Assembly (NCBI RefSeq): GCF_002959915.1
Contig: NZ_PPDE01000008.1
Location: 620,001-684,000 of the forward strand
Reading direction: 5' to 3'
DNA length: 64,000 nucleotides
DNA from: Veillonella atypica KON
Lineage (GTDB): Bacteria > Bacillota > Negativicutes > Veillonellales > Veillonellaceae
The translations under genes were made by a program, and so were the position numbers. Positions within the stretch are counted from its first letter, which is position 1, and each line of letters starts with the position of its first letter. This document shows positions 1 to 64,000 of this stretch, piece by piece. Below the pieces are notes generated by a model, which saw nothing but the letters and a program-made list of their open reading frames with translations, was not told the DNA's origin and searched no databases.

Positions 1-75
1 TTCGTTTTCAGGACCTACGACACGAAGTTCACGAGCACGAATCTCTTCATTAATGCGTGGTGTATCCTTGCTAAT
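1..75 (-). CDS. infC: Translation initiation factor IF-3, N-terminal part (runs off the window)
   Basis: Only the first 25 codons are visible. They read SKDTPRINEEIRARELRVVG after the initiator, the conserved N-terminus of IF-3, which binds the 30S subunit and polices start-codon choice. I place the start at an ATT codon (75-73). The sequence GGAGGTGA lies 6 nt upstream of it, whereas the only upstream alternative, GTG at 84-82, sits inside that Shine-Dalgarno sequence. AUU initiation of infC is known in other bacteria and underlies IF-3 autoregulation; its presence here is inferred from spacing. The gene follows a leader with an attenuator. In many bacteria infC follows thrS, but here a transporter and a regulator separate them. 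Confidence 0.9.
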   Translation of the reverse strand, partial: MSKDTPRINEEIRARELRVVGPENE

Positions 76-84
76 AGCTTTCAC

Positions 85-200
85 CTCCAAGAGAATAAAA
101 AAACGGATGGCATACACCATCCGAATAGAGTTCTCTATATGTAACCTCATACTTCATGGTATTAGGTGAGTGGCGGATGGCCTCTGCTTCATAAATTACT
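85..200 (-). promoter_or_regulatory. infC leader, L20-type attenuator candidate
   Basis: The untranslated leader of infC. It holds an intrinsic terminator (stem arms 117-123 and 104-110, CGGATGG/CCATCCG) followed by a run of seven T on the minus strand. A second exact copy of the 3' arm lies upstream in the RNA (complement of 174-180) and can pair with the 5' arm instead, giving an antiterminator. This is the arrangement expected of an infC-rpmI-rplT leader controlled by ribosomal protein L20. Assignment to the L20 leader family is by position and layout, not by a covariance search. Confidence 0.65.
97..123 (-). terminator. Attenuator hairpin in the infC leader
   Basis: A perfect 7-bp stem (104-110 with 117-123) and a six-base loop, followed on the minus strand by seven T residues (103-97). 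It ends 22 nt before the infC start, so it must be bypassed for infC expression. Confidence 0.8.
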
Positions 201-205
201 TAATT

Positions 206-234
206 ATAATAACAAATTGGCTGGTGAAAGTCAA
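206..234 (-). promoter_or_regulatory. Promoter of the infC operon
   Basis: Minus-strand -35 TTGACT (229-234) and -10 TATTAT (206-211) separated by exactly 17 bp. Transcription would start near 199, giving a leader of about 125 nt before infC. Confidence 0.7.
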
Positions 235-403
235 CAAAAAATATTGAGCTTTTAACAATGAATTTGTTATTACAACTCTTATAGTATAACAGACATTATA
301 AGTTCTGTATATAGGTATACTTACTGACACCGCTCTCTCTTTATGTATACAATATTCTTATAAATTATACAACTAATTCTATAGAAAATACGATACAATA
401 ATA

Positions 404-480
404 TTTATAGAATAGTCTAGCTTATATAGTGTACTTTATAGAATAGTATACTTTATAGGATAGTCTAGTTTATATAGTTT
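404..480. repeat. Short AT-rich direct repeats upstream of the anion transporter
   Basis: TTTATAGAATAG occurs at 404-415 and 435-446, with a one-base variant at 452-463. The first and third copies are each followed by TCTAG(C/T)TTATATAGT (416-430 and 464-478). The rest of 240-536 is AT-rich intergenic DNA; I see no gene in it. The copies may be regulator binding sites or simple slippage products. Confidence 0.6.
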
Positions 481-536
481 ACCTTATTTATTATTATACA
501 GTAATAGGTATTACACAAATTGAAAGGAGTTTTATT

Positions 537-2030
537 ATGAGTGTAACAACTACTGCCCCTCCACAAAAAGCACGTACAACTGCTCAAAATATTGGACTTA
601 TTTTATCCTTCATGGTTTTAGCTGGCATTTTATTATTACCTACACCGGACACATTATCTACAGGTGGTCATCGTATAATTGGTGTACTCGCTTTTGCCAT
701 CATCTTGTGGATGACATCAGCTGTTTCCTATCCAGTAAGTGCTACCATGATTACAGCACTTACCGCTCTACTATTAGGGTTCTCACCGAATCCCGAAGCA
801 CCTGCTAAGGCGATGGGCACAGCCAATGCCTTAAAGCTGATCATTTCTGGTTATTCTTCACCAGCCATGATTCTTGTAGGTGCTGCTATGTTTATCTCTG
901 TAGCTATGCGTAAAACGGGTCTTGACCGACGAATCGCCATGCTCGTTTTATCTAGCGTCGGCACCAAGGTAAGTCGCATTTATCTCGGCGTTATCATTAC
1001 GGGCCTCATCCTAGCCTTCTTTGTACCAAGTGCAACGGCTCGTATTGCCTGCCTCGCTCCGATTATCATCGGTATCGTTGAGAACTTAGGTATTGAACGT
1101 AAAAGCCGCGTTGCGGCCCTTCTCATGGTGGGCGCTGTACAGGCTGATACATTCTGGAACATCATGATTCAAACGGCGGCCGCCCAAAACCTTGTGGCCG
1201 TAGGATTTATGCAAACACAGATGAATACATCTGTTAGCTGGATTGACTGGCTCACAGCTGCTGCTCCATTTTCCATCATCATGGTAATTATTGCCTACTT
1301 CTTAACACAGGCATTAATTAAACCAGAGTTCAAAGAACTCGTTGGCGGCGATGTACAACTCGCTAAGATGCGCCAAGAAATTGGACCTATGAGCACCGAT
1401 GAAAAGAAACTCTTATGCATCTCCATCGGTTTACTTGCATTGTGGGCTACAGGTGGTAAATTACATTCCATCGATACTACAACTACTACAATCATAGCGA
1501 TTGCTCTATTCTTCTTCCCTAAAATTGGTATTATGGATTGGAAATTCGCACAACCAAACATCGACTGGGGTTCCATCGTTATGTTTGGTGCTGGTATCGG
1601 TCTCGGTACAGTTTTACTTAAAACAAAAGCAGCCACATGGCTCGCTCAAGTATTCGTTAACGCATTCTCTTTAGAATCCGCTACGGTGTTCTTGTTGATT
1701 GCCATCATGGCTGCGTTCCTCATCGTAATCCATCTAGGATTTGCCTCTGCTACCGCCCTTTCATCAGCGATGATACCAATCGTTATCTCCATCGTTGTAG
1801 GTCATAATGCAGAAGGACTTAACCCTATTGGCGTAACCATGATCATGCAATATGCCATCTGCTTTGGTCTAGTATTACCAGTAAACTCACCACAAGGTAT
1901 GGTGGCTTACGGTACAGACACATTCGACGTAAAAACATTCATGACAACAGGTATTCCTTTGACCATCATCGGCTATATAATGATGCTCGTATTTGCACTT
2001 ACATACTGGCACTGGATAGGGATTGCCTAA
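537..2030 (+). CDS. DASS (SLC13)-family anion/dicarboxylate:sodium symporter
   Basis: A 497-residue, very hydrophobic protein with about a dozen membrane segments and the two-half layout of the divalent anion:sodium symporters. It probably imports or exchanges a di- or tricarboxylate; the substrate cannot be read from sequence. The first half carries PSATARIACLAPI (about residues 164-176), matching the P-S-N-T-A-R signature of CitT-like members but with Ala in place of Asn. The second half has a related Ser/Ala/Thr-rich turn, GFASATALSSAM. The start is set by AAAGGAG (523-529) eight bases before the ATG. It is the only plus-strand gene in the window and converges on a MarR-like regulator; it interrupts the usual thrS-infC order. 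Confidence 0.85.
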   Translation: MSVTTTAPPQKARTTAQNIGLILSFMVLAGILLLPTPDTLSTGGHRIIGVLAFAIILWMTSAVSYPVSATMITALTALLLGFSPNPEAPAKAMGTANALKLIISGYSSPAMILVGAAMFISVAMRKTGLDRRIAMLVLSSVGTKVSRIYLGVIITGLILAFFVPSATARIACLAPIIIGIVENLGIERKSRVAALLMVGAVQADTFWNIMIQTAAAQNLVAVGFMQTQMNTSVSWIDWLTAAAPFSIIMVIIAYFLTQALIKPEFKELVGGDVQLAKMRQEIGPMSTDEKKLLCISIGLLALWATGGKLHSIDTTTTTIIAIALFFFPKIGIMDWKFAQPNIDWGSIVMFGAGIGLGTVLLKTKAATWLAQVFVNAFSLESATVFLLIAIMAAFLIVIHLGFASATALSSAMIPIVISIVVGHNAEGLNPIGVTMIMQYAICFGLVLPVNSPQGMVAYGTDTFDVKTFMTTGIPLTIIGYIMMLVFALTYWHWIGIA

Positions 2031-2035
2031 AAAAG

Positions 2036-2318
2036 AACAGGCCTGTTTTATTTCTTGGAATCGTATATACACCTTCCTAAAATTAGTACAGGCCTGTTCT
2101 ATTTCTAAAGACACGCATATACACACCTTCCCAAAATTAGTACAGGCCTGTTCTTTTTCTAGAGGCGCATATACACACCTTCCTCAAATTAGTACAGGCC
2201 TGTTCTTTTTCTAGAGGCGCACATACACATCTTCCTCAAATTAGTACAGGCCTGTTCTATTTCTAGAGATGCACATATACATCTTCCCCAAATTAGTACA
2301 GGCCTGTTCTATTTATTT
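2036..2318. repeat. Palindrome array 1: six ACAGGCCTGT units at ~52-bp spacing
   Basis: The 10-bp palindrome ACAGGCCTGT occurs at 2037, 2088, 2142, 2194, 2246 and 2298 (first base), spaced 51, 54, 52, 52 and 52 bp. Most copies sit in the larger context TTAGTACAGGCCTGTTCT. The DNA between copies is itself a diverged repeat ending CATACACATCTTCC or similar. The array starts six bases after the transporter stop codon and ends about 11 bases before the end of the convergent marR gene, filling the whole gap. No coding function is apparent. Confidence 0.9.
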
Positions 2319-2840
2319 TTATTGGATATAATCCGAATCAATAAAGTTAGCTATAGGTTTCTTTGCCATTCTATTATGTATATGAATTAATAGTCTTGTT
2401 GTTTGTTCTCGTTGTTCTTTAGGTATTTGAGAAAATAAGGCCCCCATCACCTTATTATGCGTTGATGATATGCGTTCGTAGGTACGAATTCCTTTCTTTG
2501 TTAGCATAACATCCCGAGATCGTTGGTCGCTCCAATGTTTTACAGTGGTAACTAAACCTTTTTTCTCAAGATTTTTTATAACCCACCCCACATGACTAAG
2601 GTGTTTGTTATTTAACAAGGCTTTGATTTCCGTATAATTTACTACATGCCTAGTTTTATATACATGTTTAATAATAGAAAATTCTTCACGTGTTACATTG
2701 CCAGCATCATAGATTTTAGATTCTTTATCATAGAAATCTTTATAAACCAAGTCAATCATCCCCCATAATTGACGATGAGCGAGCGTAAGATTTTTATTCT
2801 TTTTACGTTGCAAAATTGAAGCTAAACTTGACTTCTCCAC
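2319..2840 (-). CDS. MarR-family winged-helix transcriptional regulator
   Basis: A 173-residue protein with a winged helix-turn-helix at about residues 45-125, including a wing with the MarR-like stretch HWSDQRSRDVMLTKKG. Flanking helices would form the dimer interface. MarR proteins usually repress nearby genes and respond to small ligands; the target here is unknown, though the convergent anion transporter is a neighbour. The start is a GTG (2840-2838) preceded by TAGGTGG at suitable distance. Residues 1-20 are basic and not typical of the family. Confidence 0.8.
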   Translation of the reverse strand: MEKSSLASILQRKKNKNLTLAHRQLWGMIDLVYKDFYDKESKIYDAGNVTREEFSIIKHVYKTRHVVNYTEIKALLNNKHLSHVGWVIKNLEKKGLVTTVKHWSDQRSRDVMLTKKGIRTYERISSTHNKVMGALFSQIPKEQREQTTRLLIHIHNRMAKKPIANFIDSDYIQ

Positions 2841-2904
2841 ACAAGGTCACCACCTAATCATAATAAGATGTTCATTATAATTTCTCCCGCTACCATAATA
2901 AAAG

Positions 2905-2984
2905 AAAAATCCCCTTATATATGAACTGCTACTATTAGATTATAAAATCTAAAGATAACTGTCCAGTATATAAGAGGATTTTTT
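2905..2984 (-). terminator. Long interrupted hairpin downstream of thrS
   Basis: An imperfect inverted repeat of about 80 bp. Outer arms AAAAATCCCCTTATAT and its near-complement TATATAAGAGGATTTTT enclose a smaller inner hairpin around TTAGATT/AATCTAA. It lies between the marR start and the thrS end and ends in T-runs on both strands, so it probably terminates thrS. Its length and AT-rich arms would also suit a small degenerate mobile relic. Confidence 0.5.
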
Positions 2985-3067
2985 ATACTAAATTATTATT
3001 GACCAAATATCGTTAAATCCATCAAAAAATGATAGATAAATAATCAGATATATCAACAATTATATAA

Positions 3068-4978
3068 TTAGTTGCGTTCTTTAATTTCAATTTTAATGGA
3101 ATTGAAGAATTCGTCAAATGGAACTGTACCCAATTCGTCGCCACCGTGTTTACGTACGTTAACAGAATTGTCTTCCATTTCTTTATCGCCAACAACGAGC
3201 ATGTAAGGAACTTTTTCCATTTGTGCTTGGCGAATTTTGTAACCAATTTTTTCGTTGCGATCGTCTACTTCTACGCGAACGTAGTCATGGCGCATTTGTT
3301 TTGCCAATTGGTTAGCGTATTCCACGTGTTTTTCGGAGATAGGTAATATTTTCACTTGAACAGGTGCCATCCAAGTTGGGAATGCACCAGCATAGTGTTC
3401 AGTCAAGATACCGATGAAACGTTCCATGGAACCGAAGCATGCACGGTGAATCATGATAGTACGATGTTTTTGACCATCTTCACCGATATATTCTACGTTG
3501 AAGCGTTCAGGCAAGTTCATATCCAATTGGATAGTACCACATTGCCATGTACGGCCCAAGGAATCTTCGATATGATAATCGAGTTTAGGACCATAGAACG
3601 CGCCGTCGCCAGGGTTGATAACATAATCAATGCCTTTTGCTTCGATAGCGTTACGCAATGCTTCTGTAGCTGCTTCCCAAATTGCATCATCACCCATTGC
3701 ATTGTCTGGTTTAGTAGACAATTCAACATGATATTTCAAACCAAATTGGCTATAGATACGGTCGAACAATTCGATAACTTTCATCAATTCGGATTGCATT
3801 TGTTCAGGCAACATAAATACGTGCGCATCGTCTTGTGTGAAAGCACGAACGCGGAACAAGCCGTGTAGTGCGCCGGACAATTCATGACGGTGAACTAGGC
3901 CAAGTTCTGCATAACGAAGTGGCAAGTCACGGTAGGAATGCATTTCGTTTTGGTAAACTAAGATACCGCCTGGGCAGTTCATAGGTTTAATTGCATATTC
4001 TTCGTCATCAATGATTGTAGTATACATATTTTCACGGTAATGATCCCAGTGACCAGATGTTTCCCACAAATGTTTATTCAAGATGATTGGTGTGCGGATT
4101 TCATCATATTCGAAATCATGATGTACTTCGCGCCAGAAGTTTTCCAATTCGTTGCGAAGAGCCATGCCTTTTGGCAAGAAGAATGGGAAGCCAGGACCTT
4201 CTTCTTTGATAACGAACAAACCAAGTTCTTTACCGAGTTTACGGTGGTCGCGTTTAGCCGCTTCTTCAAGCATGTGAAGGTATGCATCTAGTTCTTCTTT
4301 CTTTTCAAATACTGTACCGTAGATACGTTGCAACATTTTGTTCTTTTCATCGCCACGCCAGTATGCACCTGCAATGCTTTGTAATTTGAAAGCTTTCACC
4401 TTACCAGTAGATGCTACATGAGGGCCTGCACAAAGGTCAACAAAATCGCCTTGTGCATAGCAAGAAATCACAGCATCTTCAGGAAGGTCTTCGATCAATT
4501 CTACCTTGTAATCTTCGTTTTTAGATTTGAAGAACTCGATAGCTTCTTGACGAGACATTACAGATTTAGTAATAGGCAAGTTTTCTTTCACAATACGGCT
4601 CATTTCCTTTTCGATTTTAGTCAAATCTTCAGGAGTCAAAGTATGTTCCATATCGATATCATAGTAGAAACCTTTATCGATAGCAGGACCGATAGCCAAT
4701 TTTGCTTCTGGCCATAAGCGTTTAACTGCTTGTGCCATAACATGAGAAGCTGTGTGACGTAATGTGTGTTTACCACCATCTTCTTCGAATGTTAAAAACG
4801 CTACTTCAGAACCATCTACGAGTTCTTCGCGAAGGTCTGTTAATTCTCCATTTACATTAGCTGCTAACACTTTTTTAGCCAAACTATTAGACAATTTTTT
4901 TACTGCTTCCCCAAGAGTAGTGCCAGCAGCGTATTCCTTTGCACTACCATCAGGTAAAATGATTTTTACATCTGCCAT
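3068..4978 (-). CDS. thrS: Threonine--tRNA ligase
   Basis: ThrRS charges tRNA-Thr and clears mischarged Ser-tRNA. The 636 residues contain, in order, a TGS domain (1-62), the editing domain with HTASH and CAGPH motifs, and the class II core. The core shows the zinc cysteine in MNCPGG, motif 2 around FRVRAFTQDDAHVF and motif 3 near CFGSMERF, followed by the anticodon-binding domain. I chose the ATG at 4978-4976 (MADVKIILPDG) because TTGGAGG lies just upstream. The longer frame to 5056 enters the T-box terminator region. A T-box leader precedes the gene, so expression should rise when tRNA-Thr is uncharged. Confidence 0.97.
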   Translation of the reverse strand: MADVKIILPDGSAKEYAAGTTLGEAVKKLSNSLAKKVLAANVNGELTDLREELVDGSEVAFLTFEEDGGKHTLRHTASHVMAQAVKRLWPEAKLAIGPAIDKGFYYDIDMEHTLTPEDLTKIEKEMSRIVKENLPITKSVMSRQEAIEFFKSKNEDYKVELIEDLPEDAVISCYAQGDFVDLCAGPHVASTGKVKAFKLQSIAGAYWRGDEKNKMLQRIYGTVFEKKEELDAYLHMLEEAAKRDHRKLGKELGLFVIKEEGPGFPFFLPKGMALRNELENFWREVHHDFEYDEIRTPIILNKHLWETSGHWDHYRENMYTTIIDDEEYAIKPMNCPGGILVYQNEMHSYRDLPLRYAELGLVHRHELSGALHGLFRVRAFTQDDAHVFMLPEQMQSELMKVIELFDRIYSQFGLKYHVELSTKPDNAMGDDAIWEAATEALRNAIEAKGIDYVINPGDGAFYGPKLDYHIEDSLGRTWQCGTIQLDMNLPERFNVEYIGEDGQKHRTIMIHRACFGSMERFIGILTEHYAGAFPTWMAPVQVKILPISEKHVEYANQLAKQMRHDYVRVEVDDRNEKIGYKIRQAQMEKVPYMLVVGDKEMEDNSVNVRKHGGDELGTVPFDEFFNSIKIEIKERN

Positions 4979-5029
4979 TTTAATTTCCTCCAATTTATTA
5001 TCTAGGATAGACTGGATTTTTGTAATAAA

Positions 5030-5290
5030 AAAAGACCCCCTATCCCTACAAAACAAGGGACGAAGATCATTCGCGGTTCCACCCTAGTTAATTCACCGCA
5101 TCACAAGGATACAGTTCATTCACTTCATTAAGCCCGATAACGGTGGCTGCCGTATTTGCCTACTTTAAGTTCGACAAATCAGTTTAAAGGGGGTAACTCA
5201 AATATATGTGTAAGGCATTTCCAGCATCTGCCTCTCTCTGGTACACAGGGATATGAGAATCATGTCCTTTGCATCACTTTTACTAAGATA
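5030..5290 (-). promoter_or_regulatory. T-box riboswitch leader of thrS
   Basis: The minus strand of 5085-5072 reads AGGGTGGAACCGCG, the conserved T-box antiterminator sequence that pairs with the tRNA acceptor end. It is followed by a GC-rich arm (GTCCCTTG...TAGGGA) and a run of seven T near 5036-5030, the competing terminator. The upstream 180 nt would form stem I with the specifier loop; by its target the specifier should be a threonine codon, but I have not resolved it. Uncharged tRNA-Thr would stabilise antitermination. Confidence 0.93.
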
Positions 5291-5318
5291 TCTTATCATA
5301 GGTACTAAAAAATTTCAA
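5290..5318 (-). promoter_or_regulatory. Promoter of the thrS T-box transcript
   Basis: Minus-strand -35 TTGAAA (5313-5318) and -10 TAAGAT (5290-5295) with a 17-bp spacer. Transcription would begin around 5283, at the start of the T-box stem I region. Confidence 0.65.
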
Positions 5319-5338
5319 CTATATAAGTACCTCCTAAA

Positions 5339-5830
5339 AAATAGAACAGGCCTGTTCTATTTCTAAAGATACGCATACACATCTTCTAAAAATTAGTACA
5401 GGCCTGTTCTATTTCTAGAGGCACGCATACACATCTTCCTAAAATTAGTACAGGCCTGTTCTATTCCTAAAGGCACGCATACACATCTCTCTAAAAATTA
5501 GTACAGGCCTGTTCTATTCCTAAAAGTACGCATACACATCTCTCTAAAATTAGTACAGGCCTGTTCTATTCCTAAAGATACGCATACACATCTTCCTAAA
5601 ATTAGTACAGGCCTGTTCTATTTCTAAAGATACGCATACACATCTCTCTAAAAATTAGAACAGGCCTGTTCTATTCTTAAAACACGCTCTATTAACATAT
5701 CCCTCAAATTAGTACAGGCCTGTTCTATTCCTAAAGGCACGCATACACATCTCTCTAAAATTAGTACAGGCCTGTTCTATTTCTAAAGATACGCATACAC
5801 ATCTTCCCAAAATTAGTACAGGCCTGTAGT
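5339..5830. repeat. Palindrome array 2: ten ACAGGCCTGT units at ~52-bp spacing
   Basis: ACAGGCCTGT starts at 5346, 5398, 5450, 5503, 5555, 5607, 5660, 5714, 5766 and 5818; spacings are 52-54 bp. The unit is the same as in array 1 and in the same orientation: a palindrome, then TATTYCTAAAG, CGCATACACATC and AAATTAG. The first copy is a perfect 24-bp palindrome (5339-5362); most others have GTAC in place of GAAC on the left arm. The array fills the space between the thrS promoter and the 3' end of the secreted-protein gene, about 500 bp. No reading frame in it looks real. Confidence 0.92.
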
Positions 5831-5845
5831 ATTTCCAAGAACTAT

Positions 5846-6838
5846 CTATTTACGTTCAAAGTGCGCAGATAGCATGGATCCAATTACTTTTTCAATTTTA
5901 GAGTTTGTAATGTCTGGGCCCTTGAATAGGATCAACATTACGTCATCGGAATTGTCTTGTTTAGATACCATCAAGACTCCGCTACCACGAGCACCATTAT
6001 CGTCGTAATCTTTTGCAACAATAATTATGTTGAGGTAATGGTCTTTCATGTATGTATATACTTTGCTTTGTTTAGCGGAGTTGCCGATGCTGCTCGCCAT
6101 TCCCATAGCGCGGTTAAATACGATAGCATTCGCATTGTGCGGGTTATTGCGAAGTTGTTGTTTTTCTTCATCGTTTAGTGGCAATAGGTTAACCATCATG
6201 GATTCGCCCATGCGGCCACGAAGCATAGCTGGCATTGTTTCACGAACATCTGCAGGAATGTCGTTACTAGGATTGAGTTTTAAATCCTTAGGAACGGTCA
6301 TGTACAATGTACCCTTGCTGTTTTGACCTTGTACAGTTTTACTATTGTCGATAGCGCCCATTGTGAAAGTATCTTTAATGATTTCCATTTGTACGCCCAA
6401 TGGTTTTTCAGGTACACCACGGCTAGCCACTTGAATATCGCCAGATTTAGTTTTCTTAATTGTTTCCACAGACCAAGTTGCACCTGGTTTACCTTCATCG
6501 CTAGGAGATGTCAACGCCGCAGGCACTTCTTTGGCCCCTGTAAATACATAGGTTTGTGCTGGCACAATTGTATCAGGAGCACCGGACTTGTTGAATACGG
6601 CACCATATAATACATTTGGTACAACAGTAGAACCAATTTTCAAATTATTGTTTTCTTGGCTTTCAACATCAAAGTTAATATTACCAGCAAATGTTACATC
6701 TGGATTATGGTTAATCACCACAACCGTACCTGGTTGTGGAATCATGACAGGACCATTTGGCGCTGCAAAAGCAGCGGTTGCCATAGAAGCACCAAGTGCT
6801 GTTAAAACAAATGCGCGTTTTAATACATTACATTTCAT
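5846..6838 (-). CDS. Secreted protein of unknown function
   Basis: A 330-residue protein I do not recognise. Residues 1-26 form a clear signal peptide (basic start, hydrophobic core, cleavage near AFA/APNGP), so it should be exported, to the periplasm in a two-membrane cell. The mature part looks globular with many beta-prone stretches, no cysteines of note and no transmembrane helix. The N-terminal third alternates hydrophobic and polar residues (VVVINHNPDVTFAGNINF). The start has AGGAG a few bases upstream. The 3' end abuts palindrome array 2. No neighbour suggests a function; DUF4911 lies upstream with about 46 bp between them. Confidence 0.75.
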   Translation of the reverse strand: MKCNVLKRAFVLTALGASMATAAFAAPNGPVMIPQPGTVVVINHNPDVTFAGNINFDVESQENNNLKIGSTVVPNVLYGAVFNKSGAPDTIVPAQTYVFTGAKEVPAALTSPSDEGKPGATWSVETIKKTKSGDIQVASRGVPEKPLGVQMEIIKDTFTMGAIDNSKTVQGQNSKGTLYMTVPKDLKLNPSNDIPADVRETMPAMLRGRMGESMMVNLLPLNDEEKQQLRNNPHNANAIVFNRAMGMASSIGNSAKQSKVYTYMKDHYLNIIIVAKDYDDNGARGSGVLMVSKQDNSDDVMLILFKGPDITNSKIEKVIGSMLSAHFERK

Positions 6839-6884
6839 TATTATTCTCCTAAATTTGGATAATTCTCTAATCGATGCTATTGAA

Positions 6885-7244
6885 CTATATTTCTAAGGTA
6901 ACCTCTGGCAAGCGCGATAGGATTTCGCTGGCTAGACTGCGCGTATCCGGTGTACACCGCACCATGCAGCGCCCCGACTTGTCTCGGCTAGTCATAACAC
7001 CTACGTATTCATAGCCTTCTAAGATGCGATTGACATAATTTGTATGTTTTGGATCTATGTGAAAGTACAAATAGCCTTCCTCACCTGTGCCGCTATACGA
7101 AGGCAGTTCAGGAAAGCCAGACAATGAACGCGACGGCATCAATGGTTCTTGATTATCGCGTAACGGTATCGTCTCATCATGTGTCACTTCATCAGGTGTC
7201 ATTTCATCAAGCATTGACATAGTAGCAGTATTTTCATGTACCAT
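6885..7244 (-). CDS. DUF4911 domain protein
   Basis: A 119-residue protein. Residues 55-119 (GYLYFHIDPKHTNYVNRILEGYEYVGVMTS and onward; first part quoted in pieces: YLYFHIDPK, VNRILEGYEYVGV) match the small DUF4911 family of Firmicutes, whose function is unknown. The first 50 residues are acidic and low in complexity (several DE, PDE and THDE stretches) and probably disordered; the true start could be an internal ATG. It begins one base after the stop of the U32 gene and is likely co-translated with it, linking it to the tRNA wobble-modification pair upstream. Confidence 0.72.
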   Translation of the reverse strand: MVHENTATMSMLDEMTPDEVTHDETIPLRDNQEPLMPSRSLSGFPELPSYSGTGEEGYLYFHIDPKHTNYVNRILEGYEYVGVMTSRDKSGRCMVRCTPDTRSLASEILSRLPEVTLEI

Positions 7245-7245
7245 G

Positions 7246-8487
7246 TTACTCTGCTTTCACCTTGCACTCGCGGCGCATCATGGAATATGGTTCCAATTTT
7301 GTATCCATATACAAACGAACCTTCATTTGCGCATGAGGTGCTACATCGATAGGATTACCATCTTCGTCTGTCATTTTTTCGATAACAGCCTCTACAAGTT
7401 CACCCTTAGGTTGGCAAAATTCTACCTTATCCCCTACCTTGAAATTATTGCGTTGTTCAAGATCCACATATTTTTCTTCATCGTTATAGCCAAGCACTAA
7501 ACCGATGAAATCATGGGATTGAGTATTTGTAGATTTCCCGTAGTTTTGTGCGCTTTCATCAGGACGGCCATCAGCAAAACCATCTGTGTAAGGGCGGTGG
7601 GAAATTTTTTCTAATTCAGCAATCCATTCTGGACGAACGTACCAGTTTTCACGTTCCTTCAAATAGGTGTCGATAGCTGTACGGTATACCTTAGCTACCG
7701 TTGCACAATAGTGAACGGATTTCATGCGACCTTCAATTTTAAGGCTATCGATGCCTGCTTCATACAATTCTGGAATGCGATGAATGAGGCATAAATCCTT
7801 GGAGTTAAAGATGTATGTGCCATGTTCATCTTCTTCGATTGGATAATATTCGCCAGGGCGATTGGATTCTACAATGCTGTATTTCCAACGGCAAGATTGA
7901 GAACATTGACCGCGGTTAGCATCGCGTGTACCGGTCATGTAGTTAGATAAGAGGCAACGGCCAGAATAGGAAATACACATAGAACCATGTACGAAGGACT
8001 CGATTTCGATATCTACATGTTCCTTCATTTCCTTAAGATCCGCTACAGATACTTCGCGAGCTGCTACAACGCGAGCCGCACCAAGTTCCTTCCACATTTG
8101 CACAGTATGCCAGTTCGTCGTGGATGCTTGTGTACTCACATGAAGTTCAAGGCCTGGTGCTACGCGTTTAGCCAAGCTAAAGATGCCCATATCAGCAACG
8201 ATAATCGCATCGACACCGATACTTTCAAGAAATTTCAAATAGTCTTCAAGACCTTCAAAGTCCTCGTTGTGAGGAATGATATTACATGTAACGTGGATTT
8301 TTTTGCCATGTTCATGTACAAATTGAACGGCTTCCTTCAATTCTTCGTCGGAAAAATTGGAGTTACCAGCACGCAAACCAAATCGTTTGCCTGCACAATA
8401 AACGGCATCCGCACCATAGCGAATGGCCATTTTTAATTTGTCCATATTACCTGCTGGACAAAGCAATTCCATAAAATGATCTGCCAT
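7246..8487 (-). CDS. U32-family protein, tRNA uridine-34 hydroxylation (TrhP-like)
   Basis: A 413-residue member of peptidase family U32. Homologues TrhP/YrrO act not as proteases but in prephenate-dependent formation of 5-hydroxyuridine at tRNA position 34. The N-terminal TIM-barrel begins MELLCPAGNMDKLKMAI. A central cluster of cysteines (HGSMCISYSGRCL, then GQCSQSCRW) fits an iron-sulfur site, and residues from about 320 form the usual C-terminal beta domain. I start at the ATG overlapping the trmR stop (TAATG, 8487) with AAAGGA upstream. The preceding TrmR methylates the hydroxyl this protein would help install, so the two should act in series. Confidence 0.88.
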   Translation of the reverse strand: MADHFMELLCPAGNMDKLKMAIRYGADAVYCAGKRFGLRAGNSNFSDEELKEAVQFVHEHGKKIHVTCNIIPHNEDFEGLEDYLKFLESIGVDAIIVADMGIFSLAKRVAPGLELHVSTQASTTNWHTVQMWKELGAARVVAAREVSVADLKEMKEHVDIEIESFVHGSMCISYSGRCLLSNYMTGTRDANRGQCSQSCRWKYSIVESNRPGEYYPIEEDEHGTYIFNSKDLCLIHRIPELYEAGIDSLKIEGRMKSVHYCATVAKVYRTAIDTYLKERENWYVRPEWIAELEKISHRPYTDGFADGRPDESAQNYGKSTNTQSHDFIGLVLGYNDEEKYVDLEQRNNFKVGDKVEFCQPKGELVEAVIEKMTDEDGNPIDVAPHAQMKVRLYMDTKLEPYSMMRRECKVKAE

Positions 8488-9092
8488 TATTTGTTGTGTC
8501 CTTTCCACACGCTCACACTCATGCCATCTCCCATCGGGTAAATGGTGGTGTTAAATAATTCTTTATTTTCTACATATGCTAAATACGCTTGTAATCGCTT
8601 AACAATAGTTTTGAATCGATGCGGTGCCTCTTTGTCGCCACGCACATAGCCTCTAAAGAGAACATTGTCGGCAAGGATGACGCCACCTTCTTTCACATGA
8701 GGTAATATGACCTCTAGCTGATTAAGATATTGTCCCTTAGGCCCATCGAGAAATACAAGATCATATTCACCTTTGATTTGCGTTAATACGTCCTTCGCAT
8801 CACCTTTAATCAATGTGATTTGATCCTTATACTCGGATTGACCTATATAGTATTTCGCCATCTCATGGCGAACCTCATCCAATTCAATAGATGTGATTTT
8901 CCCGCCTCGTTCAATAAGAGGTGCCATCAGTAATGTAGAGTAACCAATGGCGGTGCCCACCTCTAGCACAGAGGTGGGCCGGTATAATCCAATCAATTCT
9001 TCAAATAAATGCACCTCAGATTCCCGAAGGATTGGTACATTATTAATCATCGCGTAAATACGCTGCTCATTTAATATCTCATTTAATTCCAT
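8487..9092 (-). CDS. trmR: tRNA 5-hydroxyuridine methyltransferase (YrrM-like)
   Basis: A 201-residue class I SAM-dependent O-methyltransferase. Visible motifs are SAM-binding VLEVGTAIGYSTLL (about 40-53), the acidic SIELDE, the metal/active-site FLDGPKGQY and ILADNVLF. By homology and by its place before the U32 gene it should convert ho5U34 to mo5U34 in tRNAs. The start ATG (9092-9090) has no Shine-Dalgarno sequence; a TATAAT hexamer ends seven bases before it, so a leaderless transcript is possible. The stop overlaps the U32 start. Confidence 0.87.
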   Translation of the reverse strand: MELNEILNEQRIYAMINNVPILRESEVHLFEELIGLYRPTSVLEVGTAIGYSTLLMAPLIERGGKITSIELDEVRHEMAKYYIGQSEYKDQITLIKGDAKDVLTQIKGEYDLVFLDGPKGQYLNQLEVILPHVKEGGVILADNVLFRGYVRGDKEAPHRFKTIVKRLQAYLAYVENKELFNTTIYPMGDGMSVSVWKGHNK

Positions 9093-9150
9093 AAAATGTA
9101 TTATAAATTCCTACTATTTATTTGACTGTGAAAGTAATCATATACGCTAA

Positions 9151-10563
9151 TTATCTATCAACGCCGCCGCGAGTATTACCAGAAGCAGGTGTGGTTTGTG
9201 TGCTAGGTCGAATCACACGAGGTTCTTCCACTGCAGGTGCCGATTGAACCGGTGCCGATTGTTGTGGAACTACTTGTTGCATGCTTTCCGGTATTTGGCT
9301 AGGCGATGATGTTGTAGCCGGTTGTTCACTTGCTGCCGGTGCTGCTGGCGCTGGCGTTACTTGAGTTGCTGCCGGTACAGTTGTCGGTGTATATGTATAT
9401 GTTGGTTCTACATCTACATATTGAGAATCTGCCGCTACAGCCTCAGCAGAGCTGTAGTTGTAATCTGGTTCTGATGTAGCCGCTACGTCATAGTTAGGAC
9501 CAGCTTGTGCCAATGCAGGAGCCTGACCTTGATTAGAAGAGCCTGCACTCGCTTGTTCAGCACCATAAATTTTTTCAACCTCAGCCAAATGCTCAGCATA
9601 TGTTTTGGAGAAATGATTATGACCATCTTTATCGGCTACAAAGTATAGATAATCTGTATCTTCAGAATGAAGTACCGCATCTAATGCCTTTTTACCAGGG
9701 TTTGCAATCGGTCCTGGTGGCAAACCTTTACTTACATATGTATTGTAAGGACTTTGTAACTGCGTATCTCCAAGCGTTACATTTTCCTTTGCATAACCAA
9801 GAACATAAGAAATAGTTGCATCAGATTGCAATGGAATACCATGTGCTAAGCGTTTCTTAAATACACCCGCAATGGTTGGGCGATCCGCATCATATAATGA
9901 TTCACGTTCAACGATGGATGCTAAGGTTACAAAATCATGAATACTCATGTGTTGTGCTTGAATTTGTTTTTTAACAGCTGGTGTTAAATAGCGATTCATT
10001 TGCTCAGACATCATCAAAATGACATCCTTTGGCGTAGCACCAACTGGCACTTCATAAGTACTTGGGAAAAGGAAACCTTCTACAGGATATGTAGTCGGTT
10101 TAGTACCCTTCATATATGGGTATGGGACGAATGTTTTCGCCTCTGCCAAGAAATCGGAAGCTTTCATAATTTGAGCTTTTTCAAGAGCAATAGCGATATC
10201 CCCTACGGTATACCCTTCAGGAATCGTTAATTTAATGGACTCAACGTGACCCTCTTGTAATAAGTTAATTAATTCATGGACCGATACCTTATTTGGAATT
10301 TGGTAGTGACCAGATTGTAATTTTGAACCGGTTCCACTAAGAGCTAACCATAATTTAAACACCTGTGTAGACCGAATTAGTCCATGTTCATAGAGCATAT
10401 CGGCAATTTCTGTTCCTGTTGCATCCTTGCCTATTACGAGGACTTGAGATCCTCCGTCATCGTTAAAGGTATTTGGTACAAAATAGGATGCACCTAAAGC
10501 ACCACCACCTAAAATAGCAAGGCTAAGAACACCTACGGAAACATATTTTAAGGCTTTTCTCAT
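9151..10563 (-). CDS. mltG: Endolytic transglycosylase MltG
   Basis: MltG cleaves nascent peptidoglycan strands at the membrane and so sets glycan length. The 470-residue protein has one N-terminal membrane anchor (residues 8-29), a LysM-like part and the YceG catalytic domain. The catalytic glutamate lies in ASIVERES (about 217-224), and LPPGPIANPG is the typical family motif. Beyond about residue 340 there is a 130-residue tail rich in Ala, Pro, Gln, Thr and Ser, probably disordered, which most homologues lack. The gene belongs to the conserved alaS-to-U32 cluster but has a terminator just upstream (10706-10743), suggesting its own promoter. Confidence 0.93.
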   Translation of the reverse strand: MRKALKYVSVGVLSLAILGGGALGASYFVPNTFNDDGGSQVLVIGKDATGTEIADMLYEHGLIRSTQVFKLWLALSGTGSKLQSGHYQIPNKVSVHELINLLQEGHVESIKLTIPEGYTVGDIAIALEKAQIMKASDFLAEAKTFVPYPYMKGTKPTTYPVEGFLFPSTYEVPVGATPKDVILMMSEQMNRYLTPAVKKQIQAQHMSIHDFVTLASIVERESLYDADRPTIAGVFKKRLAHGIPLQSDATISYVLGYAKENVTLGDTQLQSPYNTYVSKGLPPGPIANPGKKALDAVLHSEDTDYLYFVADKDGHNHFSKTYAEHLAEVEKIYGAEQASAGSSNQGQAPALAQAGPNYDVAATSEPDYNYSSAEAVAADSQYVDVEPTYTYTPTTVPAATQVTPAPAAPAASEQPATTSSPSQIPESMQQVVPQQSAPVQSAPAVEEPRVIRPSTQTTPASGNTRGGVDR

Positions 10564-10705
10564 GGATGAGTTCCTTTCTATTACAAACCATTGTATATCA
10601 TCTTATTATATCATATTAAAGGCTTTCGATGTATCTCTTCTTTTATATTATCCACAAACCAAATAACCATGAGTCAATTAGTACACAAGAGGTTACAATT
10701 ACAAA

Positions 10706-10743
10706 AAAGACCCTAGTATAACAACCGTTATACTAGAGTCTTT
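10706..10743 (-). terminator. Intrinsic terminator after the DUF1292 gene
   Basis: A strong hairpin (AGACYCTAGTATAAC paired with its complement around AACC) followed by six T on the minus strand. It separates alaS-ireB-ruvX-DUF1292 from mltG. Bases 10564-10700 hold AT-rich DNA with TATAAT-like sequences that could serve mltG. Confidence 0.85.
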
Positions 10744-10756
10744 GAGGGCTTAGAAA

Positions 10757-11047
10757 TTATTCTTCTTCCCCCATTGCTTCGTACATATTTACCAATACTT
10801 CGAAGTTTTCATCATCTTCATCTAATGGAACATATTCCTCTTCGCCTTCATCGTTTGTTTCGATGCGAGCCAAAATCATATATGTATCATCTTGACCTTC
10901 ATGATCTTCATCTTGTACATGAACAAGTACAGCGTATTCTTGACCTTCATGATTCAAGATTACATCTTCTGTAAAATATTGTTTGTTACCATCTTCATCT
11001 TCAAATTCGAGATAGAAAATTTCACCTTCGTAATTTTGATCAACCAT
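10757..11047 (-). CDS. DUF1292 family protein (YrzB-like)
   Basis: A 96-residue, very acidic protein (more than a third Asp/Glu) with the DUF1292 pattern: FYLEFEDEDGN near the start, then YAVLVHVQDED, YMILARIE and a C-terminal acidic EEEYVPLDEDDE. The role is unknown. Across Firmicutes this small gene lies beside ruvX and ireB, as here, so a link with those or with alaS is likely only by operon membership. GGAGGGAATACCC precedes the ATG. A terminator follows directly. Confidence 0.87.
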   Translation of the reverse strand: MVDQNYEGEIFYLEFEDEDGNKQYFTEDVILNHEGQEYAVLVHVQDEDHEGQDDTYMILARIETNDEGEEEYVPLDEDDENFEVLVNMYEAMGEEE

Positions 11048-11113
11048 GGGTATTCCCTCCTTTATTATGTATATAAGAACCTGTTTGATATTCGCATTAG
11101 ATATCTATGCAAA

Positions 11114-11536
11114 TTAAGATTTACTAAATTGTAGTCTGTCTAAATAGCCTTGTAAAATAACGACAGCAGCCATTTTATCGATGATGCCCTTTCGTTTTTT
11201 ACGACTCACATCAGCTGCAATGAGTTGACGTTCGGCCATAACGGTAGATAAACGTTCATCCCAAAATGTAACAGGCAAGTCGATGACAGCCTTCATTTTT
11301 TCGACAAATTCTTCCGTTTTTTCAGCGCGCTCCCCCTTGGTGCCGTTCATATTCTTCGGCATGCCCACTACGAGTTCATGCACTTCGTATTCTGAAATCA
11401 ATTCACGCAATCGGTTAAAGTCATTTTCTAAGGATGTACGACGAATCGTTTCTATACCTTGAGCAGTCATCAATAGCGCATCACTACATGCGATGCCAAT
11501 GGTGCGACTGCCTACGTCTAATGCCATAATTCTCAT
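11114..11536 (-). CDS. ruvX: RuvX/YqgF RNase H-fold nuclease
   Basis: A 140-residue protein with the RNase H-like fold of YqgF, implicated in Holliday-junction resolution and in 16S rRNA 5'-end processing. The catalytic aspartate is in MALDVGSRTIGIA at the N-terminus. The second acidic motif is WDERLSTVMAE (about 95-105), and the third is DKMAAVVILQGYL near the end. The ATG overlaps the ireB stop (TAATG), implying translational coupling. Confidence 0.93.
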   Translation of the reverse strand: MRIMALDVGSRTIGIACSDALLMTAQGIETIRRTSLENDFNRLRELISEYEVHELVVGMPKNMNGTKGERAEKTEEFVEKMKAVIDLPVTFWDERLSTVMAERQLIAADVSRKKRKGIIDKMAAVVILQGYLDRLQFSKS

Positions 11537-11796
11537 TATAGTTGTTTAGCCTTTGCGTATTCTTTTAATAATTCTTCGATTAAATCATCACGTTCTAAAC
11601 GGCGAATATCACTACGTGCATTATTATAGCTTGTAATGTACGCTGGATCCCCAGAGATAAGATAACCTAAGATTTGATTGATAGGATTATATCCTTTTTC
11701 TTGAATAGATTTATAAACGCGAGTCAATACCTCTTCGGCAGTCATCGGTTCATCGTCTACTTTACGGAATAACATAGTTTCATCTGAAACCTTCAT
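11536..11796 (-). CDS. ireB: IreB family regulatory phosphoprotein (DUF965)
   Basis: An 86-residue protein matching the IreB/YrzL family: MLFRKVDDEPMTAEEVL, then GYNPINQILGYLISGDPAYIT, then NARSDIRRLERD. In Enterococcus IreB is a substrate of the Ser/Thr kinase IreK and affects cephalosporin tolerance; whether that holds here is unknown. I start at 11796, where AAAGGAGGG precedes the ATG, rather than the longer frame to 11841, which runs through a palindrome. It sits between alaS and ruvX, the usual Firmicute order. Confidence 0.9.
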   Translation of the reverse strand: MKVSDETMLFRKVDDEPMTAEEVLTRVYKSIQEKGYNPINQILGYLISGDPAYITSYNNARSDIRRLERDDLIEELLKEYAKAKQL

Positions 11797-11818
11797 GGGT
11801 ATCCCTCCTTTGTATGAA

Positions 11819-11838
11819 TGGGCCACGTACGTGGCCCA
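11819..11838. repeat. 20-bp perfect palindrome between alaS and ireB
   Basis: TGGGCCACGTACGTGGCCCA is fully self-complementary. In RNA it would form an 8-bp GC-rich stem with a GTAC loop, about 20 nt before the ireB ribosome-binding site. No T-run follows, so it is not a standard terminator. It may be an operator, an RNA processing site, or a stabiliser of the ireB mRNA end. Confidence 0.85.
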
Positions 11839-11895
11839 CATATATGTATTGTATGTTTCTATTATAGCATATGCAAGATATACCTATAGAACGTA

Positions 11896-14514
11896 TTATG
11901 CGTTAAGAGCTTCTTTAACAGCTTCGCCAGCTGCTTTTAATGCATCCATCAATTTAGCTGGTTCTTTACCACCTGCTTGCGCCATATCTGGACGGCCACC
12001 GCCATTACCACCAGCTACTTGAGCTGCTGCTTTAACGATATTACCAGCTTTTACGCCTTTACCGACAACATCTTTGGAAACTTTACATACAAAGTTTACC
12101 TTGTCATCGCCCATAGCGGCACCTACGAGTACTACGCCAGAACCATCTAATTTATCAAGGCCCATATCAGCGAAATCACGCAATTCATCAATAGAGGATG
12201 CTTTCACAGACGCAGCAACAAATGCTACATCGCCAATCATAACCTTACCAGCTACGATATCAGCAGCACCTGCAGCAGAAACCTCTTTGCGAATTTGGTC
12301 TAATTCTTTAGCTGTTTCTTTAGCCTCTGCCAATACTTGGTGCAAACGTTCTTCTACTTGGACAGGTTTAGTTTTTAATTCACTAGCAATGCGTTCAATA
12401 GTCAAACGATCATGTTTTGCTGCATCGAGAGCGGCACGACCTGTAATCGCTTCGATACGACGTACACCAGAACCGATACCGGATTCAGATGTTAAGCGGA
12501 AGGAACTGATGAAAGCTGTATTGCCTACATGAGAACCGCCGCACAATTCAACGGAGAAACCAGGAACCTCTACTACGCGAACTACATCGCCATATTTATC
12601 GCCAAAGAGTGCCATAGCACCTTTCGCTTTTGCTTCGTCCATAGACATTTCAGCAATAGCAAGATCTGTAGCCTTAAGGATTTCTTCATTTACAAGGGCT
12701 TCGATTTGATCAAGTTCCTCTTGTGTTACAGGAGAGAAATGTGTGAAGTCGAAACGCAAGTAATCTGGTGTTACCAAAGAACCTGCTTGGTTAACATGTT
12801 CGCCAAGCACGCGTTTTAATGCAGCATGCAACAAGTGAGTTGCTGTATGATTACGAGCCATCGCTGCACGACGAGCTGTATCTACTTCAAGCGTTACATC
12901 ATCGCCTTCGGAGATGGAACCTTCTACAACAGTACCGATATGGTATACAGTACCTTCTGGTAAGCGTTTTGTATTATGAATCTCTACCTTGCCCATTGGA
13001 CCAACGATAAAGCCAGTATCACCTAATTGACCGCCCCCTTCAGCATGGAATGGTGTAGTGCGCACAATAACAGTGATTTCATCGCCATCAACAGCGGTTT
13101 GCAAGCGTTCAGAGCCTTTACCAAGCATCAATACAGAGGATGCCGTTTCTGCTTCATTTTCTACAAGTTCTTCGTCTTTTAAGAATGTAATATCTGGTGT
13201 AGCTACCTTAGCATCTTCTTTTACGCGAGCTTCACGAGCGCGTTCACGTTGTTCTTTCATGGCAGCGTCAAAGCCTTCATGGTCGATTGTGAAACCGCGT
13301 TCGGATGCGATTTCTTCTGTTAATTCCCAAGGGAATCCATATGTATCATATAGTTTGAATACTTCTGTACCAGGAACTACAGTTGCTTTTTCAGCAGCCA
13401 ATGTATCGATTAAGGAATTTAATAACTCAAGACCTTGTTCCAATGTTTGGTTGAAACGTTCTTCTTCGTTTTGAACGACACGTTTAACGAAGTCTTGTTT
13501 TTCAGCAATGGATTTGATACCAGGGCCAAGAATGTCTACAACTACATCGATAAGTGGTGTTAAGAATAAACCTTCGATACCAAGCAAACGGCCATGACGT
13601 ACAGCACGGCGCAAGATACGACGCAATACGTAACCGCGGCCTTCATTGGATGGTAATACACCATCGGAAATCAACGCAGTTACAGCACGAGCATGGTCAG
13701 CAATAACCTTCAAGGATACATCTGTATTTGGGTCTTCGTTATACTTAACACCAGCGCGTTTTGCAGTCGCTTCTATGATTGGGAAAATCAAATCTGTTTC
13801 AAAGTTTGTTTTGCAATGTTGCAATACGGAAGCCAATCGTTCAAGACCGGCGCCAGTATCGATGTTTTTATGTTGCAATGGCTCATAGGAACCGTCTGGC
13901 ATTTTATTGAATTGAGTGAACACGAGGTTCCAAATTTCAAGGTAACGGTCACAGTCACAACCAGGTGCACAGTTAGGATCATCACAACCATGTTCAGGGC
14001 CTTGGTCGAAGAAGATTTCGCTATCTGGACCACATGGACCTTCACCGATTTCCCAGAAGTTATCTTCAAGGCGTGTAATGTGGCTTTCTTCTACGCCACA
14101 ATCGTTGTGCCATGTATCATATGCTTCTTGGTCATCTGGATATACAGTGACATATAATCTGTTTTTGTCGAGTTTAATAACTTCTGTTAAAAATTCCCAT
14201 GCCCAATGAATAGCATCTTTTTTAAAGTAATCTCCAAAGGAGAAGTTACCAAGCATTTCAAAGAATGTATGGTGACGTGCTGTGCGGCCTACGTTTTCAA
14301 GGTCACCAGTACGCATACATTTTTGGCTTGTCGTAATACGATGACAAGGAGGTACCAATTTACCTGTAAAGAAAGGCTTTAATGGCGCCATACCTGCCCC
14401 GATCAATAATAGAGACGGATCGTTTTCTGGGATAAGAGAAAAACTATCTAATTTTAAATGTCCTTTGCTTTCAAAAAACTGCAAGTATGCTTGACGCAGT
14501 TCATTACCTTTCAT
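11896..14514 (-). CDS. alaS: Alanine--tRNA ligase
   Basis: AlaRS of 872 residues, the usual bacterial length. Order of parts: class II core with motif 1 at the N-terminus and GRGYVLRRILRRAVRHGR (about 290-307); the editing domain with the zinc-binding HTATHLLHAAL and CGGSHVGNTA motifs; and the C-terminal domain ending GGNGGGRPDMAQAGG, which binds the tRNA elbow. AGGAGG lies upstream of the ATG. It heads the cluster with ireB and ruvX. No T-box is visible upstream (14515-14757). Confidence 0.97.
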   Translation of the reverse strand: MKGNELRQAYLQFFESKGHLKLDSFSLIPENDPSLLLIGAGMAPLKPFFTGKLVPPCHRITTSQKCMRTGDLENVGRTARHHTFFEMLGNFSFGDYFKKDAIHWAWEFLTEVIKLDKNRLYVTVYPDDQEAYDTWHNDCGVEESHITRLEDNFWEIGEGPCGPDSEIFFDQGPEHGCDDPNCAPGCDCDRYLEIWNLVFTQFNKMPDGSYEPLQHKNIDTGAGLERLASVLQHCKTNFETDLIFPIIEATAKRAGVKYNEDPNTDVSLKVIADHARAVTALISDGVLPSNEGRGYVLRRILRRAVRHGRLLGIEGLFLTPLIDVVVDILGPGIKSIAEKQDFVKRVVQNEEERFNQTLEQGLELLNSLIDTLAAEKATVVPGTEVFKLYDTYGFPWELTEEIASERGFTIDHEGFDAAMKEQRERAREARVKEDAKVATPDITFLKDEELVENEAETASSVLMLGKGSERLQTAVDGDEITVIVRTTPFHAEGGGQLGDTGFIVGPMGKVEIHNTKRLPEGTVYHIGTVVEGSISEGDDVTLEVDTARRAAMARNHTATHLLHAALKRVLGEHVNQAGSLVTPDYLRFDFTHFSPVTQEELDQIEALVNEEILKATDLAIAEMSMDEAKAKGAMALFGDKYGDVVRVVEVPGFSVELCGGSHVGNTAFISSFRLTSESGIGSGVRRIEAITGRAALDAAKHDRLTIERIASELKTKPVQVEERLHQVLAEAKETAKELDQIRKEVSAAGAADIVAGKVMIGDVAFVAASVKASSIDELRDFADMGLDKLDGSGVVLVGAAMGDDKVNFVCKVSKDVVGKGVKAGNIVKAAAQVAGGNGGGRPDMAQAGGKEPAKLMDALKAAGEAVKEALNA

Positions 14515-14653
14515 GTGTATATTCCTCCTAAAATAATTTACTCTTAATTATAACGTAAAAACCATAGAAAATCTATTATAACCTATATATATCCGGATAT
14601 AATTAACCTTCATTAGCATTCTCTATTCCATTTAGTTGCCATAAAAAGAGATA

Positions 14654-14709
14654 CAAAAAAGAGGTTATACAAATCAACAGAACATAATTGATTCGTATAG
14701 CCCCTTTTT
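14654..14709 (-). terminator. Terminator after the NlpC/P60 gene
   Basis: A hairpin with arms around GGGGCTATACGAATCAA and its near-complement, followed by six T on the minus strand. Between it and alaS (14515-14653) there is AT-rich DNA including the 14-bp palindrome TATATCCGGATATA (14588-14601), which may belong to alaS regulation. Confidence 0.75.
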
Positions 14710-14757
14710 ATGGCTCATATATAGTTCACCAATGGTTCTACATGGAGAAACCATATA

Positions 14758-15552
14758 TTATATAACGCGTTTCGCGCCAATATAGCGTTCGCCCCAATAA
14801 CCAGTATCAAGGTCTGCTACGGCTACGCCACGGCTAGATGTAGCACTGATAAATTTACCATTGCCAATGTAAATACCGGAATGAGATGGACCTGGTTCAT
14901 AGGTTTCAAAGAACACCAAATCCCCTGCCTTTAAGTTCGCGCGAGAAACTTCAACACCTACATTGTATTGTTCATCCGCTAAGCGTGGCAAAGAAATACC
15001 TTGTTTTGCAAATACATATTTAACATAACCAGAGCAGTCAAAACCACTTGGTGTAGTACCGCCAAATACATACGGAACACCGCGGTATTTATCGGCTTCT
15101 GCCAAAATAGCATGAATATTGTTTGGCGTTTGTACCTTTTTCAAATTATTCAACTTAACGTTTTGGCCTGCAAGACGTCTAGATTGAGCATTTTGATTTG
15201 TGAAAGCAGATTTTGTTGCCACCGCTTTTGTAGCTGCATTATTGGATAATACTGCTTTTGTTGTACGAGGAGCACCCATCAATGCATTGTACGTTGCTGG
15301 TCCAATAATACCATCTACAGGTAAACCACGATCTTGTTGGAATAGGCGTACAGCCCATTTTGTTTCCTTACCATACACACCATTTTTATCGGTTGCATTG
15401 TAACCGTGTTTAATTAATTGTTGTTGTACAGCGATTACGTTTCTACCTTTATCACCATATTGTAATGTTGTAGCGCTTGCCATCGCAGTGGTAGCACATA
15501 CAAATGTTAATGTTAATGCCGCAATTTTACTCTTACTATATTTTGACTTCAT
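14758..15552 (-). CDS. Secreted NlpC/P60 peptidoglycan hydrolase with peptidoglycan-binding domain
   Basis: A 264-residue exported protein: signal peptide (1-27, ending MASA), a PG_binding_1 domain (about 29-92; GDKGRNVIAVQQQLIKHGY, DGIIGPATYNALMG), a linker, then an NlpC/P60 domain (about 143-264). The catalytic cysteine is in GFDCSGYV and the histidine in PSHSGIYIGNGKF. It probably cuts the D-Glu-diaminoacid bond in cell-wall stem peptides, for cell separation or turnover. It is transcribed alone, between alaS and a glycosyltransferase, with its own terminator. Confidence 0.92.
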   Translation of the reverse strand: MKSKYSKSKIAALTLTFVCATTAMASATTLQYGDKGRNVIAVQQQLIKHGYNATDKNGVYGKETKWAVRLFQQDRGLPVDGIIGPATYNALMGAPRTTKAVLSNNAATKAVATKSAFTNQNAQSRRLAGQNVKLNNLKKVQTPNNIHAILAEADKYRGVPYVFGGTTPSGFDCSGYVKYVFAKQGISLPRLADEQYNVGVEVSRANLKAGDLVFFETYEPGPSHSGIYIGNGKFISATSSRGVAVADLDTGYWGERYIGAKRVI

Positions 15553-15635
15553 ATTCTTCCTTCCTAAAACTTCAAAGTGAGTTTACTTATTCAAAATATA
15601 CTAACCGTCTCTCTATTTGCATCCAACAAATACAG

Positions 15636-16646
15636 CTAGTCTTTATCTTCTTCAGGGCCAGGTACTTGATTGGCTATAAATATATCAGCTTTTGATGGTT
15701 CATAAGCTATTTCTGGATTTTCACCATCAAAATTTATAGTAGCTTTCACCCAATATAATGGACGTTGTTTTACCTCTTCGAATACGCGTCCTACGTATTC
15801 GCCAATGATGCCAAGTCCAACTAATTGGATACCACCGATAAATAATATGGACACGCCCAAGGTGGTCCACCCATTTAATGCTTGACCCGTTAAGTACACG
15901 TAGAGCAAATGTAGAATCAAGAGAAAACTCAAGCCCCCACATAGGACACCTACATACAAAGCCGCACGCAATGGCACGCGAGAAAACGCAGTAACCCCAT
16001 CAAGGGCAAAGCGAATCATTTTGCGCACACTGAATTTCGAAACCCCTGCAAAGCGAGGAGGCGCAACAAAGTGAAGTTCCGCTTGGCGATAGCCAAGTGC
16101 ACCAACGATGCCACGCAAGAAACGTCCGTGTTCACGGAAATGTTTCAAAGTTTCTAGCGACTTACGATTCATTAAACGGAAATCAGATCCCCCTTCTACG
16201 ATGGGAACATCTGCCATTTTATTCATCAGTTTATAATAATATTTAGATGTGAAGGATTTTGCCCAGCTGGCATCCTCCGTAGAGTCGCGTATGGTACGTA
16301 CCACATCGTAACCAGCCTCCCACAAACGTATCAGTTCTGGAATCAAAGCCGGCGGATGTTGCATATCACCATCCATGGTGATTACCGCATCACCTTTGGC
16401 ATAATCAAGACCACATGTCAACGCAGTCTGATGACCAAAGTTCCGTGCCAATAACACGACCTTAACTCGCGTATCGAGTTTTGCAATCTCGCGCAAAACG
16501 ACAACAGACGAGTCCGTAGATCCATCATCGACATAGATAAGTTCATATTCATAAGGTAGACCTGTCATAACTTTTGTTACGGCATTGTAAAAAATAGCTA
16601 TATTTTCTTCTTCATTATATACAGGTACAACAATTGAAACTAACAT
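15636..16646 (-). CDS. GtrB/DPM1-like family 2 glycosyltransferase
   Basis: A 336-residue membrane glycosyltransferase. The GT-A domain has VSIVVPVYNEEENI at the start, the nucleotide-binding YVDDGSTDSS, and the metal-binding DGDMQHP (about 93-99). Two C-terminal membrane helices (about 230-255 and 265-290) follow, then a cytoplasmic tail. Such proteins transfer a sugar to undecaprenyl phosphate for later use in the periplasm, for example glucosylation of surface polysaccharide. No flippase or partner transferase is next to it, so the target is unknown. Confidence 0.87.
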   Translation of the reverse strand: MLVSIVVPVYNEEENIAIFYNAVTKVMTGLPYEYELIYVDDGSTDSSVVVLREIAKLDTRVKVVLLARNFGHQTALTCGLDYAKGDAVITMDGDMQHPPALIPELIRLWEAGYDVVRTIRDSTEDASWAKSFTSKYYYKLMNKMADVPIVEGGSDFRLMNRKSLETLKHFREHGRFLRGIVGALGYRQAELHFVAPPRFAGVSKFSVRKMIRFALDGVTAFSRVPLRAALYVGVLCGGLSFLLILHLLYVYLTGQALNGWTTLGVSILFIGGIQLVGLGIIGEYVGRVFEEVKQRPLYWVKATINFDGENPEIAYEPSKADIFIANQVPGPEEDKD

Positions 16647-16720
16647 ATATCCTCCGTCGATTACTTCTATATTTTAGCGTTAAATCGTCAATATAGGCAA
16701 ATTTAAAAGGTTGACAATAA

Positions 16721-16785
16721 AGAAGATGAACCTCATAATCCCCATAGCTATGCTACTTTTCAGGATTTTGAGGTTCATTCTCTTC
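16721..16785 (-). terminator. Terminator at the end of the hydrogenase operon
   Basis: An inverted repeat with arms GAACCTCA/TGAGGTTC extended by AATCC/GGATT and GAAGA/TCTTC, with a T-rich minus-strand tail (CTTCTTTATTG). The rest of 16647-16893 is AT-rich; TTGTCA and TTGCCT hexamers with suitable -10 boxes near 16680-16720 could serve the glycosyltransferase. Confidence 0.65.
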
Positions 16786-16893
16786 ATATTACAATCTTAT
16801 CTTAAGCGCTTATTAATAAGCTATCTATTTATTAAAACGTTATATTTATACACTTTTACGCATATCATATATATAGGCATTAAACTATTTGTT

Positions 16894-17271
16894 TTATAGC
16901 CCCGCAGCATCAATCCATGTCGTAAGATCTTCTTCTGCTGTCACCATATCTTCATCAAAAGCACCTACTACTTCAGGATAACGAGCTACCTCTACCGTAT
17001 GTAGGATTGAGTCATCACGACCATTTTTATAGGTACCAACCCAAATGCCAGAAAATTGAGATTCATACCATTCTACAGGTTGATCTGTTTCATTGAAGGT
17101 AATCGTAATATGTCCACGCCCTAAAGTTTCTAGCACCTCTACTTGCTCTTCTTCAGCAAGGCCTGTCTTCTCAATATATATGGAATAGGTTGCACCAGTT
17201 TCACGTAATTGCTTTAGTGCTTGACGCAACTCATTTAGAACGGCACGTACATTATTGTAATTTTCAATCAT
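16894..17271 (-). CDS. HupH-like hydrogenase expression protein (C-terminal domain only)
   Basis: A 125-residue protein resembling the conserved C-terminal region of HupH/HyaF: LGRGHITITF (about 50-59), then SQFSGIWVGTYKN (about 72-84) and HTVEVARYPEVV. These proteins assist assembly of exported NiFe hydrogenases, probably of the small-subunit iron-sulfur clusters. Full-length HupH is over twice as long, so this is a short, single-domain version. It is the last gene of the hydrogenase operon, about 58 bp after the protease gene, which supports the assignment. Confidence 0.7.
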   Translation of the reverse strand: MIENYNNVRAVLNELRQALKQLRETGATYSIYIEKTGLAEEEQVEVLETLGRGHITITFNETDQPVEWYESQFSGIWVGTYKNGRDDSILHTVEVARYPEVVGAFDEDMVTAEEDLTTWIDAAGL

Positions 17272-17329
17272 AGTGTCCCTCCTTTCTCATCCTATCAATC
17301 TATTCTTATTTATCTATAAACATATCAGT

Positions 17330-17905
17330 TTATTTAGGTTCGATTTGTACGCCCCATTCGCGAAGAACACGTAGAACGCGTTCTTTTACCTCAGGTAATG
17401 CCATTTGTACAGGTGCGCTAGGTTCAAATCCTACGTCTAAGGACTCCGGTTCAACACCTATAACAATAGCATCTTCCAATGGATTTTCTTGAATGGCACG
17501 AATGCGCAATATATCTTGCATACCTACTTCATGAACAGAAATATGGTCCGTAAAATACTGTTCTAATTCGCGATGTGGGAACTCATAGATTGTGCCAGGT
17601 GCTTCACCACCATTAACGGCGTCAATCAAGAGAATTTTCTTCATGCCTCGCATGTAGGTCAATAATTCCATCCCCATCGTTCCGCCATCAATCAAGCTTA
17701 TCTGAGGGGTGAAAGTATAATTAGTTTTCAAATCTTCTACAACATGAACTCCAAGGCCCTCATCGGTAAGCAAAATATTACCTACCCCTAGGACGACAAT
17801 AGAGTTCTCATAATCATCATAAATGGCATGTAAATCAATACGCGGGCTCTCAGAGCCCGCGTATTCTATGCCACCAAATTGTTCTTCAGTGGATATATTA
17901 GTCAT
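17330..17905 (-). CDS. hyaD: Hydrogenase maturation endopeptidase (HyaD/HybD family)
   Basis: A 191-residue protease that removes the C-terminal peptide of the large subunit after nickel insertion. The nickel-sensing motif is VVLGVGNILLTDEGLGVH (conserved Glu). The other two ligand regions are LLIDAVNGG (Asp) and SVHEVG (His). A 40-residue N-terminal extension precedes the core. I start at ATG 17905, with AAAGGA upstream, overlapping the cytochrome stop by eight bases; the longer frame runs inside the cytochrome gene. Confidence 0.92.
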   Translation of the reverse strand: MTNISTEEQFGGIEYAGSESPRIDLHAIYDDYENSIVVLGVGNILLTDEGLGVHVVEDLKTNYTFTPQISLIDGGTMGMELLTYMRGMKKILLIDAVNGGEAPGTIYEFPHRELEQYFTDHISVHEVGMQDILRIRAIQENPLEDAIVIGVEPESLDVGFEPSAPVQMALPEVKERVLRVLREWGVQIEPK

Positions 17906-18704
17906 CTTGTAATTCCTTTTCTCGTGGATCGTCAGGATTGCTTGGACGATATGTAGTACCAGATGGTTTATCGATACGTTCACCACGACGGCGTTTACCG
18001 TTAAGGTCTTCAATATCGATAGGATCATGGGCATAATATTTCATGCCGGAAACCATAGCGGATACTTCGCCAGATTCTTCCATAACATCTTCTCGGAATG
18101 CCATGTACACGTGAATAATGGTAAAGAATAAGAAGCCCCATGCAATATAGTGATGGATAATATGAACTTTATATTCACCACCAAATAGCGTAATAATCGG
18201 TGCAAAAAGAGTTCCTATAATACCATTAGGATCAATCATAGCATACATTGAAAAACCTGTGATGATTTCAAAGAAGAACATGATGTACACCATCATATAT
18301 GCCGTTCTCGCCAAGGAGTTACGTAACCAGTGATGTTCATGCTTTTGTGGAATCATCAAATAGTGCAATGTTGTTTCGCGAAGGCCATACCAATACCGTT
18401 TTTGACGGAATTTAGGCAACAATCTATCTCCGCGATTCCAAAGTGCACCAGCAAATCGGAATATAAAGGAGAATGTCAAAATAACACCCGCAATGAAATG
18501 GATACGACGCATCGTCTCCATAGAGAACCAGCCATCAATAGCGAAAGTTGGTTCCGGATGCCCTGTAATAGCTGCAAAACCTGGATCACCAATATAAAGG
18601 CCAGTCCAGAATAAAGCTGTTACGGAAAGCACCATTGTCCAGTGGAATATGCGTAGCCATAAACTAAATACGACATACGCTTTTTTGTCAGTATGTATTA
18701 ACAT
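17898..18704 (-). CDS. hyaC: NiFe-hydrogenase b-type cytochrome subunit
   Basis: A 268-residue membrane cytochrome that passes electrons from the exported hydrogenase to the quinone pool. Four membrane helices are evident, with candidate haem histidines in RIFHWTMVLSV, RRIHFIAGV and VHIIHHYIAW followed by IIHVYMAF. A charged 40-residue cytoplasmic tail, rich in Asp, Arg and Glu, ends the protein. It lies 14 bp after the large-subunit gene and overlaps the protease gene. Confidence 0.93.
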   Translation of the reverse strand: MLIHTDKKAYVVFSLWLRIFHWTMVLSVTALFWTGLYIGDPGFAAITGHPEPTFAIDGWFSMETMRRIHFIAGVILTFSFIFRFAGALWNRGDRLLPKFRQKRYWYGLRETTLHYLMIPQKHEHHWLRNSLARTAYMMVYIMFFFEIITGFSMYAMIDPNGIIGTLFAPIITLFGGEYKVHIIHHYIAWGFLFFTIIHVYMAFREDVMEESGEVSAMVSGMKYYAHDPIDIEDLNGKRRRGERIDKPSGTTYRPSNPDDPREKELQDD

Positions 18705-18718
18705 AAGCCCACCACCCT

Positions 18719-20620
18719 TTATTTACACAATGCATCTGTATTGACGGAAACGATTTTCTCGCCTTTTTTATTGTATAAATGGGTTGCACATGCGAGACAT
18801 GGGTCAAAGGAGTGGATAACTTTCAAGATTTCAAGAGGTTTGTCCGCAATCTTAACATGTGTATCAATCATAGAGTCTTCGTATGCACCATGTTCGTTAG
18901 CTGCGGTCTTAGGACATGCGTTCCATGTAGATGGTACGATACATTGATAGTTTGCAGAACGACCGTCTTTGATATGAATCCAGTGCCCCAAACCACCGCG
19001 AGGTGCTTCTACAAGACCAACGCCTTTAGCATCCTTAGGCCATTTATTTGGCTCAAATTTAGATGTATTCGCAACAGTAGTATCACCATTTTTGATGTTA
19101 GCTACGAGTTTATCAAAGAAGTATTGGCTAATATTAGAAGCCACTTGTGCATCAAGGCCACGACATGCAGTACGACCAACCATTGTCGTCATCCATACAT
19201 GAGCAGGCACACCCAATACTTGGGATACAGTATCGATTTGACGAACCATCATGGATTCAGCCCAAGTTGGATCAGTGATAATACCTTGTTTTACCTTTGT
19301 ATATACAACGATATATTTAGCTAGTGGACCCACTTCTGCTGTTTTGCCTTTGAAAGTTGGGGACTTAATCCAAGAATATTTTTTATCTTCATCAAGGTAT
19401 TCCCATTTTTCTTTTGTACCAGATTTAGGACCTGTAAATTTAGGGTCTGTCACACCATCGAGTGGATGAAGTGTGCTAGTGCCATCTGGATATGCGAACC
19501 AAGAGTGATCAACCTCTTCACTGAGGTATTGAGGATCCATAAAATCCTTACCTTCTAATGGGATAAATGTAGCTTTATCTACACCTAATGCAAAGTTTTC
19601 TACAACACCATTAGAGCGAACGATACATTTTTTATGGTAATCGCCATCAGAAATACCTGTATACGCATCATCAGGGTAATCGCCATAAGACATAACGCGT
19701 TTTTTCGCAAGACCACCACCATCGACCATGCCTTTTTCAACGTAAATTTTGCCGATAGCTAATAAATCAGGCAAGTAGAAATTACTTACTAAATCCTTAG
19801 CCAATGCAATAGATTGTTCTACAGCAGCAAGACGTTGTGTATTGATAGGTGCATTCATGTCATTCATAGAAATAGCACATGGCATACCACCTACAATATA
19901 GTGTGGATGAGGGTTTTTACCGCCGAATACAACGTGAGGAATAACTACGTCACGTTGACGGTCTAGAATATTCAAGTAATGAGATACAGCCATCAAATGA
20001 ACTTCTGGTGGCAATAATTGGTAATCAGGATGATCCCACCATTGAGCAGAGAAAATGCCTAATTGGCCAGATTCTACAATTTTCTTTACCTTTTGTTGTA
20101 CAGCTGTAAAGTAAGCAGTTGTAGCTTTAGGGAATTCCTTAGGATATGCAGAATCTTTAGATGCTGTTTCAGCTGGCGCTAGACCACTTACATTATAAGT
20201 AGCTAATACGTCATTTTGTAATTGTGCAGTTTTAGCTGGGTCCGCACTAAGTGCAGCTACTGGGCTAACCCAGTCAAGTGCATGTAAATGATAGAAATGC
20301 ACGAGATGGTCATGTACATCTAAAGAGCTATGCATGATATTACGAATGTAGTTTGCATTTTTAGGGATGGAAATACCAAGTGCATCCTCTACGGCACGTA
20401 ACGCTGCCAATGCATGTGTTGTTGTACATACGCCACAAATACGTTGCACAAATGCCCAAAGGTCACGAGGATCGCGGTCCTTTGCAACAAGTTCGATGCC
20501 ACGCCAAGCAGTACCAGAGGACAATGCGTCCTCTACCTTACCACTTGCTTCATCAACTTTTATTTCAACCCGTAAATGACCTTCAATACGGGAAATCGGA
20601 TCTACTACTACGCGTTTCAT
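18719..20620 (-). CDS. hyaB: NiFe-hydrogenase large subunit
   Basis: The catalytic subunit, 633 residues. The NiFe site is bound by RICGVC near residue 61-66 and DPCLACATH near the C-terminus. After the final histidine there are 19 residues (beginning LYNKKGEK), the peptide that HyaD should remove. Other family landmarks are RVIDPISRIEGH-like VVDPISRIEGHLRVE at the start. The ATG overlaps the small-subunit stop (TAATG), so the pair is translationally coupled. With an exported small subunit and a cytochrome b partner it is a membrane-bound group 1 type enzyme, probably for H2 oxidation. Confidence 0.96.
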   Translation of the reverse strand: MKRVVVDPISRIEGHLRVEIKVDEASGKVEDALSSGTAWRGIELVAKDRDPRDLWAFVQRICGVCTTTHALAALRAVEDALGISIPKNANYIRNIMHSSLDVHDHLVHFYHLHALDWVSPVAALSADPAKTAQLQNDVLATYNVSGLAPAETASKDSAYPKEFPKATTAYFTAVQQKVKKIVESGQLGIFSAQWWDHPDYQLLPPEVHLMAVSHYLNILDRQRDVVIPHVVFGGKNPHPHYIVGGMPCAISMNDMNAPINTQRLAAVEQSIALAKDLVSNFYLPDLLAIGKIYVEKGMVDGGGLAKKRVMSYGDYPDDAYTGISDGDYHKKCIVRSNGVVENFALGVDKATFIPLEGKDFMDPQYLSEEVDHSWFAYPDGTSTLHPLDGVTDPKFTGPKSGTKEKWEYLDEDKKYSWIKSPTFKGKTAEVGPLAKYIVVYTKVKQGIITDPTWAESMMVRQIDTVSQVLGVPAHVWMTTMVGRTACRGLDAQVASNISQYFFDKLVANIKNGDTTVANTSKFEPNKWPKDAKGVGLVEAPRGGLGHWIHIKDGRSANYQCIVPSTWNACPKTAANEHGAYEDSMIDTHVKIADKPLEILKVIHSFDPCLACATHLYNKKGEKIVSVNTDALCK

Positions 20621-21759
20621 TAGTGACCTCCTCCATTATTATGTTTCTTTTCATCCCATAAGCCTTGTTCTTTCAAGCGTTTTTCTTCTTTCATATCAAG
20701 AATTTTATTACGCGTAAGAGTTGCAGCACCATGTACGATAACTGCAGCGGTAGCACCAACAGCAGCTACTGTGCCGATTGTATCAGCTGTAGTAATGGTG
20801 TTTGCCAATGGAATATCTGGTAATCGTTTGTAGAATACATCATTATCCCAGAAGCCTTTTTCAGAGCAACCAATACAACCGTGACCGGATTGAATTGGAT
20901 AGGACAAACCATTCCACCAACGCAAGTTACCACAAGAATTATATGTTTGAGGTCCACGACAACCTACTTTATATAAGCACCAACCAGCTTTGGATGCATC
21001 ATCGTCAAATTCTTCAACGAATAAACCGGAGTCAAAGAACGCACGGCGGTAGCAAGTATCGTGAATGCGATTGCCATAAAATTGTTTAGGACGGCCTTGA
21101 GAATCCAAAGGAGGAATTTGACCAAATAATGCGTAGTGCATAACTACACCAGTCATAACCTCTGGAATTGGAGGACAGCCAGGAACTTTAATAATAGGTT
21201 TACCAGATACAACAGAGGATACAGACACTGTATTTGTTGGATTTGGTTTTGCCGCTTGAATACCGCCCCAAGATGCACAAGAACCATACTCGATGATTGC
21301 AGCAGCGCCTTTAGCAGCTTCTACTAAAGATTCCTTAAATGTACGGCCACCTACTGTACAGTAGATACCATTTTCATCCAATGGAACCCCACCTTCAACA
21401 GCGAGGATATATTTGCCATTTTTCTCAGCAATGATTTTTTTAAGGTGTTCCTCTAAAGGTTCTCCAGATGCTGCAGCCAATGTATCATCATATTCCAAAG
21501 AAATCATATTCAAGATTACATCGGATGTAAATGGTGAGGAAGAGCGAATAAAGGATTCGCTACAACCGGTACATTCGTGACCATGAAGCCAGATTACAGT
21601 AGGTAATTCTGTTGTTTCTGCAGCTTTTACAACTGTATCAAGCATAGTAGGTGGCAACCCTAGAATAGCAGTCAACGCCACGCAAGATTTCATAAATGTA
21701 CGTCGACTGAGACGTCTCTCTTGGAAGAGAGTCCATAAACTGTTCACACGATTTTTCAT
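20620..21759 (-). CDS. hyaA: NiFe-hydrogenase small subunit, Tat-exported
   Basis: The electron-transfer subunit, 379 residues. The N-terminus carries a Tat signal (SRRTFMKSC, then a hydrophobic stretch ending about residue 46), by which the folded heterodimer is exported. The proximal cluster motif is HGHECTGCSESF, and further cysteines (for example IHDTCYRR and GCIGCSEKGFWD) bind the medial and distal clusters. A C-terminal hydrophobic helix (about 325-345) anchors it, followed by a charged tail ending in His/Gly. GGAGG precedes the ATG. It is the first gene of the operon hyaA-B-C-D-hupH-like. No hyp assembly genes lie in the window. Confidence 0.96.
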   Translation of the reverse strand: MKNRVNSLWTLFQERRLSRRTFMKSCVALTAILGLPPTMLDTVVKAAETTELPTVIWLHGHECTGCSESFIRSSSPFTSDVILNMISLEYDDTLAAASGEPLEEHLKKIIAEKNGKYILAVEGGVPLDENGIYCTVGGRTFKESLVEAAKGAAAIIEYGSCASWGGIQAAKPNPTNTVSVSSVVSGKPIIKVPGCPPIPEVMTGVVMHYALFGQIPPLDSQGRPKQFYGNRIHDTCYRRAFFDSGLFVEEFDDDASKAGWCLYKVGCRGPQTYNSCGNLRWWNGLSYPIQSGHGCIGCSEKGFWDNDVFYKRLPDIPLANTITTADTIGTVAAVGATAAVIVHGAATLTRNKILDMKEEKRLKEQGLWDEKKHNNGGGH

Positions 21760-21913
21760 GGAATACAGCCTCCTTACAACAACTTTGCAGCAATATGTAT
21801 ATATTACCTAATCAACTATAACTATTGAGAGATATATTATCTCGATTAACTTATTATATCATTTTAAATTACATAAAACTATGACATTATGTATATATAT
21901 CAAAAAAATTGAT

Positions 21914-21961
21914 AAAAAAAGCACCTAGCTAGATAATATCTACTATTATCCAGCTAGGTGT
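21914..21961 (-). terminator. Terminator after thioredoxin
   Basis: A long hairpin (arms ACACCTAGCTGGATAATA and its near-complement) followed by seven T on the minus strand. It separates trxA from the hydrogenase operon, whose promoter should lie in 21760-21900 (a TATAAT is present near 21853). Confidence 0.87.
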
Positions 21962-21970
21962 TCTCATCAA

Positions 21971-22309
21971 TTAGAATTGTTTAATCACTTCATTGATCAA
22001 AGATTCTAATACAGCAGCTTTTTTGTAACCTGCAAGACGATCTAATAGTTTGCCTTCTTTAAAGAATACCATGGAAGGAATACCTTCTACATCTTCTTTT
22101 AAAAGAATAGGACGCAAAGTCTTATCTTCTGCATCTACGCTGAAGAATTTAACGCGGCCGTCCAATTTTTCTGCTACAGCTTCTACTTCTGGACGCATAA
22201 CTGTGCAAGGTTCGCACCAGCCAGCCCAAAAATCTACAATAACGAGCTCTTTAGAACCTAATACTAATTCATCAAATTGTTCTACGCTTGTAATAGCAGT
22301 AATAGCCAT
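21971..22309 (-). CDS. trxA: Thioredoxin
   Basis: A 112-residue thioredoxin-fold protein, cytosolic, reducing protein disulfides. The active site is DFWAGWCEPC (about 26-35), with Glu where most thioredoxins have Gly (WCGPC); such a change usually shifts redox potential or partner choice. The cis-proline region is GIPSMVFFKEG. The length is typical. AAAGGAGG precedes the ATG. It lies alone between rnpB and the hydrogenase operon. Confidence 0.92.
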   Translation of the reverse strand: MAITAITSVEQFDELVLGSKELVIVDFWAGWCEPCTVMRPEVEAVAEKLDGRVKFFSVDAEDKTLRPILLKEDVEGIPSMVFFKEGKLLDRLAGYKKAAVLESLINEVIKQF

Positions 22310-22351
22310 CGAAAGGCCTCCTTTATGTGTTACATATTATAAACTATATAA

Positions 22352-22704
22352 GAAGCAAGCAATCATTAAGCCGAGTTCTGTTCCGCTTGCGCGGTGACGA
22401 TTATCTTTCTAGGCGTACAGTCGCCTGCACGCTCGAGCGACACAACCCGGAAGGTAGGCGGGACCACCGTTAACCCTTCCCTATTCGGTCTTGCTCCGGA
22501 TGGGGTTTACCGAGCCAGCCTGTTACCAGACTGCTGGTGAGCTCTTACCTCACCTTTCCACCCTTACCACTGACGTGGCGGTTTCCTTTTCTATGGCACT
22601 TTCCCTAAGGTCACCCTCGCCAGACGTTATCTGGCATCCTGCCCTATGGAGCTCGGACTTTCCTCGAGTCCAATGGACTCGCAACCGTCTTTCATACTTG
22701 CTTC
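22352..22704 (-). ncRNA. rnpB: RNase P RNA
   Basis: The catalytic RNA of RNase P, which trims tRNA 5' ends. P1 pairs GAAGCAAG (22704-22697) with CTTGCTTC (22359-22352). Conserved core pieces on the minus strand are GAGGAAAGTCCG near the 5' end, GGGTGACC, AGGGTGGAAAGGTG, the P8-P9 segment GTAAACCCC, and the 3' GAACAGAACTCGGCTTA. The layout is of the ancestral (type A) class, about 353 nt. The rest of the gap 22310-22769 holds only AT-rich promoter DNA. Confidence 0.97.
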
Positions 22705-22769
22705 AATTCAGTTTATCATAGCTGTATATACTATGCAAGAATATCGAAATTTACTATTAAAATAGATTT

Positions 22770-23876
22770 TTATTCAAAGAAAAAATCTGCTTGGTTCTCA
22801 AAGGATTGTACAGTAATATCCCAACCACCTTTGTCAGATTGATCTCGTAAATAATCGCGGATACCATCAGCCACAATCTCTTCCGTACCAAAATGGCCTG
22901 CATCTACGACGAGTAAACCTAGTTCTTTAGCTAGCTGTGCATCATGGTATTTTACATCTCCTGTTACATATGCATCAGCCTTAACTGCATTTTTGATAAA
23001 CTCTGCACCACCACCAGAGCAAAGGGCTATCGTTTTAATAGAATCTTTTTTAATGCCTCCAAATCTAAGATTAGCATGTGGCAAAGATTCTTGGAGGTGC
23101 TCGCGGAAGCTTTCAAAATCCATAGTCTCAGGCAATTCACCGATACGACCTAACGTACGACCTACATTAGGTTCATGTAACGTAAATACTTCGTATGCCA
23201 CCTCTTCATAAGGGTGAGCCTCTTTCATAGCATTGATAACAGCCTGTTTATGAGCACCATCTACGATAACATTAACGGCCACCTCTGGTACAACCGTCAA
23301 TGTTCCAGCTTCACCAATGACCGGATGGGATTCATCATTACCTCTAAACCGACCTTCGCCTGTAAAACTAAAGCTACATGATTCGTAATTGCCAATACGA
23401 CCAGCGCCAGCACTAGCCATTGCTTCACGTACTGCATCGGCAGTATCTGTCGGCACAAAGGTGGTAATTTTATATACCATATCAGAACCGGTCGGAACAA
23501 AGCCTCTCACATTCGTCAATCCTAATCGGTTCGCCAACATATCATTGAGCCCGCCAATGGTAATATCTAAGTTCGTATGTGCACTATATACAACAATATC
23601 ATTTTTTATCAGTTTCTCGATTAATGTTCCTTGAGGACTATCTAAATGTAATGATTTCAAACCTTTAAAAATAAATGGATGATGGCTAATGATCATTTGG
23701 GCCTGTTCAACTATCGCATATTCTATGACCTCCGGTGTAATATCGAGAGTCGTAATGATTTTGGATACATCCCGTTGTTTCGAACCCACCATAAGGCCTA
23801 CATTATCCCATGACTCAGCATAATGAGGCGGTGCCCATTGTTCCATCGATTCTATAATTTGTTTTGCTAACACCAT
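22770..23876 (-). CDS. Nif3-like dinuclear metal-centre protein (YqfO/DUF34)
   Basis: A 368-residue Nif3/DUF34 protein with the inserted middle domain typical of Firmicute YqfO. Metal-binding pieces are IISHHPFIFKG (about 63-73) near the start and DAYVTGDVKYHDA, VVDAGHFGTE near the end. The family forms hexamers with a two-metal site. It has been linked to GTP cyclohydrolase-related and metal-handling roles, but the reaction is unsettled. It follows trmK by about 21 bp, the same order as in Bacillus. Confidence 0.92.
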   Translation of the reverse strand: MVLAKQIIESMEQWAPPHYAESWDNVGLMVGSKQRDVSKIITTLDITPEVIEYAIVEQAQMIISHHPFIFKGLKSLHLDSPQGTLIEKLIKNDIVVYSAHTNLDITIGGLNDMLANRLGLTNVRGFVPTGSDMVYKITTFVPTDTADAVREAMASAGAGRIGNYESCSFSFTGEGRFRGNDESHPVIGEAGTLTVVPEVAVNVIVDGAHKQAVINAMKEAHPYEEVAYEVFTLHEPNVGRTLGRIGELPETMDFESFREHLQESLPHANLRFGGIKKDSIKTIALCSGGGAEFIKNAVKADAYVTGDVKYHDAQLAKELGLLVVDAGHFGTEEIVADGIRDYLRDQSDKGGWDITVQSFENQADFFFE

Positions 23877-23897
23877 CGTATCACTCCTAACCGATAA

Positions 23898-24635
23898 TTA
23901 GCGCAGGCTGGCCAATTCATCTATTTCATGTTGTAATTGTTTATATTTCTCCGTATGTGAAAGTTCCACTGTCATGCCATCTAGCGCACATTGTCGTTGA
24001 TATATCAAAAAATCTACATATTCATTCCACAATGCAGGTTTCTCTTTGGCTAATAAAGCCCCTACAGACCAAAGAATAGAGGTCTTTGGCAATGTATCAT
24101 AAAGAGCATCGTCAGAATGAATCGAATAGCTAGCATTGTTACCATATGTATCGACACAGTCAGAACGAACGGCTACAAATGCAGTGTACATTTTCCCCAT
24201 ATCCTTCATGATAATTTCTTTGACAATACGGTATCCTTTTTCCACCATATATTGGCGTAATTCGGCCTGGCCATTCTGGGGTTGTAACACATAAAACCCC
24301 AGCGGTTCTGGACCGTTCTCAACGATATCGCGCATTAAAAATCCACCCATACCGCAACAGATGGCGCCGTTTAATTCGCCCTTTTTAGTAACTTGCAAGC
24401 CATCACCAAGGCGGCAGTCGATCACATTGCTAAGCCCTCGAGATGTAACATAGGACTTGGCCGATTCCAAAGGGCCCTTATGAACATCACCAGCGATAAC
24501 GCGTTTGGCCTTGCCTCTCACAATTAACTCAACAGCTAAATAACCATGATCCGTTCCAATATCTGCAATAGATTCTGCATGGGGAACGATATCAAAGACC
24601 GCCTCTAAACGATCCATCATAGGTCTTGCTTTCAT
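23898..24635 (-). CDS. trmK: tRNA (adenine-22-N1)-methyltransferase
   Basis: A SAM-dependent methyltransferase that makes m1A22 in tRNA. The N-terminal Rossmann fold shows SIADIGTDHGYLAVEL, VIAGDVHKGPLESAK and AICCGMGGFLM, then the family-specific LQPQNGQAELR. The C-terminal 80 residues form a coiled helical domain. I start at ATG 24635 (MKARPMMDRL) because GAGG sits six bases upstream; a longer frame begins at 24662. It comes before nif3 in the same transcript, 3' of rpoD as in Bacillus but with the tRNA and que genes between. Confidence 0.9.
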   Translation of the reverse strand: MKARPMMDRLEAVFDIVPHAESIADIGTDHGYLAVELIVRGKAKRVIAGDVHKGPLESAKSYVTSRGLSNVIDCRLGDGLQVTKKGELNGAICCGMGGFLMRDIVENGPEPLGFYVLQPQNGQAELRQYMVEKGYRIVKEIIMKDMGKMYTAFVAVRSDCVDTYGNNASYSIHSDDALYDTLPKTSILWSVGALLAKEKPALWNEYVDFLIYQRQCALDGMTVELSHTEKYKQLQHEIDELASLR

Positions 24636-24702
24636 AACTACCTCGTATACTAACAGGTCCATCGACCTTCATACCATCTACTCTTCATATCTATATTATA
24701 AC

Positions 24703-24730
24703 AAAAAACCTGCTCCAATCGGAGCAGGTT
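24703..24730 (-). terminator. Terminator after the CAU tRNA
   Basis: A perfect 10-bp stem, AACCTGCTCC with GGAGCAGGTT around a four-base loop, with six T on the minus strand. It lies 25 bp after the tRNA 3' end. Confidence 0.92.
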
Positions 24731-24754
24731 TCATTGATTCAATTTATACAAGTT

Positions 24755-24829
24755 TGGTGGGCCCACCTGGGATCGAACCAGGGACCGACCGGTTATGAGC
24801 CGGTTGCTCTACCCCTGAGCTATAGGCCC
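24755..24829 (-). tRNA. tRNA with CAU anticodon, probably tRNA-Ile2 (lysidine type)
   Basis: A complete 75-nt cloverleaf with encoded CCA: acceptor GGGCCTA/TGGGCCC, a short D-loop, anticodon arm ACCGG-CTCATAA-CCGGT, and T-arm CCTGG-TTCGATC-CCAGG. The CAU anticodon allows elongator Met or AUA-reading Ile2. The acceptor has C4-G69 and C5-G68, the pairs known to favour lysidine synthetase TilS over Met identity, and the anticodon arm resembles Bacillus Ile2. Initiator tRNA is excluded because the anticodon stem lacks the three G-C pairs and 1-72 is paired. Confidence 0.93.
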
Positions 24830-24844
24830 AAGCTTGCGTATAAA

Positions 24845-24873
24845 ATTATACTGAAAATTCTTAGGTACGTCAA
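24845..24873 (-). promoter_or_regulatory. Promoter of the CAU tRNA
   Basis: Minus-strand -35 TTGACG (24868-24873) and a perfect -10 TATAAT (24845-24850), spacer 17 bp. The spacer plus the last -35 base is the left arm of an 18-bp inverted repeat. Transcription would start about nine bases before the tRNA. Confidence 0.87.
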
Positions 24874-25018
24874 GTTATCTACGTGACCACAAAAAGAAGG
24901 CTTGCCCAAGCCTCCACCGCCTTAACAGTCTTCGGCCTAGGGCCTCGACTTAGCAAAGTCGTTTGGACAACCCTTCTTTTTGCTACTATACGACAACTGA
25001 GTACCTAAGAATTTTCAG
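24851..25018. repeat. Large interrupted inverted repeat upstream of the tRNA
   Basis: CTGAAAATTCTTAGGTAC (24851-24868) and its exact complement (25001-25018) are the ends of a 168-bp inverted structure. Further in, CAAAAAGAAGG (24890-24900) pairs with 24972-24982. The middle has smaller GC-rich hairpins. The right arm belongs to the tandem repeat that continues to 25325; the left arm is an inverted, diverged copy. Confidence 0.8.
24890..24913 (-). terminator. Terminator just upstream of the tRNA promoter
   Basis: AGGCTTG-GG-CAAGCCT followed by TTCTTTTT on the minus strand. It should stop read-through from the folE side before the tRNA promoter and is built from the repeat sequence. Confidence 0.7.
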
Positions 25019-25325
25019 CATCTACGGGAATCCCGGATTAAAAAGGAAAAATCATTTGTGGACGGTACCTTTCCGTTACACTTCGACATCTATGTAAGCA
25101 AGAAATTTTCAGTATCTACGGGGCTCCGGGATTAGACAGACAAAGTTGTTTGGACAAGCCTTCTTTTTGTTACTATACGACAACTGAGCACCTGAGAGTT
25201 TTCAGTATTCACAGTGCCCTGGGCCCAAACAGGAGATAAGTCGTTTGAGAGGAACTGCATGTTCTACTCTATTCTACATTCCGTGAGCAAAAAATTTTCA
25301 GTATCTACGGTGCTCCGGGATTAGG
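24950..25325. repeat. Four tandem ~94-bp mosaic repeats between folE and the tRNA
   Basis: The element TTTTCAG(T/C)AT(C/T)(T/C)AC recurs with its CAG at 25016, 25110, 25203 and 25299 (steps 94, 93, 96). Units alternate between two types. 24954-25018 and 25141-25205 share about 65 bp (AAAGT, TTTGGACAA, CTTCTTTTTG, ACTATACGACAACTGAG). Three of the units are followed by TACGG-(G/T)-(A/G)-CTCCGGGATTA or a variant. No convincing reading frame or known RNA is seen. This accounts for most of the 24663-25338 gap. Confidence 0.8.
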
Positions 25326-25338
25326 CAGGATAACTGTC

Positions 25339-25902
25339 TTATGCGTTTTTGAGTGTTAGGAATCGGTTGATCATGTCGTCTTGTTCGAAGACGCCTTTTG
25401 TGGCGAGGGTGGTTGTTTTGCTGTTGGCGGATTTTACGCCGCGGGCGCTGACGCAGCTATGGGAGCTTGTGATGTGGACGATGACGTCGTCGGTGCCGGT
25501 GGCAATGGAGATGACTTCGGCAATGTCTTCACCGATTTTTTCTTGTAGTTGTAATCGTTTGCAACACATTTCTGCAATGCGTGGCATCTTGGACAAGCCG
25601 ATGACACGGCCACGAGGAATATAGCCGATGCTGATGTTCATATCATACATCAAGGCCATGTGATGTTCACAATGGGAAAAGCAGGTAATATCTTTTACAA
25701 TTACCATTTGGTTTGTATCGACGTCAAAGGTTTTACCAAACATATCCGCAATGTCTGCATTCGTATATTGGATGCCTTCAAACATTTCTTCCATCATTTG
25801 GGCCACCCGTTTTGGTGTTTCTACGAGGCCTTCGCGATCTGGATTTTCTCCCAATGCTTCCAGTAATTGATACACTAGAGATTCGATTCGTTTTGTGTCC
25901 AT
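25339..25902 (-). CDS. folE: GTP cyclohydrolase I
   Basis: FolE converts GTP to 7,8-dihydroneopterin triphosphate, first step for folate and for 7-deazaguanines. The 187 residues keep the zinc ligands: Cys in CFSHCEHH with its histidine and Cys in HSCVSARGV. The GRVIGLSKMPRIAEM segment is normal. Between them MALMYDMNISIGYIP and SARGVKSANSKTTT are diverged from the usual LLPFFGxAHVAYIP and TMRGVxxPxS. I start at ATG 25902, where AAAGGAG lies upstream. It ends the queD-queE-folE operon, so its product most likely feeds queuosine synthesis. Confidence 0.92.
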   Translation of the reverse strand: MDTKRIESLVYQLLEALGENPDREGLVETPKRVAQMMEEMFEGIQYTNADIADMFGKTFDVDTNQMVIVKDITCFSHCEHHMALMYDMNISIGYIPRGRVIGLSKMPRIAEMCCKRLQLQEKIGEDIAEVISIATGTDDVIVHITSSHSCVSARGVKSANSKTTTLATKGVFEQDDMINRFLTLKNA

Positions 25903-25903
25903 G

Positions 25904-26554
25904 TTATACTCCTTTCGCATCAGGGTCCCAAATAAATTTATGAATTTGTAGCTGGAATCTAACGTTCTGCCAATTGTGGGCTTTCATATACTCAATAATC
26001 GTAGCCCCTTCAATATTGCCCCATACAGGAGATACGAAAATCTGCGCTTCTGTAGGATATGTTTTTAGAATTTCATTCATACGGTCTAAATCTTGCATAG
26101 AACCAACTACAAATTTAATGATATCCGCAGGTGTAGCTACCTTGAATATATCTAAGTTCATAGCATCTTCTGCTAAGGATGACGGCGTCTTGTAGTCATA
26201 GGTAAACCATACATTATCTCTATGAAAGCTAGGTATGATTGTACCATTCGTTTCTATATTAAAATCATATCGCGCATTACGTCTTGTTAACTCATCAATA
26301 AGTTCAATAATGGCCGGTTCCTGTAAAAGCGGTTCTCCACCGGTAATGGTGATGCGATGATTTTCTAATTGTTCAATCACATCAGCTACAGCCTGAACAC
26401 TCATGCTTTCAAAAGTACTTTCAGGACCATAACTATACAATGTATCGCAATAAGAGCAGCGAATATTACAGTCATGGAGACGCAAAAAGGTCGTCAAAAA
26501 TCCTTGTCGTTTCCCTTCTCCATCAATGGAAGAAAATAGTTCAATCACGTTCAT
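25904..26554 (-). CDS. queE: 7-carboxy-7-deazaguanine synthase (radical SAM)
   Basis: QueE rearranges 6-carboxytetrahydropterin to 7-carboxy-7-deazaguanine, the second committed step of queuosine precursor synthesis. The N-terminus has the family pattern ELFSSIDGEGKRQGFLTT and the cluster motif CNIRCSYCDT (C-x3-C-x2-C). ITITGGEPLLQ is the SAM-binding GGE motif. The 216-residue length is normal. I favour the ATG at 26554 (MNVIELF), overlapping queD by 14 bases; another ATG at 26566 has AGAAGGAA directly against it. It stops one base before folE starts. Confidence 0.93.
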   Translation of the reverse strand: MNVIELFSSIDGEGKRQGFLTTFLRLHDCNIRCSYCDTLYSYGPESTFESMSVQAVADVIEQLENHRITITGGEPLLQEPAIIELIDELTRRNARYDFNIETNGTIIPSFHRDNVWFTYDYKTPSSLAEDAMNLDIFKVATPADIIKFVVGSMQDLDRMNEILKTYPTEAQIFVSPVWGNIEGATIIEYMKAHNWQNVRFQLQIHKFIWDPDAKGV

Positions 26555-26879
26555 AGATAGCAACATTTCCTTCTGACTCTTGAACCTCTACCTTAAAACA
26601 TTTTGGGCCTAATTCATCGGCAATCCATTTCGCCATATTTTCTGCAGTAGGATTAATATCCCCTAATACGTCATTAATATGTTTATGATCAAGACGGCCA
26701 TGAATCTTTTCTTTAATGATCGTAAAGTCAATCACCATGCCATTATGATCTAATTCTTCGCTACGCGCATGAACGGTTATAATCCAATTGTGCCCATGTA
26801 AATTCTGACATTTACTTGGATAATCTAATTGTAATTGATGAGATGCACTCACCTCTAAACGTTTGCTAACAGTATACAT
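26541..26879 (-). CDS. queD: 6-carboxytetrahydropterin synthase
   Basis: QueD turns dihydroneopterin triphosphate into 6-carboxytetrahydropterin. The 112 residues show the zinc histidines in SASHQL and LHGHNW, the catalytic Cys in KCQNLHGH, the DHKHIND motif and PTAENMA. It is the first gene of queD-queE-folE. An extended -10 (TGCTATAAT, near 26926-26934) lies upstream. No queC or preQ1 transporter is in the window, and I see no clear preQ1 riboswitch in 26880-26985. Confidence 0.94.
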   Translation of the reverse strand: MYTVSKRLEVSASHQLQLDYPSKCQNLHGHNWIITVHARSEELDHNGMVIDFTIIKEKIHGRLDHKHINDVLGDINPTAENMAKWIADELGPKCFKVEVQESEGNVAIYERD

Positions 26880-26925
26880 GTTATCCCCTATATATCTAAA
26901 AACTTAGTGTATTACATTACTTTTA

Positions 26926-26934
26926 TTATAGCAC
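26926..26934 (-). promoter_or_regulatory. Extended -10 promoter element of queD-queE-folE
   Basis: TGCTATAAT on the minus strand, about 47 bp before the queD ATG and just after the rpoD terminator. No good -35 is present, consistent with an extended -10 promoter. Confidence 0.5.
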
Positions 26935-26970
26935 AAAAGGGCTGCCATACATGTATATGTACAGCACCCC
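26935..26970 (-). terminator. Terminator after rpoD
   Basis: An imperfect hairpin GGGGTGCTGTACAT...ATGTATGGCAGCCC followed by TTTT on the minus strand, 18 bp beyond the rpoD stop. Confidence 0.7.
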
Positions 26971-26987
26971 TAATGGTTAAGACATTC

Positions 26988-28154
26988 TTATAAGAAATCT
27001 TTAATTTTATCGCGCTTACCACGATTACGTAATTTTGTTAACGCCTTACCTTCGATTTGACGAATACGTTCACGAGTTACGTTAAAGTGTTGGCCTACTT
27101 CTTCAAGAGTACGTGGTTTGCCATCTTTCAAGCCAAAACGTAAAATCAATACTTGTTGTTCACGGTCTGTTAAGCATGTGAAAACGTCTTCGATTTGTTC
27201 TTGCAACAAGATGTAGCTAGCCGCATCATCTGGTGCCACCGCATCTTGGTCTTCGATGAAATCGCCCAAATGGGAGTCTTCTTCTTCACCAATTGGTGTT
27301 TCCAAAGATACTGGCTCTTGTGCAATTTTTTGAATTTCACGAACACGTTCCGCAGTGATACCCATACCTTCTGCAATTTCTTCTGGCGTTGGTTCTCTGC
27401 CTTTATCTTGCAATAATTGTCGGGAAATACGAATCAATTTATTGATAGTTTCAACCATGTGAACTGGAATACGTATTGTTCTCGCTTGGTCTGCAATAGC
27501 CCGCGTAATCGCTTGACGAATCCACCATGTTGCATAGGTGGAAAATTTATAACCTTTTGTATAGTCGAATTTATCGACCGCTTTGATAAGGCCCAAGTTA
27601 CCTTCTTGAATCAAATCCAAGAATAACATGCCTCTGCCAACATAACGTTTAGCAATACTTACAACAAGGCGCAAGTTAGCATCTACCAATTTCTTCTTAG
27701 CCTTTTTGCTAAGTTGAATTTCTTTATATGTAGCATCTTCCTCTGCCCCTGCTTCAATTTGTTTTGCTAATACGATTTCTTCGTCAGCTGAAAGCAATGG
27801 AACACGACCAATTTCTTTCAAATACATACGAACTGGATCGTCGATATTAACACTAGCATCTACGCTTAGGTCAATGGAAATATTTTTTTCAGACGCAGCA
27901 TCACGGTCATTATCGACATCATCATCAGGTTCAATGGCATCGTCTTTATCATCGTCCTCAACATCTGGAACAACTTCGATATTTAGTTTATTGAAAGTAA
28001 CATAAATATCATCTAATTGTTCTGCTGTTAACTCACTTTGCTCATGAAGAGCATCTGAAATTTCTGATTGTGTCAACACACCGCTTTTACGGCCTTTTTC
28101 AAGAAGTTGTGCTACAATCTCCTCTGTTTGACTTTTTTGTACTTTCTTAGCCAC
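26988..28154 (-). CDS. rpoD: RNA polymerase primary sigma factor
   Basis: The housekeeping sigma factor, 388 residues. After a short region 1.1 there is an Asp/Glu-rich linker (about 62-90). Region 1.2 begins [16 protein letters not shown]. Region 2 has [14 protein letters not shown] and [14 protein letters not shown], which melt and read the -10. Region 4 reads [15 protein letters not shown] then [13 protein letters not shown], which reads the -35. It follows dnaG by 21 bp, the standard dnaG-rpoD pair. The consensus-like promoters in this window fit this factor. Confidence 0.97.
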
Positions 28155-28175
28155 AGCGCTCTCCTTTATTACTTA

Positions 28176-29933
28176 CTATTTAGACCATTCTCTAATTAGA
28201 TTTTGTATTTCCTGACATTTATGTAATTCGCTAATAAATGCCGAATCTCCTGCACGTTTTAATTGATCGGCCAAAATTGAGTGCATTTTATATTGTTCCC
28301 GTAAGGAATGTAGCCGTATTTTACGGATAAGTACAGGTACAGCCTCATTTGCCTCAATTATCATAAGCCGTGAAAAAATTTCATATTCTTGAGGCGTCAA
28401 TACGTCCTCCACGGATTCCGGCTGATATTGACCTGTTTGAGTAAATAAGGTGTATATCTTTTCTATTATACCCCGATATTGAATATTTTGAAAGTCCTCA
28501 AGCGGTAAATATTGTACTACCTCTTGTAAAGCCTTTGAATCTGTAATGACATGAGCCATCAATAACTCTTCATCACCACTGACAATCTTCTTAGGCTGTG
28601 TAATCTTTTCATCGACTAATTCAATATTCCCCTTTTGGGTATAATTTCTAAAATAGCGGAATATAGTACTGTTATCTAGCCATAATGGCAATGCTAAGGC
28701 CTTTAATGCATCGTCTCGAATCGTTTGACTATGAATATTCGCAATATAAGGGAATATATCTTGCATAACCGCCTGTTTGCCTTCTGCGTCATTCGTATCA
28801 TGCTTAATAAGAGATTCACTTAATAAATAATCGAGCGGCTTAACAGCCTTTTCTACTAATTCCTTAAAAGCTTTGCCGCCGTGATTTCGCACATAGTCAT
28901 CAGGATCCTTGCCATCAGGCATAGCCAACACGCGAACCTTAAAATCCGTATTCTGTAGTAATTCAATAGCGCGTGTAACAGCCTGGCGGCCAGCGCCATC
29001 CATATCGTAAGCCAATATAATCTCATCTGCTTGGCGCATCAAGATGTGACCATGATCCTTTGTATATGCCGTCCCCAACGAAGCAACTACGTTGGTTACA
29101 CCCTTATTATGAGCAGAAATAACATCCATATAGCCTTCTACTAATATGGCTTGTTTTTCTTCGCGTATCGATTTATAAGCCTTATCAAAAGCAAATAGAA
29201 TTTTACCCTTTTCAAAGATTTGGCATTCAGGAGAGTTCAAATACTTCGGCGTGCTATCATCCATAACACGGCCCCCAAAGCCGACAACACGGCCTTTACC
29301 GTCCATGATTGGAAACATAACTCGATTACGGAAAAAATCATAGGCCTGACCTTTATCATTCTTGCGAATTAAATTAAGTTCAAGCAAAATAGATTCTTCA
29401 ATGCCCCGTTCTCTAAAAGCCTTATACAATCTATCCCAACCATCAGGGGCAAATCCAAGTCTAAACTTTTCTATGGTTTCATCTGTGAGTCCCCGCTTTT
29501 TTAAGTACTCTAATCCGGCCTTACCATATGATGTTTTAAGCAAGCAATTATGAAAGAAATTAGCCGCCAAATCACAGGCCTCATATAATTTCTTTCGCCG
29601 TTCCTCTCTAGCTCGCACCTGTGGTGAAAGCTTTGCTTCTGGCAATGGTATATTAGCTCGATTAGCAAGCCGTTCCAAGGCCTCAACAAAGGTGATGCCT
29701 TCTAGTTCCATCAAAAACTTGATGGCATTTCCCGATGCATGGCAGCCAAAACAATAATAAAACCCCTTATCAGGAGCCACACTAAAGGATGGCGTCTTCT
29801 CATTGTGAAATGGACAACAACCCCAATAATTCTTACCTTTTTTCTTTAATGTAACGTGTTCTGATACAACGGATACGATATCATTGGCATCTTTAATTTG
29901 TTCAATTAATTCATTTTCAAAATATCGACTCAC
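28176..29933 (-). CDS. dnaG: DNA primase
   Basis: DnaG makes RNA primers at the fork. The 585 residues contain the N-terminal zinc finger (CPFHNEKTPSF ... FYYCFGCHASG), the TOPRIM polymerase core (ILVEGYMDVISAH and ILAYDMDGAGRQA, about 250-330) and a C-terminal helicase-binding domain that is weakly conserved. The start is a GTG (29933-29931) with AAAAGGAGG upstream. The gene is cotranscribed with rpoD. Confidence 0.96.
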   Translation of the reverse strand: MSRYFENELIEQIKDANDIVSVVSEHVTLKKKGKNYWGCCPFHNEKTPSFSVAPDKGFYYCFGCHASGNAIKFLMELEGITFVEALERLANRANIPLPEAKLSPQVRAREERRKKLYEACDLAANFFHNCLLKTSYGKAGLEYLKKRGLTDETIEKFRLGFAPDGWDRLYKAFRERGIEESILLELNLIRKNDKGQAYDFFRNRVMFPIMDGKGRVVGFGGRVMDDSTPKYLNSPECQIFEKGKILFAFDKAYKSIREEKQAILVEGYMDVISAHNKGVTNVVASLGTAYTKDHGHILMRQADEIILAYDMDGAGRQAVTRAIELLQNTDFKVRVLAMPDGKDPDDYVRNHGGKAFKELVEKAVKPLDYLLSESLIKHDTNDAEGKQAVMQDIFPYIANIHSQTIRDDALKALALPLWLDNSTIFRYFRNYTQKGNIELVDEKITQPKKIVSGDEELLMAHVITDSKALQEVVQYLPLEDFQNIQYRGIIEKIYTLFTQTGQYQPESVEDVLTPQEYEIFSRLMIIEANEAVPVLIRKIRLHSLREQYKMHSILADQLKRAGDSAFISELHKCQEIQNLIREWSK

Positions 29934-30050
29934 CAGAACACCTCCTTTTAGCTTTTATATTTTATCGACTATACAATCATAGAAAAAAGGGTCTATAATT
30001 CTATATTCGATAAAACTTTCAAAAATCCTCTAATATAATAGCCTACAATT

Positions 30051-30085
30051 AAAAAGGATAGGCTGCAATATAATATTGCAGCCTA
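30051..30085 (-). terminator. Terminator after rny
   Basis: A perfect 12-bp stem (TAGGCTGCAATA, loop of three, complement) followed by CCTTTTT on the minus strand. Confidence 0.92.
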
Positions 30086-30103
30086 CAATTTTTGGTATAA
30101 TGC

Positions 30104-31642
30104 TTATTTAGCAAAATCAACAACGCGTGTTTCACGAATAACAACTACCTTGATTTGACCAGGATATTCTAATTCGGATTCAATGCGTTTTACAATATTC
30201 CGAACAAGTAATGTAGATTCAGCTTCATCAATCTTATCCGGTTTTACTACAACGCGAATTTCTCGACCGGCTTGAATAGCAAAGCACTTTTCAACGCCTT
30301 CGAAAGATTCAGCGATTTCTTCCAATTTAGATAATCGTTTTAAGTAATTTTCTAAGGTTTCTCTACGAGCACCTGGACGGGCTGCAGAGATAGCATCTGC
30401 TGCTGCTACGAGAACAGCCTCTACGGATTGGAATTCTTCATCACCATGATGAGCTCCAATACAGTTGATTACTGCTGCGCTTTCACGATACTTACGGGCT
30501 ACATCAACACCGATTTCCACATGGGAACCTTCAATTTCACGATCTAGAGCTTTACCGATATCATGAATTAAACCACCTCGTTTAGCCAATGTCACATCAC
30601 AGCCAAGTTCTGCGGCCATAAGACCTGCTAAATGAGATACTTCGATAGAATGTTTTAACACATTTTGACCGTAACTAGTACGATACTTCAAACGCCCTAA
30701 AATTTTAATAATTTCAGGATGTAAGCCATGAACATCTGCCTCAAAGGTTGCTTGTTCACCGGCTTCTTTAATTGTTTGGTCCACTTCTTTACGAGCTTTT
30801 GCCACCATCTCTTCAATACGAGCTGGATGAATTCGACCATCGACAATCAATTTTTCCAATGCAATTCGCGCTACTTCACGACGAATTGGATCAAAGCCTG
30901 ATAGAATAACAGCTTCTGGTGTATCATCGATAATTAAATCAATGCCAGTTAATGTTTCTAGAGCACGAATATTACGACCTTCACGACCAATAATACGTCC
31001 CTTCATTTCATCATTTGGCAATGCGACAACAGAAACAGTTGTTTCTGCGACATGGTCAGCTGCACAACGTTGAATAGCGCCGGAAATAATTTCCTTAGCC
31101 TTTTTCTCAGCTTCGTCTTTAGCTTGCTGTTCCATTTCTTTTACCATGATAGCTGTTTCATGACGGATTTCTTGTTCTACATTGGTTAACAAGATGTTCC
31201 GCGCTTCATCAAAGGTCATGCCAGAAATACGTTCTAATTCTGCCATTTGCTTTTCATACAAAGCATCAATTTTTTCTTTGCTTTGAACTAAGTCAGCTTC
31301 TTTACGATGTAAAGCTTCCTCTTTGTGCTCAATATTGTCTAATTTTTTATCCAAAGATTCTTCTTTTTGAAGAATACGGCGTTCCATACGTTGTAATTCA
31401 GAACGACGCTCTTTATTTTCTCGTTCTACATCAGAACGGAGCTTATGAATTTCTTCTTTCGCCTCTAATAAAGCTTCTTTCTTTTTAGACTCGGCCATGC
31501 GCTCACCATTTGCGACAATGCGCTCAGCCTCTTGCTCAGCTTGATTCAGTTTTCCTTCAGCGATATTTTTTCGTAAAAAATAGCCTACACCTAGTCCAAT
31601 TAGCACCATTACTACTGCAATTAGACTATACTCTAAAATCAG
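30104..31642 (-). CDS. rny: Ribonuclease Y
   Basis: RNase Y is the membrane-bound endonuclease that starts mRNA decay in Firmicutes. The protein (about 512 residues) has an N-terminal membrane helix ([17 protein letters not shown]), a long charged coiled coil (about 25-200), a KH domain ([15 protein letters not shown]) and an HD domain (catalytic HD in [12 protein letters not shown]; also AHHGDEE). The start is uncertain. The longest frame begins at GTG 31663, but the only good Shine-Dalgarno, AGGAGGTGA, lies inside it. That points to CTG 31642 or ATT 31639; I use CTG. It follows recX by about 110 bp. Confidence 0.92.
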
Positions 31643-31775
31643 TCTCACCTCCTGTATCTTCACATACGGGCACTACGCCCCTTGTTTCCTGATTTTTAAC
31701 ATATTAAATTAATAACCTATAATACATTATATGTTTACAAGGCTATTTTAATTTTATGCTTGAAAGCCCTTTCTG

Positions 31776-32228
31776 TCAAGATTGATAGGCCTCGCAAACC
31801 TTAGTAATAGTGCTCATAGAAAATCCCCTGTTTTTTAGGAAATTCATTATTTTTATACGCGGAATATCGCTTATAGATTCACCATATTTTTTATCTACGA
31901 TTCGAAAAGCGGCTCCCAGTTCATCATAATTTTCAATATCACGAGGCACATCAAGGCCTCTCTGTTTCATTTTTTGCTTTATAAGATATGCACCATATTT
32001 CTGCTCTCTCATCAAATAGGATACAACCTGTTTCGCTAAACGCTCATCATTAATGTAATCATAGTAAATTAATCGCTCTTCTACGTAATCGATGAGATCC
32101 GATGAAATCTGTTTTCGTTTCATCTTTTGGCGCAGCTCATAAGAGCTTAAAAAGCGCTGTGCAAGAAATCGATAGGCTTGATCCAACGCAGCCTGCTTTT
32201 CCTCTTCTGTAAACATATCGTCTATCAT
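31776..32228 (-). CDS. recX: RecX, RecA regulator
   Basis: A 150-residue all-helical protein that modulates RecA filaments. It has the three-helix repeat pattern of RecX: FLAQRFLSSYELRQKMKRK, then YYDYINDERLAKQVVSYL (the family's DDxxFA-like segment), then GAYLIKQKMKQRG. It follows recA after 55 bp containing a terminator-like hairpin, so it is expressed by read-through or a weak promoter of its own. Confidence 0.88.
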   Translation of the reverse strand: MIDDMFTEEEKQAALDQAYRFLAQRFLSSYELRQKMKRKQISSDLIDYVEERLIYYDYINDERLAKQVVSYLMREQKYGAYLIKQKMKQRGLDVPRDIENYDELGAAFRIVDKKYGESISDIPRIKIMNFLKNRGFSMSTITKVCEAYQS

Positions 32229-32241
32229 AATAACCTCAATG

Positions 32242-32269
32242 AAAAAGGGCTACACAGTAGCCCTTTTTT
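32242..32269 (-). terminator. Terminator between recA and recX
   Basis: GGGCTAC-ACA-GTAGCCC with five A on one side and seven T on the other. It ends most recA transcripts and probably limits recX, whose start lies 14 bp beyond. Confidence 0.85.
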
Positions 32270-32283
32270 ATATGCTATATCGA

Positions 32284-33327
32284 TTAATCTTCTTCTGGTG
32301 TAGCATCTTCGCCAACAACATCGAATGTTTCTGGTTCAGCTGCCAATGTATCACGAATGATACGATCGATTTCTTCAGCTACTTGAGGATTGTCGAAGAG
32401 GTATTGTTTTGCCGCTTCTTTACCTTGTCCCATCCGTTCCCCATTATAGGAATACCACGCGCCAGATTTTTTGATAATTTCCATATTAGTACCGATATCG
32501 ATAAGAGTACCTTCTCTGGAAATTCCTTGACCATACATCAAATCAAATTCAGCAGTTTTAAATGGAGGTGCCACCTTGTTCTTAACAACCTTAACCTTTG
32601 TACGGGCCCCTACATTTTCATTATTCGCCTTAATCAATTCGCCCTTACGCACATCAAGACGTACAGAAGAATAGAATTTTAAGGCACGACCACCGGTCGT
32701 TGTTTCAGGATTACCAAACATTACGCCTACCTTTTCACGCAATTGGTTGATAAAGATAACAACGGTTTTTGTCTTATTAATAGTACCTGTTAATTTACGC
32801 AATGCTTTACTCATCAAACGGGCATGGAGACCTACATGAGCATCACCCATTTCCCCTTCAATTTCTGCTTTAGGTACCAATGCAGCAACAGAGTCAACTA
32901 CAACGATATCTACAGCACCACTACGTACAAGCGCCTCTGTAATTTCTAAGGCTTGTTCACCATTGTCTGGTTGGGAAATTAACAAGTTATTAATATCTAC
33001 GCCAAGATTACGTGCATAGATTGGGTCCATTGCATGTTCCGCATCAATAAATGCAGCGACGCCACCTTGTTTTTGTGCTTCAGCTACAGCGTGAAGAGCA
33101 ACAGTTGTTTTACCAGATGATTCTGGACCATAAATTTCAATGACACGACCACGAGGGAAGCCACCTACACCTACAGCGAGGTCAATGGCAAGAGAACCAG
33201 AGGAAATAACCTCAACATTCATACGATCTGCCGCTTCACCTAGGCGCATGATAGCACCTTTACCAAAGTCTTTTTCTATTTGTTTTAATGCGTTATCCAA
33301 CGCTGCTTGTCTACCATCAACAGCCAT
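32284..33327 (-). CDS. recA: Recombinase RecA
   Basis: RecA of 347 residues, promoting strand exchange and SOS signalling. Visible parts: Walker [10 protein letters not shown] (about 66-74), Walker B region [20 protein letters not shown]-binding loop L2 [21 protein letters not shown] (quoted in part) and an acidic C-terminal tail. The ATG overlaps the cinA stop by one base, giving the common cinA-recA operon. I see no GAAC-N4-GTTC SOS box just before cinA or recA. Confidence 0.98.
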
Positions 33328-34577
33328 TATTTATCCCCTTTTTCTTGAATGTACAAATTCATGTAATATAATGCTAATTCAGCCGCACTTTGGCGGATAT
33401 CTTCTCGATTTCCAATAAGATTAGCTTTGTGAGCAACGGTTCCATATGGTCCAGTTACGCCAAACCAAACGAGGCCCACTGGTTTATCCGGTGTGCCACC
33501 ACCAGGGCCTGCTATCCCCGTTGTAGACACCGCATATGTCGTATTACATACGCGTTTTGCACCTTCAGCCATCGCTTTAGCTACTTGTTCGCTCACGGCG
33601 CCATATGTATCGAGTAAATCTTGTGGCACACCTAAGACCCGATGTTTTACATCATTGCTATAGGATATAATGCCACCCATATAGTAATCACTACTACCAC
33701 TTACGTTTGTCAATAGTTTACCAACTAAACCAGATGTACAAGACTCTGCCGTAGCAATGGTCGCAGACGATTCTTTTAACGTATTACCGAGTGTTTCCTC
33801 CATAGAAATATCTAGCTTACGGCCAATCAAAGAACCTAAACGACGACGAATGATTTCATCCCAAGGATTTAACAATCTATGTGCTTCATCGAGAGATGAA
33901 GCCTTTGCAGTAATGCGTAATTCAATATAGCCTTTTTTTATTAACAAAGCTATGGTTGGATTTGATTGTTGCTTAATCAAATCCATAACGCGTTCTTCTA
34001 AATCGATTTCACGAATATCATAAACGCCATAACGATAAGACGTTACAACACCTTGTGAACCAAAACGCTTATGAAGATAAGGCACTACACTTTGTGTAAA
34101 CATCCCCTTCATTTCACCTGGAGGTCCTGGTAATAGTATATAGGTTACATCTCCATCTACGGTTACTACGCCTGGTGCAACACCGACAGGATTAGCTAAA
34201 ACAGTAGAGCCATCAGGCAACATAGCCTCTCTACGACTCGCATCAGGCATTTCACGACCTACTCGTTTGAAAAACTGTCGCACCTCAGCCATAGCATCAT
34301 CATTATATACGATACCGCGATTTAAGGACGATGCCAAAACTTGCCGTGTTATATCACCCTGAGTTGGACCTAACCCACCTGTACTAATCACGAGATCAGC
34401 ACGTTGTGCCGCTTTTTTAAACACTTCAGACATACGGCCTGGATTGTCTCCCACCACAGACTGATACGCTATGGTATAACCTAATTTATTAAGTTCCTGA
34501 GCTAACCAAGAGACATTGGTATTCACCGTATCCCCTAACAATAATTCAGAACCTGTAGAAATTAATTCTACAATCAT
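33327..34577 (-). CDS. cinA: CinA, competence/damage-inducible protein with NMN amidohydrolase domain
   Basis: A 416-residue two-domain protein. Residues 1-170 are the molybdopterin-binding-like (COG1058) pyrophosphatase domain: [18 protein letters not shown], then [12 protein letters not shown]. Residues about 255-410 are the PncC domain that deamidates nicotinamide mononucleotide: [15 protein letters not shown], then [18 protein letters not shown]. It is directly upstream of recA, as in many Firmicutes where both respond to competence. The start has GGAGG a few bases upstream. Confidence 0.95.
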
Positions 34578-34640
34578 CGTAAATACCTCCCATCACTTCA
34601 GATGTGTTAATAGTGGTATTACCTAATACACCAATCAATA

Positions 34641-35987
34641 TTATTCTACGATAGTAGCTACTACATCGTAAGCAAAACCTTGATCTACTTGTACCTGTAC
34701 AATATCTCCAGCTTTAACCTTATCGCCACAGTCTTCGATATACATGTTCCCATCTACATCTGGAGCTTGTGATTTCAAACGACCTTTTGCAAGAACAGTA
34801 TCATTATCGCCTTCTTCTAATTCTTCAATCATGGCATAGTCAATAGTGCCTTCTAAATCGCGGTTATTCTCTTCAGAAATAGCAGCTTGTATAGACATCA
34901 ATGTATGATAGCGTTCTTCTTTAACCTCTTCTGGTACTTGATCTTCACGAGCTCCTGCAATGGTCCCCTCCTCTTGAGAGTATGTGAAAACACCCATGTT
35001 ATCAAACTTGATATCCTTCACAAATTCACAAAGTTCTTGGAACTGTTCATCTGTTTCACCAGGGAATCCAACAATAATCGATGTACGCAATGTAACATGA
35101 GTTGGTGCATTGCGGATTTTCTTTAATAATCGCTCAATATCCTCACGAGAATCACGACGATTCATTTGTTTAAGAATATCGTTGTTTACATGTTGTAATG
35201 GTATATCAACATATTTACAAAGCTTCGGTTCATTGACGATAATATCAAGCAATTCATCACTAAAGAATGTTGGATATAAATAGAGCATGCGAATCCACTC
35301 GATTCCCTCAACCTTAGTTAATTCTTTTAACAGCTCTGTAAGTAATGGTTTACCATTATTTAAATCAATGCCGTAGCTAGTCGTATCTTGTGCAATGAGA
35401 ACGATTTCTTTAACCCCTGACGTAGCTAATCGTTCAACTTCAGCCTTAATAGATTCAATAGAACGACTTCTAAATGCACCACGCACCTTAGGAATGATAC
35501 AGAATGTACAACCATTGTTACAACCTTCTGCAATTTTTACATACGCACTGTAGCGAGGCGTCGTTTGAATGCGAGGCATGCGTTCATCATAGATATTAGT
35601 GATATTTTCCATGATGCAGCTACGATTGCCATGCTCAATCGCATCAACAGCTACCATAATTTGGTCCCATGCACCAGTACCAATAAGAGCATCAATTTCT
35701 GGGATTTCTGTAAACAACTCATCTTGGTATTGTTGACTCAAGCAACCTGCTACAATTAAGCCTTTACAACGACCAGTTTCTTTATACTGAGCAGCTTCAA
35801 GAATCGTATTGATAGATTCTTCCTTAGCTTTCTCTATAAAGGTACATGTATTTATGATAATTAAGTCAGCCTCATGTAAATTATCGGTAATGGTATAACC
35901 ATCATCCTTTAACAATCCAAGCATAACCTCTGTATCTACTAAATTTTTAGCACAACCTAGGCTAATATATCCCAATGATTTGGTCAT
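34641..35987 (-). CDS. rimO: Ribosomal protein S12 methylthiotransferase
   Basis: RimO adds a methylthio group to an aspartate of S12. Its 448 residues have the N-terminal UPF0004 domain with three cluster cysteines (SLGCAKN, INTCTF, VAGCLSQ), the radical SAM motif CNNGCTFCIIP (about 155-165), and a C-terminal TRAM domain ending VDQGFAYDVVATIVE. SLGCAKNLVDTE separates it from MiaB. The gene stands between cinA and the binding-protein gene. Confidence 0.94.
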   Translation of the reverse strand: MTKSLGYISLGCAKNLVDTEVMLGLLKDDGYTITDNLHEADLIIINTCTFIEKAKEESINTILEAAQYKETGRCKGLIVAGCLSQQYQDELFTEIPEIDALIGTGAWDQIMVAVDAIEHGNRSCIMENITNIYDERMPRIQTTPRYSAYVKIAEGCNNGCTFCIIPKVRGAFRSRSIESIKAEVERLATSGVKEIVLIAQDTTSYGIDLNNGKPLLTELLKELTKVEGIEWIRMLYLYPTFFSDELLDIIVNEPKLCKYVDIPLQHVNNDILKQMNRRDSREDIERLLKKIRNAPTHVTLRTSIIVGFPGETDEQFQELCEFVKDIKFDNMGVFTYSQEEGTIAGAREDQVPEEVKEERYHTLMSIQAAISEENNRDLEGTIDYAMIEELEEGDNDTVLAKGRLKSQAPDVDGNMYIEDCGDKVKAGDIVQVQVDQGFAYDVVATIVE

Positions 35988-36051
35988 TCTAAATCCTTTC
36001 TTATTTATAGAATGTAACGATATTGTATACGTATTTTATAGAAATACACTT

Positions 36052-37092
36052 CTATTGATCTTTTCTAAAACGTACTTGGCTAACCCAGTGATTCAATAAA
36101 AGTTCTTTTCCCTCCACTGTATAGCCGCCATTAACAGGCCATAACACTACGGAACGCCCTAGTGCATCTACAGGTTCGGTAACTTCAGGATTGGCGAATA
36201 TATAGGTAAAATTATTATTCATCATATATTTTGCAGTTTCACTAGATAGTAACCAGGTAATAAACTCTATACTTTCATTTTTATGCTTAGAATCTTTTTG
36301 CACCGCTGCACCTGTTGTATAAAATGATGTGCCATCACTAGGATAAATCATTTTTACAGGGTAAGAATGGCGAATGTACTGTTGTGCATCAGAAAGATTC
36401 CCAATGCCAATATCCGATTCACCAAGAGCTGTTAGCCGTACAGGTGTGGAAAGGAACTTAGAATGTTGTATAACATGTGTTTTTAAAGCTAATAAATCTG
36501 CAAGAGCATCTGGCTCGCCTTTATATTCCACCAAATTGTACAAAAGATTAGCCGCATTTTGAGAAGCTCCGAAATCTGTCATCACCACACGCCAGTTCCC
36601 AGGCTTTTGCAAGGTATCCCAAGTCGTAATATGTTGACCTAGTTTATTGTAAAATGATTCATTTTGTACAAAAACGATAGGATCATACCATAAGCCGACC
36701 CAGTAACCATTTGAATCCTTTAGGCGATCCAAGACCTCATCTATGCGTTCATTTACAATAGGAGCAAACTTATCTTTACTAGCACCGATGACGAGGTTAT
36801 CCTCAGATGTAATCACTACATCACCAGATGAATCTGCTAACTTAGAGGAAACCCGTTGTTCCATTTGCTCCTCAGTGAGTGGCATAATATTAACTTTTAC
36901 GTTTTTATCCTCTAAATATTTATCAGCTAATAGTGTTGTTAAGTTATTAGGTAAGTCAGTGTAAACCGTAATTTCACCGCGTACAGGCGCTTTTGATTTT
37001 TCAATTTGTTCCTCTCGATAAAAGTATATGCCATACCCCATCATACCTAAGACAAAAAGCATTAACACAATAAATGCCATCCATCGTTTCAT
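36052..37092 (-). CDS. Membrane-anchored extracellular solute-binding protein
   Basis: A 346-residue protein with an uncleaved-looking N-terminal membrane helix (residues 4-25) and no lipobox cysteine. It is followed by a periplasmic-binding-protein fold of the iron/polyamine type: GEITVYTDLPNNLTTLLADKY (start of the first lobe), FIRHSYPVKMIYPSDG-like YIRHSYPVKMIYPSDG, and FITWLLSSETAKYMM. Homologues bind iron(III) or small organic ligands for ABC importers. No permease or ATPase gene is nearby. Its ATG overlaps the stop of the YgiQ-like gene (ATGA). Confidence 0.78.
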   Translation of the reverse strand: MKRWMAFIVLMLFVLGMMGYGIYFYREEQIEKSKAPVRGEITVYTDLPNNLTTLLADKYLEDKNVKVNIMPLTEEQMEQRVSSKLADSSGDVVITSEDNLVIGASKDKFAPIVNERIDEVLDRLKDSNGYWVGLWYDPIVFVQNESFYNKLGQHITTWDTLQKPGNWRVVMTDFGASQNAANLLYNLVEYKGEPDALADLLALKTHVIQHSKFLSTPVRLTALGESDIGIGNLSDAQQYIRHSYPVKMIYPSDGTSFYTTGAAVQKDSKHKNESIEFITWLLSSETAKYMMNNNFTYIFANPEVTEPVDALGRSVVLWPVNGGYTVEGKELLLNHWVSQVRFRKDQ

Positions 37093-39020
37093 CGCGTAAA
37101 TCTCCTTTTACGTTCTCCCTTAGTCTTATTGACCTGTGAAGGAGAACCACTTCGAGCATATCGAGATTGACCGCCTCTCGATTGTCCCGTTTTGTTTCGT
37201 CCTTGATTTTGCATTTTACCTTGTCCAATTGGTCTAGATGGAATTAAGCACTCAGGTCCAAATCCGATTAAATCACGCCGATTAGCTTCGATAAGGGCCT
37301 CTTTTACCAAGTCGTAATTTTCAATGTTTTTATATTGCATCAAGGCTCGTTGCTTAGCCTTGTCCCGACCTTTTTTAGCCACATAAACAGGCTTGCCATC
37401 AAGAGGATTAATCCCCGTATAATACATACACGTTGAAAGACTGCCCGGTGTAGGAATAAAATCTTGAACTTGTTCAGGATACATATGCTGATCTCGTAAA
37501 AATTCAGCTAATTCTATGGCGTCCTCTAATGTACATCCTGGGTGAGAACTCATAAAATAAGGAACTAAATATTGTTTTTTCCCTAATTCACGATTTGCCT
37601 CTTCAAACCATTTTTTAAAGGTCAGGAATTCTTCTTTTCCAGCCTTGCCCATCATAGTCGTTACACGCTTTGATACATGTTCAGGCGCAACCTTTAGCTG
37701 ACCACTCACATGATATTGACAAAGTTCCTTTACAAAGGCTTTGTTATTGTCGGCTAAAACATAGTCATAACGTAACCCCGATCTGACGAAGACCTTTTTT
37801 ACGCCCTTTAACTTTCGTAACTTGCGCAATAATGCAATGTAATCATCGTGATTAGTATTCAAATTTTCACAAGGTTCCGGCGCCGCACAGGTGCGACCTT
37901 TACAAGCGCCAAAGACGGCTTGTTTATCGCATGCTAAATGTCTGAAATTGGCCGTTGGACCACCTACATCATGAATGTAGCCTTTAAACCCATCCATATT
38001 GATCATCAACTTAGCTTCATCAATCAAAGACTGATGGCTGCGATTTTGAATTATACGGCCTTGATGATTGGTAATAGCACAAAATGAGCAACTACCAAAA
38101 CAACCACGCTGACTAACGAGGCTAAACTGCACCTCGCTTAATGCAGGCACGCCCCCTTTATCATCATACGATGGATGCCATTTACGAGTGTATGGTAAAT
38201 CATAAGCCGCATCCATTTGTTCCTGTGTTAATGGTAAGGCCGGTACATTTTGTACAACATAGCGATCTCCATGTTTTTGTACAATAGGTCGTCCATAGAA
38301 TGGATCTTGTTCATCATATTGAATGCGAAAAGCATCGGCAAAGGCCATTTTATCTGCCTTGATTTCTTCAAAGGAAGGACATTCAACACAATCAATGGAT
38401 GGTATGTCTTTTGACATATAACAAATACCACGTATATTGGGCAATGATTCTTCGAATCGATTTTGATCTAGTGCTTCTGCTAACTCTATAATCTGTAATT
38501 CACCCATGCCATATATAAGTATATCAGCCTTAGAGTCTACAAGAATGGACCGACGCACCGTATCAGACCAATAATCATAATGCCCAAAACGCCGCAATGA
38601 AGCCTCGATGCCACCAATGATAAGAGGCACATCTCTAAAGGCTTCTTTCATGCGGTTAGAGTATACCAAGGTCGCTCTATCGGGGCGATGTCCTGCCTCA
38701 CCTCCCGGTGAGTAATCATCTTCACGACGGATTTTTTTAGCGGCCGTAAACTTATTGAGCATGGAATCCAAGTTGCCTGCAGTAACAAGCGATGCAAGAC
38801 GAGGCTTCCCTAATTTTTTAAAAGCATTAACATCATTCCAATCAGGTTGGGCAATAATACCAACTCGATAGCCTTTGGATTCTAAATAACGACCAATTAC
38901 AGCAGGCGCAAAAGATGGATGATCTACATACGCATCGCCACTGATGAGCACGAAATCGAGTTCTGCCCACCCGCGCGCTTCCATATCTGCGCGTTCTGTA
39001 ACTAAAAATGTATCCATCAA
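37089..39020 (-). CDS. YgiQ family radical SAM protein
   Basis: A 643-residue radical SAM protein of the YgiQ family. The N-terminal portion is the family's own region (LISGDAYVDHPSFAPAVIGR, VPLIIGGIEASLRRFGHYDYW in pieces). The cluster motif is RGCFGSCSFCAITNHQGR (about 313-330), and a conserved C-terminal extension follows. The last 40 residues are basic and Gly/Ser/Arg-rich, which suggests RNA binding. The substrate is unknown in the literature I know. It begins after the RodZ-like gene and overlaps the binding-protein gene. Confidence 0.9.
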   Translation of the reverse strand: MMDTFLVTERADMEARGWAELDFVLISGDAYVDHPSFAPAVIGRYLESKGYRVGIIAQPDWNDVNAFKKLGKPRLASLVTAGNLDSMLNKFTAAKKIRREDDYSPGGEAGHRPDRATLVYSNRMKEAFRDVPLIIGGIEASLRRFGHYDYWSDTVRRSILVDSKADILIYGMGELQIIELAEALDQNRFEESLPNIRGICYMSKDIPSIDCVECPSFEEIKADKMAFADAFRIQYDEQDPFYGRPIVQKHGDRYVVQNVPALPLTQEQMDAAYDLPYTRKWHPSYDDKGGVPALSEVQFSLVSQRGCFGSCSFCAITNHQGRIIQNRSHQSLIDEAKLMINMDGFKGYIHDVGGPTANFRHLACDKQAVFGACKGRTCAAPEPCENLNTNHDDYIALLRKLRKLKGVKKVFVRSGLRYDYVLADNNKAFVKELCQYHVSGQLKVAPEHVSKRVTTMMGKAGKEEFLTFKKWFEEANRELGKKQYLVPYFMSSHPGCTLEDAIELAEFLRDQHMYPEQVQDFIPTPGSLSTCMYYTGINPLDGKPVYVAKKGRDKAKQRALMQYKNIENYDLVKEALIEANRRDLIGFGPECLIPSRPIGQGKMQNQGRNKTGQSRGGQSRYARSGSPSQVNKTKGERKRRFTR

Positions 39021-39051
39021 TATAACCTTCCTTTAACTGTAACGATGTATC

Positions 39052-39504
39052 TTAGAATAAAAACAACCATATCAAAAATATCACCATGAATACGGCAATA
39101 ATAGCAAGCATAATGCGTTCTTGTTCAATGGACCGTTGTCGCTTTTTCTGTCTCGTTTCAAGCGACATACGACGTTTTGCCATCTGATGCTCAACGTACT
39201 CACTCTGCACAGAATTAATGGTTTCCTGTTTCTTTTGACGCATAATAGGACGTATTGTGAATGTATCCACTTCACCTACTTGATTTTGATACACCTTCAC
39301 TAAGCGATTTCCATCAAGGCCAAGGTAATTTCCATAATTGCGAATAAAACCTTTCGCGTATACACGTCCTGGGATAACTGCATAGTTTCCATCTTCGATG
39401 GCTTCTAAATAGGTTGTTTTAATATGAAGTACTTGTTCAATATCTTTAAATGTGAGATTTCTACGTACTCGTTCTCGACGTAATTCTTCACCTAACTCAG
39501 CCAC
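39052..39504 (-). CDS. RodZ-like helix-turn-helix membrane protein (short form)
   Basis: A 150-residue protein with an N-terminal Cro/CI-type helix-turn-helix (about 5-70; LGEELRRERVRRNLTFKDIE, YAKGFIRNYGNYLGLD). A basic linker and one C-terminal membrane helix (130-149) follow. This matches RodZ, which ties MreB to the membrane, but the protein ends at the membrane and lacks the extracytoplasmic beta domain. It lies 13 bp after ftsK. Another reading is a general membrane-anchored HTH regulator. Confidence 0.8.
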   Translation of the reverse strand: MAELGEELRRERVRRNLTFKDIEQVLHIKTTYLEAIEDGNYAVIPGRVYAKGFIRNYGNYLGLDGNRLVKVYQNQVGEVDTFTIRPIMRQKKQETINSVQSEYVEHQMAKRRMSLETRQKKRQRSIEQERIMLAIIAVFMVIFLIWLFLF

Positions 39505-39517
39505 AGTATATCCCTTT

Positions 39518-42211
39518 CTATTCCTCAGAATCAGAGAAGTATCGAGCTTTCACCTGTTCTGGACTCATTAAAATCTCTCGTGCTTTACTACCCATATTAG
39601 GACCTACAATTTTAAGATCCTCCATGGTATCTACAAGGCGTGCAGCACGCGTATAACCGATACGGAATCTACGTTGCAACATCGACACGGATGCTTGACC
39701 AGATTCCATCACAAGATTAACGGCTCGTTCTAATAACTCATCACGATAAATATCTTGTTCATCATTATCTTGTGCTGCGATTTCCTTTTCTGCCTCAGCC
39801 GTTACCGTATCATCATATTCTGGTTCTCGTTGTTGTTTTACAAACTCTACCAAATGTTCCACCTCATCATCTGAGATGAAAGCACCTTGTACACGAATTG
39901 GTTTATTAGCACCAATTGGAGAGAACAACATATCACCTTTGCCTAATAATTTTTCAGCACCCGCCATATCGAGGATTGTACGAGAATCGATTTGGGACCC
40001 TACGGCAAAAGAAATACGGCTTGGCACGTTTGCCTTAATAGAACCGGTAATAACGTTAACAGATGGACGCTGTGTAGCTAGTACCATATGAATACCAGCA
40101 GCACGTGCCATCTGCGCCAATCGACTAATGGATTCTTCAATATCATCAGGAGCAGTCATCATCAAGTCCGCCAACTCATCGATAATCAATACGATAAGCG
40201 GCATTGCCGACTTAGGATGCGCTTCATTATAACTTTTAATATCGCGCTTACCGGATGCAGCAAATGCCTTATAGCGAGCTTCCATTTCTCGAACTGCCCA
40301 ACGCAATACAGCAGCCGCTTTTTTCATATCCGTTACAACTGGTGCCATCAAATGAGGAATGCCATTATACACAGATAATTCAACCATCTTAGGGTCGATA
40401 AGTAATAACTTAACCTCTTCTGGTTTACGGCTAAAGAGAATACTGGAAATCAATGTATTCACACATACAGATTTACCAGAGCCTGTTGTACCAGCTACCA
40501 ATAGATGTGGCATCTTAGCCAAGTCTGTAATCACCGGTTTACCAGCGATATCCTTACCAAGGCCTACAGGAATACCGCCCCTCGCTTCTTTAAAGTCACT
40601 GCAATCTAGCACATCGCGCAAGTGAACGGCTTCTGTTTTCGTATTAGGTACCTCAATACCGATAGCAGATTTTCCTGGAATTGGCGCCTCCATACGTATA
40701 TGTTGAGCCGCTAGATTCAAAGCAATATCATCTGTTAAGTTTACAATTCTACTTACCTTAACACCTTGTGCTGGTTCAATTTCATACCGTGTTACCGTTG
40801 GACCTTGCGTAGCATTAACAACCTTGGCAGAAATGCCAAAACTAGATAAAACATCTTCAAGGCGCATCGCATTATACGCGACCTCGTCATTATTATTTTG
40901 ACCTACCTCCCCTTTCGCCAAAATATCAAGGCTTGGGAAATGATATGGTCTATCGTAAGTTCTATGAATCTGTCCATCTTTAGAAACGGCTACCTGTGCT
41001 GTATCCTCAGCAGTACTTGCCAAAGATGGTACAGATAATGGCATAGAACTCATGCCTGCACCAGCACTAACAGAGCTTGCAGCCGCACCACTTCCAGGTA
41101 CAGCACTTGCAATCGCCGCATGATTGGTTTCTAACGGACCAATAGTTGTTGGTTGATAAGAGTATTCTGCTGGGCCTGATTCATCGGTGGTATGCACATC
41201 ATCCTCAACACTATCATCTGTATCAGATTCTTCAATATCGGCATATTCCTCATCATGATCATGAAGCCATGCAGGCATTGTTTTTGAATCTTCACCGGTA
41301 CTATCAGTACGAATTTCACCGTTATCGACAACATCACCAGATTCTTCAGAGATTTGTACTAATCGTTCTGCCGCTCTATTACGAGCCTCTAACTCGGCTA
41401 ATTCTTTCCAAGAAGAAGGCGTATGTGTATCGATTGGCTCAACTTCATAATCATCATTAGCAGCTACAACACCTCTATTTTCAAGAGTCTCTACAGCATT
41501 CTGAGCTGCATCGGTGTATCGCATATCCTTTTCGCGGTCATAAGCCTTGCGCTGTGCTGCTTCTTTACGCTGTTCATTCCAATCTTCGATAACCTCTTTG
41601 GCTACTGCTACCTTTTCAACAGCCACTTCTTTTGCCTTATCAAGGCCTACTTGCGTTTTATCAGCAGCCTTACGCAATCCGTTTCCCAAGGATAGGCGCG
41701 TAATAAGGAGACCACAGCAAAGCATAAGTACGGCAACAACAATAATGGAACCAACTTCACCGAACATAGTTCGTATAAAGGAAGCCAAGAAACCGCCCAC
41801 AACACCACCTTGATCTGCCAGCGCTGTAGTCGCCAATTCATCACCAACAGGCACACGACATAGTGGAACCATGGTAATGGCTAATAAGTAAAAAACTGTT
41901 ATGAGAAGACCACGACGTGTAATAGACATAAATTTACCTTGGTATAATAAACGCCATCCAAGCCATAGTACAGCAATGCACGGAATTATGCCCCCAAAGC
42001 CAAATCCATAGCGAAATATTCCCGTCAATATTTCGCCTACAATGCCTAAATCAAAGCCAAAAAAGCCTAGCAATGCCAGTATGGCAACACCTATGACAGT
42101 AATGCCTTTCACTTCATTACGCAGTGAAAATCCTTCTTTTTTTGGTGCCGGTGTAGCTCGTTTTTTGCGAGGCTTCCGCCCTCGTGTAGAAGTTTTTTTC
42201 TCTTCTGCCAT
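39518..42211 (-). CDS. ftsK: FtsK/SpoIIIE DNA translocase
   Basis: A membrane-anchored motor that pumps chromosomal DNA through the division septum. The 897-residue protein has a basic N-terminus, four membrane helices (about 30-190), a long acidic Ser/Asp-rich linker (to about 430), then alpha, beta and gamma motor domains. Walker A is VAGTTGSGKSVCVN, and the RecA-like core continues LLIDPKMVELSVYNGIPHL. The gamma winged helix (SVSMLQRRFRIGYTRAARL) reads KOPS-type sequences. I start at ATG 42211 (MAEEKK); a TTG four codons earlier is also possible. Confidence 0.95.
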   Translation of the reverse strand: MAEEKKTSTRGRKPRKKRATPAPKKEGFSLRNEVKGITVIGVAILALLGFFGFDLGIVGEILTGIFRYGFGFGGIIPCIAVLWLGWRLLYQGKFMSITRRGLLITVFYLLAITMVPLCRVPVGDELATTALADQGGVVGGFLASFIRTMFGEVGSIIVVAVLMLCCGLLITRLSLGNGLRKAADKTQVGLDKAKEVAVEKVAVAKEVIEDWNEQRKEAAQRKAYDREKDMRYTDAAQNAVETLENRGVVAANDDYEVEPIDTHTPSSWKELAELEARNRAAERLVQISEESGDVVDNGEIRTDSTGEDSKTMPAWLHDHDEEYADIEESDTDDSVEDDVHTTDESGPAEYSYQPTTIGPLETNHAAIASAVPGSGAAASSVSAGAGMSSMPLSVPSLASTAEDTAQVAVSKDGQIHRTYDRPYHFPSLDILAKGEVGQNNNDEVAYNAMRLEDVLSSFGISAKVVNATQGPTVTRYEIEPAQGVKVSRIVNLTDDIALNLAAQHIRMEAPIPGKSAIGIEVPNTKTEAVHLRDVLDCSDFKEARGGIPVGLGKDIAGKPVITDLAKMPHLLVAGTTGSGKSVCVNTLISSILFSRKPEEVKLLLIDPKMVELSVYNGIPHLMAPVVTDMKKAAAVLRWAVREMEARYKAFAASGKRDIKSYNEAHPKSAMPLIVLIIDELADLMMTAPDDIEESISRLAQMARAAGIHMVLATQRPSVNVITGSIKANVPSRISFAVGSQIDSRTILDMAGAEKLLGKGDMLFSPIGANKPIRVQGAFISDDEVEHLVEFVKQQREPEYDDTVTAEAEKEIAAQDNDEQDIYRDELLERAVNLVMESGQASVSMLQRRFRIGYTRAARLVDTMEDLKIVGPNMGSKAREILMSPEQVKARYFSDSEE

Positions 42212-42288
42212 AATCGTATACAAACCCCTTACTTTTATATAAAAATCTATTTCAAATCATCATTATATTATACCATATATTGACCATT

Positions 42289-43593
42289 CTATTTATCTTT
42301 GCGCCTATCATTCCAATCTTTTAACAGATTATGCTCTACCCCACGATCGACGCCCGTATAATACTCAGCATGTATTAAAGGATCCGGTAAATATTGTTGC
42401 TTAACATATCCATTCGAATAATTATGAGCATATTTATAAGTTAGCCCATGTCCTAGTTTACTAGCTCCACTATAATGGCTATCACGCAAGTGATCCGGCA
42501 CTTGTCCACAGTCCTTATGACGCACATCTGAAATAGCCGCATCAATACCTAGATATGCAGAATTGCTCTTAGGCGCTAGCGCCACATAGCACGCCGCCTC
42601 AGATAAAATGATACGCGCCTCTGGAAATCCCACCATATGCGCGGCCTGTGCTGCTGCATTAGCCAATATTAAGGCTTGTGGATCTGCTAATCCTACATCT
42701 TCGGCGGCACAAATGACAATACGACGAGCGATAAAATTAGGATCCTCACCGGCCTCTATCATACGTGCTAAGTAGTGAAGTGTAGCCTGTACATCGGACC
42801 CGCGCATACTTTTAATAAAGGCGGAAATTGTATCGTAATGACTATCTCCTTTTTTATCGTATGTATAAATGCGACGGCCTACGACCTTTTCAAGTATTTC
42901 TAAAGAGATTTCTTCACCATCGTGTACCATGGCCGCAGCTTGCTCCAAAATATTGAGTGCCATACGACCATCTCCATTGACGAAGATACCTATATCCTCA
43001 AGCAACTCATCCTTTACCTGTAAGTTACGAGCCCCTAAGCCTACTTTGCTATCTGTAAGAGCTCGCTTTAAAATTTGACTAATTGCCTTCGGCGTTAAGG
43101 CCTCCAATGTAATAAGTCGTAGCCTCGATAATAATGGGCGATTGACTTCAAAAAATGGATTTTCTGTAGTTGCCCCAATAAGAATAATCGTACCATCTTC
43201 AACGCAGGGTAACAGTACGTCTTGTTGACTCTTATTAAAGCGATGTATTTCATCGAGAAATAAAATGGTTCGTTGTTGCAAAGAACGAACGCGTTTCCGC
43301 GCATCTTCTATAATATTTCGCAATTCACCGATACCTGCATTTGTCGCATTTAAATTGACAAAATGGCTGTTGCTCATCTTAGCAATGATACCGGCTAATG
43401 TCGTTTTGCCAGTTCCACAAGGCCCGTAAAACAACATGGATGGTATTGTATCCTTTTCCACCATGGCGCGAAGGAATGTCCCCTTCCCTACCGCCTGTTC
43501 TTGACCATACAAATGATCAAGTTCTGTCGGTCTCATTCGCACCGGTAGTGGTTCATATTTATTCGTAGGTAATGCATCAAATAAACTATCCAT
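42289..43593 (-). CDS. rarA: Replication-associated recombination protein A (MgsA)
   Basis: An AAA+ ATPase of the clamp-loader family acting at stalled forks. The 434 residues show Walker A FYGPCGTGKTTLAGI (about 54-68), Walker B LFLDEIHRFNKSQQD, sensor 1 ATTENPFFEVN, and a C-terminal tetramerisation region with CAAEDVGLADPQAL and GLTYKYAHNY. I start at ATG 43593, where GGAGG sits four bases upstream. The 6S RNA gene precedes it, the same neighbourhood as in Bacillus. Confidence 0.94.
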   Translation of the reverse strand: MDSLFDALPTNKYEPLPVRMRPTELDHLYGQEQAVGKGTFLRAMVEKDTIPSMLFYGPCGTGKTTLAGIIAKMSNSHFVNLNATNAGIGELRNIIEDARKRVRSLQQRTILFLDEIHRFNKSQQDVLLPCVEDGTIILIGATTENPFFEVNRPLLSRLRLITLEALTPKAISQILKRALTDSKVGLGARNLQVKDELLEDIGIFVNGDGRMALNILEQAAAMVHDGEEISLEILEKVVGRRIYTYDKKGDSHYDTISAFIKSMRGSDVQATLHYLARMIEAGEDPNFIARRIVICAAEDVGLADPQALILANAAAQAAHMVGFPEARIILSEAACYVALAPKSNSAYLGIDAAISDVRHKDCGQVPDHLRDSHYSGASKLGHGLTYKYAHNYSNGYVKQQYLPDPLIHAEYYTGVDRGVEHNLLKDWNDRRKDK

Positions 43594-43617
43594 GCTACCT
43601 CCATTCATTCTTTACAT

Positions 43618-43799
43618 GCAAAAAAGCCCCACCATGCCGTAATGTACCGCGTTTTGATCCTGCAAGAGCAGGTGGGTGTCCTCCTCATCCTGCAGTTGTC
43701 CCGTGAGGGCGTAACGTTCAGACGAGAGTTCTGGACTCCCGAAGAAAATGTGTTGGCTCAAAACTGCGATATCACACGCACATGGCAGGGATATCTTAT
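43618..43799 (-). ncRNA. ssrS: 6S RNA candidate
   Basis: A 180-nt transcript candidate that can fold as a long rod. The closing stem pairs CCCTGCCATG (43790-43781) with CATGGTGGGG near 43636-43627, followed by TTTTTT. Next comes a large open bubble, then a GTTTTGA/TCAAAAC stem and imperfect apical pairing. The long hairpin with a central bubble is the 6S shape that traps sigma-70 polymerase. Position between aspS and rarA matches Bacillus 6S-1. Not confirmed by a covariance model. Confidence 0.72.
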
Positions 43800-43805
43800 A
43801 CATAA

Positions 43806-43834
43806 ATAGTAGCAGAAAGATTTATCATTTACAA
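43806..43834 (-). promoter_or_regulatory. Promoter of the 6S RNA candidate
   Basis: Minus-strand -35 TTGTAA (43829-43834) and -10 TACTAT (43806-43811), spacer 17 bp. The predicted start near 43799 falls at the beginning of the closing stem. Confidence 0.65.
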
Positions 43835-43894
43835 GACTTGACTTTTAAAATTTTAGCAATTCTTGCGGTCCTTTTATAATATGCTTACTTGCGA

Positions 43895-45697
43895 TTATAC
43901 CAAGGATTGTTCTTCTTCCTCTACATCTGGTTTTATGTGTAATTCTTTTAATTGTTTAGGTTCTACTTCAGATGGCGCTTGGCTCATGATATCAGAAGCG
44001 GATTGTGTTTTAGGGAATGCGATAACGTCGCGGATGGATTGGCGTTTAGCCATCAACATAACGAGACGATCAAGACCAAATGCACAACCTGCATGAGGTG
44101 GCGCACCGTATTTAAATGCATCAAGCATAAAGCCGAATTTAGATTTAGCTTCTTCTTCGGATAAACCAATTGCTTTAAATACTTTTTCTTGTACGTCAGA
44201 TTGATAAATACGCAAGGAACCACCACCGATTTCAACGCCGTTCAATACCATATCGTAAGCAATTGCTTTTACGCTACCAGGATCGGATTGTAATTTATCA
44301 AGATCTTCGTGGCGAGGCATTGTGAACGGATGATGCATAGCAACATAGCGTTTTTCATCTTCGTTATATTCGAACATAGGGAAATCTGTTACCCATGTGA
44401 AAGCCAATTTATCTTCGTCAATCATATTCATACGACGAGCCATTTCAAGGCGCAATTCACCAAGTGCACGAGCAACAGTTGCTGGTTTATCAGCAATCAT
44501 CAATACGAGATCGCCGCCTTTAGCACCCATTTTTTCACCGATATTGCGGATTGTATCTTCGCCTAAGAACTTCATGATTTGAGATTTAATGGAACCATCT
44601 TCATTGAAGCAAGCCCAAGCCAAACCTTTTGCACCATAGCGATTTACATATGCTACCAAATCATCGAGTTCACGACGAGGAATACCTGCATCACCAGGTA
44701 CAACGATACCTTTTACGATACCGCCATTGTCGATAACAGAGCGGAATACTTTGAATTCAGTATCTTTTACGAGTTCAGTTACATCTGTGAAAGCCATGTC
44801 AAAACGAAGATCTGGTTTATCAGAACCATATTTATCCATCGCTTCATCCCATGTAATACGAGGCATAGGCAATGGAATTTCTTTGTCCAATGTCTTTTTG
44901 AACACTTCTGCAACCATTTGTTCCAATAGTGCATAAATGTCCTCTTCATCAACGAAGCTCATTTCCAAGTCGAGTTGTGTGAATTCTGGTTGACGGTCTG
45001 CACGCAAATCTTCATCGCGGAAGCAACGTACGATTTGGAAATATTTTTCATAGCCTGCTACCATCAAAATTTGTTTGAAAATTTGTGGAGATTGAGGCAA
45101 TGCATAGAATGTACCTGCATTCACACGAGAAGGTACTAAATAGTCACGCGCGCCTTCTGGTGTAGATTTTGTAAGCATAGGTGTTTCGATTTCAAGGAAA
45201 TCGCGGCTATCGAAGAAATCGCGCATAGCCTTTGTTACCTTATGACGCAAAATCAAGTTGCGTTGCATTTCTGGACGACGCAAGTCAAGATAACGATATT
45301 TCAAGCGGATATTTTCATCTACATCGATATTATCTTGAATGTAGAATGGAGGTGTTTTCGCAGAATTCAATACGCGAAGTTCTTCACAATACATTTCATA
45401 AGCGCCTGTAGGCAAGTTAGGATTGATTGCTTCTTCATCGCGTTTTGTAATTTTACCACGTACACAAAGCACATATTCATTACGAACATCTTCAGCCTTG
45501 TGGAAAGATTCCACATTATGATCTGGGGATGCTACAACTTGAACGATGCCAGAACGATCTCGCAAGTCCAAGAAGATCAAACCGCCATGGTCACGACGAC
45601 GTTCAACCCAACCACATAATACAACCTCTTTACCTACTTCTGCTTCAGAAATAGTGCCACAACCGTGTGTACGGTGTAAGCCTTTCATTGTTTCCAT
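43895..45697 (-). CDS. aspS: Aspartate--tRNA ligase
   Basis: AspRS of 600 residues, the long bacterial form. Parts in order: OB-fold anticodon domain (1-105), the class II core with motif 2 (FRDEDLRADRQPEFTQLD), the bacterial GAD insert (about 290-420) and motif 3 (GCAFGLDRLVMLM near the C-terminus). Whether it also charges tRNA-Asn depends on residues I have not scored; no asnS or gat genes are in view. It follows hisS by seven bases, a common Firmicute pair. Confidence 0.96.
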   Translation of the reverse strand: METMKGLHRTHGCGTISEAEVGKEVVLCGWVERRRDHGGLIFLDLRDRSGIVQVVASPDHNVESFHKAEDVRNEYVLCVRGKITKRDEEAINPNLPTGAYEMYCEELRVLNSAKTPPFYIQDNIDVDENIRLKYRYLDLRRPEMQRNLILRHKVTKAMRDFFDSRDFLEIETPMLTKSTPEGARDYLVPSRVNAGTFYALPQSPQIFKQILMVAGYEKYFQIVRCFRDEDLRADRQPEFTQLDLEMSFVDEEDIYALLEQMVAEVFKKTLDKEIPLPMPRITWDEAMDKYGSDKPDLRFDMAFTDVTELVKDTEFKVFRSVIDNGGIVKGIVVPGDAGIPRRELDDLVAYVNRYGAKGLAWACFNEDGSIKSQIMKFLGEDTIRNIGEKMGAKGGDLVLMIADKPATVARALGELRLEMARRMNMIDEDKLAFTWVTDFPMFEYNEDEKRYVAMHHPFTMPRHEDLDKLQSDPGSVKAIAYDMVLNGVEIGGGSLRIYQSDVQEKVFKAIGLSEEEAKSKFGFMLDAFKYGAPPHAGCAFGLDRLVMLMAKRQSIRDVIAFPKTQSASDIMSQAPSEVEPKQLKELHIKPDVEEEEQSLV

Positions 45698-45704
45698 TCT
45701 ACTG

Positions 45705-46976
45705 TCATCCTTTCACCAAAGAAGATATACGTTCAGAAACAGATGCTAATGGCACTGTTTCTTGTTCACTTGTTTCCATAAAACGAATGATGGCCTCTTG
45801 CTTAGCCAATTCATCATCACCCACTATGATAACATATTTTGCATGAATTTTGTTAGCATATTTTAATTGAGCCTTCATACTTTTACCTTGTCCATCCATT
45901 TCCGCAGTGATATATGCGCTACGCAATGTTTGACAAATCTTGAAAGCTTCTATTTTTGCAGCCTCTCCAAGGGCTACTACAAATACAGCTGGTTCGATTG
46001 TCGGTTCAGGCAACAGATTTTGTTTTTCTAAAGCCAACAACAAGCGTTCCATGCCCATTGCAAAACCAATAGCTGGTGTATGAGGACCATCGAGTTCCTC
46101 TACAAGGCCATCATAACGACCACCACCGGCAACGGCACTTTGCGCACCTAATGGAGTATATTGAACTTCAAAGGCAGTTTTTGTGTAGTAATCTAGGCCA
46201 CGAACCAAACGTGGATTTAGATTATATTGAATATTCGCCGCATCAAGTAATGTTTTAAGTTCTTCAAAATGGGTATTACATTCTTCGCATAGATGTTCAT
46301 GAATCTCAGGAGCGCCTACGGATAAGGCTTTGCACGTTTCATTTTTGCAATCCAATAAACGTAATGGATTTTTGTACAACCGCTCTTGGCAATCTTCACA
46401 AAGTTGATCTTTTTTAGGTTCAAAGAATTCGATCAACTTTTGACGATACGTAGGACGACAGTTTGGACAACCTACAGAGTTCACCTCTACATTGAGATCC
46501 TTAAGACCAAAATCTTTCAACAACTGTACGATCATACAGATAACTTCGCTATCCACTACAGGAGATGGAGATCCGAGTACTTCTGCACCAAATTGATGGA
46601 ATTCACGATAGCGACCAGCTTGCGGTTTATCGTGACGGAACATAGAACCCATATAGAACCATTTTGTTAAATTTTCTTTACCATACACCTTATTTTCAAG
46701 GTAAGCCCGTACGGCAGAAGCCGTATTTTCAGGGCGCAATGTATAGCTTTGTTCCTTGTCATCGCCAGTGGAGAAGGTATACATTTCCTTTGATACTACG
46801 TCCGTAGTTTCCCCAATGCCCCGCAAAAATAATTTTGTATCTTCAAAGGCAGGTGTGCGAATTTCACTAAAGCCATAAGCTTTACAAATTTCGCGCATAT
46901 GCTGTTCTATATAATGCCAATTTACAATTTGTTCTGGCAAGAAATCTTGTGTACCTCTTGGTCTTTTAATAGCCAT
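45705..46976 (-). CDS. hisS: Histidine--tRNA ligase
   Basis: HisRS of 423 residues. Motif 1 region begins KRPRGTQDFLP, motif 2 is FYMGSMFRHDKPQAGRYREF (split by the loop), the histidine-specific LVRGLDYYTKTAFEV follows, and the C-terminal anticodon domain is at about 325-423. I start at ATG 46976 with GGGAGG upstream; the longer frame to 46991 overlaps hemZ. It is cotranscribed with hemZ and aspS. Confidence 0.96.
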   Translation of the reverse strand: MAIKRPRGTQDFLPEQIVNWHYIEQHMREICKAYGFSEIRTPAFEDTKLFLRGIGETTDVVSKEMYTFSTGDDKEQSYTLRPENTASAVRAYLENKVYGKENLTKWFYMGSMFRHDKPQAGRYREFHQFGAEVLGSPSPVVDSEVICMIVQLLKDFGLKDLNVEVNSVGCPNCRPTYRQKLIEFFEPKKDQLCEDCQERLYKNPLRLLDCKNETCKALSVGAPEIHEHLCEECNTHFEELKTLLDAANIQYNLNPRLVRGLDYYTKTAFEVQYTPLGAQSAVAGGGRYDGLVEELDGPHTPAIGFAMGMERLLLALEKQNLLPEPTIEPAVFVVALGEAAKIEAFKICQTLRSAYITAEMDGQGKSMKAQLKYANKIHAKYVIIVGDDELAKQEAIIRFMETSEQETVPLASVSERISSLVKG

Positions 46977-48403
46977 TACACAACCTCCCAAAATGATTTA
47001 CATAATGCATGCCGCTTAGCTAATAAAGCATCTAATGTATCTGTATATACATCTACATCCTTTGGCATGTGTTGCTTTTTCTGTCTAAACGCAGGAGCCT
47101 TCATCCATTTAGATGATCCACCTGGTCCCATAGACATAATTGTTTGCCGCTCTTCCATAATTTGAATATTATATTCACACGCTTTACCTGGCAATGTATA
47201 CCCAATATTTTCGAGTTGACCTCTCATATATTGTTGGCGATATAGATAATACGGCACATAACCTGCCTGCTCTAATCGCTCCTGAGCATACTGCACCATG
47301 TGTTTTACCACGGACTCATCAGGTACATCATGTTGCATGTTCAAATCATATAGCGGACTACCACGTTTGATAGCTAACGTATGAATTGTAACATTTTCAG
47401 GCAAATTATGACAAATATAATCCATGTTATGAACCATATGTTTTATATTTTGCCCTGGCAGTCCTGCTATAAAATCCATATTAACAGCAAAATTTGTATG
47501 TTTTTTAACATATTGATACATATCATCGATATCTTGTGCCCTATGTCCACGCCCGATGCGGCGTAATATGGTATCGTCCATCGTTTGAGGATTAATGCTA
47601 ATGCGATTCACATGACACGCTTGCATAGACTGTATTTTTTCAGTGGTTATGGAATCTGGTCTTCCCGCTTCAACCGTGAATTCATGCCCTTCCGGTATCA
47701 ATGCAGATAATCCAGTTAGGACTCGATGAAAGTCTTCATTATTCAATATAGTGGGTGTACCACCACCCATATAGAGCGTTTTAATGTGCAAATTGTAACT
47801 TTCACAAATCTGGCGCACATCATCTATATCCTCTAATAAGGCTGCTATGAATTCAGATTGTCGATGATACTCTTGATATAAGCCGTATGGAAATGAACAA
47901 TATATACAACGTGTTTCGCAAAACGGAATCCCACAATAGAGACTTATATCCTTATTAGAATGAGACTCTAAAAAAGGACGTTGATATTGTCCAATACGGC
48001 TAAGAATATCTAATTTTTCCAAAGACACAGAAAACTCGTCCCCAATGTGACGAGTTGCATCCTCTAATGAACCATATTGGTCTATATATTTATGAAGTAA
48101 TTTAGTAGGACGCACCCCTACCATCGTGCCCCACTCATTATGAGCAGGTAAACCTTGTTCTGTACGCAACAACACGAGTAAGGACTGGCCTATTGAGCGT
48201 CGCCCCATAGAAGATACAGGACCTGTCAAAGTATGTTCAACACCTCGAATAGACACGGTCAAGACATACATATCATCACGCTTAACAGCCTGTAGGATTA
48301 CATCAGCCTTTTCATTGCGCGAAAATAGCCCTGCTGCGCCACAGTTGTGGGCCACTACCGATCCAAGCGGTAGTGGCCCTGTGTAATGATATCCATTAAG
48401 CAT
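46976..48403 (-). CDS. hemZ: Oxygen-independent coproporphyrinogen dehydrogenase-like protein HemZ
   Basis: A radical SAM protein of about 475 residues resembling Bacillus HemZ. The cluster motif is YCGIPFCETRCIYCSFPYG (about residues 156-174; C-x3-C-x2-C then Phe). The family GGGTP motif is MGGGTPTILNN. The N-terminal 150 residues are HemZ-specific. Members oxidise coproporphyrinogen III or act as haem chaperones; which applies here is open. I use ATG 48403, overlapping the fur-family stop by eight bases, rather than TTG 48430. A Fur-type gene directly upstream fits iron or haem control. Confidence 0.88.
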   Translation of the reverse strand: MLNGYHYTGPLPLGSVVAHNCGAAGLFSRNEKADVILQAVKRDDMYVLTVSIRGVEHTLTGPVSSMGRRSIGQSLLVLLRTEQGLPAHNEWGTMVGVRPTKLLHKYIDQYGSLEDATRHIGDEFSVSLEKLDILSRIGQYQRPFLESHSNKDISLYCGIPFCETRCIYCSFPYGLYQEYHRQSEFIAALLEDIDDVRQICESYNLHIKTLYMGGGTPTILNNEDFHRVLTGLSALIPEGHEFTVEAGRPDSITTEKIQSMQACHVNRISINPQTMDDTILRRIGRGHRAQDIDDMYQYVKKHTNFAVNMDFIAGLPGQNIKHMVHNMDYICHNLPENVTIHTLAIKRGSPLYDLNMQHDVPDESVVKHMVQYAQERLEQAGYVPYYLYRQQYMRGQLENIGYTLPGKACEYNIQIMEERQTIMSMGPGGSSKWMKAPAFRQKKQHMPKDVDVYTDTLDALLAKRHALCKSFWEVV

Positions 48404-48884
48404 GATGTGACATTTTATCGAGCTTTTCAAGTTCTGCTGGCGTCATATGCGCTTGGCAATCACTGCAGTAACCATATACTTTTAATTGATGATCGATGGT
48501 ACGGAAATTCAATTTCTTTGCAATGATAGATTCCAATGTTTCTAGCATATCATCTTCAAACTCGGAAACCTTACCACATTTTACACAGATCAAATGATGA
48601 TGGAAATGGGCAAACTCTTCGTCATTTAATTCATAACGATTACGGCCATCACCAAAGTCAAGACGTTTTAACAAATCTAGTTCTGTAAATAAATCCAATG
48701 TACGGTAGATAGTAGCAAGTCCGATATCTGGCGCTACTTCTTTTACCAATACATATACGTCTTCTGCACTCAAGTGATTTTCTTCAGCATCGATGAAAGC
48801 TTGTAAAATCGTTTGACGTTGTGTAGTCAATTTATATTTTTTATCTTTAATGCGTTCTTTTAATTTTTCCAATGTTGTATTCAT
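48396..48884 (-). CDS. Fur/PerR family metalloregulator
   Basis: A 162-residue Fur-superfamily repressor. The N-terminal winged helix includes LTTQRQTILQAF and GLATIYRTLDLF. The metal sites show HFHHHLICVKCGKV and the second zinc pair YGYCSDC, so both structural-zinc CxxC motifs are present. The sequence does not separate Fur (iron) from PerR (peroxide) with certainty. It lies upstream of hemZ and downstream of an MBL hydrolase within one transcript. Confidence 0.92.
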   Translation of the reverse strand: MNTTLEKLKERIKDKKYKLTTQRQTILQAFIDAEENHLSAEDVYVLVKEVAPDIGLATIYRTLDLFTELDLLKRLDFGDGRNRYELNDEEFAHFHHHLICVKCGKVSEFEDDMLETLESIIAKKLNFRTIDHQLKVYGYCSDCQAHMTPAELEKLDKMSHHA

Positions 48885-48914
48885 AATTACTATCCCCTTT
48901 ACTAAATAAATTAA

Positions 48915-49550
48915 TTAAGCACCTACAAATGGATTATATTGTTTTTCATAACCAATTTGTGTTTCTGGACCATGTCCAGGATATACCATAGTATTGTCTG
49001 GCAATGTATATAACTTTGTTTTAATCGCGTCGATGAGGGCATCATAATCACCTTCTACAAAATCAGTGCGCCCCACAGATTGATTAAATAAAGTATCCCC
49101 AACAAATACTAAACCCGGCATATAGTAGCATACGCCGCCAGGTGTGTGACCTGGTGTTTCGTATACTGTCAAATCAATAGCACCACATGTGATGTGATCA
49201 CCTTCATGAACCTCTATAATGCGTCCTTTTACGGTAATCGGTGTAGGATTGCTATAATTGCTTAGATTCAATTCCGGATCACTTAAGTATTTCACATCAT
49301 TATGATGTATATAGATAGGCACATCGTAAGCATCTACAATGCCTTGTACGCCACCGATGTGATCCCCATGACCATGAGTTAAGAGAACTGCTTTCGGCTT
49401 TAAATTATATTTTTTTAAAGCATCGAGTACCTCTGTCGTAGCAGGATCGATAATGAACGCTTTCCCCTGTTCCTTATCGCCTATCACATAACAATTGGTT
49501 CCAAGCGGTCCTAACGGCATACGCATGAGAACTAAATTTGATGTATCCAT
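48915..49550 (-). CDS. Metallo-beta-lactamase fold hydrolase (glyoxalase II-like)
   Basis: A 211-residue MBL-fold protein. The metal ligands are THGHGDHIGG (about 57-66), a His in YETPGHTPGG, an Asp in FVGDTLFNQSVGRTD and a final His in VYPGHGPETQIG. The short length, without the glyoxalase II C-terminal domain, matches the YqgX-type family, which acts on thioesters or unknown substrates. Its ATG overlaps the rel stop. Confidence 0.9.
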   Translation of the reverse strand: MDTSNLVLMRMPLGPLGTNCYVIGDKEQGKAFIIDPATTEVLDALKKYNLKPKAVLLTHGHGDHIGGVQGIVDAYDVPIYIHHNDVKYLSDPELNLSNYSNPTPITVKGRIIEVHEGDHITCGAIDLTVYETPGHTPGGVCYYMPGLVFVGDTLFNQSVGRTDFVEGDYDALIDAIKTKLYTLPDNTMVYPGHGPETQIGYEKQYNPFVGA

Positions 49551-51788
49551 TATGCACCACCTTTACTACGTTGTACCGTGTAAACTTCACGGATACGACG
49601 CAATTTAGTCATAACAAAATCAAGTTGCGATATATCTCGAATTTCAACAACGATGTTGATCATTACATTTTTCGTATTTTCAAGGACTTTGGCATTCATA
49701 TTGGTAATGGTAATTTTCAATTCTGAAAGCACCGCCATTACCTCCATGAGGATTCCTGATCTATCATAGGCTTGAATATCGATGCCTACATGGAAGGATT
49801 CACTCGATGCTTCATCCCACGAAACTTCAATCATACGCTCTAGATCTTCCGGTGTATGACCAAGGCTTGTACAATCAGAGCGATGTACAGAAACACCACG
49901 ACCTCTTGTAATATAACCGATAATATCGTCGCCTGGTACAGGATTACAACATTTCGCCATACGAACCATAACACCAGGTTCGCCTTTTACGAGAACACCA
50001 GTGCCATTCTTAGCCTTTTTGGCCCCTTGTACCTTTAACTTTTCAATGATTTGTTCCGTTGTTTTACGAGCATCTTCATGCTCTTTAGATTTTTTGTATA
50101 GTTCAACTAATCGCAATAGAACGGTACTTACCGGTATCCCACCATAGCCACAAGCGGCATAGAGTTCATTTTCAGTATTGGACTTCAACTGTTTTACAAC
50201 TTGTTGAATGCGATTGTCACTACAAAGCTCTTTCCAACTATAATTGAGGCGTTTTGCTTCGCGCTCAAGTGCTTCAAGACCCTTTTCAATATTTTCTTCT
50301 TTATTTTCTCGTTTGAACCAATTACGGATTTTGTTCTTACTTTCAGAGGAGCCTACAATATTGAGCCAATCAAGGCTTGGTTTACCAGTTTTAGAGGTAA
50401 TGATATCGACGATATCCCCATTTTGCAAGGTGTAATCCAGAGGCACAATTTTACCATTAACCTTTGCCCCTACACAACGATGGCCTACATCGGTATGAAC
50501 GCGATAAGCAAAGTCGAGTGGTACAGAACCGATAGGCAACTTGACCACATCACCCTTAGGTGTAAATACAAATACCTCACCAGAGAATACGTCTAATTTC
50601 AAAGCATTAACAAGTTCCTTAGGATTAGACGTATCTTGCCATTCTAACACTTGACGAAGCCATGCAACCTTCTGGTCAAATTCTTTATCAGCGCCCTTAT
50701 TACCTTCTTTGTAACGCCAGTGAGCGGCGACACCATATTCGGAAACACGATGCATTTCCCATGTACGAATTTGGATTTCTACAGGTTGCCCCATCGTACC
50801 GATAACCGTAGTATGCAAGGATTGATACATATTGGATTTCGGCATGGAAATATAATCTTTAAACCGATAAGGCAACGGTTTCCAAATGCTATGAGCAATA
50901 CCTAGAACGGCATAGCAATCCGGTACAGTATCAACAATAACGCGTACAGCCAATAAATCATAAATTTGAGACAAGTCGCGATTATCCTTTTTCATCTTTT
51001 TATAGATACTATAAAAATGCTTTGGTCGTCCCTTGATATCCGCTTTGATACCGGCCTCACCAAGAGCCTTCGTCAATTGTTCCATCGTATCGTTAACGAT
51101 ATCTTCACGGGCTTGACGCTTTTGTTTCATTTGATCAACGAGATCATAGTATTTATCTGGTTCTAGGTACCGGAAGGATAAATCCTCCAGTTCCCATTTT
51201 ACGTTGAAAATACCAAGGCGATGAGCTAAAGGAGCAAAAATTTCCAACGTTTCCTTAGCAATGCGTTTTTGTTTATCGCTACGCATATCTTTTAAGGTAC
51301 GCATATTATGCAACCGGTCACCCAGTTTGATAACGACAACGCGCACGTCTTTCGCCATGGCTAAAATCATCTTGCGATAATTTTCCATTTGGCGATCTTC
51401 TTTAGTTTCATATTGGAACTGATTTAATTTTGTTACCCCATCAACGAGGAACGCCACTTCAGCGCCAAATAATTTTTCAATATCTTCCTTTGTATACTCC
51501 GTATCCTCAACGACATCGTGGAGCAAGGCTGCAATCAATGTAATATGATCGATTTGCAAATGCGCCAAAATCTCTGCCACTGCAAGAGGGTGCATGATAT
51601 ACGGTTCACCAGAGGCTCTAAATTGACCTTCATGGGCTTTATCTGCAAGGGTGAAAGCCTTCATGATTTGGTCGCATTCATCATCTCCTAGATACGAATG
51701 CACATAATCCATAAACTCTTTTAAGGCCTCTTCTTTATTAAAGCCTTTTTGTTCAACTAAGGCTTTGCCTTCTTCATTTATGGTCATC
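49550..51788 (-). CDS. relA: Bifunctional (p)ppGpp synthetase/hydrolase
   Basis: A long Rel protein, about 745 residues, the stringent-response enzyme. It has an HD hydrolase (LLHDVVEDTEY about 90-100), the synthetase domain (DRLHNMRTL precedes it; synthetase residues SIYKKMK and YDLLAVRVIV), then TGS (VFVFTPKGDVVKLP), a zinc-finger-like region (CCNPVPGDDI) and a C-terminal ACT domain. Both catalytic halves look intact, so it should make and degrade the alarmone. The recJ stop overlaps its ATG ATG start; either Met may be used. Confidence 0.94.
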
Positions 51789-53781
51789 ATTGTATCACCT
51801 CCTGCGGACTATATGTAATAAACGTAACGGATGTTGTCAAATCAAGCTTACCATTGATGACATTCCAACGGATCATCGCTTGTCCATTATCGTTCGTTTC
51901 TTCGCTAATAATACCTAATTCTTTAAACACATCAAGGGCCATCAATGCAGATGAACCATTTTGATTGGTGGGTTTACGCCGCAAAATTTCTTGTTCCACA
52001 TGGTATAAAGAATTAGCGCCGCCTTTTAATGCGAGGCGTACAATTGTATATATTTCACGTAAACCTTCAGCACTTAATTGAATAGGTTCTTCTATGATAG
52101 GCTCTATATCTTGAATCATGAGTTGTGGAGATACAAAACCTTGCCATTCATTTTTTTGAAGTGTAAAGGCAACTTTCACATTCATGCCTTGAAAAATATG
52201 TCTAAACAAATCAGGGCGATTCCAAGCGATAGCATCAACGCTACCATTGGCGGTGGCTAAAATCACCTTACAGTGATTTTTAAGTTGCCCCATCAGCATA
52301 ATGTCCTGCACCTTAGCATCCATAACGCCAAATATAGGGGTACTATTGCCCATCCCATACGGTTCTAAGGCGGACACACAATCTACAATATCAACATCGA
52401 TATCATCAACGGGCAATGTGGCATCAATGGATACAACAGGAATATACTCATCAGGAGAAACATGAGCCTTACAATACTCGGTTAAGCGCTGACGCAATTC
52501 ATCAATACGGCTAGCATCTATACTAAATCCAGCCGCTGCGGCATGGCCGCCAAATTGAATCAATATATCTTCACAGGATTTTAATGCATTATATATATTA
52601 AAACCTTCAATGCTACGACAAGAGCCTTTACCTACGCCATTATCAATGCTAATAACAAGTGTAGGCTTGTAAAACTCTTCTACCAATCGCGATGCGACGA
52701 TACCGATAACACCGGGATGCCAATTTTCTCCAGCTACTACTGTTACATAATCTGCTAGATGACCTTGAGCAGCCACATTAGCGCGGGCCCCTTCGTGAAT
52801 AGAGCGTTCTATTTCTTGACGTTCCATATTCGTTTCTTGTAATTCTTGAGCAATTGTTTCTGCCAAATCTACATCGTCCGTAACAAGTAGCTCAACGGCA
52901 CGCGTTGCATGAGTAACACGGCCTGCCGCATTTAGGCGCGGTGCTAAGGTAAATCCAATATGTCCTGCGGTGATCGTTTTATCATGTAAGCCGGCCACAT
53001 CGATAAGTTTATCGATGCCTAAATTAGGCAACTCATTCATCTTCTTAAGTCCAGCCTGAACGATGATGCGGTTTTCTCCAACCAACGGAACGACGTCAGC
53101 AACGGTTCCAAGTGCAACGATATCTAAATCATCAAGATACCACTCTCCGCATTGACGCAACCAGAGCGCTTGGCATAATTTAAATGCAACGCCTACACCG
53201 GATAAGTGTTTATCCCTATAAGGACAATCTGGTTGTTTGTGATTGATAATGGCACGGACAGGTGGAATTTGAGGCGGTGCCGTATGATGGTCTGTAATAA
53301 TGATATCGATGCGATCACAAACGGCCTCGACAATATCATAAGAGCTAATACCACAGTCCACGGTTATCACCAAAGATGCACCATCAGAGATAATATGCTC
53401 TAATGCCTCTAAATTTAATCCGTATCCCTCGCTTTGGCGTTCAGGAATATAATAGCTTACGCGAGCCCCCATTTTAACTAAAAAGCGATATAACAGCGAT
53501 GTAGCCGTAATACCATCCACATCATAATCTCCATAGACGACTATAGATTTTTTTGCTTCTATGGTTTCTAAGATGAGCGCAACCGCCGTTTCCATATCCT
53601 TTAAGGTAAAGGGATCAAGCAAATCTTTAAGTGTACCTTCTAAGAAGCGATGGCCTTCATCGCTATCTATATTCCGATTCACCATCAATCTTGCTACAAT
53701 CGGATTTACACCGAGTTCACGGATCAATGTATTTTCTTTTTCTGTATCCCTTGGCATAATATGCCAACGTTTCTTCTTCAT
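51787..53781 (-). CDS. recJ: Single-stranded-DNA-specific exonuclease RecJ
   Basis: RecJ degrades 5' single-strand ends in recombination and mismatch repair. The 664-residue protein shows the DHH phosphoesterase motifs VVYGDYDVDGITATSLL (about 78-94), VDCGISSYD and IITDHHTAPP. The DHHA1 domain follows with VGKGSCRS and FGGHAAAAGFS, then the OB fold. The C-terminal 100 residues are poorly conserved. I start at ATG 53781 because GAGG sits nine bases upstream. It heads the recJ-rel-MBL-fur-hemZ-hisS-aspS run; the apt gene common in Bacillus is absent. Confidence 0.94.
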   Translation of the reverse strand: MKKKRWHIMPRDTEKENTLIRELGVNPIVARLMVNRNIDSDEGHRFLEGTLKDLLDPFTLKDMETAVALILETIEAKKSIVVYGDYDVDGITATSLLYRFLVKMGARVSYYIPERQSEGYGLNLEALEHIISDGASLVITVDCGISSYDIVEAVCDRIDIIITDHHTAPPQIPPVRAIINHKQPDCPYRDKHLSGVGVAFKLCQALWLRQCGEWYLDDLDIVALGTVADVVPLVGENRIIVQAGLKKMNELPNLGIDKLIDVAGLHDKTITAGHIGFTLAPRLNAAGRVTHATRAVELLVTDDVDLAETIAQELQETNMERQEIERSIHEGARANVAAQGHLADYVTVVAGENWHPGVIGIVASRLVEEFYKPTLVISIDNGVGKGSCRSIEGFNIYNALKSCEDILIQFGGHAAAAGFSIDASRIDELRQRLTEYCKAHVSPDEYIPVVSIDATLPVDDIDVDIVDCVSALEPYGMGNSTPIFGVMDAKVQDIMLMGQLKNHCKVILATANGSVDAIAWNRPDLFRHIFQGMNVKVAFTLQKNEWQGFVSPQLMIQDIEPIIEEPIQLSAEGLREIYTIVRLALKGGANSLYHVEQEILRRKPTNQNGSSALMALDVFKELGIISEETNDNGQAMIRWNVINGKLDLTTSVTFITYSPQEVIQ

Positions 53782-53972
53782 AATCCAAAACCTCGGTGAC
53801 ATGTATATAAAATAATGTTGATGAATAATGTAATAATTCATAATCAATATTAACATTGTTTATAAATCTATTATCATTATCATTTTCTTTCATTATACAA
53901 TAAACGCCCTTATAAATAAAGGGTTTTATCATTATTTTCCATATATAATTTACTTGTTTTTCTCAACAAAAC

Positions 53973-54009
53973 AGCACTGCTTATTATCATTCTCATAATA
54001 AGCAGTGCT
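53973..54009 (-). terminator. Terminator after hydG
   Basis: A perfect 15-bp stem (AGCACTGCTTATTAT with its complement, seven-base loop), followed by GTTTTGTTG on the minus strand. The remaining DNA to recJ (53782-53972) is AT-rich and must hold the recJ promoter. Confidence 0.87.
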
Positions 54010-54059
54010 TGTTCATATAGTTATATACTATTTTTTACACATGAAATATTAGCAAAAAA

Positions 54060-55478
54060 CTAGAAACGGAAATCTCGTTTTCCATCTTCCATTTGAGCAA
54101 TGTAAGCCTTTGCCTTATCTTTTACCAAATCATTCTTGATATTTTCCAATTGGTCTTCAATAACCTTGGCACCATGTTTTTTCGTCTTTTCATCGCCGTA
54201 ATCCATGATGTATTCATTCAACGTCATTAATGCATTAGGTTGGCAACAGTTATGGATTTGGCCGGATTTAGCAAGCGCCATAAAGCGGTCGCCAGTACGT
54301 CCTGCACGATAACAAGCGGTACAGAAACTTGGTACATAACCAAGGCCCAAGAGCCAATCTACAATTTCATCCAATGTGCGCGTATCGCTACGGTCGAATT
54401 GTGCGGAGTTATCTTCTGGTTTTTCCTCTTCTTTATAGCCGCCTACACTAGTGCGAGAGCCACCGCTGATTTGGGAAATGCCTAATGCCAAACCACGTTC
54501 ACGCATAGATTGGCTTTCACGAGTGGACATAATCATACCAGTATACGGTGTAGATACACGAATAAGAGCCACGATTTTTTCAAAGATATCATCCGGTACA
54601 GCATTGCTGAAATCATCTACATCGATGTCATCAGCAGGGCAAATACGAGGTACAGAAATCGTATGAGGGCCTACACCATGAACAGCTTCTAAATGCTCGG
54701 CGTGCATCAAAAGGCCTACAAAATCATATTTGTAATGTTCTAGACCATACAATACGCCAATGCCTACATCATCGATGCCGCCTTCCATAGCGCGGTCCAT
54801 CGCTTCTGTATGGTACGCGTAATCACTCTTAGGTCCTGTTGGATGCAAAGCTTCATAATTTTCCTTATTATATGTTTCTTGGAACAATGTATAGGTACCA
54901 ATGCCAACATCATGCAATTTTTTATAATCTTCAACGGAACATGCAGCGATATTTACATTAACGCGACGAATTTCACCATTTTTATTTTTAATACTGTAAA
55001 TCGTCTTAATAGATTCCAAAATATAATCAAGAGGATTGTTAAGTGGATCTTCGCCAGATTCGATAACAATGCGCTTATGCCCCATTGCTTCTAGAGCGAT
55101 AACCTCCTCTTTAATTTGTTCTTGAGTCAATTTTTTTCGTTTAATATCGCGGTTCTTAGAGTGATATGGGCAATATACACAGCCATTGATACAATAATTA
55201 GATAAATATAGCGGCGCAAACAATACAATGCGGTCACCATAAATAGCTTTTTTAATTTCTTTAGCTAGTGCAAATAGCTTTTCTTTGTATTCAGGTAATG
55301 GACATTCCAAGAGAACTGCCGCTTCTCTATGATTTAGCCCCTTAAACGTAGCCGCCTTAGCTAAAATTTGGTCTAATAATTCGCGATTTTCTTTATTTTT
55401 CTCTGCATAGGCAAGAGTATCAAGGATTTCTTGATGAGAAATAAATTCCTCCGCCTTAGGAGATTTTACATCATACAT
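54060..55478 (-). CDS. hydG: [FeFe]-hydrogenase H-cluster maturase HydG
   Basis: HydG splits tyrosine to supply CO and cyanide for the diiron site of FeFe hydrogenase. The 472 residues include the radical SAM motif NYCINGCVYCPYH (C-x3-C-x2-C) and the C-terminal auxiliary cluster region FCTACYRAGRTGDRFM with IHNCCQPNAL. The CTAC...GRTG tail separates HydG from the related ThiH. I start at ATG 55478, where GAGG precedes it. HydE, HydF and the hydrogenase are not in the window. Two inverted repeats lie upstream (55528-55564 and 55603-55643). Confidence 0.92.
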   Translation of the reverse strand: MYDVKSPKAEEFISHQEILDTLAYAEKNKENRELLDQILAKAATFKGLNHREAAVLLECPLPEYKEKLFALAKEIKKAIYGDRIVLFAPLYLSNYCINGCVYCPYHSKNRDIKRKKLTQEQIKEEVIALEAMGHKRIVIESGEDPLNNPLDYILESIKTIYSIKNKNGEIRRVNVNIAACSVEDYKKLHDVGIGTYTLFQETYNKENYEALHPTGPKSDYAYHTEAMDRAMEGGIDDVGIGVLYGLEHYKYDFVGLLMHAEHLEAVHGVGPHTISVPRICPADDIDVDDFSNAVPDDIFEKIVALIRVSTPYTGMIMSTRESQSMRERGLALGISQISGGSRTSVGGYKEEEKPEDNSAQFDRSDTRTLDEIVDWLLGLGYVPSFCTACYRAGRTGDRFMALAKSGQIHNCCQPNALMTLNEYIMDYGDEKTKKHGAKVIEDQLENIKNDLVKDKAKAYIAQMEDGKRDFRF

Positions 55479-55527
55479 AGTACTTACCTCAAATCTTTCC
55501 AGTGGACATGCCACTCTAGTTAGGTCT

Positions 55528-55564
55528 GTGAAAGTATATCATTACTATTTTAGTAATCTTTCAC
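55528..55564. promoter_or_regulatory. Inverted repeat upstream of hydG
   Basis: Nested inverted arms GTGAAAG/CTTTCAC and ATTACTA/TAGTAAT, about 50 bp before the hydG ATG. It could be an operator or an RNA hairpin in the 5' leader. A second repeat, GCATTGG...CCAATGC, spans 55603-55643. Confidence 0.5.
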
Positions 55565-55685
55565 CGATACTGTACTAAGTATACCACTATTCCTACTAAA
55601 AAGCATTGGAATTTACTATAACAAATAATCATTTTCCCAATGCACTGTATACGATAAACCATAATCTACCTAAACAATAATACAA

Positions 55686-55716
55686 AAAATCCCTAGTGGA
55701 AAACCACTAGGGATTA
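55686..55716 (-). terminator. Terminator after rpmA
   Basis: A perfect 12-bp stem (AATCCCTAGTGG, AAAA loop, complement) followed by six T on the minus strand. Confidence 0.93.
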
Positions 55717-55731
55717 ATAGTCTTTGTAAAA

Positions 55732-56016
55732 TTAAGCTTCTACAGGGTATACGCTAACTTTACGGTTATAACGACCAGCACGTTCAAATGCTACTTTACC
55801 AGGCACAAGTGCGAATAAAGTGTCATCTTTACCGATACCTACGTTAGTACCAGGGTGGAAGTGAGTACCACGTTGACGAACGATGATGTTACCGCTCTTT
55901 ACAATGGAACCATCATGGCATTTAACACCAAGACGTTTAGATTCACTATCACGACCATTACGAGTACTGGACACACCTTTTTTATGTGCGAACAATTGCA
56001 AATCAAAAGTAAACAT
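55732..56016 (-). CDS. rpmA: Ribosomal protein L27
   Basis: L27 of the 50S subunit, 94 residues, near the peptidyl-transferase centre. It begins [14 protein letters not shown]; the part before AHKKG is the Firmicute-type N-terminal extension that must be cut by the protease Prp, whose gene is directly upstream. The core [19 protein letters not shown] is typical. I start at ATG 56016, since the GTG at 56025 is inside the Shine-Dalgarno sequence AGGAGGTGA. Confidence 0.96.
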
Positions 56017-56028
56017 GAAGTTCACCTC

Positions 56029-56343
56029 CTATATTTCGTGTATTTGGACAAACTTTGGATACTGTTTACTAATTTCTTCTAGTCCAAGAAGCATAGTATT
56101 TAATATATCCTGACCACTCCGGGTTATTTCACCAGAGAGGACCATATCACATTGGCCTTCGCTATTAGAAAACTCACCTTTTTGCTTAGCAATTTTGGTA
56201 AGCCCTAATATAGCTGTAGCAGACAGTACAGATACTGCTGCACACACTATATCATAGCCATGTTCATCATATCCTGCATGACCGGACATATGACAACCAA
56301 TGACTTGGTTATCCTTGTTCCGCTGGATTCCAATGAAAACCAT
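56029..56343 (-). CDS. prp: Ribosomal-processing cysteine protease Prp
   Basis: A 104-residue protease that removes the N-terminal extension of L27. Its dyad is in CHMSGHAGYDEHGYDIVCAAVS: the His of GHAGYDEHG and the Cys of DIVCAAVS. The position between rplU and rpmA is the conserved one, and the L27 downstream carries a matching cleavage site (DLQLF/AHKK). Spacing to both genes is under 15 bp. Confidence 0.93.
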   Translation of the reverse strand: MVFIGIQRNKDNQVIGCHMSGHAGYDEHGYDIVCAAVSVLSATAILGLTKIAKQKGEFSNSEGQCDMVLSGEITRSGQDILNTMLLGLEEISKQYPKFVQIHEI

Positions 56344-56345
56344 AA

Positions 56346-56657
56346 TTAAGCTTGGATAGATTCAATACGAACTTTTGTGAACGGTTGACGATGGCCTTGA
56401 CGACGACGGTAGTTGGATTTAGCTTTATATTTGAATACTAAAACTTTTTTACCTTTACCATGTTCAAGAACTGTACCTGTAACTTTTGCACCGTTTACAA
56501 GAGGAGCGCCAACTTTAACGTCGCCGTCATTCACTACAGTCAAAACTTCTTCGAATGTTACGGAATCGTTAGCAGCTGCTTCCAATTTTTCGATAGTAAT
56601 TACATCGCCTTCAGCAACGCGATATTGTTTACCACCAGTTTTAATAATTGCGTACAT
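56346..56657 (-). CDS. rplU: Ribosomal protein L21
   Basis: L21 of the 50S subunit, 103 residues. It starts [14 protein letters not shown] and ends with the basic [19 protein letters not shown], both family hallmarks. AAGGAGG lies upstream of the ATG. It is the first gene of rplU-prp-rpmA and follows an L21-type leader. Confidence 0.97.
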
Positions 56658-56659
56658 GA

Positions 56660-56775
56660 GAACACCTCCTTGTTATCGAACTCGCTGAATTCGGTATCCC
56701 GACCCGAACATCGGTCGGGCGTTTAAACCTGCTTCACGCGGATTGCAAAGTTCAGTAAACCGAACTAATACTGAT
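56660..56775 (-). promoter_or_regulatory. L21-type leader RNA of rplU
   Basis: The leader between the rplU promoter and gene. The minus strand holds AATCCGCGTGAAGCAGGTTT, then a strong CGCCCGACC...GGTCGGG hairpin, and CCGAATTCAGCGAG before the ribosome-binding site. The CCGCGTGAAGC core and the position match the ribosomal L21 leader seen in Firmicutes, presumed to bind L21. A covariance search was not possible. Confidence 0.65.
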
Positions 56776-56777
56776 AT

Positions 56778-56806
56778 AGTATATCGTATTTACACATCTA
56801 TGTCAA
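56778..56806 (-). promoter_or_regulatory. Promoter of rplU-prp-rpmA
   Basis: Minus-strand -35 TTGACA (56801-56806) and -10 TATACT (56778-56783) with 17-bp spacing, near consensus. Confidence 0.8.
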
Positions 56807-56861
56807 ATACAAATCCTCTTATATACGCTCAGTTTCTGACACTTTCATATATATACAACGT

Positions 56862-57446
56862 TTAAAATTCTCCGATAATACCAAGGTGTTGCAAGAGTAT
56901 CTTAGTACCGATAAGAATTAAAACGCCGCCTCCGAGTATGTCTGCATATTTTCCTACGAATTGGCCCATGAATTTACCTAAATATACACCAATCAAAGAT
57001 ATACCAAAGGTAATAACACCAATCATGGTCGATGCCTCCCATACATTGATTGGTAAAAAGGCAAAGGTTAAACCTACAGCCATCGCATCAAGGCTCGTTG
57101 CCACAGAGAGCATAATCATTTCCCAAGCGCCTAAGAATTGCTTATCATCATCTTCATCATCGTCATCACTAAGACCTTCTCGAATCATAGCAATTCCAAG
57201 ATATCCTAAAAGGCCAAAGATAATCCAATGATCCCATTCAGAGATAACATCGATAAACTGACGACCAATAAGCCATCCTATAACGGGCATAAGGAACTGA
57301 AATAGTCCGAATAAAAAGGCTAAGGTCACTTTTCGACCATTTTCACCTACTGGCATAGTCAAACCCTTGCCAATAGAAACGCCAAAGGCATCCATGGCCA
57401 GACCAATACTAATTAAAATGATTTCAAAAACAGACACGATACTCAC
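56862..57446 (-). CDS. mntP: Manganese efflux pump MntP
   Basis: A 194-residue, six-helix membrane protein of the MntP family, exporting Mn2+. The two half-repeats each carry the acidic signature: ISIGLAMDAFGVSIGKG (about 11-27) and SVATSLDAMAVGLTF (about 115-129). An acidic loop (DDDDEDDDK) lies between them. No yybP-ykoY manganese riboswitch is apparent. It follows rng by about 20 bp, outside the ribosomal-protein transcript. Confidence 0.92.
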   Translation of the reverse strand: MSIVSVFEIILISIGLAMDAFGVSIGKGLTMPVGENGRKVTLAFLFGLFQFLMPVIGWLIGRQFIDVISEWDHWIIFGLLGYLGIAMIREGLSDDDDEDDDKQFLGAWEMIMLSVATSLDAMAVGLTFAFLPINVWEASTMIGVITFGISLIGVYLGKFMGQFVGKYADILGGGVLILIGTKILLQHLGIIGEF

Positions 57447-57465
57447 CTATCAACATACGACTTAC

Positions 57466-58893
57466 TTATTCTGCTACAGCCATCAAAGAATACCCTTCCC
57501 GGCTAATTTGTGGATTCACTACGATTGAAATACTCCGACCAATAGAAGCACCTAAATCATCGAGTACAGATTTGGTTAGATATTGTGCCACCTCTGGGTG
57601 GACCTCAATTTCTAAATTAGATTTAATACGACCAGATTTAAATAGTTCCCGAATCCGACGTACAATCTGCATATATACAGTTCGACCAGACAACATATGT
57701 CCGGTACCACCGCATTGTGGACATGTATCAAACATCAAGGTTTGTAACCCTTGGCGTGCACGCTTTCGCGTCATCTCCACTAAACCGAGCGAACTAATAC
57801 CACAGACAACGGTTTTCATCTTATCTAGTTTAGCCTGAGCACTCAATAATTTTAATAACTCTTGTTGATGCTCTTTATCCTTCATATCAATAAAATCGAC
57901 GACGATAATACCACCGATATCGCGCAAGCGCAATTGGCGACAAATTTCTTTGGCCGCCTCTTTATTAACTGTGAAAGCTAAGTCTTCTAGCTTATTCGAT
58001 TTCCCTGTATAGTGAGCCGAGTTTACATCAAATACGGTAAGGGCTTCCGTATGATCAATGCGAATAGATCCACCAGAAGGAAGATTAATATCGCGGGAGA
58101 TAAGATCTTCTAATTGAGGTTCAATGTGGTTCGCTTTAAAGATAGGAGTACTATCTCGATGGCGTGTTACTTTGATTTGTTGAGAGGTAGGTCCGTGTCC
58201 TAAAAGATCCAACAGTCGAGATTCGCCCATATCAGAATCGACGATAATTTCCTCTACATTGCGATGCGCGTAATCTCGCACGAGGCGAAACCAAAAGTCC
58301 GCATCACTGTAAAGATCTGTACCACTTTTGGCAACCTTAAATCGCTTTAACACATGTTGCCATGTGCGCCATAAGTAGTCCATATCACGAGCGATTTCAT
58401 CGGCACTGGCCTTAGCTGCAGCCGTACGGATAATGAATCCACAACCTTCTTTTACATAAGGCGCTGCCAACTCTTGTAATTGAGCACGGATAGATTCATC
58501 GGTAATCTTTTTTGAAATATGCATGCCTTCAGAATAGGGCAATAGCACCATAAATCGTCCAGCTAAACTTACATCTGCTGTAACGCGTGCCCCCTTGCCA
58601 AGCATTTCTTCTTTCACCACTTGAACGAGAATTTGTTGCCCCACAGATAGGCGTGGCAATATTTTCTGTTCCTTACCTTGTTGAAGGTTCAAGTAAGCAT
58701 TTTGAGAGCCTCCAATATCAACGAAAGCAGCTTGCATTCCATTCAAAACATTTTTAACAGTACCCTTGTACATATGATTCGCCATGTGAGACTCATCAGT
58801 GCGTTCCAAAACAAAATCTATAAGCTGTTCCTTTTCATCGATGACAGCCATGCGAATTTCCTCGCGCATAACATTGACCAAAATTTTATGCAT
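57466..58893 (-). CDS. rng: Ribonuclease G/E family endoribonuclease
   Basis: A 475-residue RNase E/G protein that matures rRNA and cleaves mRNA. The S1 domain (about 35-115; GTVKNVLNGMQAAFVDIG) is followed by the catalytic core with IVVDFIDMK (metal-binding Asp), DVNSAHYTGKSN and the zinc-link CPQCGGTGHM (about 385-394). It lacks the long E. coli RNase E tail, so it is RNase G-like in size. It lies between the two radical-SAM-linked genes and mntP, near rplU/rpmA. Confidence 0.94.
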   Translation of the reverse strand: MHKILVNVMREEIRMAVIDEKEQLIDFVLERTDESHMANHMYKGTVKNVLNGMQAAFVDIGGSQNAYLNLQQGKEQKILPRLSVGQQILVQVVKEEMLGKGARVTADVSLAGRFMVLLPYSEGMHISKKITDESIRAQLQELAAPYVKEGCGFIIRTAAAKASADEIARDMDYLWRTWQHVLKRFKVAKSGTDLYSDADFWFRLVRDYAHRNVEEIIVDSDMGESRLLDLLGHGPTSQQIKVTRHRDSTPIFKANHIEPQLEDLISRDINLPSGGSIRIDHTEALTVFDVNSAHYTGKSNKLEDLAFTVNKEAAKEICRQLRLRDIGGIIVVDFIDMKDKEHQQELLKLLSAQAKLDKMKTVVCGISSLGLVEMTRKRARQGLQTLMFDTCPQCGGTGHMLSGRTVYMQIVRRIRELFKSGRIKSNLEIEVHPEVAQYLTKSVLDDLGASIGRSISIVVNPQISREGYSLMAVAE

Positions 58894-58951
58894 CCTATCC
58901 CTCCCTTCTGTTCAGTTTAACTGTAGTATATGCCAAATCAAACACATAGCC

Positions 58952-59656
58952 TTAATAATTAATTTCTAATGGTGTAAAACGACCTTCTTCATTTTCTACC
59001 ATAATCGCTTTACGGTGAATTTCGTAACCAGAAGTAATAGGCCAATTATATTGATCCTTGCCAAGATTCCATACTTCACTCGGTTTTATAGTACCTTGTG
59101 GATAAATACCAATCCCCATCGTTAGTGTCACCATACCATCGTGCATGGACGCTACAATCGGTTCTTTTACGAATTCTTTTACATCGATAATACGCGTCTT
59201 TTTAGGGGTAACCTTTTCATAAGAAATTTCAGTAGCCTCATTAAAAGGCTTAAGTAAGCTATCCCAGTCAACATTCTGTTCCGTTACAGGACCTGTTACT
59301 TCGTAAATTGCGTAATTGCAGATGGCCATCATCTTTTTAACCTTATCAGGCATGACCTTACCACCGAGAACCTCAAGTCCACGAGGAGCCCCTGCATTTA
59401 ATCGCGCCATAATAGACTCTAAGCTATCATCGTCCAACACATCCATATCAATATATTCTGCTTCTGCCGTTACACCTAGTGCTAGTGCAGAAGAAAAACT
59501 AATTTTCATGTGCGGATTAAATCCCTCGGAATAGGCCATTTTGATTTCTGCACGGCGAATCATGCGCTCTACGGCTTGTGCAAAATCGAGATGCGACAAG
59601 AATCGTAATTCTTCGCCTTTATGTAAGGCCAAACGTAATTTTTTCAACTCTGCCAC
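58952..59656 (-). CDS. TIGR03936/DUF2344 radical SAM-linked protein
   Basis: A 234-residue protein of DUF2344. It starts LRLALHKGEELRFLSHLDFA and contains MIRRAEIKMAYSEGFNPHMK and SFSSALALGVTAEAEYIDM (quoted in parts), all typical of the family. It resembles the C-terminal region of some larger radical SAM proteins and partners them. The function is unknown. It overlaps the upstream radical SAM gene by 38 bases, tight enough for coupled translation, and precedes rng. Confidence 0.88.
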   Translation of the reverse strand: MAELKKLRLALHKGEELRFLSHLDFAQAVERMIRRAEIKMAYSEGFNPHMKISFSSALALGVTAEAEYIDMDVLDDDSLESIMARLNAGAPRGLEVLGGKVMPDKVKKMMAICNYAIYEVTGPVTEQNVDWDSLLKPFNEATEISYEKVTPKKTRIIDVKEFVKEPIVASMHDGMVTLTMGIGIYPQGTIKPSEVWNLGKDQYNWPITSGYEIHRKAIMVENEEGRFTPLEINY

Positions 59657-61502
59657 CCTCCTTATAATCTACAATAGCCGTATCTAATTCAGGGCATACA
59701 TTACAACCCTTACATGGTCCACGACGACAATCTGGCGTTAATTTCTCAGCAACGGCCTGTTCCCATTCGCGTTTTAAGAAGGCCTTGCTTACAGTACAAT
59801 CCAAATGATCCCATGGCAATGGCTCATCAAAATCACGGGTGCGACGCGCATAATACGCAGGATCAACACCGCAGTTTTCAAAAGCCTGTAACCATGTTTC
59901 ATAGCTAAAGAACTCAGTCCAGCCATCAAATTTACAACCGAGTTTCCATGCTTCTACTAATACCTTGGATAATCTACGATCGCCACGGGCAAATACAGCC
60001 TCCATATAACCGGTATATCCATCATGATAATGATAGGAAATATTGCGATTATTAATAAGCGATTTTAAATATTTTTGCTTACGATGGATTTCTTCCACAT
60101 CTTGTTGACCATACCATTGATATGGAGAATGTGTTTTTGGTACGAAAAACGATACACTAACGGTTACGCTACCATTGCGCTTACCCGTAATATCGCGATG
60201 CAAATCAAGCACCTTGTACGCCAAATTAGCAATACCTGCTAAATCTTCATCAGTCTCAGTAGGCAACCCCATCATAAAGTATAGTTTTACCGTATTCCAT
60301 CCAGACTTAAAAGCATTTGTACAAGCGGCTAGCAAATCTTCTTCACTAACACCTTTATTGATAACATCGCGCATGCGTTGAGAACCTGCTTCTGGTGCAA
60401 AGGTAAGACCACTCTTACGCACTTGTTGTACCTTCTTAGCAATATCAATAGAGAAACTATCAATACGCAATGATGGTAAGCTGACGCTAACCTGTTTATC
60501 TTTAAACTCTTCCATGAGCATATCTACCAATTCTGGTAACTTGGAGTAGTCAGCAGAGCTTAAACTCATCAAAGAGATTTCATTGTAACCTGTATTAGCA
60601 ATCGTTTCTTTAGCAATTTCTAACAACCGTTCTGGTGTTCGTTCACGAACAGGACGATAGAGCATACCGGCCTGACAGAATCGACAACCGCGCGTACAAC
60701 CACGGAACAATTCAAGAACAGCCCGATCATGAACGATATCCAAAAACGGTACCACCGGTTTTGTAGGGAAGAATACATGTTCTACATCTTCTATAATACG
60801 TTTTTGAATCGTAGCAGGCACGTCTTCAAAGCATGGTGTAATCGCTTTAAAATCGCCTTGTTCCGTATACTCTACATCATATAATGCTGGGCAATAGGTA
60901 CCGGGAATTTGTGCTGCTTTTCGCAAGAAAGCTTCTTTACCACCAGGGAATCCCTTCGCTTTTTCTGCTTTCAATAGGTCGATAAACTCATCGCCCCATT
61001 CTTCAGATTCACCGAGGGACACAATGTCAAAGAAATCCGCAATTGGTTCCACATTATACGCACAAGGTCCACCACATACGAGCAATGGGAAATCCATATC
61101 CCGATCCTTTGCATACATCGGTATACCTGCTAGATCAAGCATATTTAGAATATTGGTAAAACTCATCTCATATTGTAGTGTGAACGCAAGTACATCAAAG
61201 TCCTTTATAGGCGTACGTGTTTCTAAAGAGAATAAGGGAATATTGCGTTTTCGCATTTCCTCTTCCATATCGTGCCAGGGTGCAAATACACGCTCTGCTA
61301 CTGCATCTTCACGGCGATTGACTAAGCCATATAGAATCTTGATACCCAAATGGCTCATAGCCACTTCATACACATCGGGAAATCCTAGCGCCATAGTTAT
61401 ATCAACAGTACTGTGATCTTTCACTATACTGTTATATTCACCGCCCGTATAACGAGCTGGTTTTTGGACATGTTGTAACCATGACGTATCTAATTGAATC
61501 AT
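59619..61502 (-). CDS. TIGR03960 family B12-binding-domain radical SAM protein
   Basis: A 627-residue radical SAM protein. The N-terminal part is B12-binding-like (FPDVYEVAMSHLGIKILYGL). The cluster motif is RGCTRGCRFCQAGMLYRP (about 264-281), and a C-terminal extra motif CRRGPCKGCNVCPE (about 603-616) may hold another cluster. The B12-type family usually adds methyl groups or rearranges carbon skeletons; its substrate is not known to me. With DUF2344, rng and L21/L27 it forms a conserved Clostridium/Firmicute neighbourhood, hinting at rRNA or ribosome modification. Confidence 0.9.
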   Translation of the reverse strand: MIQLDTSWLQHVQKPARYTGGEYNSIVKDHSTVDITMALGFPDVYEVAMSHLGIKILYGLVNRREDAVAERVFAPWHDMEEEMRKRNIPLFSLETRTPIKDFDVLAFTLQYEMSFTNILNMLDLAGIPMYAKDRDMDFPLLVCGGPCAYNVEPIADFFDIVSLGESEEWGDEFIDLLKAEKAKGFPGGKEAFLRKAAQIPGTYCPALYDVEYTEQGDFKAITPCFEDVPATIQKRIIEDVEHVFFPTKPVVPFLDIVHDRAVLELFRGCTRGCRFCQAGMLYRPVRERTPERLLEIAKETIANTGYNEISLMSLSSADYSKLPELVDMLMEEFKDKQVSVSLPSLRIDSFSIDIAKKVQQVRKSGLTFAPEAGSQRMRDVINKGVSEEDLLAACTNAFKSGWNTVKLYFMMGLPTETDEDLAGIANLAYKVLDLHRDITGKRNGSVTVSVSFFVPKTHSPYQWYGQQDVEEIHRKQKYLKSLINNRNISYHYHDGYTGYMEAVFARGDRRLSKVLVEAWKLGCKFDGWTEFFSYETWLQAFENCGVDPAYYARRTRDFDEPLPWDHLDCTVSKAFLKREWEQAVAEKLTPDCRRGPCKGCNVCPELDTAIVDYKEGGRVEKITFGLT

Positions 61503-61561
61503 ACATCCTCCGTCTTTTGTAAAAGACTTCTTTCAAACTCATTCCTAAATTAGAATGATAA

Positions 61562-62665
61562 CTAAAAAATATATTTTTTACGCTGCATTGATATATTTAA
61601 TAAAATACCAACACTTATCATGTTTGTGGTCAACGCACTAACACCATAACTGATGAATGGCAATGGTATGCCTGTAACCGGCATAATCCCCATGGTCATG
61701 CCCGCATTGACCAATACCTCGAAGCATAACATGGATCCAATCCCTGTAGCCAATAACATACCGAAGCGGTCATTACATGAATATGCTACCTTTATGCTTC
61801 GATAAATAAGCATAAATAAAAGAATTAATACAAAGATACAGCCTATAAAGCCTAGTTCTTCACCTATAACAGAAAAAATAAAATCTGTGTGATTTTCAGG
61901 CAAAAAGTTTAGCTGACTTTGTGTACCATTAAATAATCCTTTACCAAATATAGTACCTGAACCAATAGCAATCTTAGACTGAATGATATGATATCCAGAA
62001 CCAAATGGGTCGATATCAGGATTCATAAATACGAGAATCCGCTGCTTTTGATAGTCTTTCAACACAAACCAAGCCAACGGCATTAGTAAAACGCCTACCG
62101 TAGCGATAATACGAACTAAGCGCAATCGTATGCCAGAAACAAAGAGCATGCCCACAAAAATCGCTATATAAACGAGGGATGTTCCCAAGTCTGGTTGCAT
62201 AAATACTAGCAAAATAGGTATGCCTACATATAAGATAGGCACAACAAGAGATTTAAAGGTATCTAATTTATTGTAACGAGACTCTAACATCTTTGCCATA
62301 CAGATAATCATCAGTAATTTAGAAAACTCTGATGGCTGCAGCGTAATAGGCCCTAACTGGATCCAACGCTGTGCACCTAAGGCAGATGTACCTACAAAGA
62401 TTACGGCTAACAACAACATAATCGTTACTATATATATGCCGTTAGCCCAATCTTTTAACTTATGATAATCCATAAATTGAATACCAATCACAAGGGCCAC
62501 ATTAATAAGAAAGAAGATGAGTTGCTTCGCCACTAGTGTGGAAAAATGAAGTCCTGTTTGATTAATATGGGTGGCACTTCCGATGGCAACTACCCCCATG
62601 GCAACAAGTAATAGTGTACATATGATGATTGTCCAATCACAATCACGCCAAATTCTTTGTAACAT
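61562..62665 (-). CDS. rodA: Rod-shape-determining protein RodA (SEDS glycosyltransferase)
   Basis: A 367-residue polytopic membrane protein of the SEDS family, which polymerises lipid II with a partner PBP2. About ten helices are visible. Family landmarks are RWIQLGPITLQPSEFSKL (about 104-121) and the C-terminal MPVTGIPLPFISYGVSAL. DPFGSGYHIIQSKIAIGSG is the large-loop signature. It is eight bp after the MinD-like gene and downstream of the PBP2 gene, so synthase and transpeptidase are encoded together. Confidence 0.95.
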   Translation of the reverse strand: MLQRIWRDCDWTIIICTLLLVAMGVVAIGSATHINQTGLHFSTLVAKQLIFFLINVALVIGIQFMDYHKLKDWANGIYIVTIMLLLAVIFVGTSALGAQRWIQLGPITLQPSEFSKLLMIICMAKMLESRYNKLDTFKSLVVPILYVGIPILLVFMQPDLGTSLVYIAIFVGMLFVSGIRLRLVRIIATVGVLLMPLAWFVLKDYQKQRILVFMNPDIDPFGSGYHIIQSKIAIGSGTIFGKGLFNGTQSQLNFLPENHTDFIFSVIGEELGFIGCIFVLILLFMLIYRSIKVAYSCNDRFGMLLATGIGSMLCFEVLVNAGMTMGIMPVTGIPLPFISYGVSALTTNMISVGILLNISMQRKKYIF

Positions 62666-62672
62666 ATGGCAC

Positions 62673-63587
62673 CTACTTTATACGAACCCGACGCCACATA
62701 CTTTCTTTACCAGAAAGAAGTCGATTTCGCGTAGACCAAGAATTTGTATATATTACAGGATTAGTAGAATTATCATCATCGGACTCAACAGGCTGAGCTA
62801 ATGTGGCCGTCACAGAAGGTTCAGTAACTTTTACAGTCGTCACTTCGTTGAAGCGCTCAATAAGTTCTTGTTCATCCCAAGCATCTCCAGAGGTTATGTA
62901 CTCTACTACAGGAGCTAGCATATGGCGATATGCTTTTGGCATATCTTGAATGAGTACACCATCCTGTGTATTATCTAGTATTTGTGTGTCATAAGGTAAT
63001 ATAGAGCCCACATATTCAGCACCGAGTGCATCGAGCATATCATACATATTCGGCATATCCCGATCCGTACGGACTGCATTAAATACAACAGCATAATCGC
63101 GATGGCCATATTCACGACAGAATTGAATGGTACGTGCTGCATTTCGTATGGACACCCACAAAGGTTGAGTAACAATTAGAAACCGCTGTGCTAGCTCTAC
63201 AATAGATTCCAACCCACGACCGATACCTGCAGGACAATCTACAAGTACATAATCATAAGACTTAGCTAAGTGGCTTACAAGTTTTCGATATTTTTTGCGT
63301 CCCATATCTTCCCAGCGCACACTTTGACTAGCTGGCAAAAAATATAGATTATCCTGAACTTTCATGACTACATCATCAGCCATGGATTTATCTTCTAATG
63401 CATTATATGCATCAAAACATACCTCATCTTCTTTTCCCAAGATAATATCTAAGTCGCGCAAACCAAAATCGCCATCACAAAGAAGAACTCGATATCCTTG
63501 TTCGCTAAGCGCAGCCCCTAAGCAGGCTGTTATCGTCGTTTTACCTACGCCACCTTTACCTGAGATAAGACCGATTATATCCCCCAT
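62673..63587 (-). CDS. minD: MinD-like P-loop ATPase
   Basis: A 304-residue deviant-Walker ATPase. The P-loop is ISGKGGVGKTTITACLG, followed by DGDFGLRDLDIILG, LPASQS and VLVDCPAGIGRG, close to MinD. The switch segment reads VTQPLWVSIRNAART in place of MinD's usual VTTPEVSAVRDADR. Residues 245-290 are Thr/Ser/Asp-rich, and the C-terminus ends RRVRIK without a clear MinD membrane helix. MinC and MinE are not seen. Its place between PBP2 and rodA suggests positioning of wall synthesis. Confidence 0.82.
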   Translation of the reverse strand: MGDIIGLISGKGGVGKTTITACLGAALSEQGYRVLLCDGDFGLRDLDIILGKEDEVCFDAYNALEDKSMADDVVMKVQDNLYFLPASQSVRWEDMGRKKYRKLVSHLAKSYDYVLVDCPAGIGRGLESIVELAQRFLIVTQPLWVSIRNAARTIQFCREYGHRDYAVVFNAVRTDRDMPNMYDMLDALGAEYVGSILPYDTQILDNTQDGVLIQDMPKAYRHMLAPVVEYITSGDAWDEQELIERFNEVTTVKVTEPSVTATLAQPVESDDDNSTNPVIYTNSWSTRNRLLSGKESMWRRVRIK

Positions 63588-63599
63588 TGTATATCCTTC

Positions 63600-64000
63600 C
63601 TATTCCTTTACACTTGGCTTAATTTCCTGTGTTTCTTTTTTATTGGTTGTTGTTTTTGTATCAGTTGTTTTTGTGTCAGTCGTTTTTGAACTACTAGTAG
63701 GCACCTTAAAATAGGCACTCAAAATATCCCGTACAATCGGTCCTGCAGAGCCTGCACCAAAACCACCTTGCTCAACGAGAGCAACGACGACAATTTGAGG
63801 CTTATCATATGGTGCATACGCAACAAACCAGCCATGATCTCGGCCATGTGCGTTTTCCGCAGTCCCTGTTTTACCTGCTACAGCAACAGGGAAGCCTTTA
63901 AACAATTCACCAGCCGTACCACCTTCGCTAGTTACATCGCGAAGACCTTCTCGAATAAGGTCCATAATATTTTTAGGTACTGGAAGTACGCCTAGGTTCT
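63600..64000 (-). CDS. mrdA: Penicillin-binding protein 2, C-terminal part (runs off the window)
   Basis: The last 133 residues of a class B transpeptidase. The KTG box is VAVAGKTGTAENA, followed by DHGWFVAYAPYDKPQIVV and VVALVEQGGFGAGSAGP, as in PBP2. The C-terminus is a low-complexity tail of Thr, Lys and Asp (repeats of TTDTK) about 30 residues long. The start and the SxxK site lie beyond 64000. PBP2 cross-links peptidoglycan made by RodA, encoded downstream. Confidence 0.9.
   Translation of the reverse strand, partial: NLGVLPVPKNIMDLIREGLRDVTSEGGTAGELFKGFPVAVAGKTGTAENAHGRDHGWFVAYAPYDKPQIVVVALVEQGGFGAGSAGPIVRDILSAYFKVPTSSSKTTDTKTTDTKTTTNKKETQEIKPSVKE

Follow-up and report, generated by a model that had tools for sequence, protein, structure and literature searches.

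What is a row of repeats, each about 94 bp long and with one copy seemingly turned to face the others, doing between two open reading frames of Veillonella atypica KON, and how did it come to be there? In the window, by which we mean the whole analyzed stretch of 64,000 nucleotides (contig NZ_PPDE01000008.1, positions 620,001 to 684,000), one open reading frame ends at 24662 and the next starts at 25339, and the 670-bp gap that a preliminary description placed between them is not empty. It holds a tRNA-Met (CAT) gene on the minus strand at 24755–24829 (ARAGORN; the Rfam tRNA match spans 24758–24829), which adjoins the block on what we call its gene-near side, and a promoter-like site for that tRNA, TTGACG-17-TATAAT, at 24845–24873 on the same strand (11/12 in a consensus scan), which lies within the block's left arm. 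The far-side neighbor is folE, for GTP cyclohydrolase I (25339–25920, minus strand; NCBIfam NF006826, 220 bits against a cut-off of 162).

The four direct units described earlier were recovered, with starts at 25012, 25106, 25199 and 25295 (spacings of 94, 93 and 96) and with 71–94% identity of the other three to the reference copy over 34 nt. Their two alternating types were recovered as well: units 1 and 3 are alike, and units 2 and 4 differ in a stretch that we call the inner arm. A direct pair of 68 nt (24954–25021 and 25141–25208) is 90% identical, and the perfect 18-bp terminal inverted repeat is contained within inverted arms of 21 nt (24848–24868 and 25001–25021, 95% complementary). 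What had been taken for a diverged inverted copy facing the array is instead the other arm of one hairpin. That is, a single intact long hairpin occupies 24848–25021 and folds better on the minus strand, to which all its parts are assigned: a gene-near inner arm of 23 nt (24890–24912), a tip (24912–24960, CTCCA...AAAGTC on the plus strand and GACTTT...GGTGGAG on the minus), a far-side inner arm of 23 nt (24961–24983) and a far-side outer arm (24984–25021). The block had been called highly structured, and it is: on neither strand did any of 200 shuffles fold as well. The minus strand of 24848–25021 reaches −84.9 kcal/mol, where its shuffles average −44.2 (z −9.95), and the plus strand reaches −64.2 kcal/mol (z −7.84); with DNA folding, the minus strand has a z of −9.18. 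Among 639 windows of 174 nt over the 64 kb, a single one folds equally well (−85.3), and we take it to overlap the hairpin itself.

Is the hairpin alone of its kind? A DNA search gave nine matches in the block's own genome and matches in 7 of 60 genomes, its own included, all of one genus. The matched loci have in common a recurring tip of about 50 nt flanked by long complementary arms that differ from locus to locus, with some copies partial in one three-member and one two-member cluster. Here we label the window's own genome G000, V. tobetsuensis G006 and the other Veillonella genomes by the remaining numbers of G001–G013; C11 (205 kb), C7 (146 kb) and C10 (796 kb) are contigs of G000. A covariance model built from 16 tips matched, at E ≤ 0.01, 43 times in G000, 32 times in G006 and 0–6 times in each of the other 12 Veillonella genomes, with at least one match in 12 of the 14 and none in 47 genomes of the order outside Veillonella. 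Searching other genomes, which the preliminary description had proposed for the 94-bp unit, found the tip dispersed, and in Veillonella only. A text pattern for the commoner tip type (type b, below) hit, among 84,980 species genomes, 17 stretches, all in Veillonella. A stretch of 351 kb from G000 contains 45 long-arm hairpins, compared with 8 in 360 kb of G002, where several are plain terminators by eye. Within the own genome, copies are dense on C11 and C7 and rare on C10. A phage or plasmid origin of the block was considered and dropped, because the block matched none of 50,697 phage and 72,556 plasmid records. In viral contigs the type b pattern had no match, and the one match to the pattern for type a, in a GC-rich stretch that lacks the hairpin, looks by eye like chance.

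The anatomy of the family reverses what one might expect of a repeat. There are two main tips, type a (the window's) and type b (CTCCACCGGCCGGGTCTGACTCCGGCCTACGGCCTTCGCAGGGCCAAAGTCG and variants), which have the closing loop CTCCA / AAAGTCG in common. For the 38 loci of G000 that combine a tip fitting one text pattern with arms that pair, a set without the degenerate and partial copies, pairing between the arms stands at 97% at position 22 from the tip, 87% at 23, 63% at 24 and 37% at 25, and beyond 25 it is mostly 50–65% until about position 62. Base composition in the arms is without consensus, apart from slight trends and a C that is frequent at position 9. The sharp drop in pairing and the lack of an arm consensus imply a stem of about 23 bp, free in sequence, between the tip loop and a second internal loop. 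At non-orthologous loci the arms are unrelated, so that the copies have no conserved palindromic stem in common, as REP or REPIN copies do, and no terminal inverted repeats common to all of them, as those of a miniature transposon (MITE) would be. Two other readings of the stem sequences were also rejected. For captured phage sequence, three 21–23-mers (two from the 38 G000 loci and one from G006) had no match in viral contigs. For guides directed at targets elsewhere, the 38 stems, searched against 1.01 Mb that included about a fifth of the own genome, gave only isolated four-mismatch matches besides their own site, its orthologue and local partial copies; shuffled stems gave three in all.

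Which strand folds? Inner-arm mispairs on the CTCCA strand of the 38 loci are A·C in 37 cases and G·T in 14 (20 loci against 5), an excess that implies G-U pairs on the opposite strand, and this bias was not seen in 11 stems of G006 (9 to 6). The GACTTT strand folds better in 32 of the 38 loci, and three CGNAG motifs occur in 19 of the 38 tips on that strand and in none on the other. GNA loops closed by C-G are very stable in DNA, which we regard as a lead. The GACTTT...GGTGGAG strand, the minus strand in the window, is thus likely to be the one that folds. Strong folding, a better strand and a G-U bias are also what one would count in favor of a structured RNA family (untranslated-region elements or small RNAs), in which pairing is selected, sequence drifts and copies spread by duplication and decay; 23 bp is, moreover, about two turns of an A-form helix. 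The repetitive small RNA locus suggested in the preliminary description may likewise fit a minus strand that is the better folder and has a G-U bias. We consider such a family an unlikely explanation. No Rfam family covers the block at the gathering threshold or even at E ≤ 5, which agrees with the earlier statement that it resembles no CRISPR, rRNA or known riboswitch and which here speaks against a catalogued RNA. The GACTTT strand also has no constant relation to genes: where the near-side gene lies within 100 nt, the strand faces its 3′ end in 15 of 19 cases and its 5′ end in 4.

The RNA explanation would further have the stems change by point drift, and here the sister species are informative. 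Of 16 pairs of G000 and G006 loci listed, one was unreadable and 15 were compared; with two indel-shifted pairs set aside, 13 loci remain. Their 289 base pairs comprise 229 unchanged, 40 changed on both sides to another Watson-Crick pair, 15 changed on one side and 5 others, and the both-side changes, which would suit a selected RNA, are concentrated in four loci (15, 9, 6 and 6). At C11:196984 hardly any of the inner stem is common to G000 and G006, although the flanks align closely; in other words, some stems have been replaced wholesale between sister species and are still paired, and a whole-stem replacement with almost no one-sided change is hard to reach by point drift. At C11:192611 the tip is reversed in orientation between the two species, and at C11:164518 the hairpin of G006 carries a different tip, type d, while G000 has half of a type d hairpin beside a type b one. 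Not every stem turns over: those at C7:42031 and both in L069 are unchanged between G000 and G006, bar one one-sided change, and at a site that seven other species have in common the inner stem is conserved, both sides having changed in 3 of its 38 pairs.

Where, then, did the arms come from? Among the 12 Veillonella genomes in which folE was matched, the insert is absent from nine (G001, G002, G005, G007, G008, G009, G010, G011 and G013), in which the tRNA is followed by a promoter-like stretch and then directly by the end of folE. It is present in two, G000 and G006, and the site is unreadable in G004, where no tRNA was found beside the folE match; folE went unmatched in G003 and G012. Because the promoter-like site of the tRNA lies in the left arm, and because relatives lack the insert, the left arm is in its ancestral place and the right arm, with the similar ends of the downstream units, is derived. 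Judged by these comparisons, the window's right arm arose as an inverted copy of the sequence beside it (its outer part, 24984–25021, of the promoter spacer region) and is not a transposon end. Elsewhere, too, hairpins of the family are missing from outgroup sites, at C11:181703 and 183362 in both G002 and G008 and at C11:192611 and 196984 in G002. These observations bear on a classical non-autonomous transposon, MITE-like, whose ends the inverted repeats would be. Dispersal, noncoding intergenic positions, empty sites in relatives and the presence of Y1 transposases in the genus all fit it, and yet the ends differ from copy to copy; private arms largely refute it, and we hold it very unlikely. 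Nor do Y1 counts match hairpin counts (9 and 3 in G011, 4 and 32 in G006), and inspection of the window's empty site by eye showed no target duplication, in flanks too diverged for certainty. The suggestion that the block is a non-autonomous mobile relic, then, has support in part, from the dispersed tip and from the sites that are empty in relatives, but the copies have no common transposon end in their inverted repeats.

The two arms also differ in their relation to genes. In positions 25–70 of the arms at 28 loci on C11 and C7, with open reading frames predicted mechanically, 573 of 1288 near-side positions are coding, as against 117 of 1288 on the far side, and the nearer gene is on the side of the gene-near arm at 21 of 27 loci (p 0.006; one of the 28, lying within an open reading frame, was dropped). 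Might the hairpins simply be transcription terminators, or barriers at transcript ends, standing in for ordinary ones? At 15 of the 27 loci a gene 3′ end lies within 100 nt on the near side, G002 has by eye a sequence like an ordinary terminator in the same place at C11:196984 and 164518, and one terminator-like match falls within the inner arm of the window copy on the minus strand. But several copies lie upstream of genes (for example, C11:174375), the full hairpin of the window has no T-run match at its base, and termination needs neither a shared tip nor a 23-bp spacing, all of which makes this role quite unlikely as an account of the family.

We can now return to the 94-bp units. They align with the right half of the hairpin, and the four have in common a tip end (AAGTCGTTTG or close to it), an internal-loop and outer-arm stretch and a TTTTCAG end, while differing in the inner arm. 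We read them, from their sequence, as one intact right half followed by three fossils, at 25022–25115 (inner arm different), 25116–25208 (inner arm resembling that of the intact hairpin) and 25209–25304 (inner arm different), with a tail at 25305–25330 that resembles the start of a next unit, a decayed tip end, and overlaps the fourth direct copy (25295–25328); fossils and tail are assigned to the minus strand. G006 has the first fossil too, and about 187 bp, two units, present in G000 are absent from it. Partial copies of the far arm lie on the far side not only in the window but at C7:42031 (two), C7:7061, C7:82518, C7:43189, C11:94947 and L053:422, several with 2–4 mismatches, against three hits in all for shuffled arms. 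The repeats of a CRISPR are short and near-identical, with unique spacers between them; these units are 93–96 bp long and 71–94% alike over 34 nt, and since they are explained as half-hairpins, the block is not a CRISPR array.

How might all of this be put together? The reading that we prefer, and to which we give a probability of about 0.5, is that the block belongs to a Veillonella-specific family of dispersed long hairpins in which a tip of about 50 nt is repeated and each stem is private, and that such hairpins originate by fold-back. A tip would land beside a gene edge; a strand ending in the self-folding tip would fold back, prime on its own flank and copy that flank, so that the far arm would repeat the gene-near arm in inverted form; subsequent slippage at the hairpin would leave tandem half-hairpins on the far side, the 94-bp units of the window; and some partner, perhaps a protein, would recognize the tip together with the internal loop 23 bp further down. 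Fold-back seems to us the most economical reading, since it would account for the asymmetry between the arms, for their being private to each locus and for the half-hairpins. Alone, it leaves unexplained the precise 23 bp and the inner arms that have no visible source in outgroups, and these two features point to recognition by a partner. Several observations count against the scheme. At C11:181703, 183362 and 196984, neither G002 nor G008 visibly has the 23 nt of the inner gene-near arm, which one would not expect from simple copying of an ancestral flank; within the outer arms, pairing is less frequent at coding than at noncoding positions (290/573 vs. 450/715); and the missing G-U bias in the G006 stems, the stem conserved in seven species and the unchanged G000/G006 stems must be set beside them.

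We found no donor or enzyme for the family, which also weighs against the scheme. Numbers of Y1_Tnp copies per genome, which pool RAYTs with IS200-type enzymes, do not track hairpin numbers, and a Y1 transposase as the driver was set aside for that reason. The integron integrase TIGR02249 exceeded the family cut-off in none of the 14 Veillonella genomes, no Argonaute (Piwi-domain protein) was found in any of the 14, and the reverse transcriptase RVT_1 matched in 3 of the 14 and in neither of the copy-rich G000 and G006; with these enzymes missing, integron, retron or retro-transposed and Argonaute-guided routes were rejected.

Nor did we find a description of the family in the open-access literature, including the available parts of PMC3733652, PMC2267715 and PMC6529473. 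Its nearest likeness is to REP, BIME and REPIN elements with their RAYTs (available parts of PMC3733652 and PMC3116915), which are likewise dispersed intergenic palindromes of one genus, clustered and often near gene ends. In a REP, the palindrome itself is conserved, is 20–40 bp long and carries a GTAG or CGTC tag (PMC3733652, available part, in which Veillonella is not mentioned), whereas in Veillonella the stem is private, with arms of about 60 bp or more each, and the tip alone is shared. ERIC and other families of long stem-loops (PMC2267715, where Veillonella is again not mentioned in the available part) are similar in being single intergenic stem-loops of more than 100 nt; ERIC, as portrayed there, differs in being a sequence family over its whole length.

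Two other systems offer analogies of a more mechanical kind. Integron attC sites are folded single-strand hairpins with one active strand, a variable stem and a kept structure and spacing, and the Veillonella hairpins work like them in preserving structure and spacing although the sequence of the stem changes; they differ in conserving the apex rather than the base and in having neither gene cassettes nor an integrase. The BOX elements of pneumococcus are structured repeats too, and as here their internal units stand in tandem and vary in number, but their module sequence is shared between loci and the Veillonella stems are not.

We regard the family as a new form of dispersed, structured repeat. 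To our knowledge, what is repeated in the known palindromic repeats of bacteria is the palindrome itself; this family does the opposite, with a constant tip, a private stem of fixed inner length and a far arm from the neighboring gene edge. A bolder proposal, which we think rather unlikely, is that the mobile part may be the structured single-stranded tip alone, that each insertion would write its own stem by fold-back, that stems would be renewed in paired form and that the partner would use the 23 bp as a ruler. If it were true, arrays of half-hairpins, the window's included, would preserve earlier stems locally, as fossils. Some forty natural cases in one genome, with comparisons to a sister species and to empty sites, bear on how long palindromes in bacteria arise, spread and keep their arms alike.

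A few further observations concern single copies and other palindromes. In G002, at the site of the C7:43189 hairpin (L152, C5 2900–3500), there is an apparent hairpin with another tip, GCACTTCGGTATCACTATATGTGAGCCTCGAAGC. A second hairpin family, at C11 126033, 168365, 177921 and 202782 and at C7 8519 and 62577 (L093–L111), is organized alike, with private near-perfect stems of at least 20 bp, around a different tip, GACTTCGGGCTCCGCG...GCGCAGTAGCGTGTC. A third repeated palindrome, built on GAACAGGCCTGTTC, occurs in the window at 5340–5412, at C11 93192, 114056 and 162524 and at C7 116402, and its arms are common to its copies. One copy of the main family (L006, 1201–1600) stands just after a T-box leader and before an apparent leuA-like gene, and may be part of the leader transcript. 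Another (L002, 1501–1602) lies directly upstream of an apparent metH-like gene, with an outer stem that pairs almost perfectly in G000 but not in G006.
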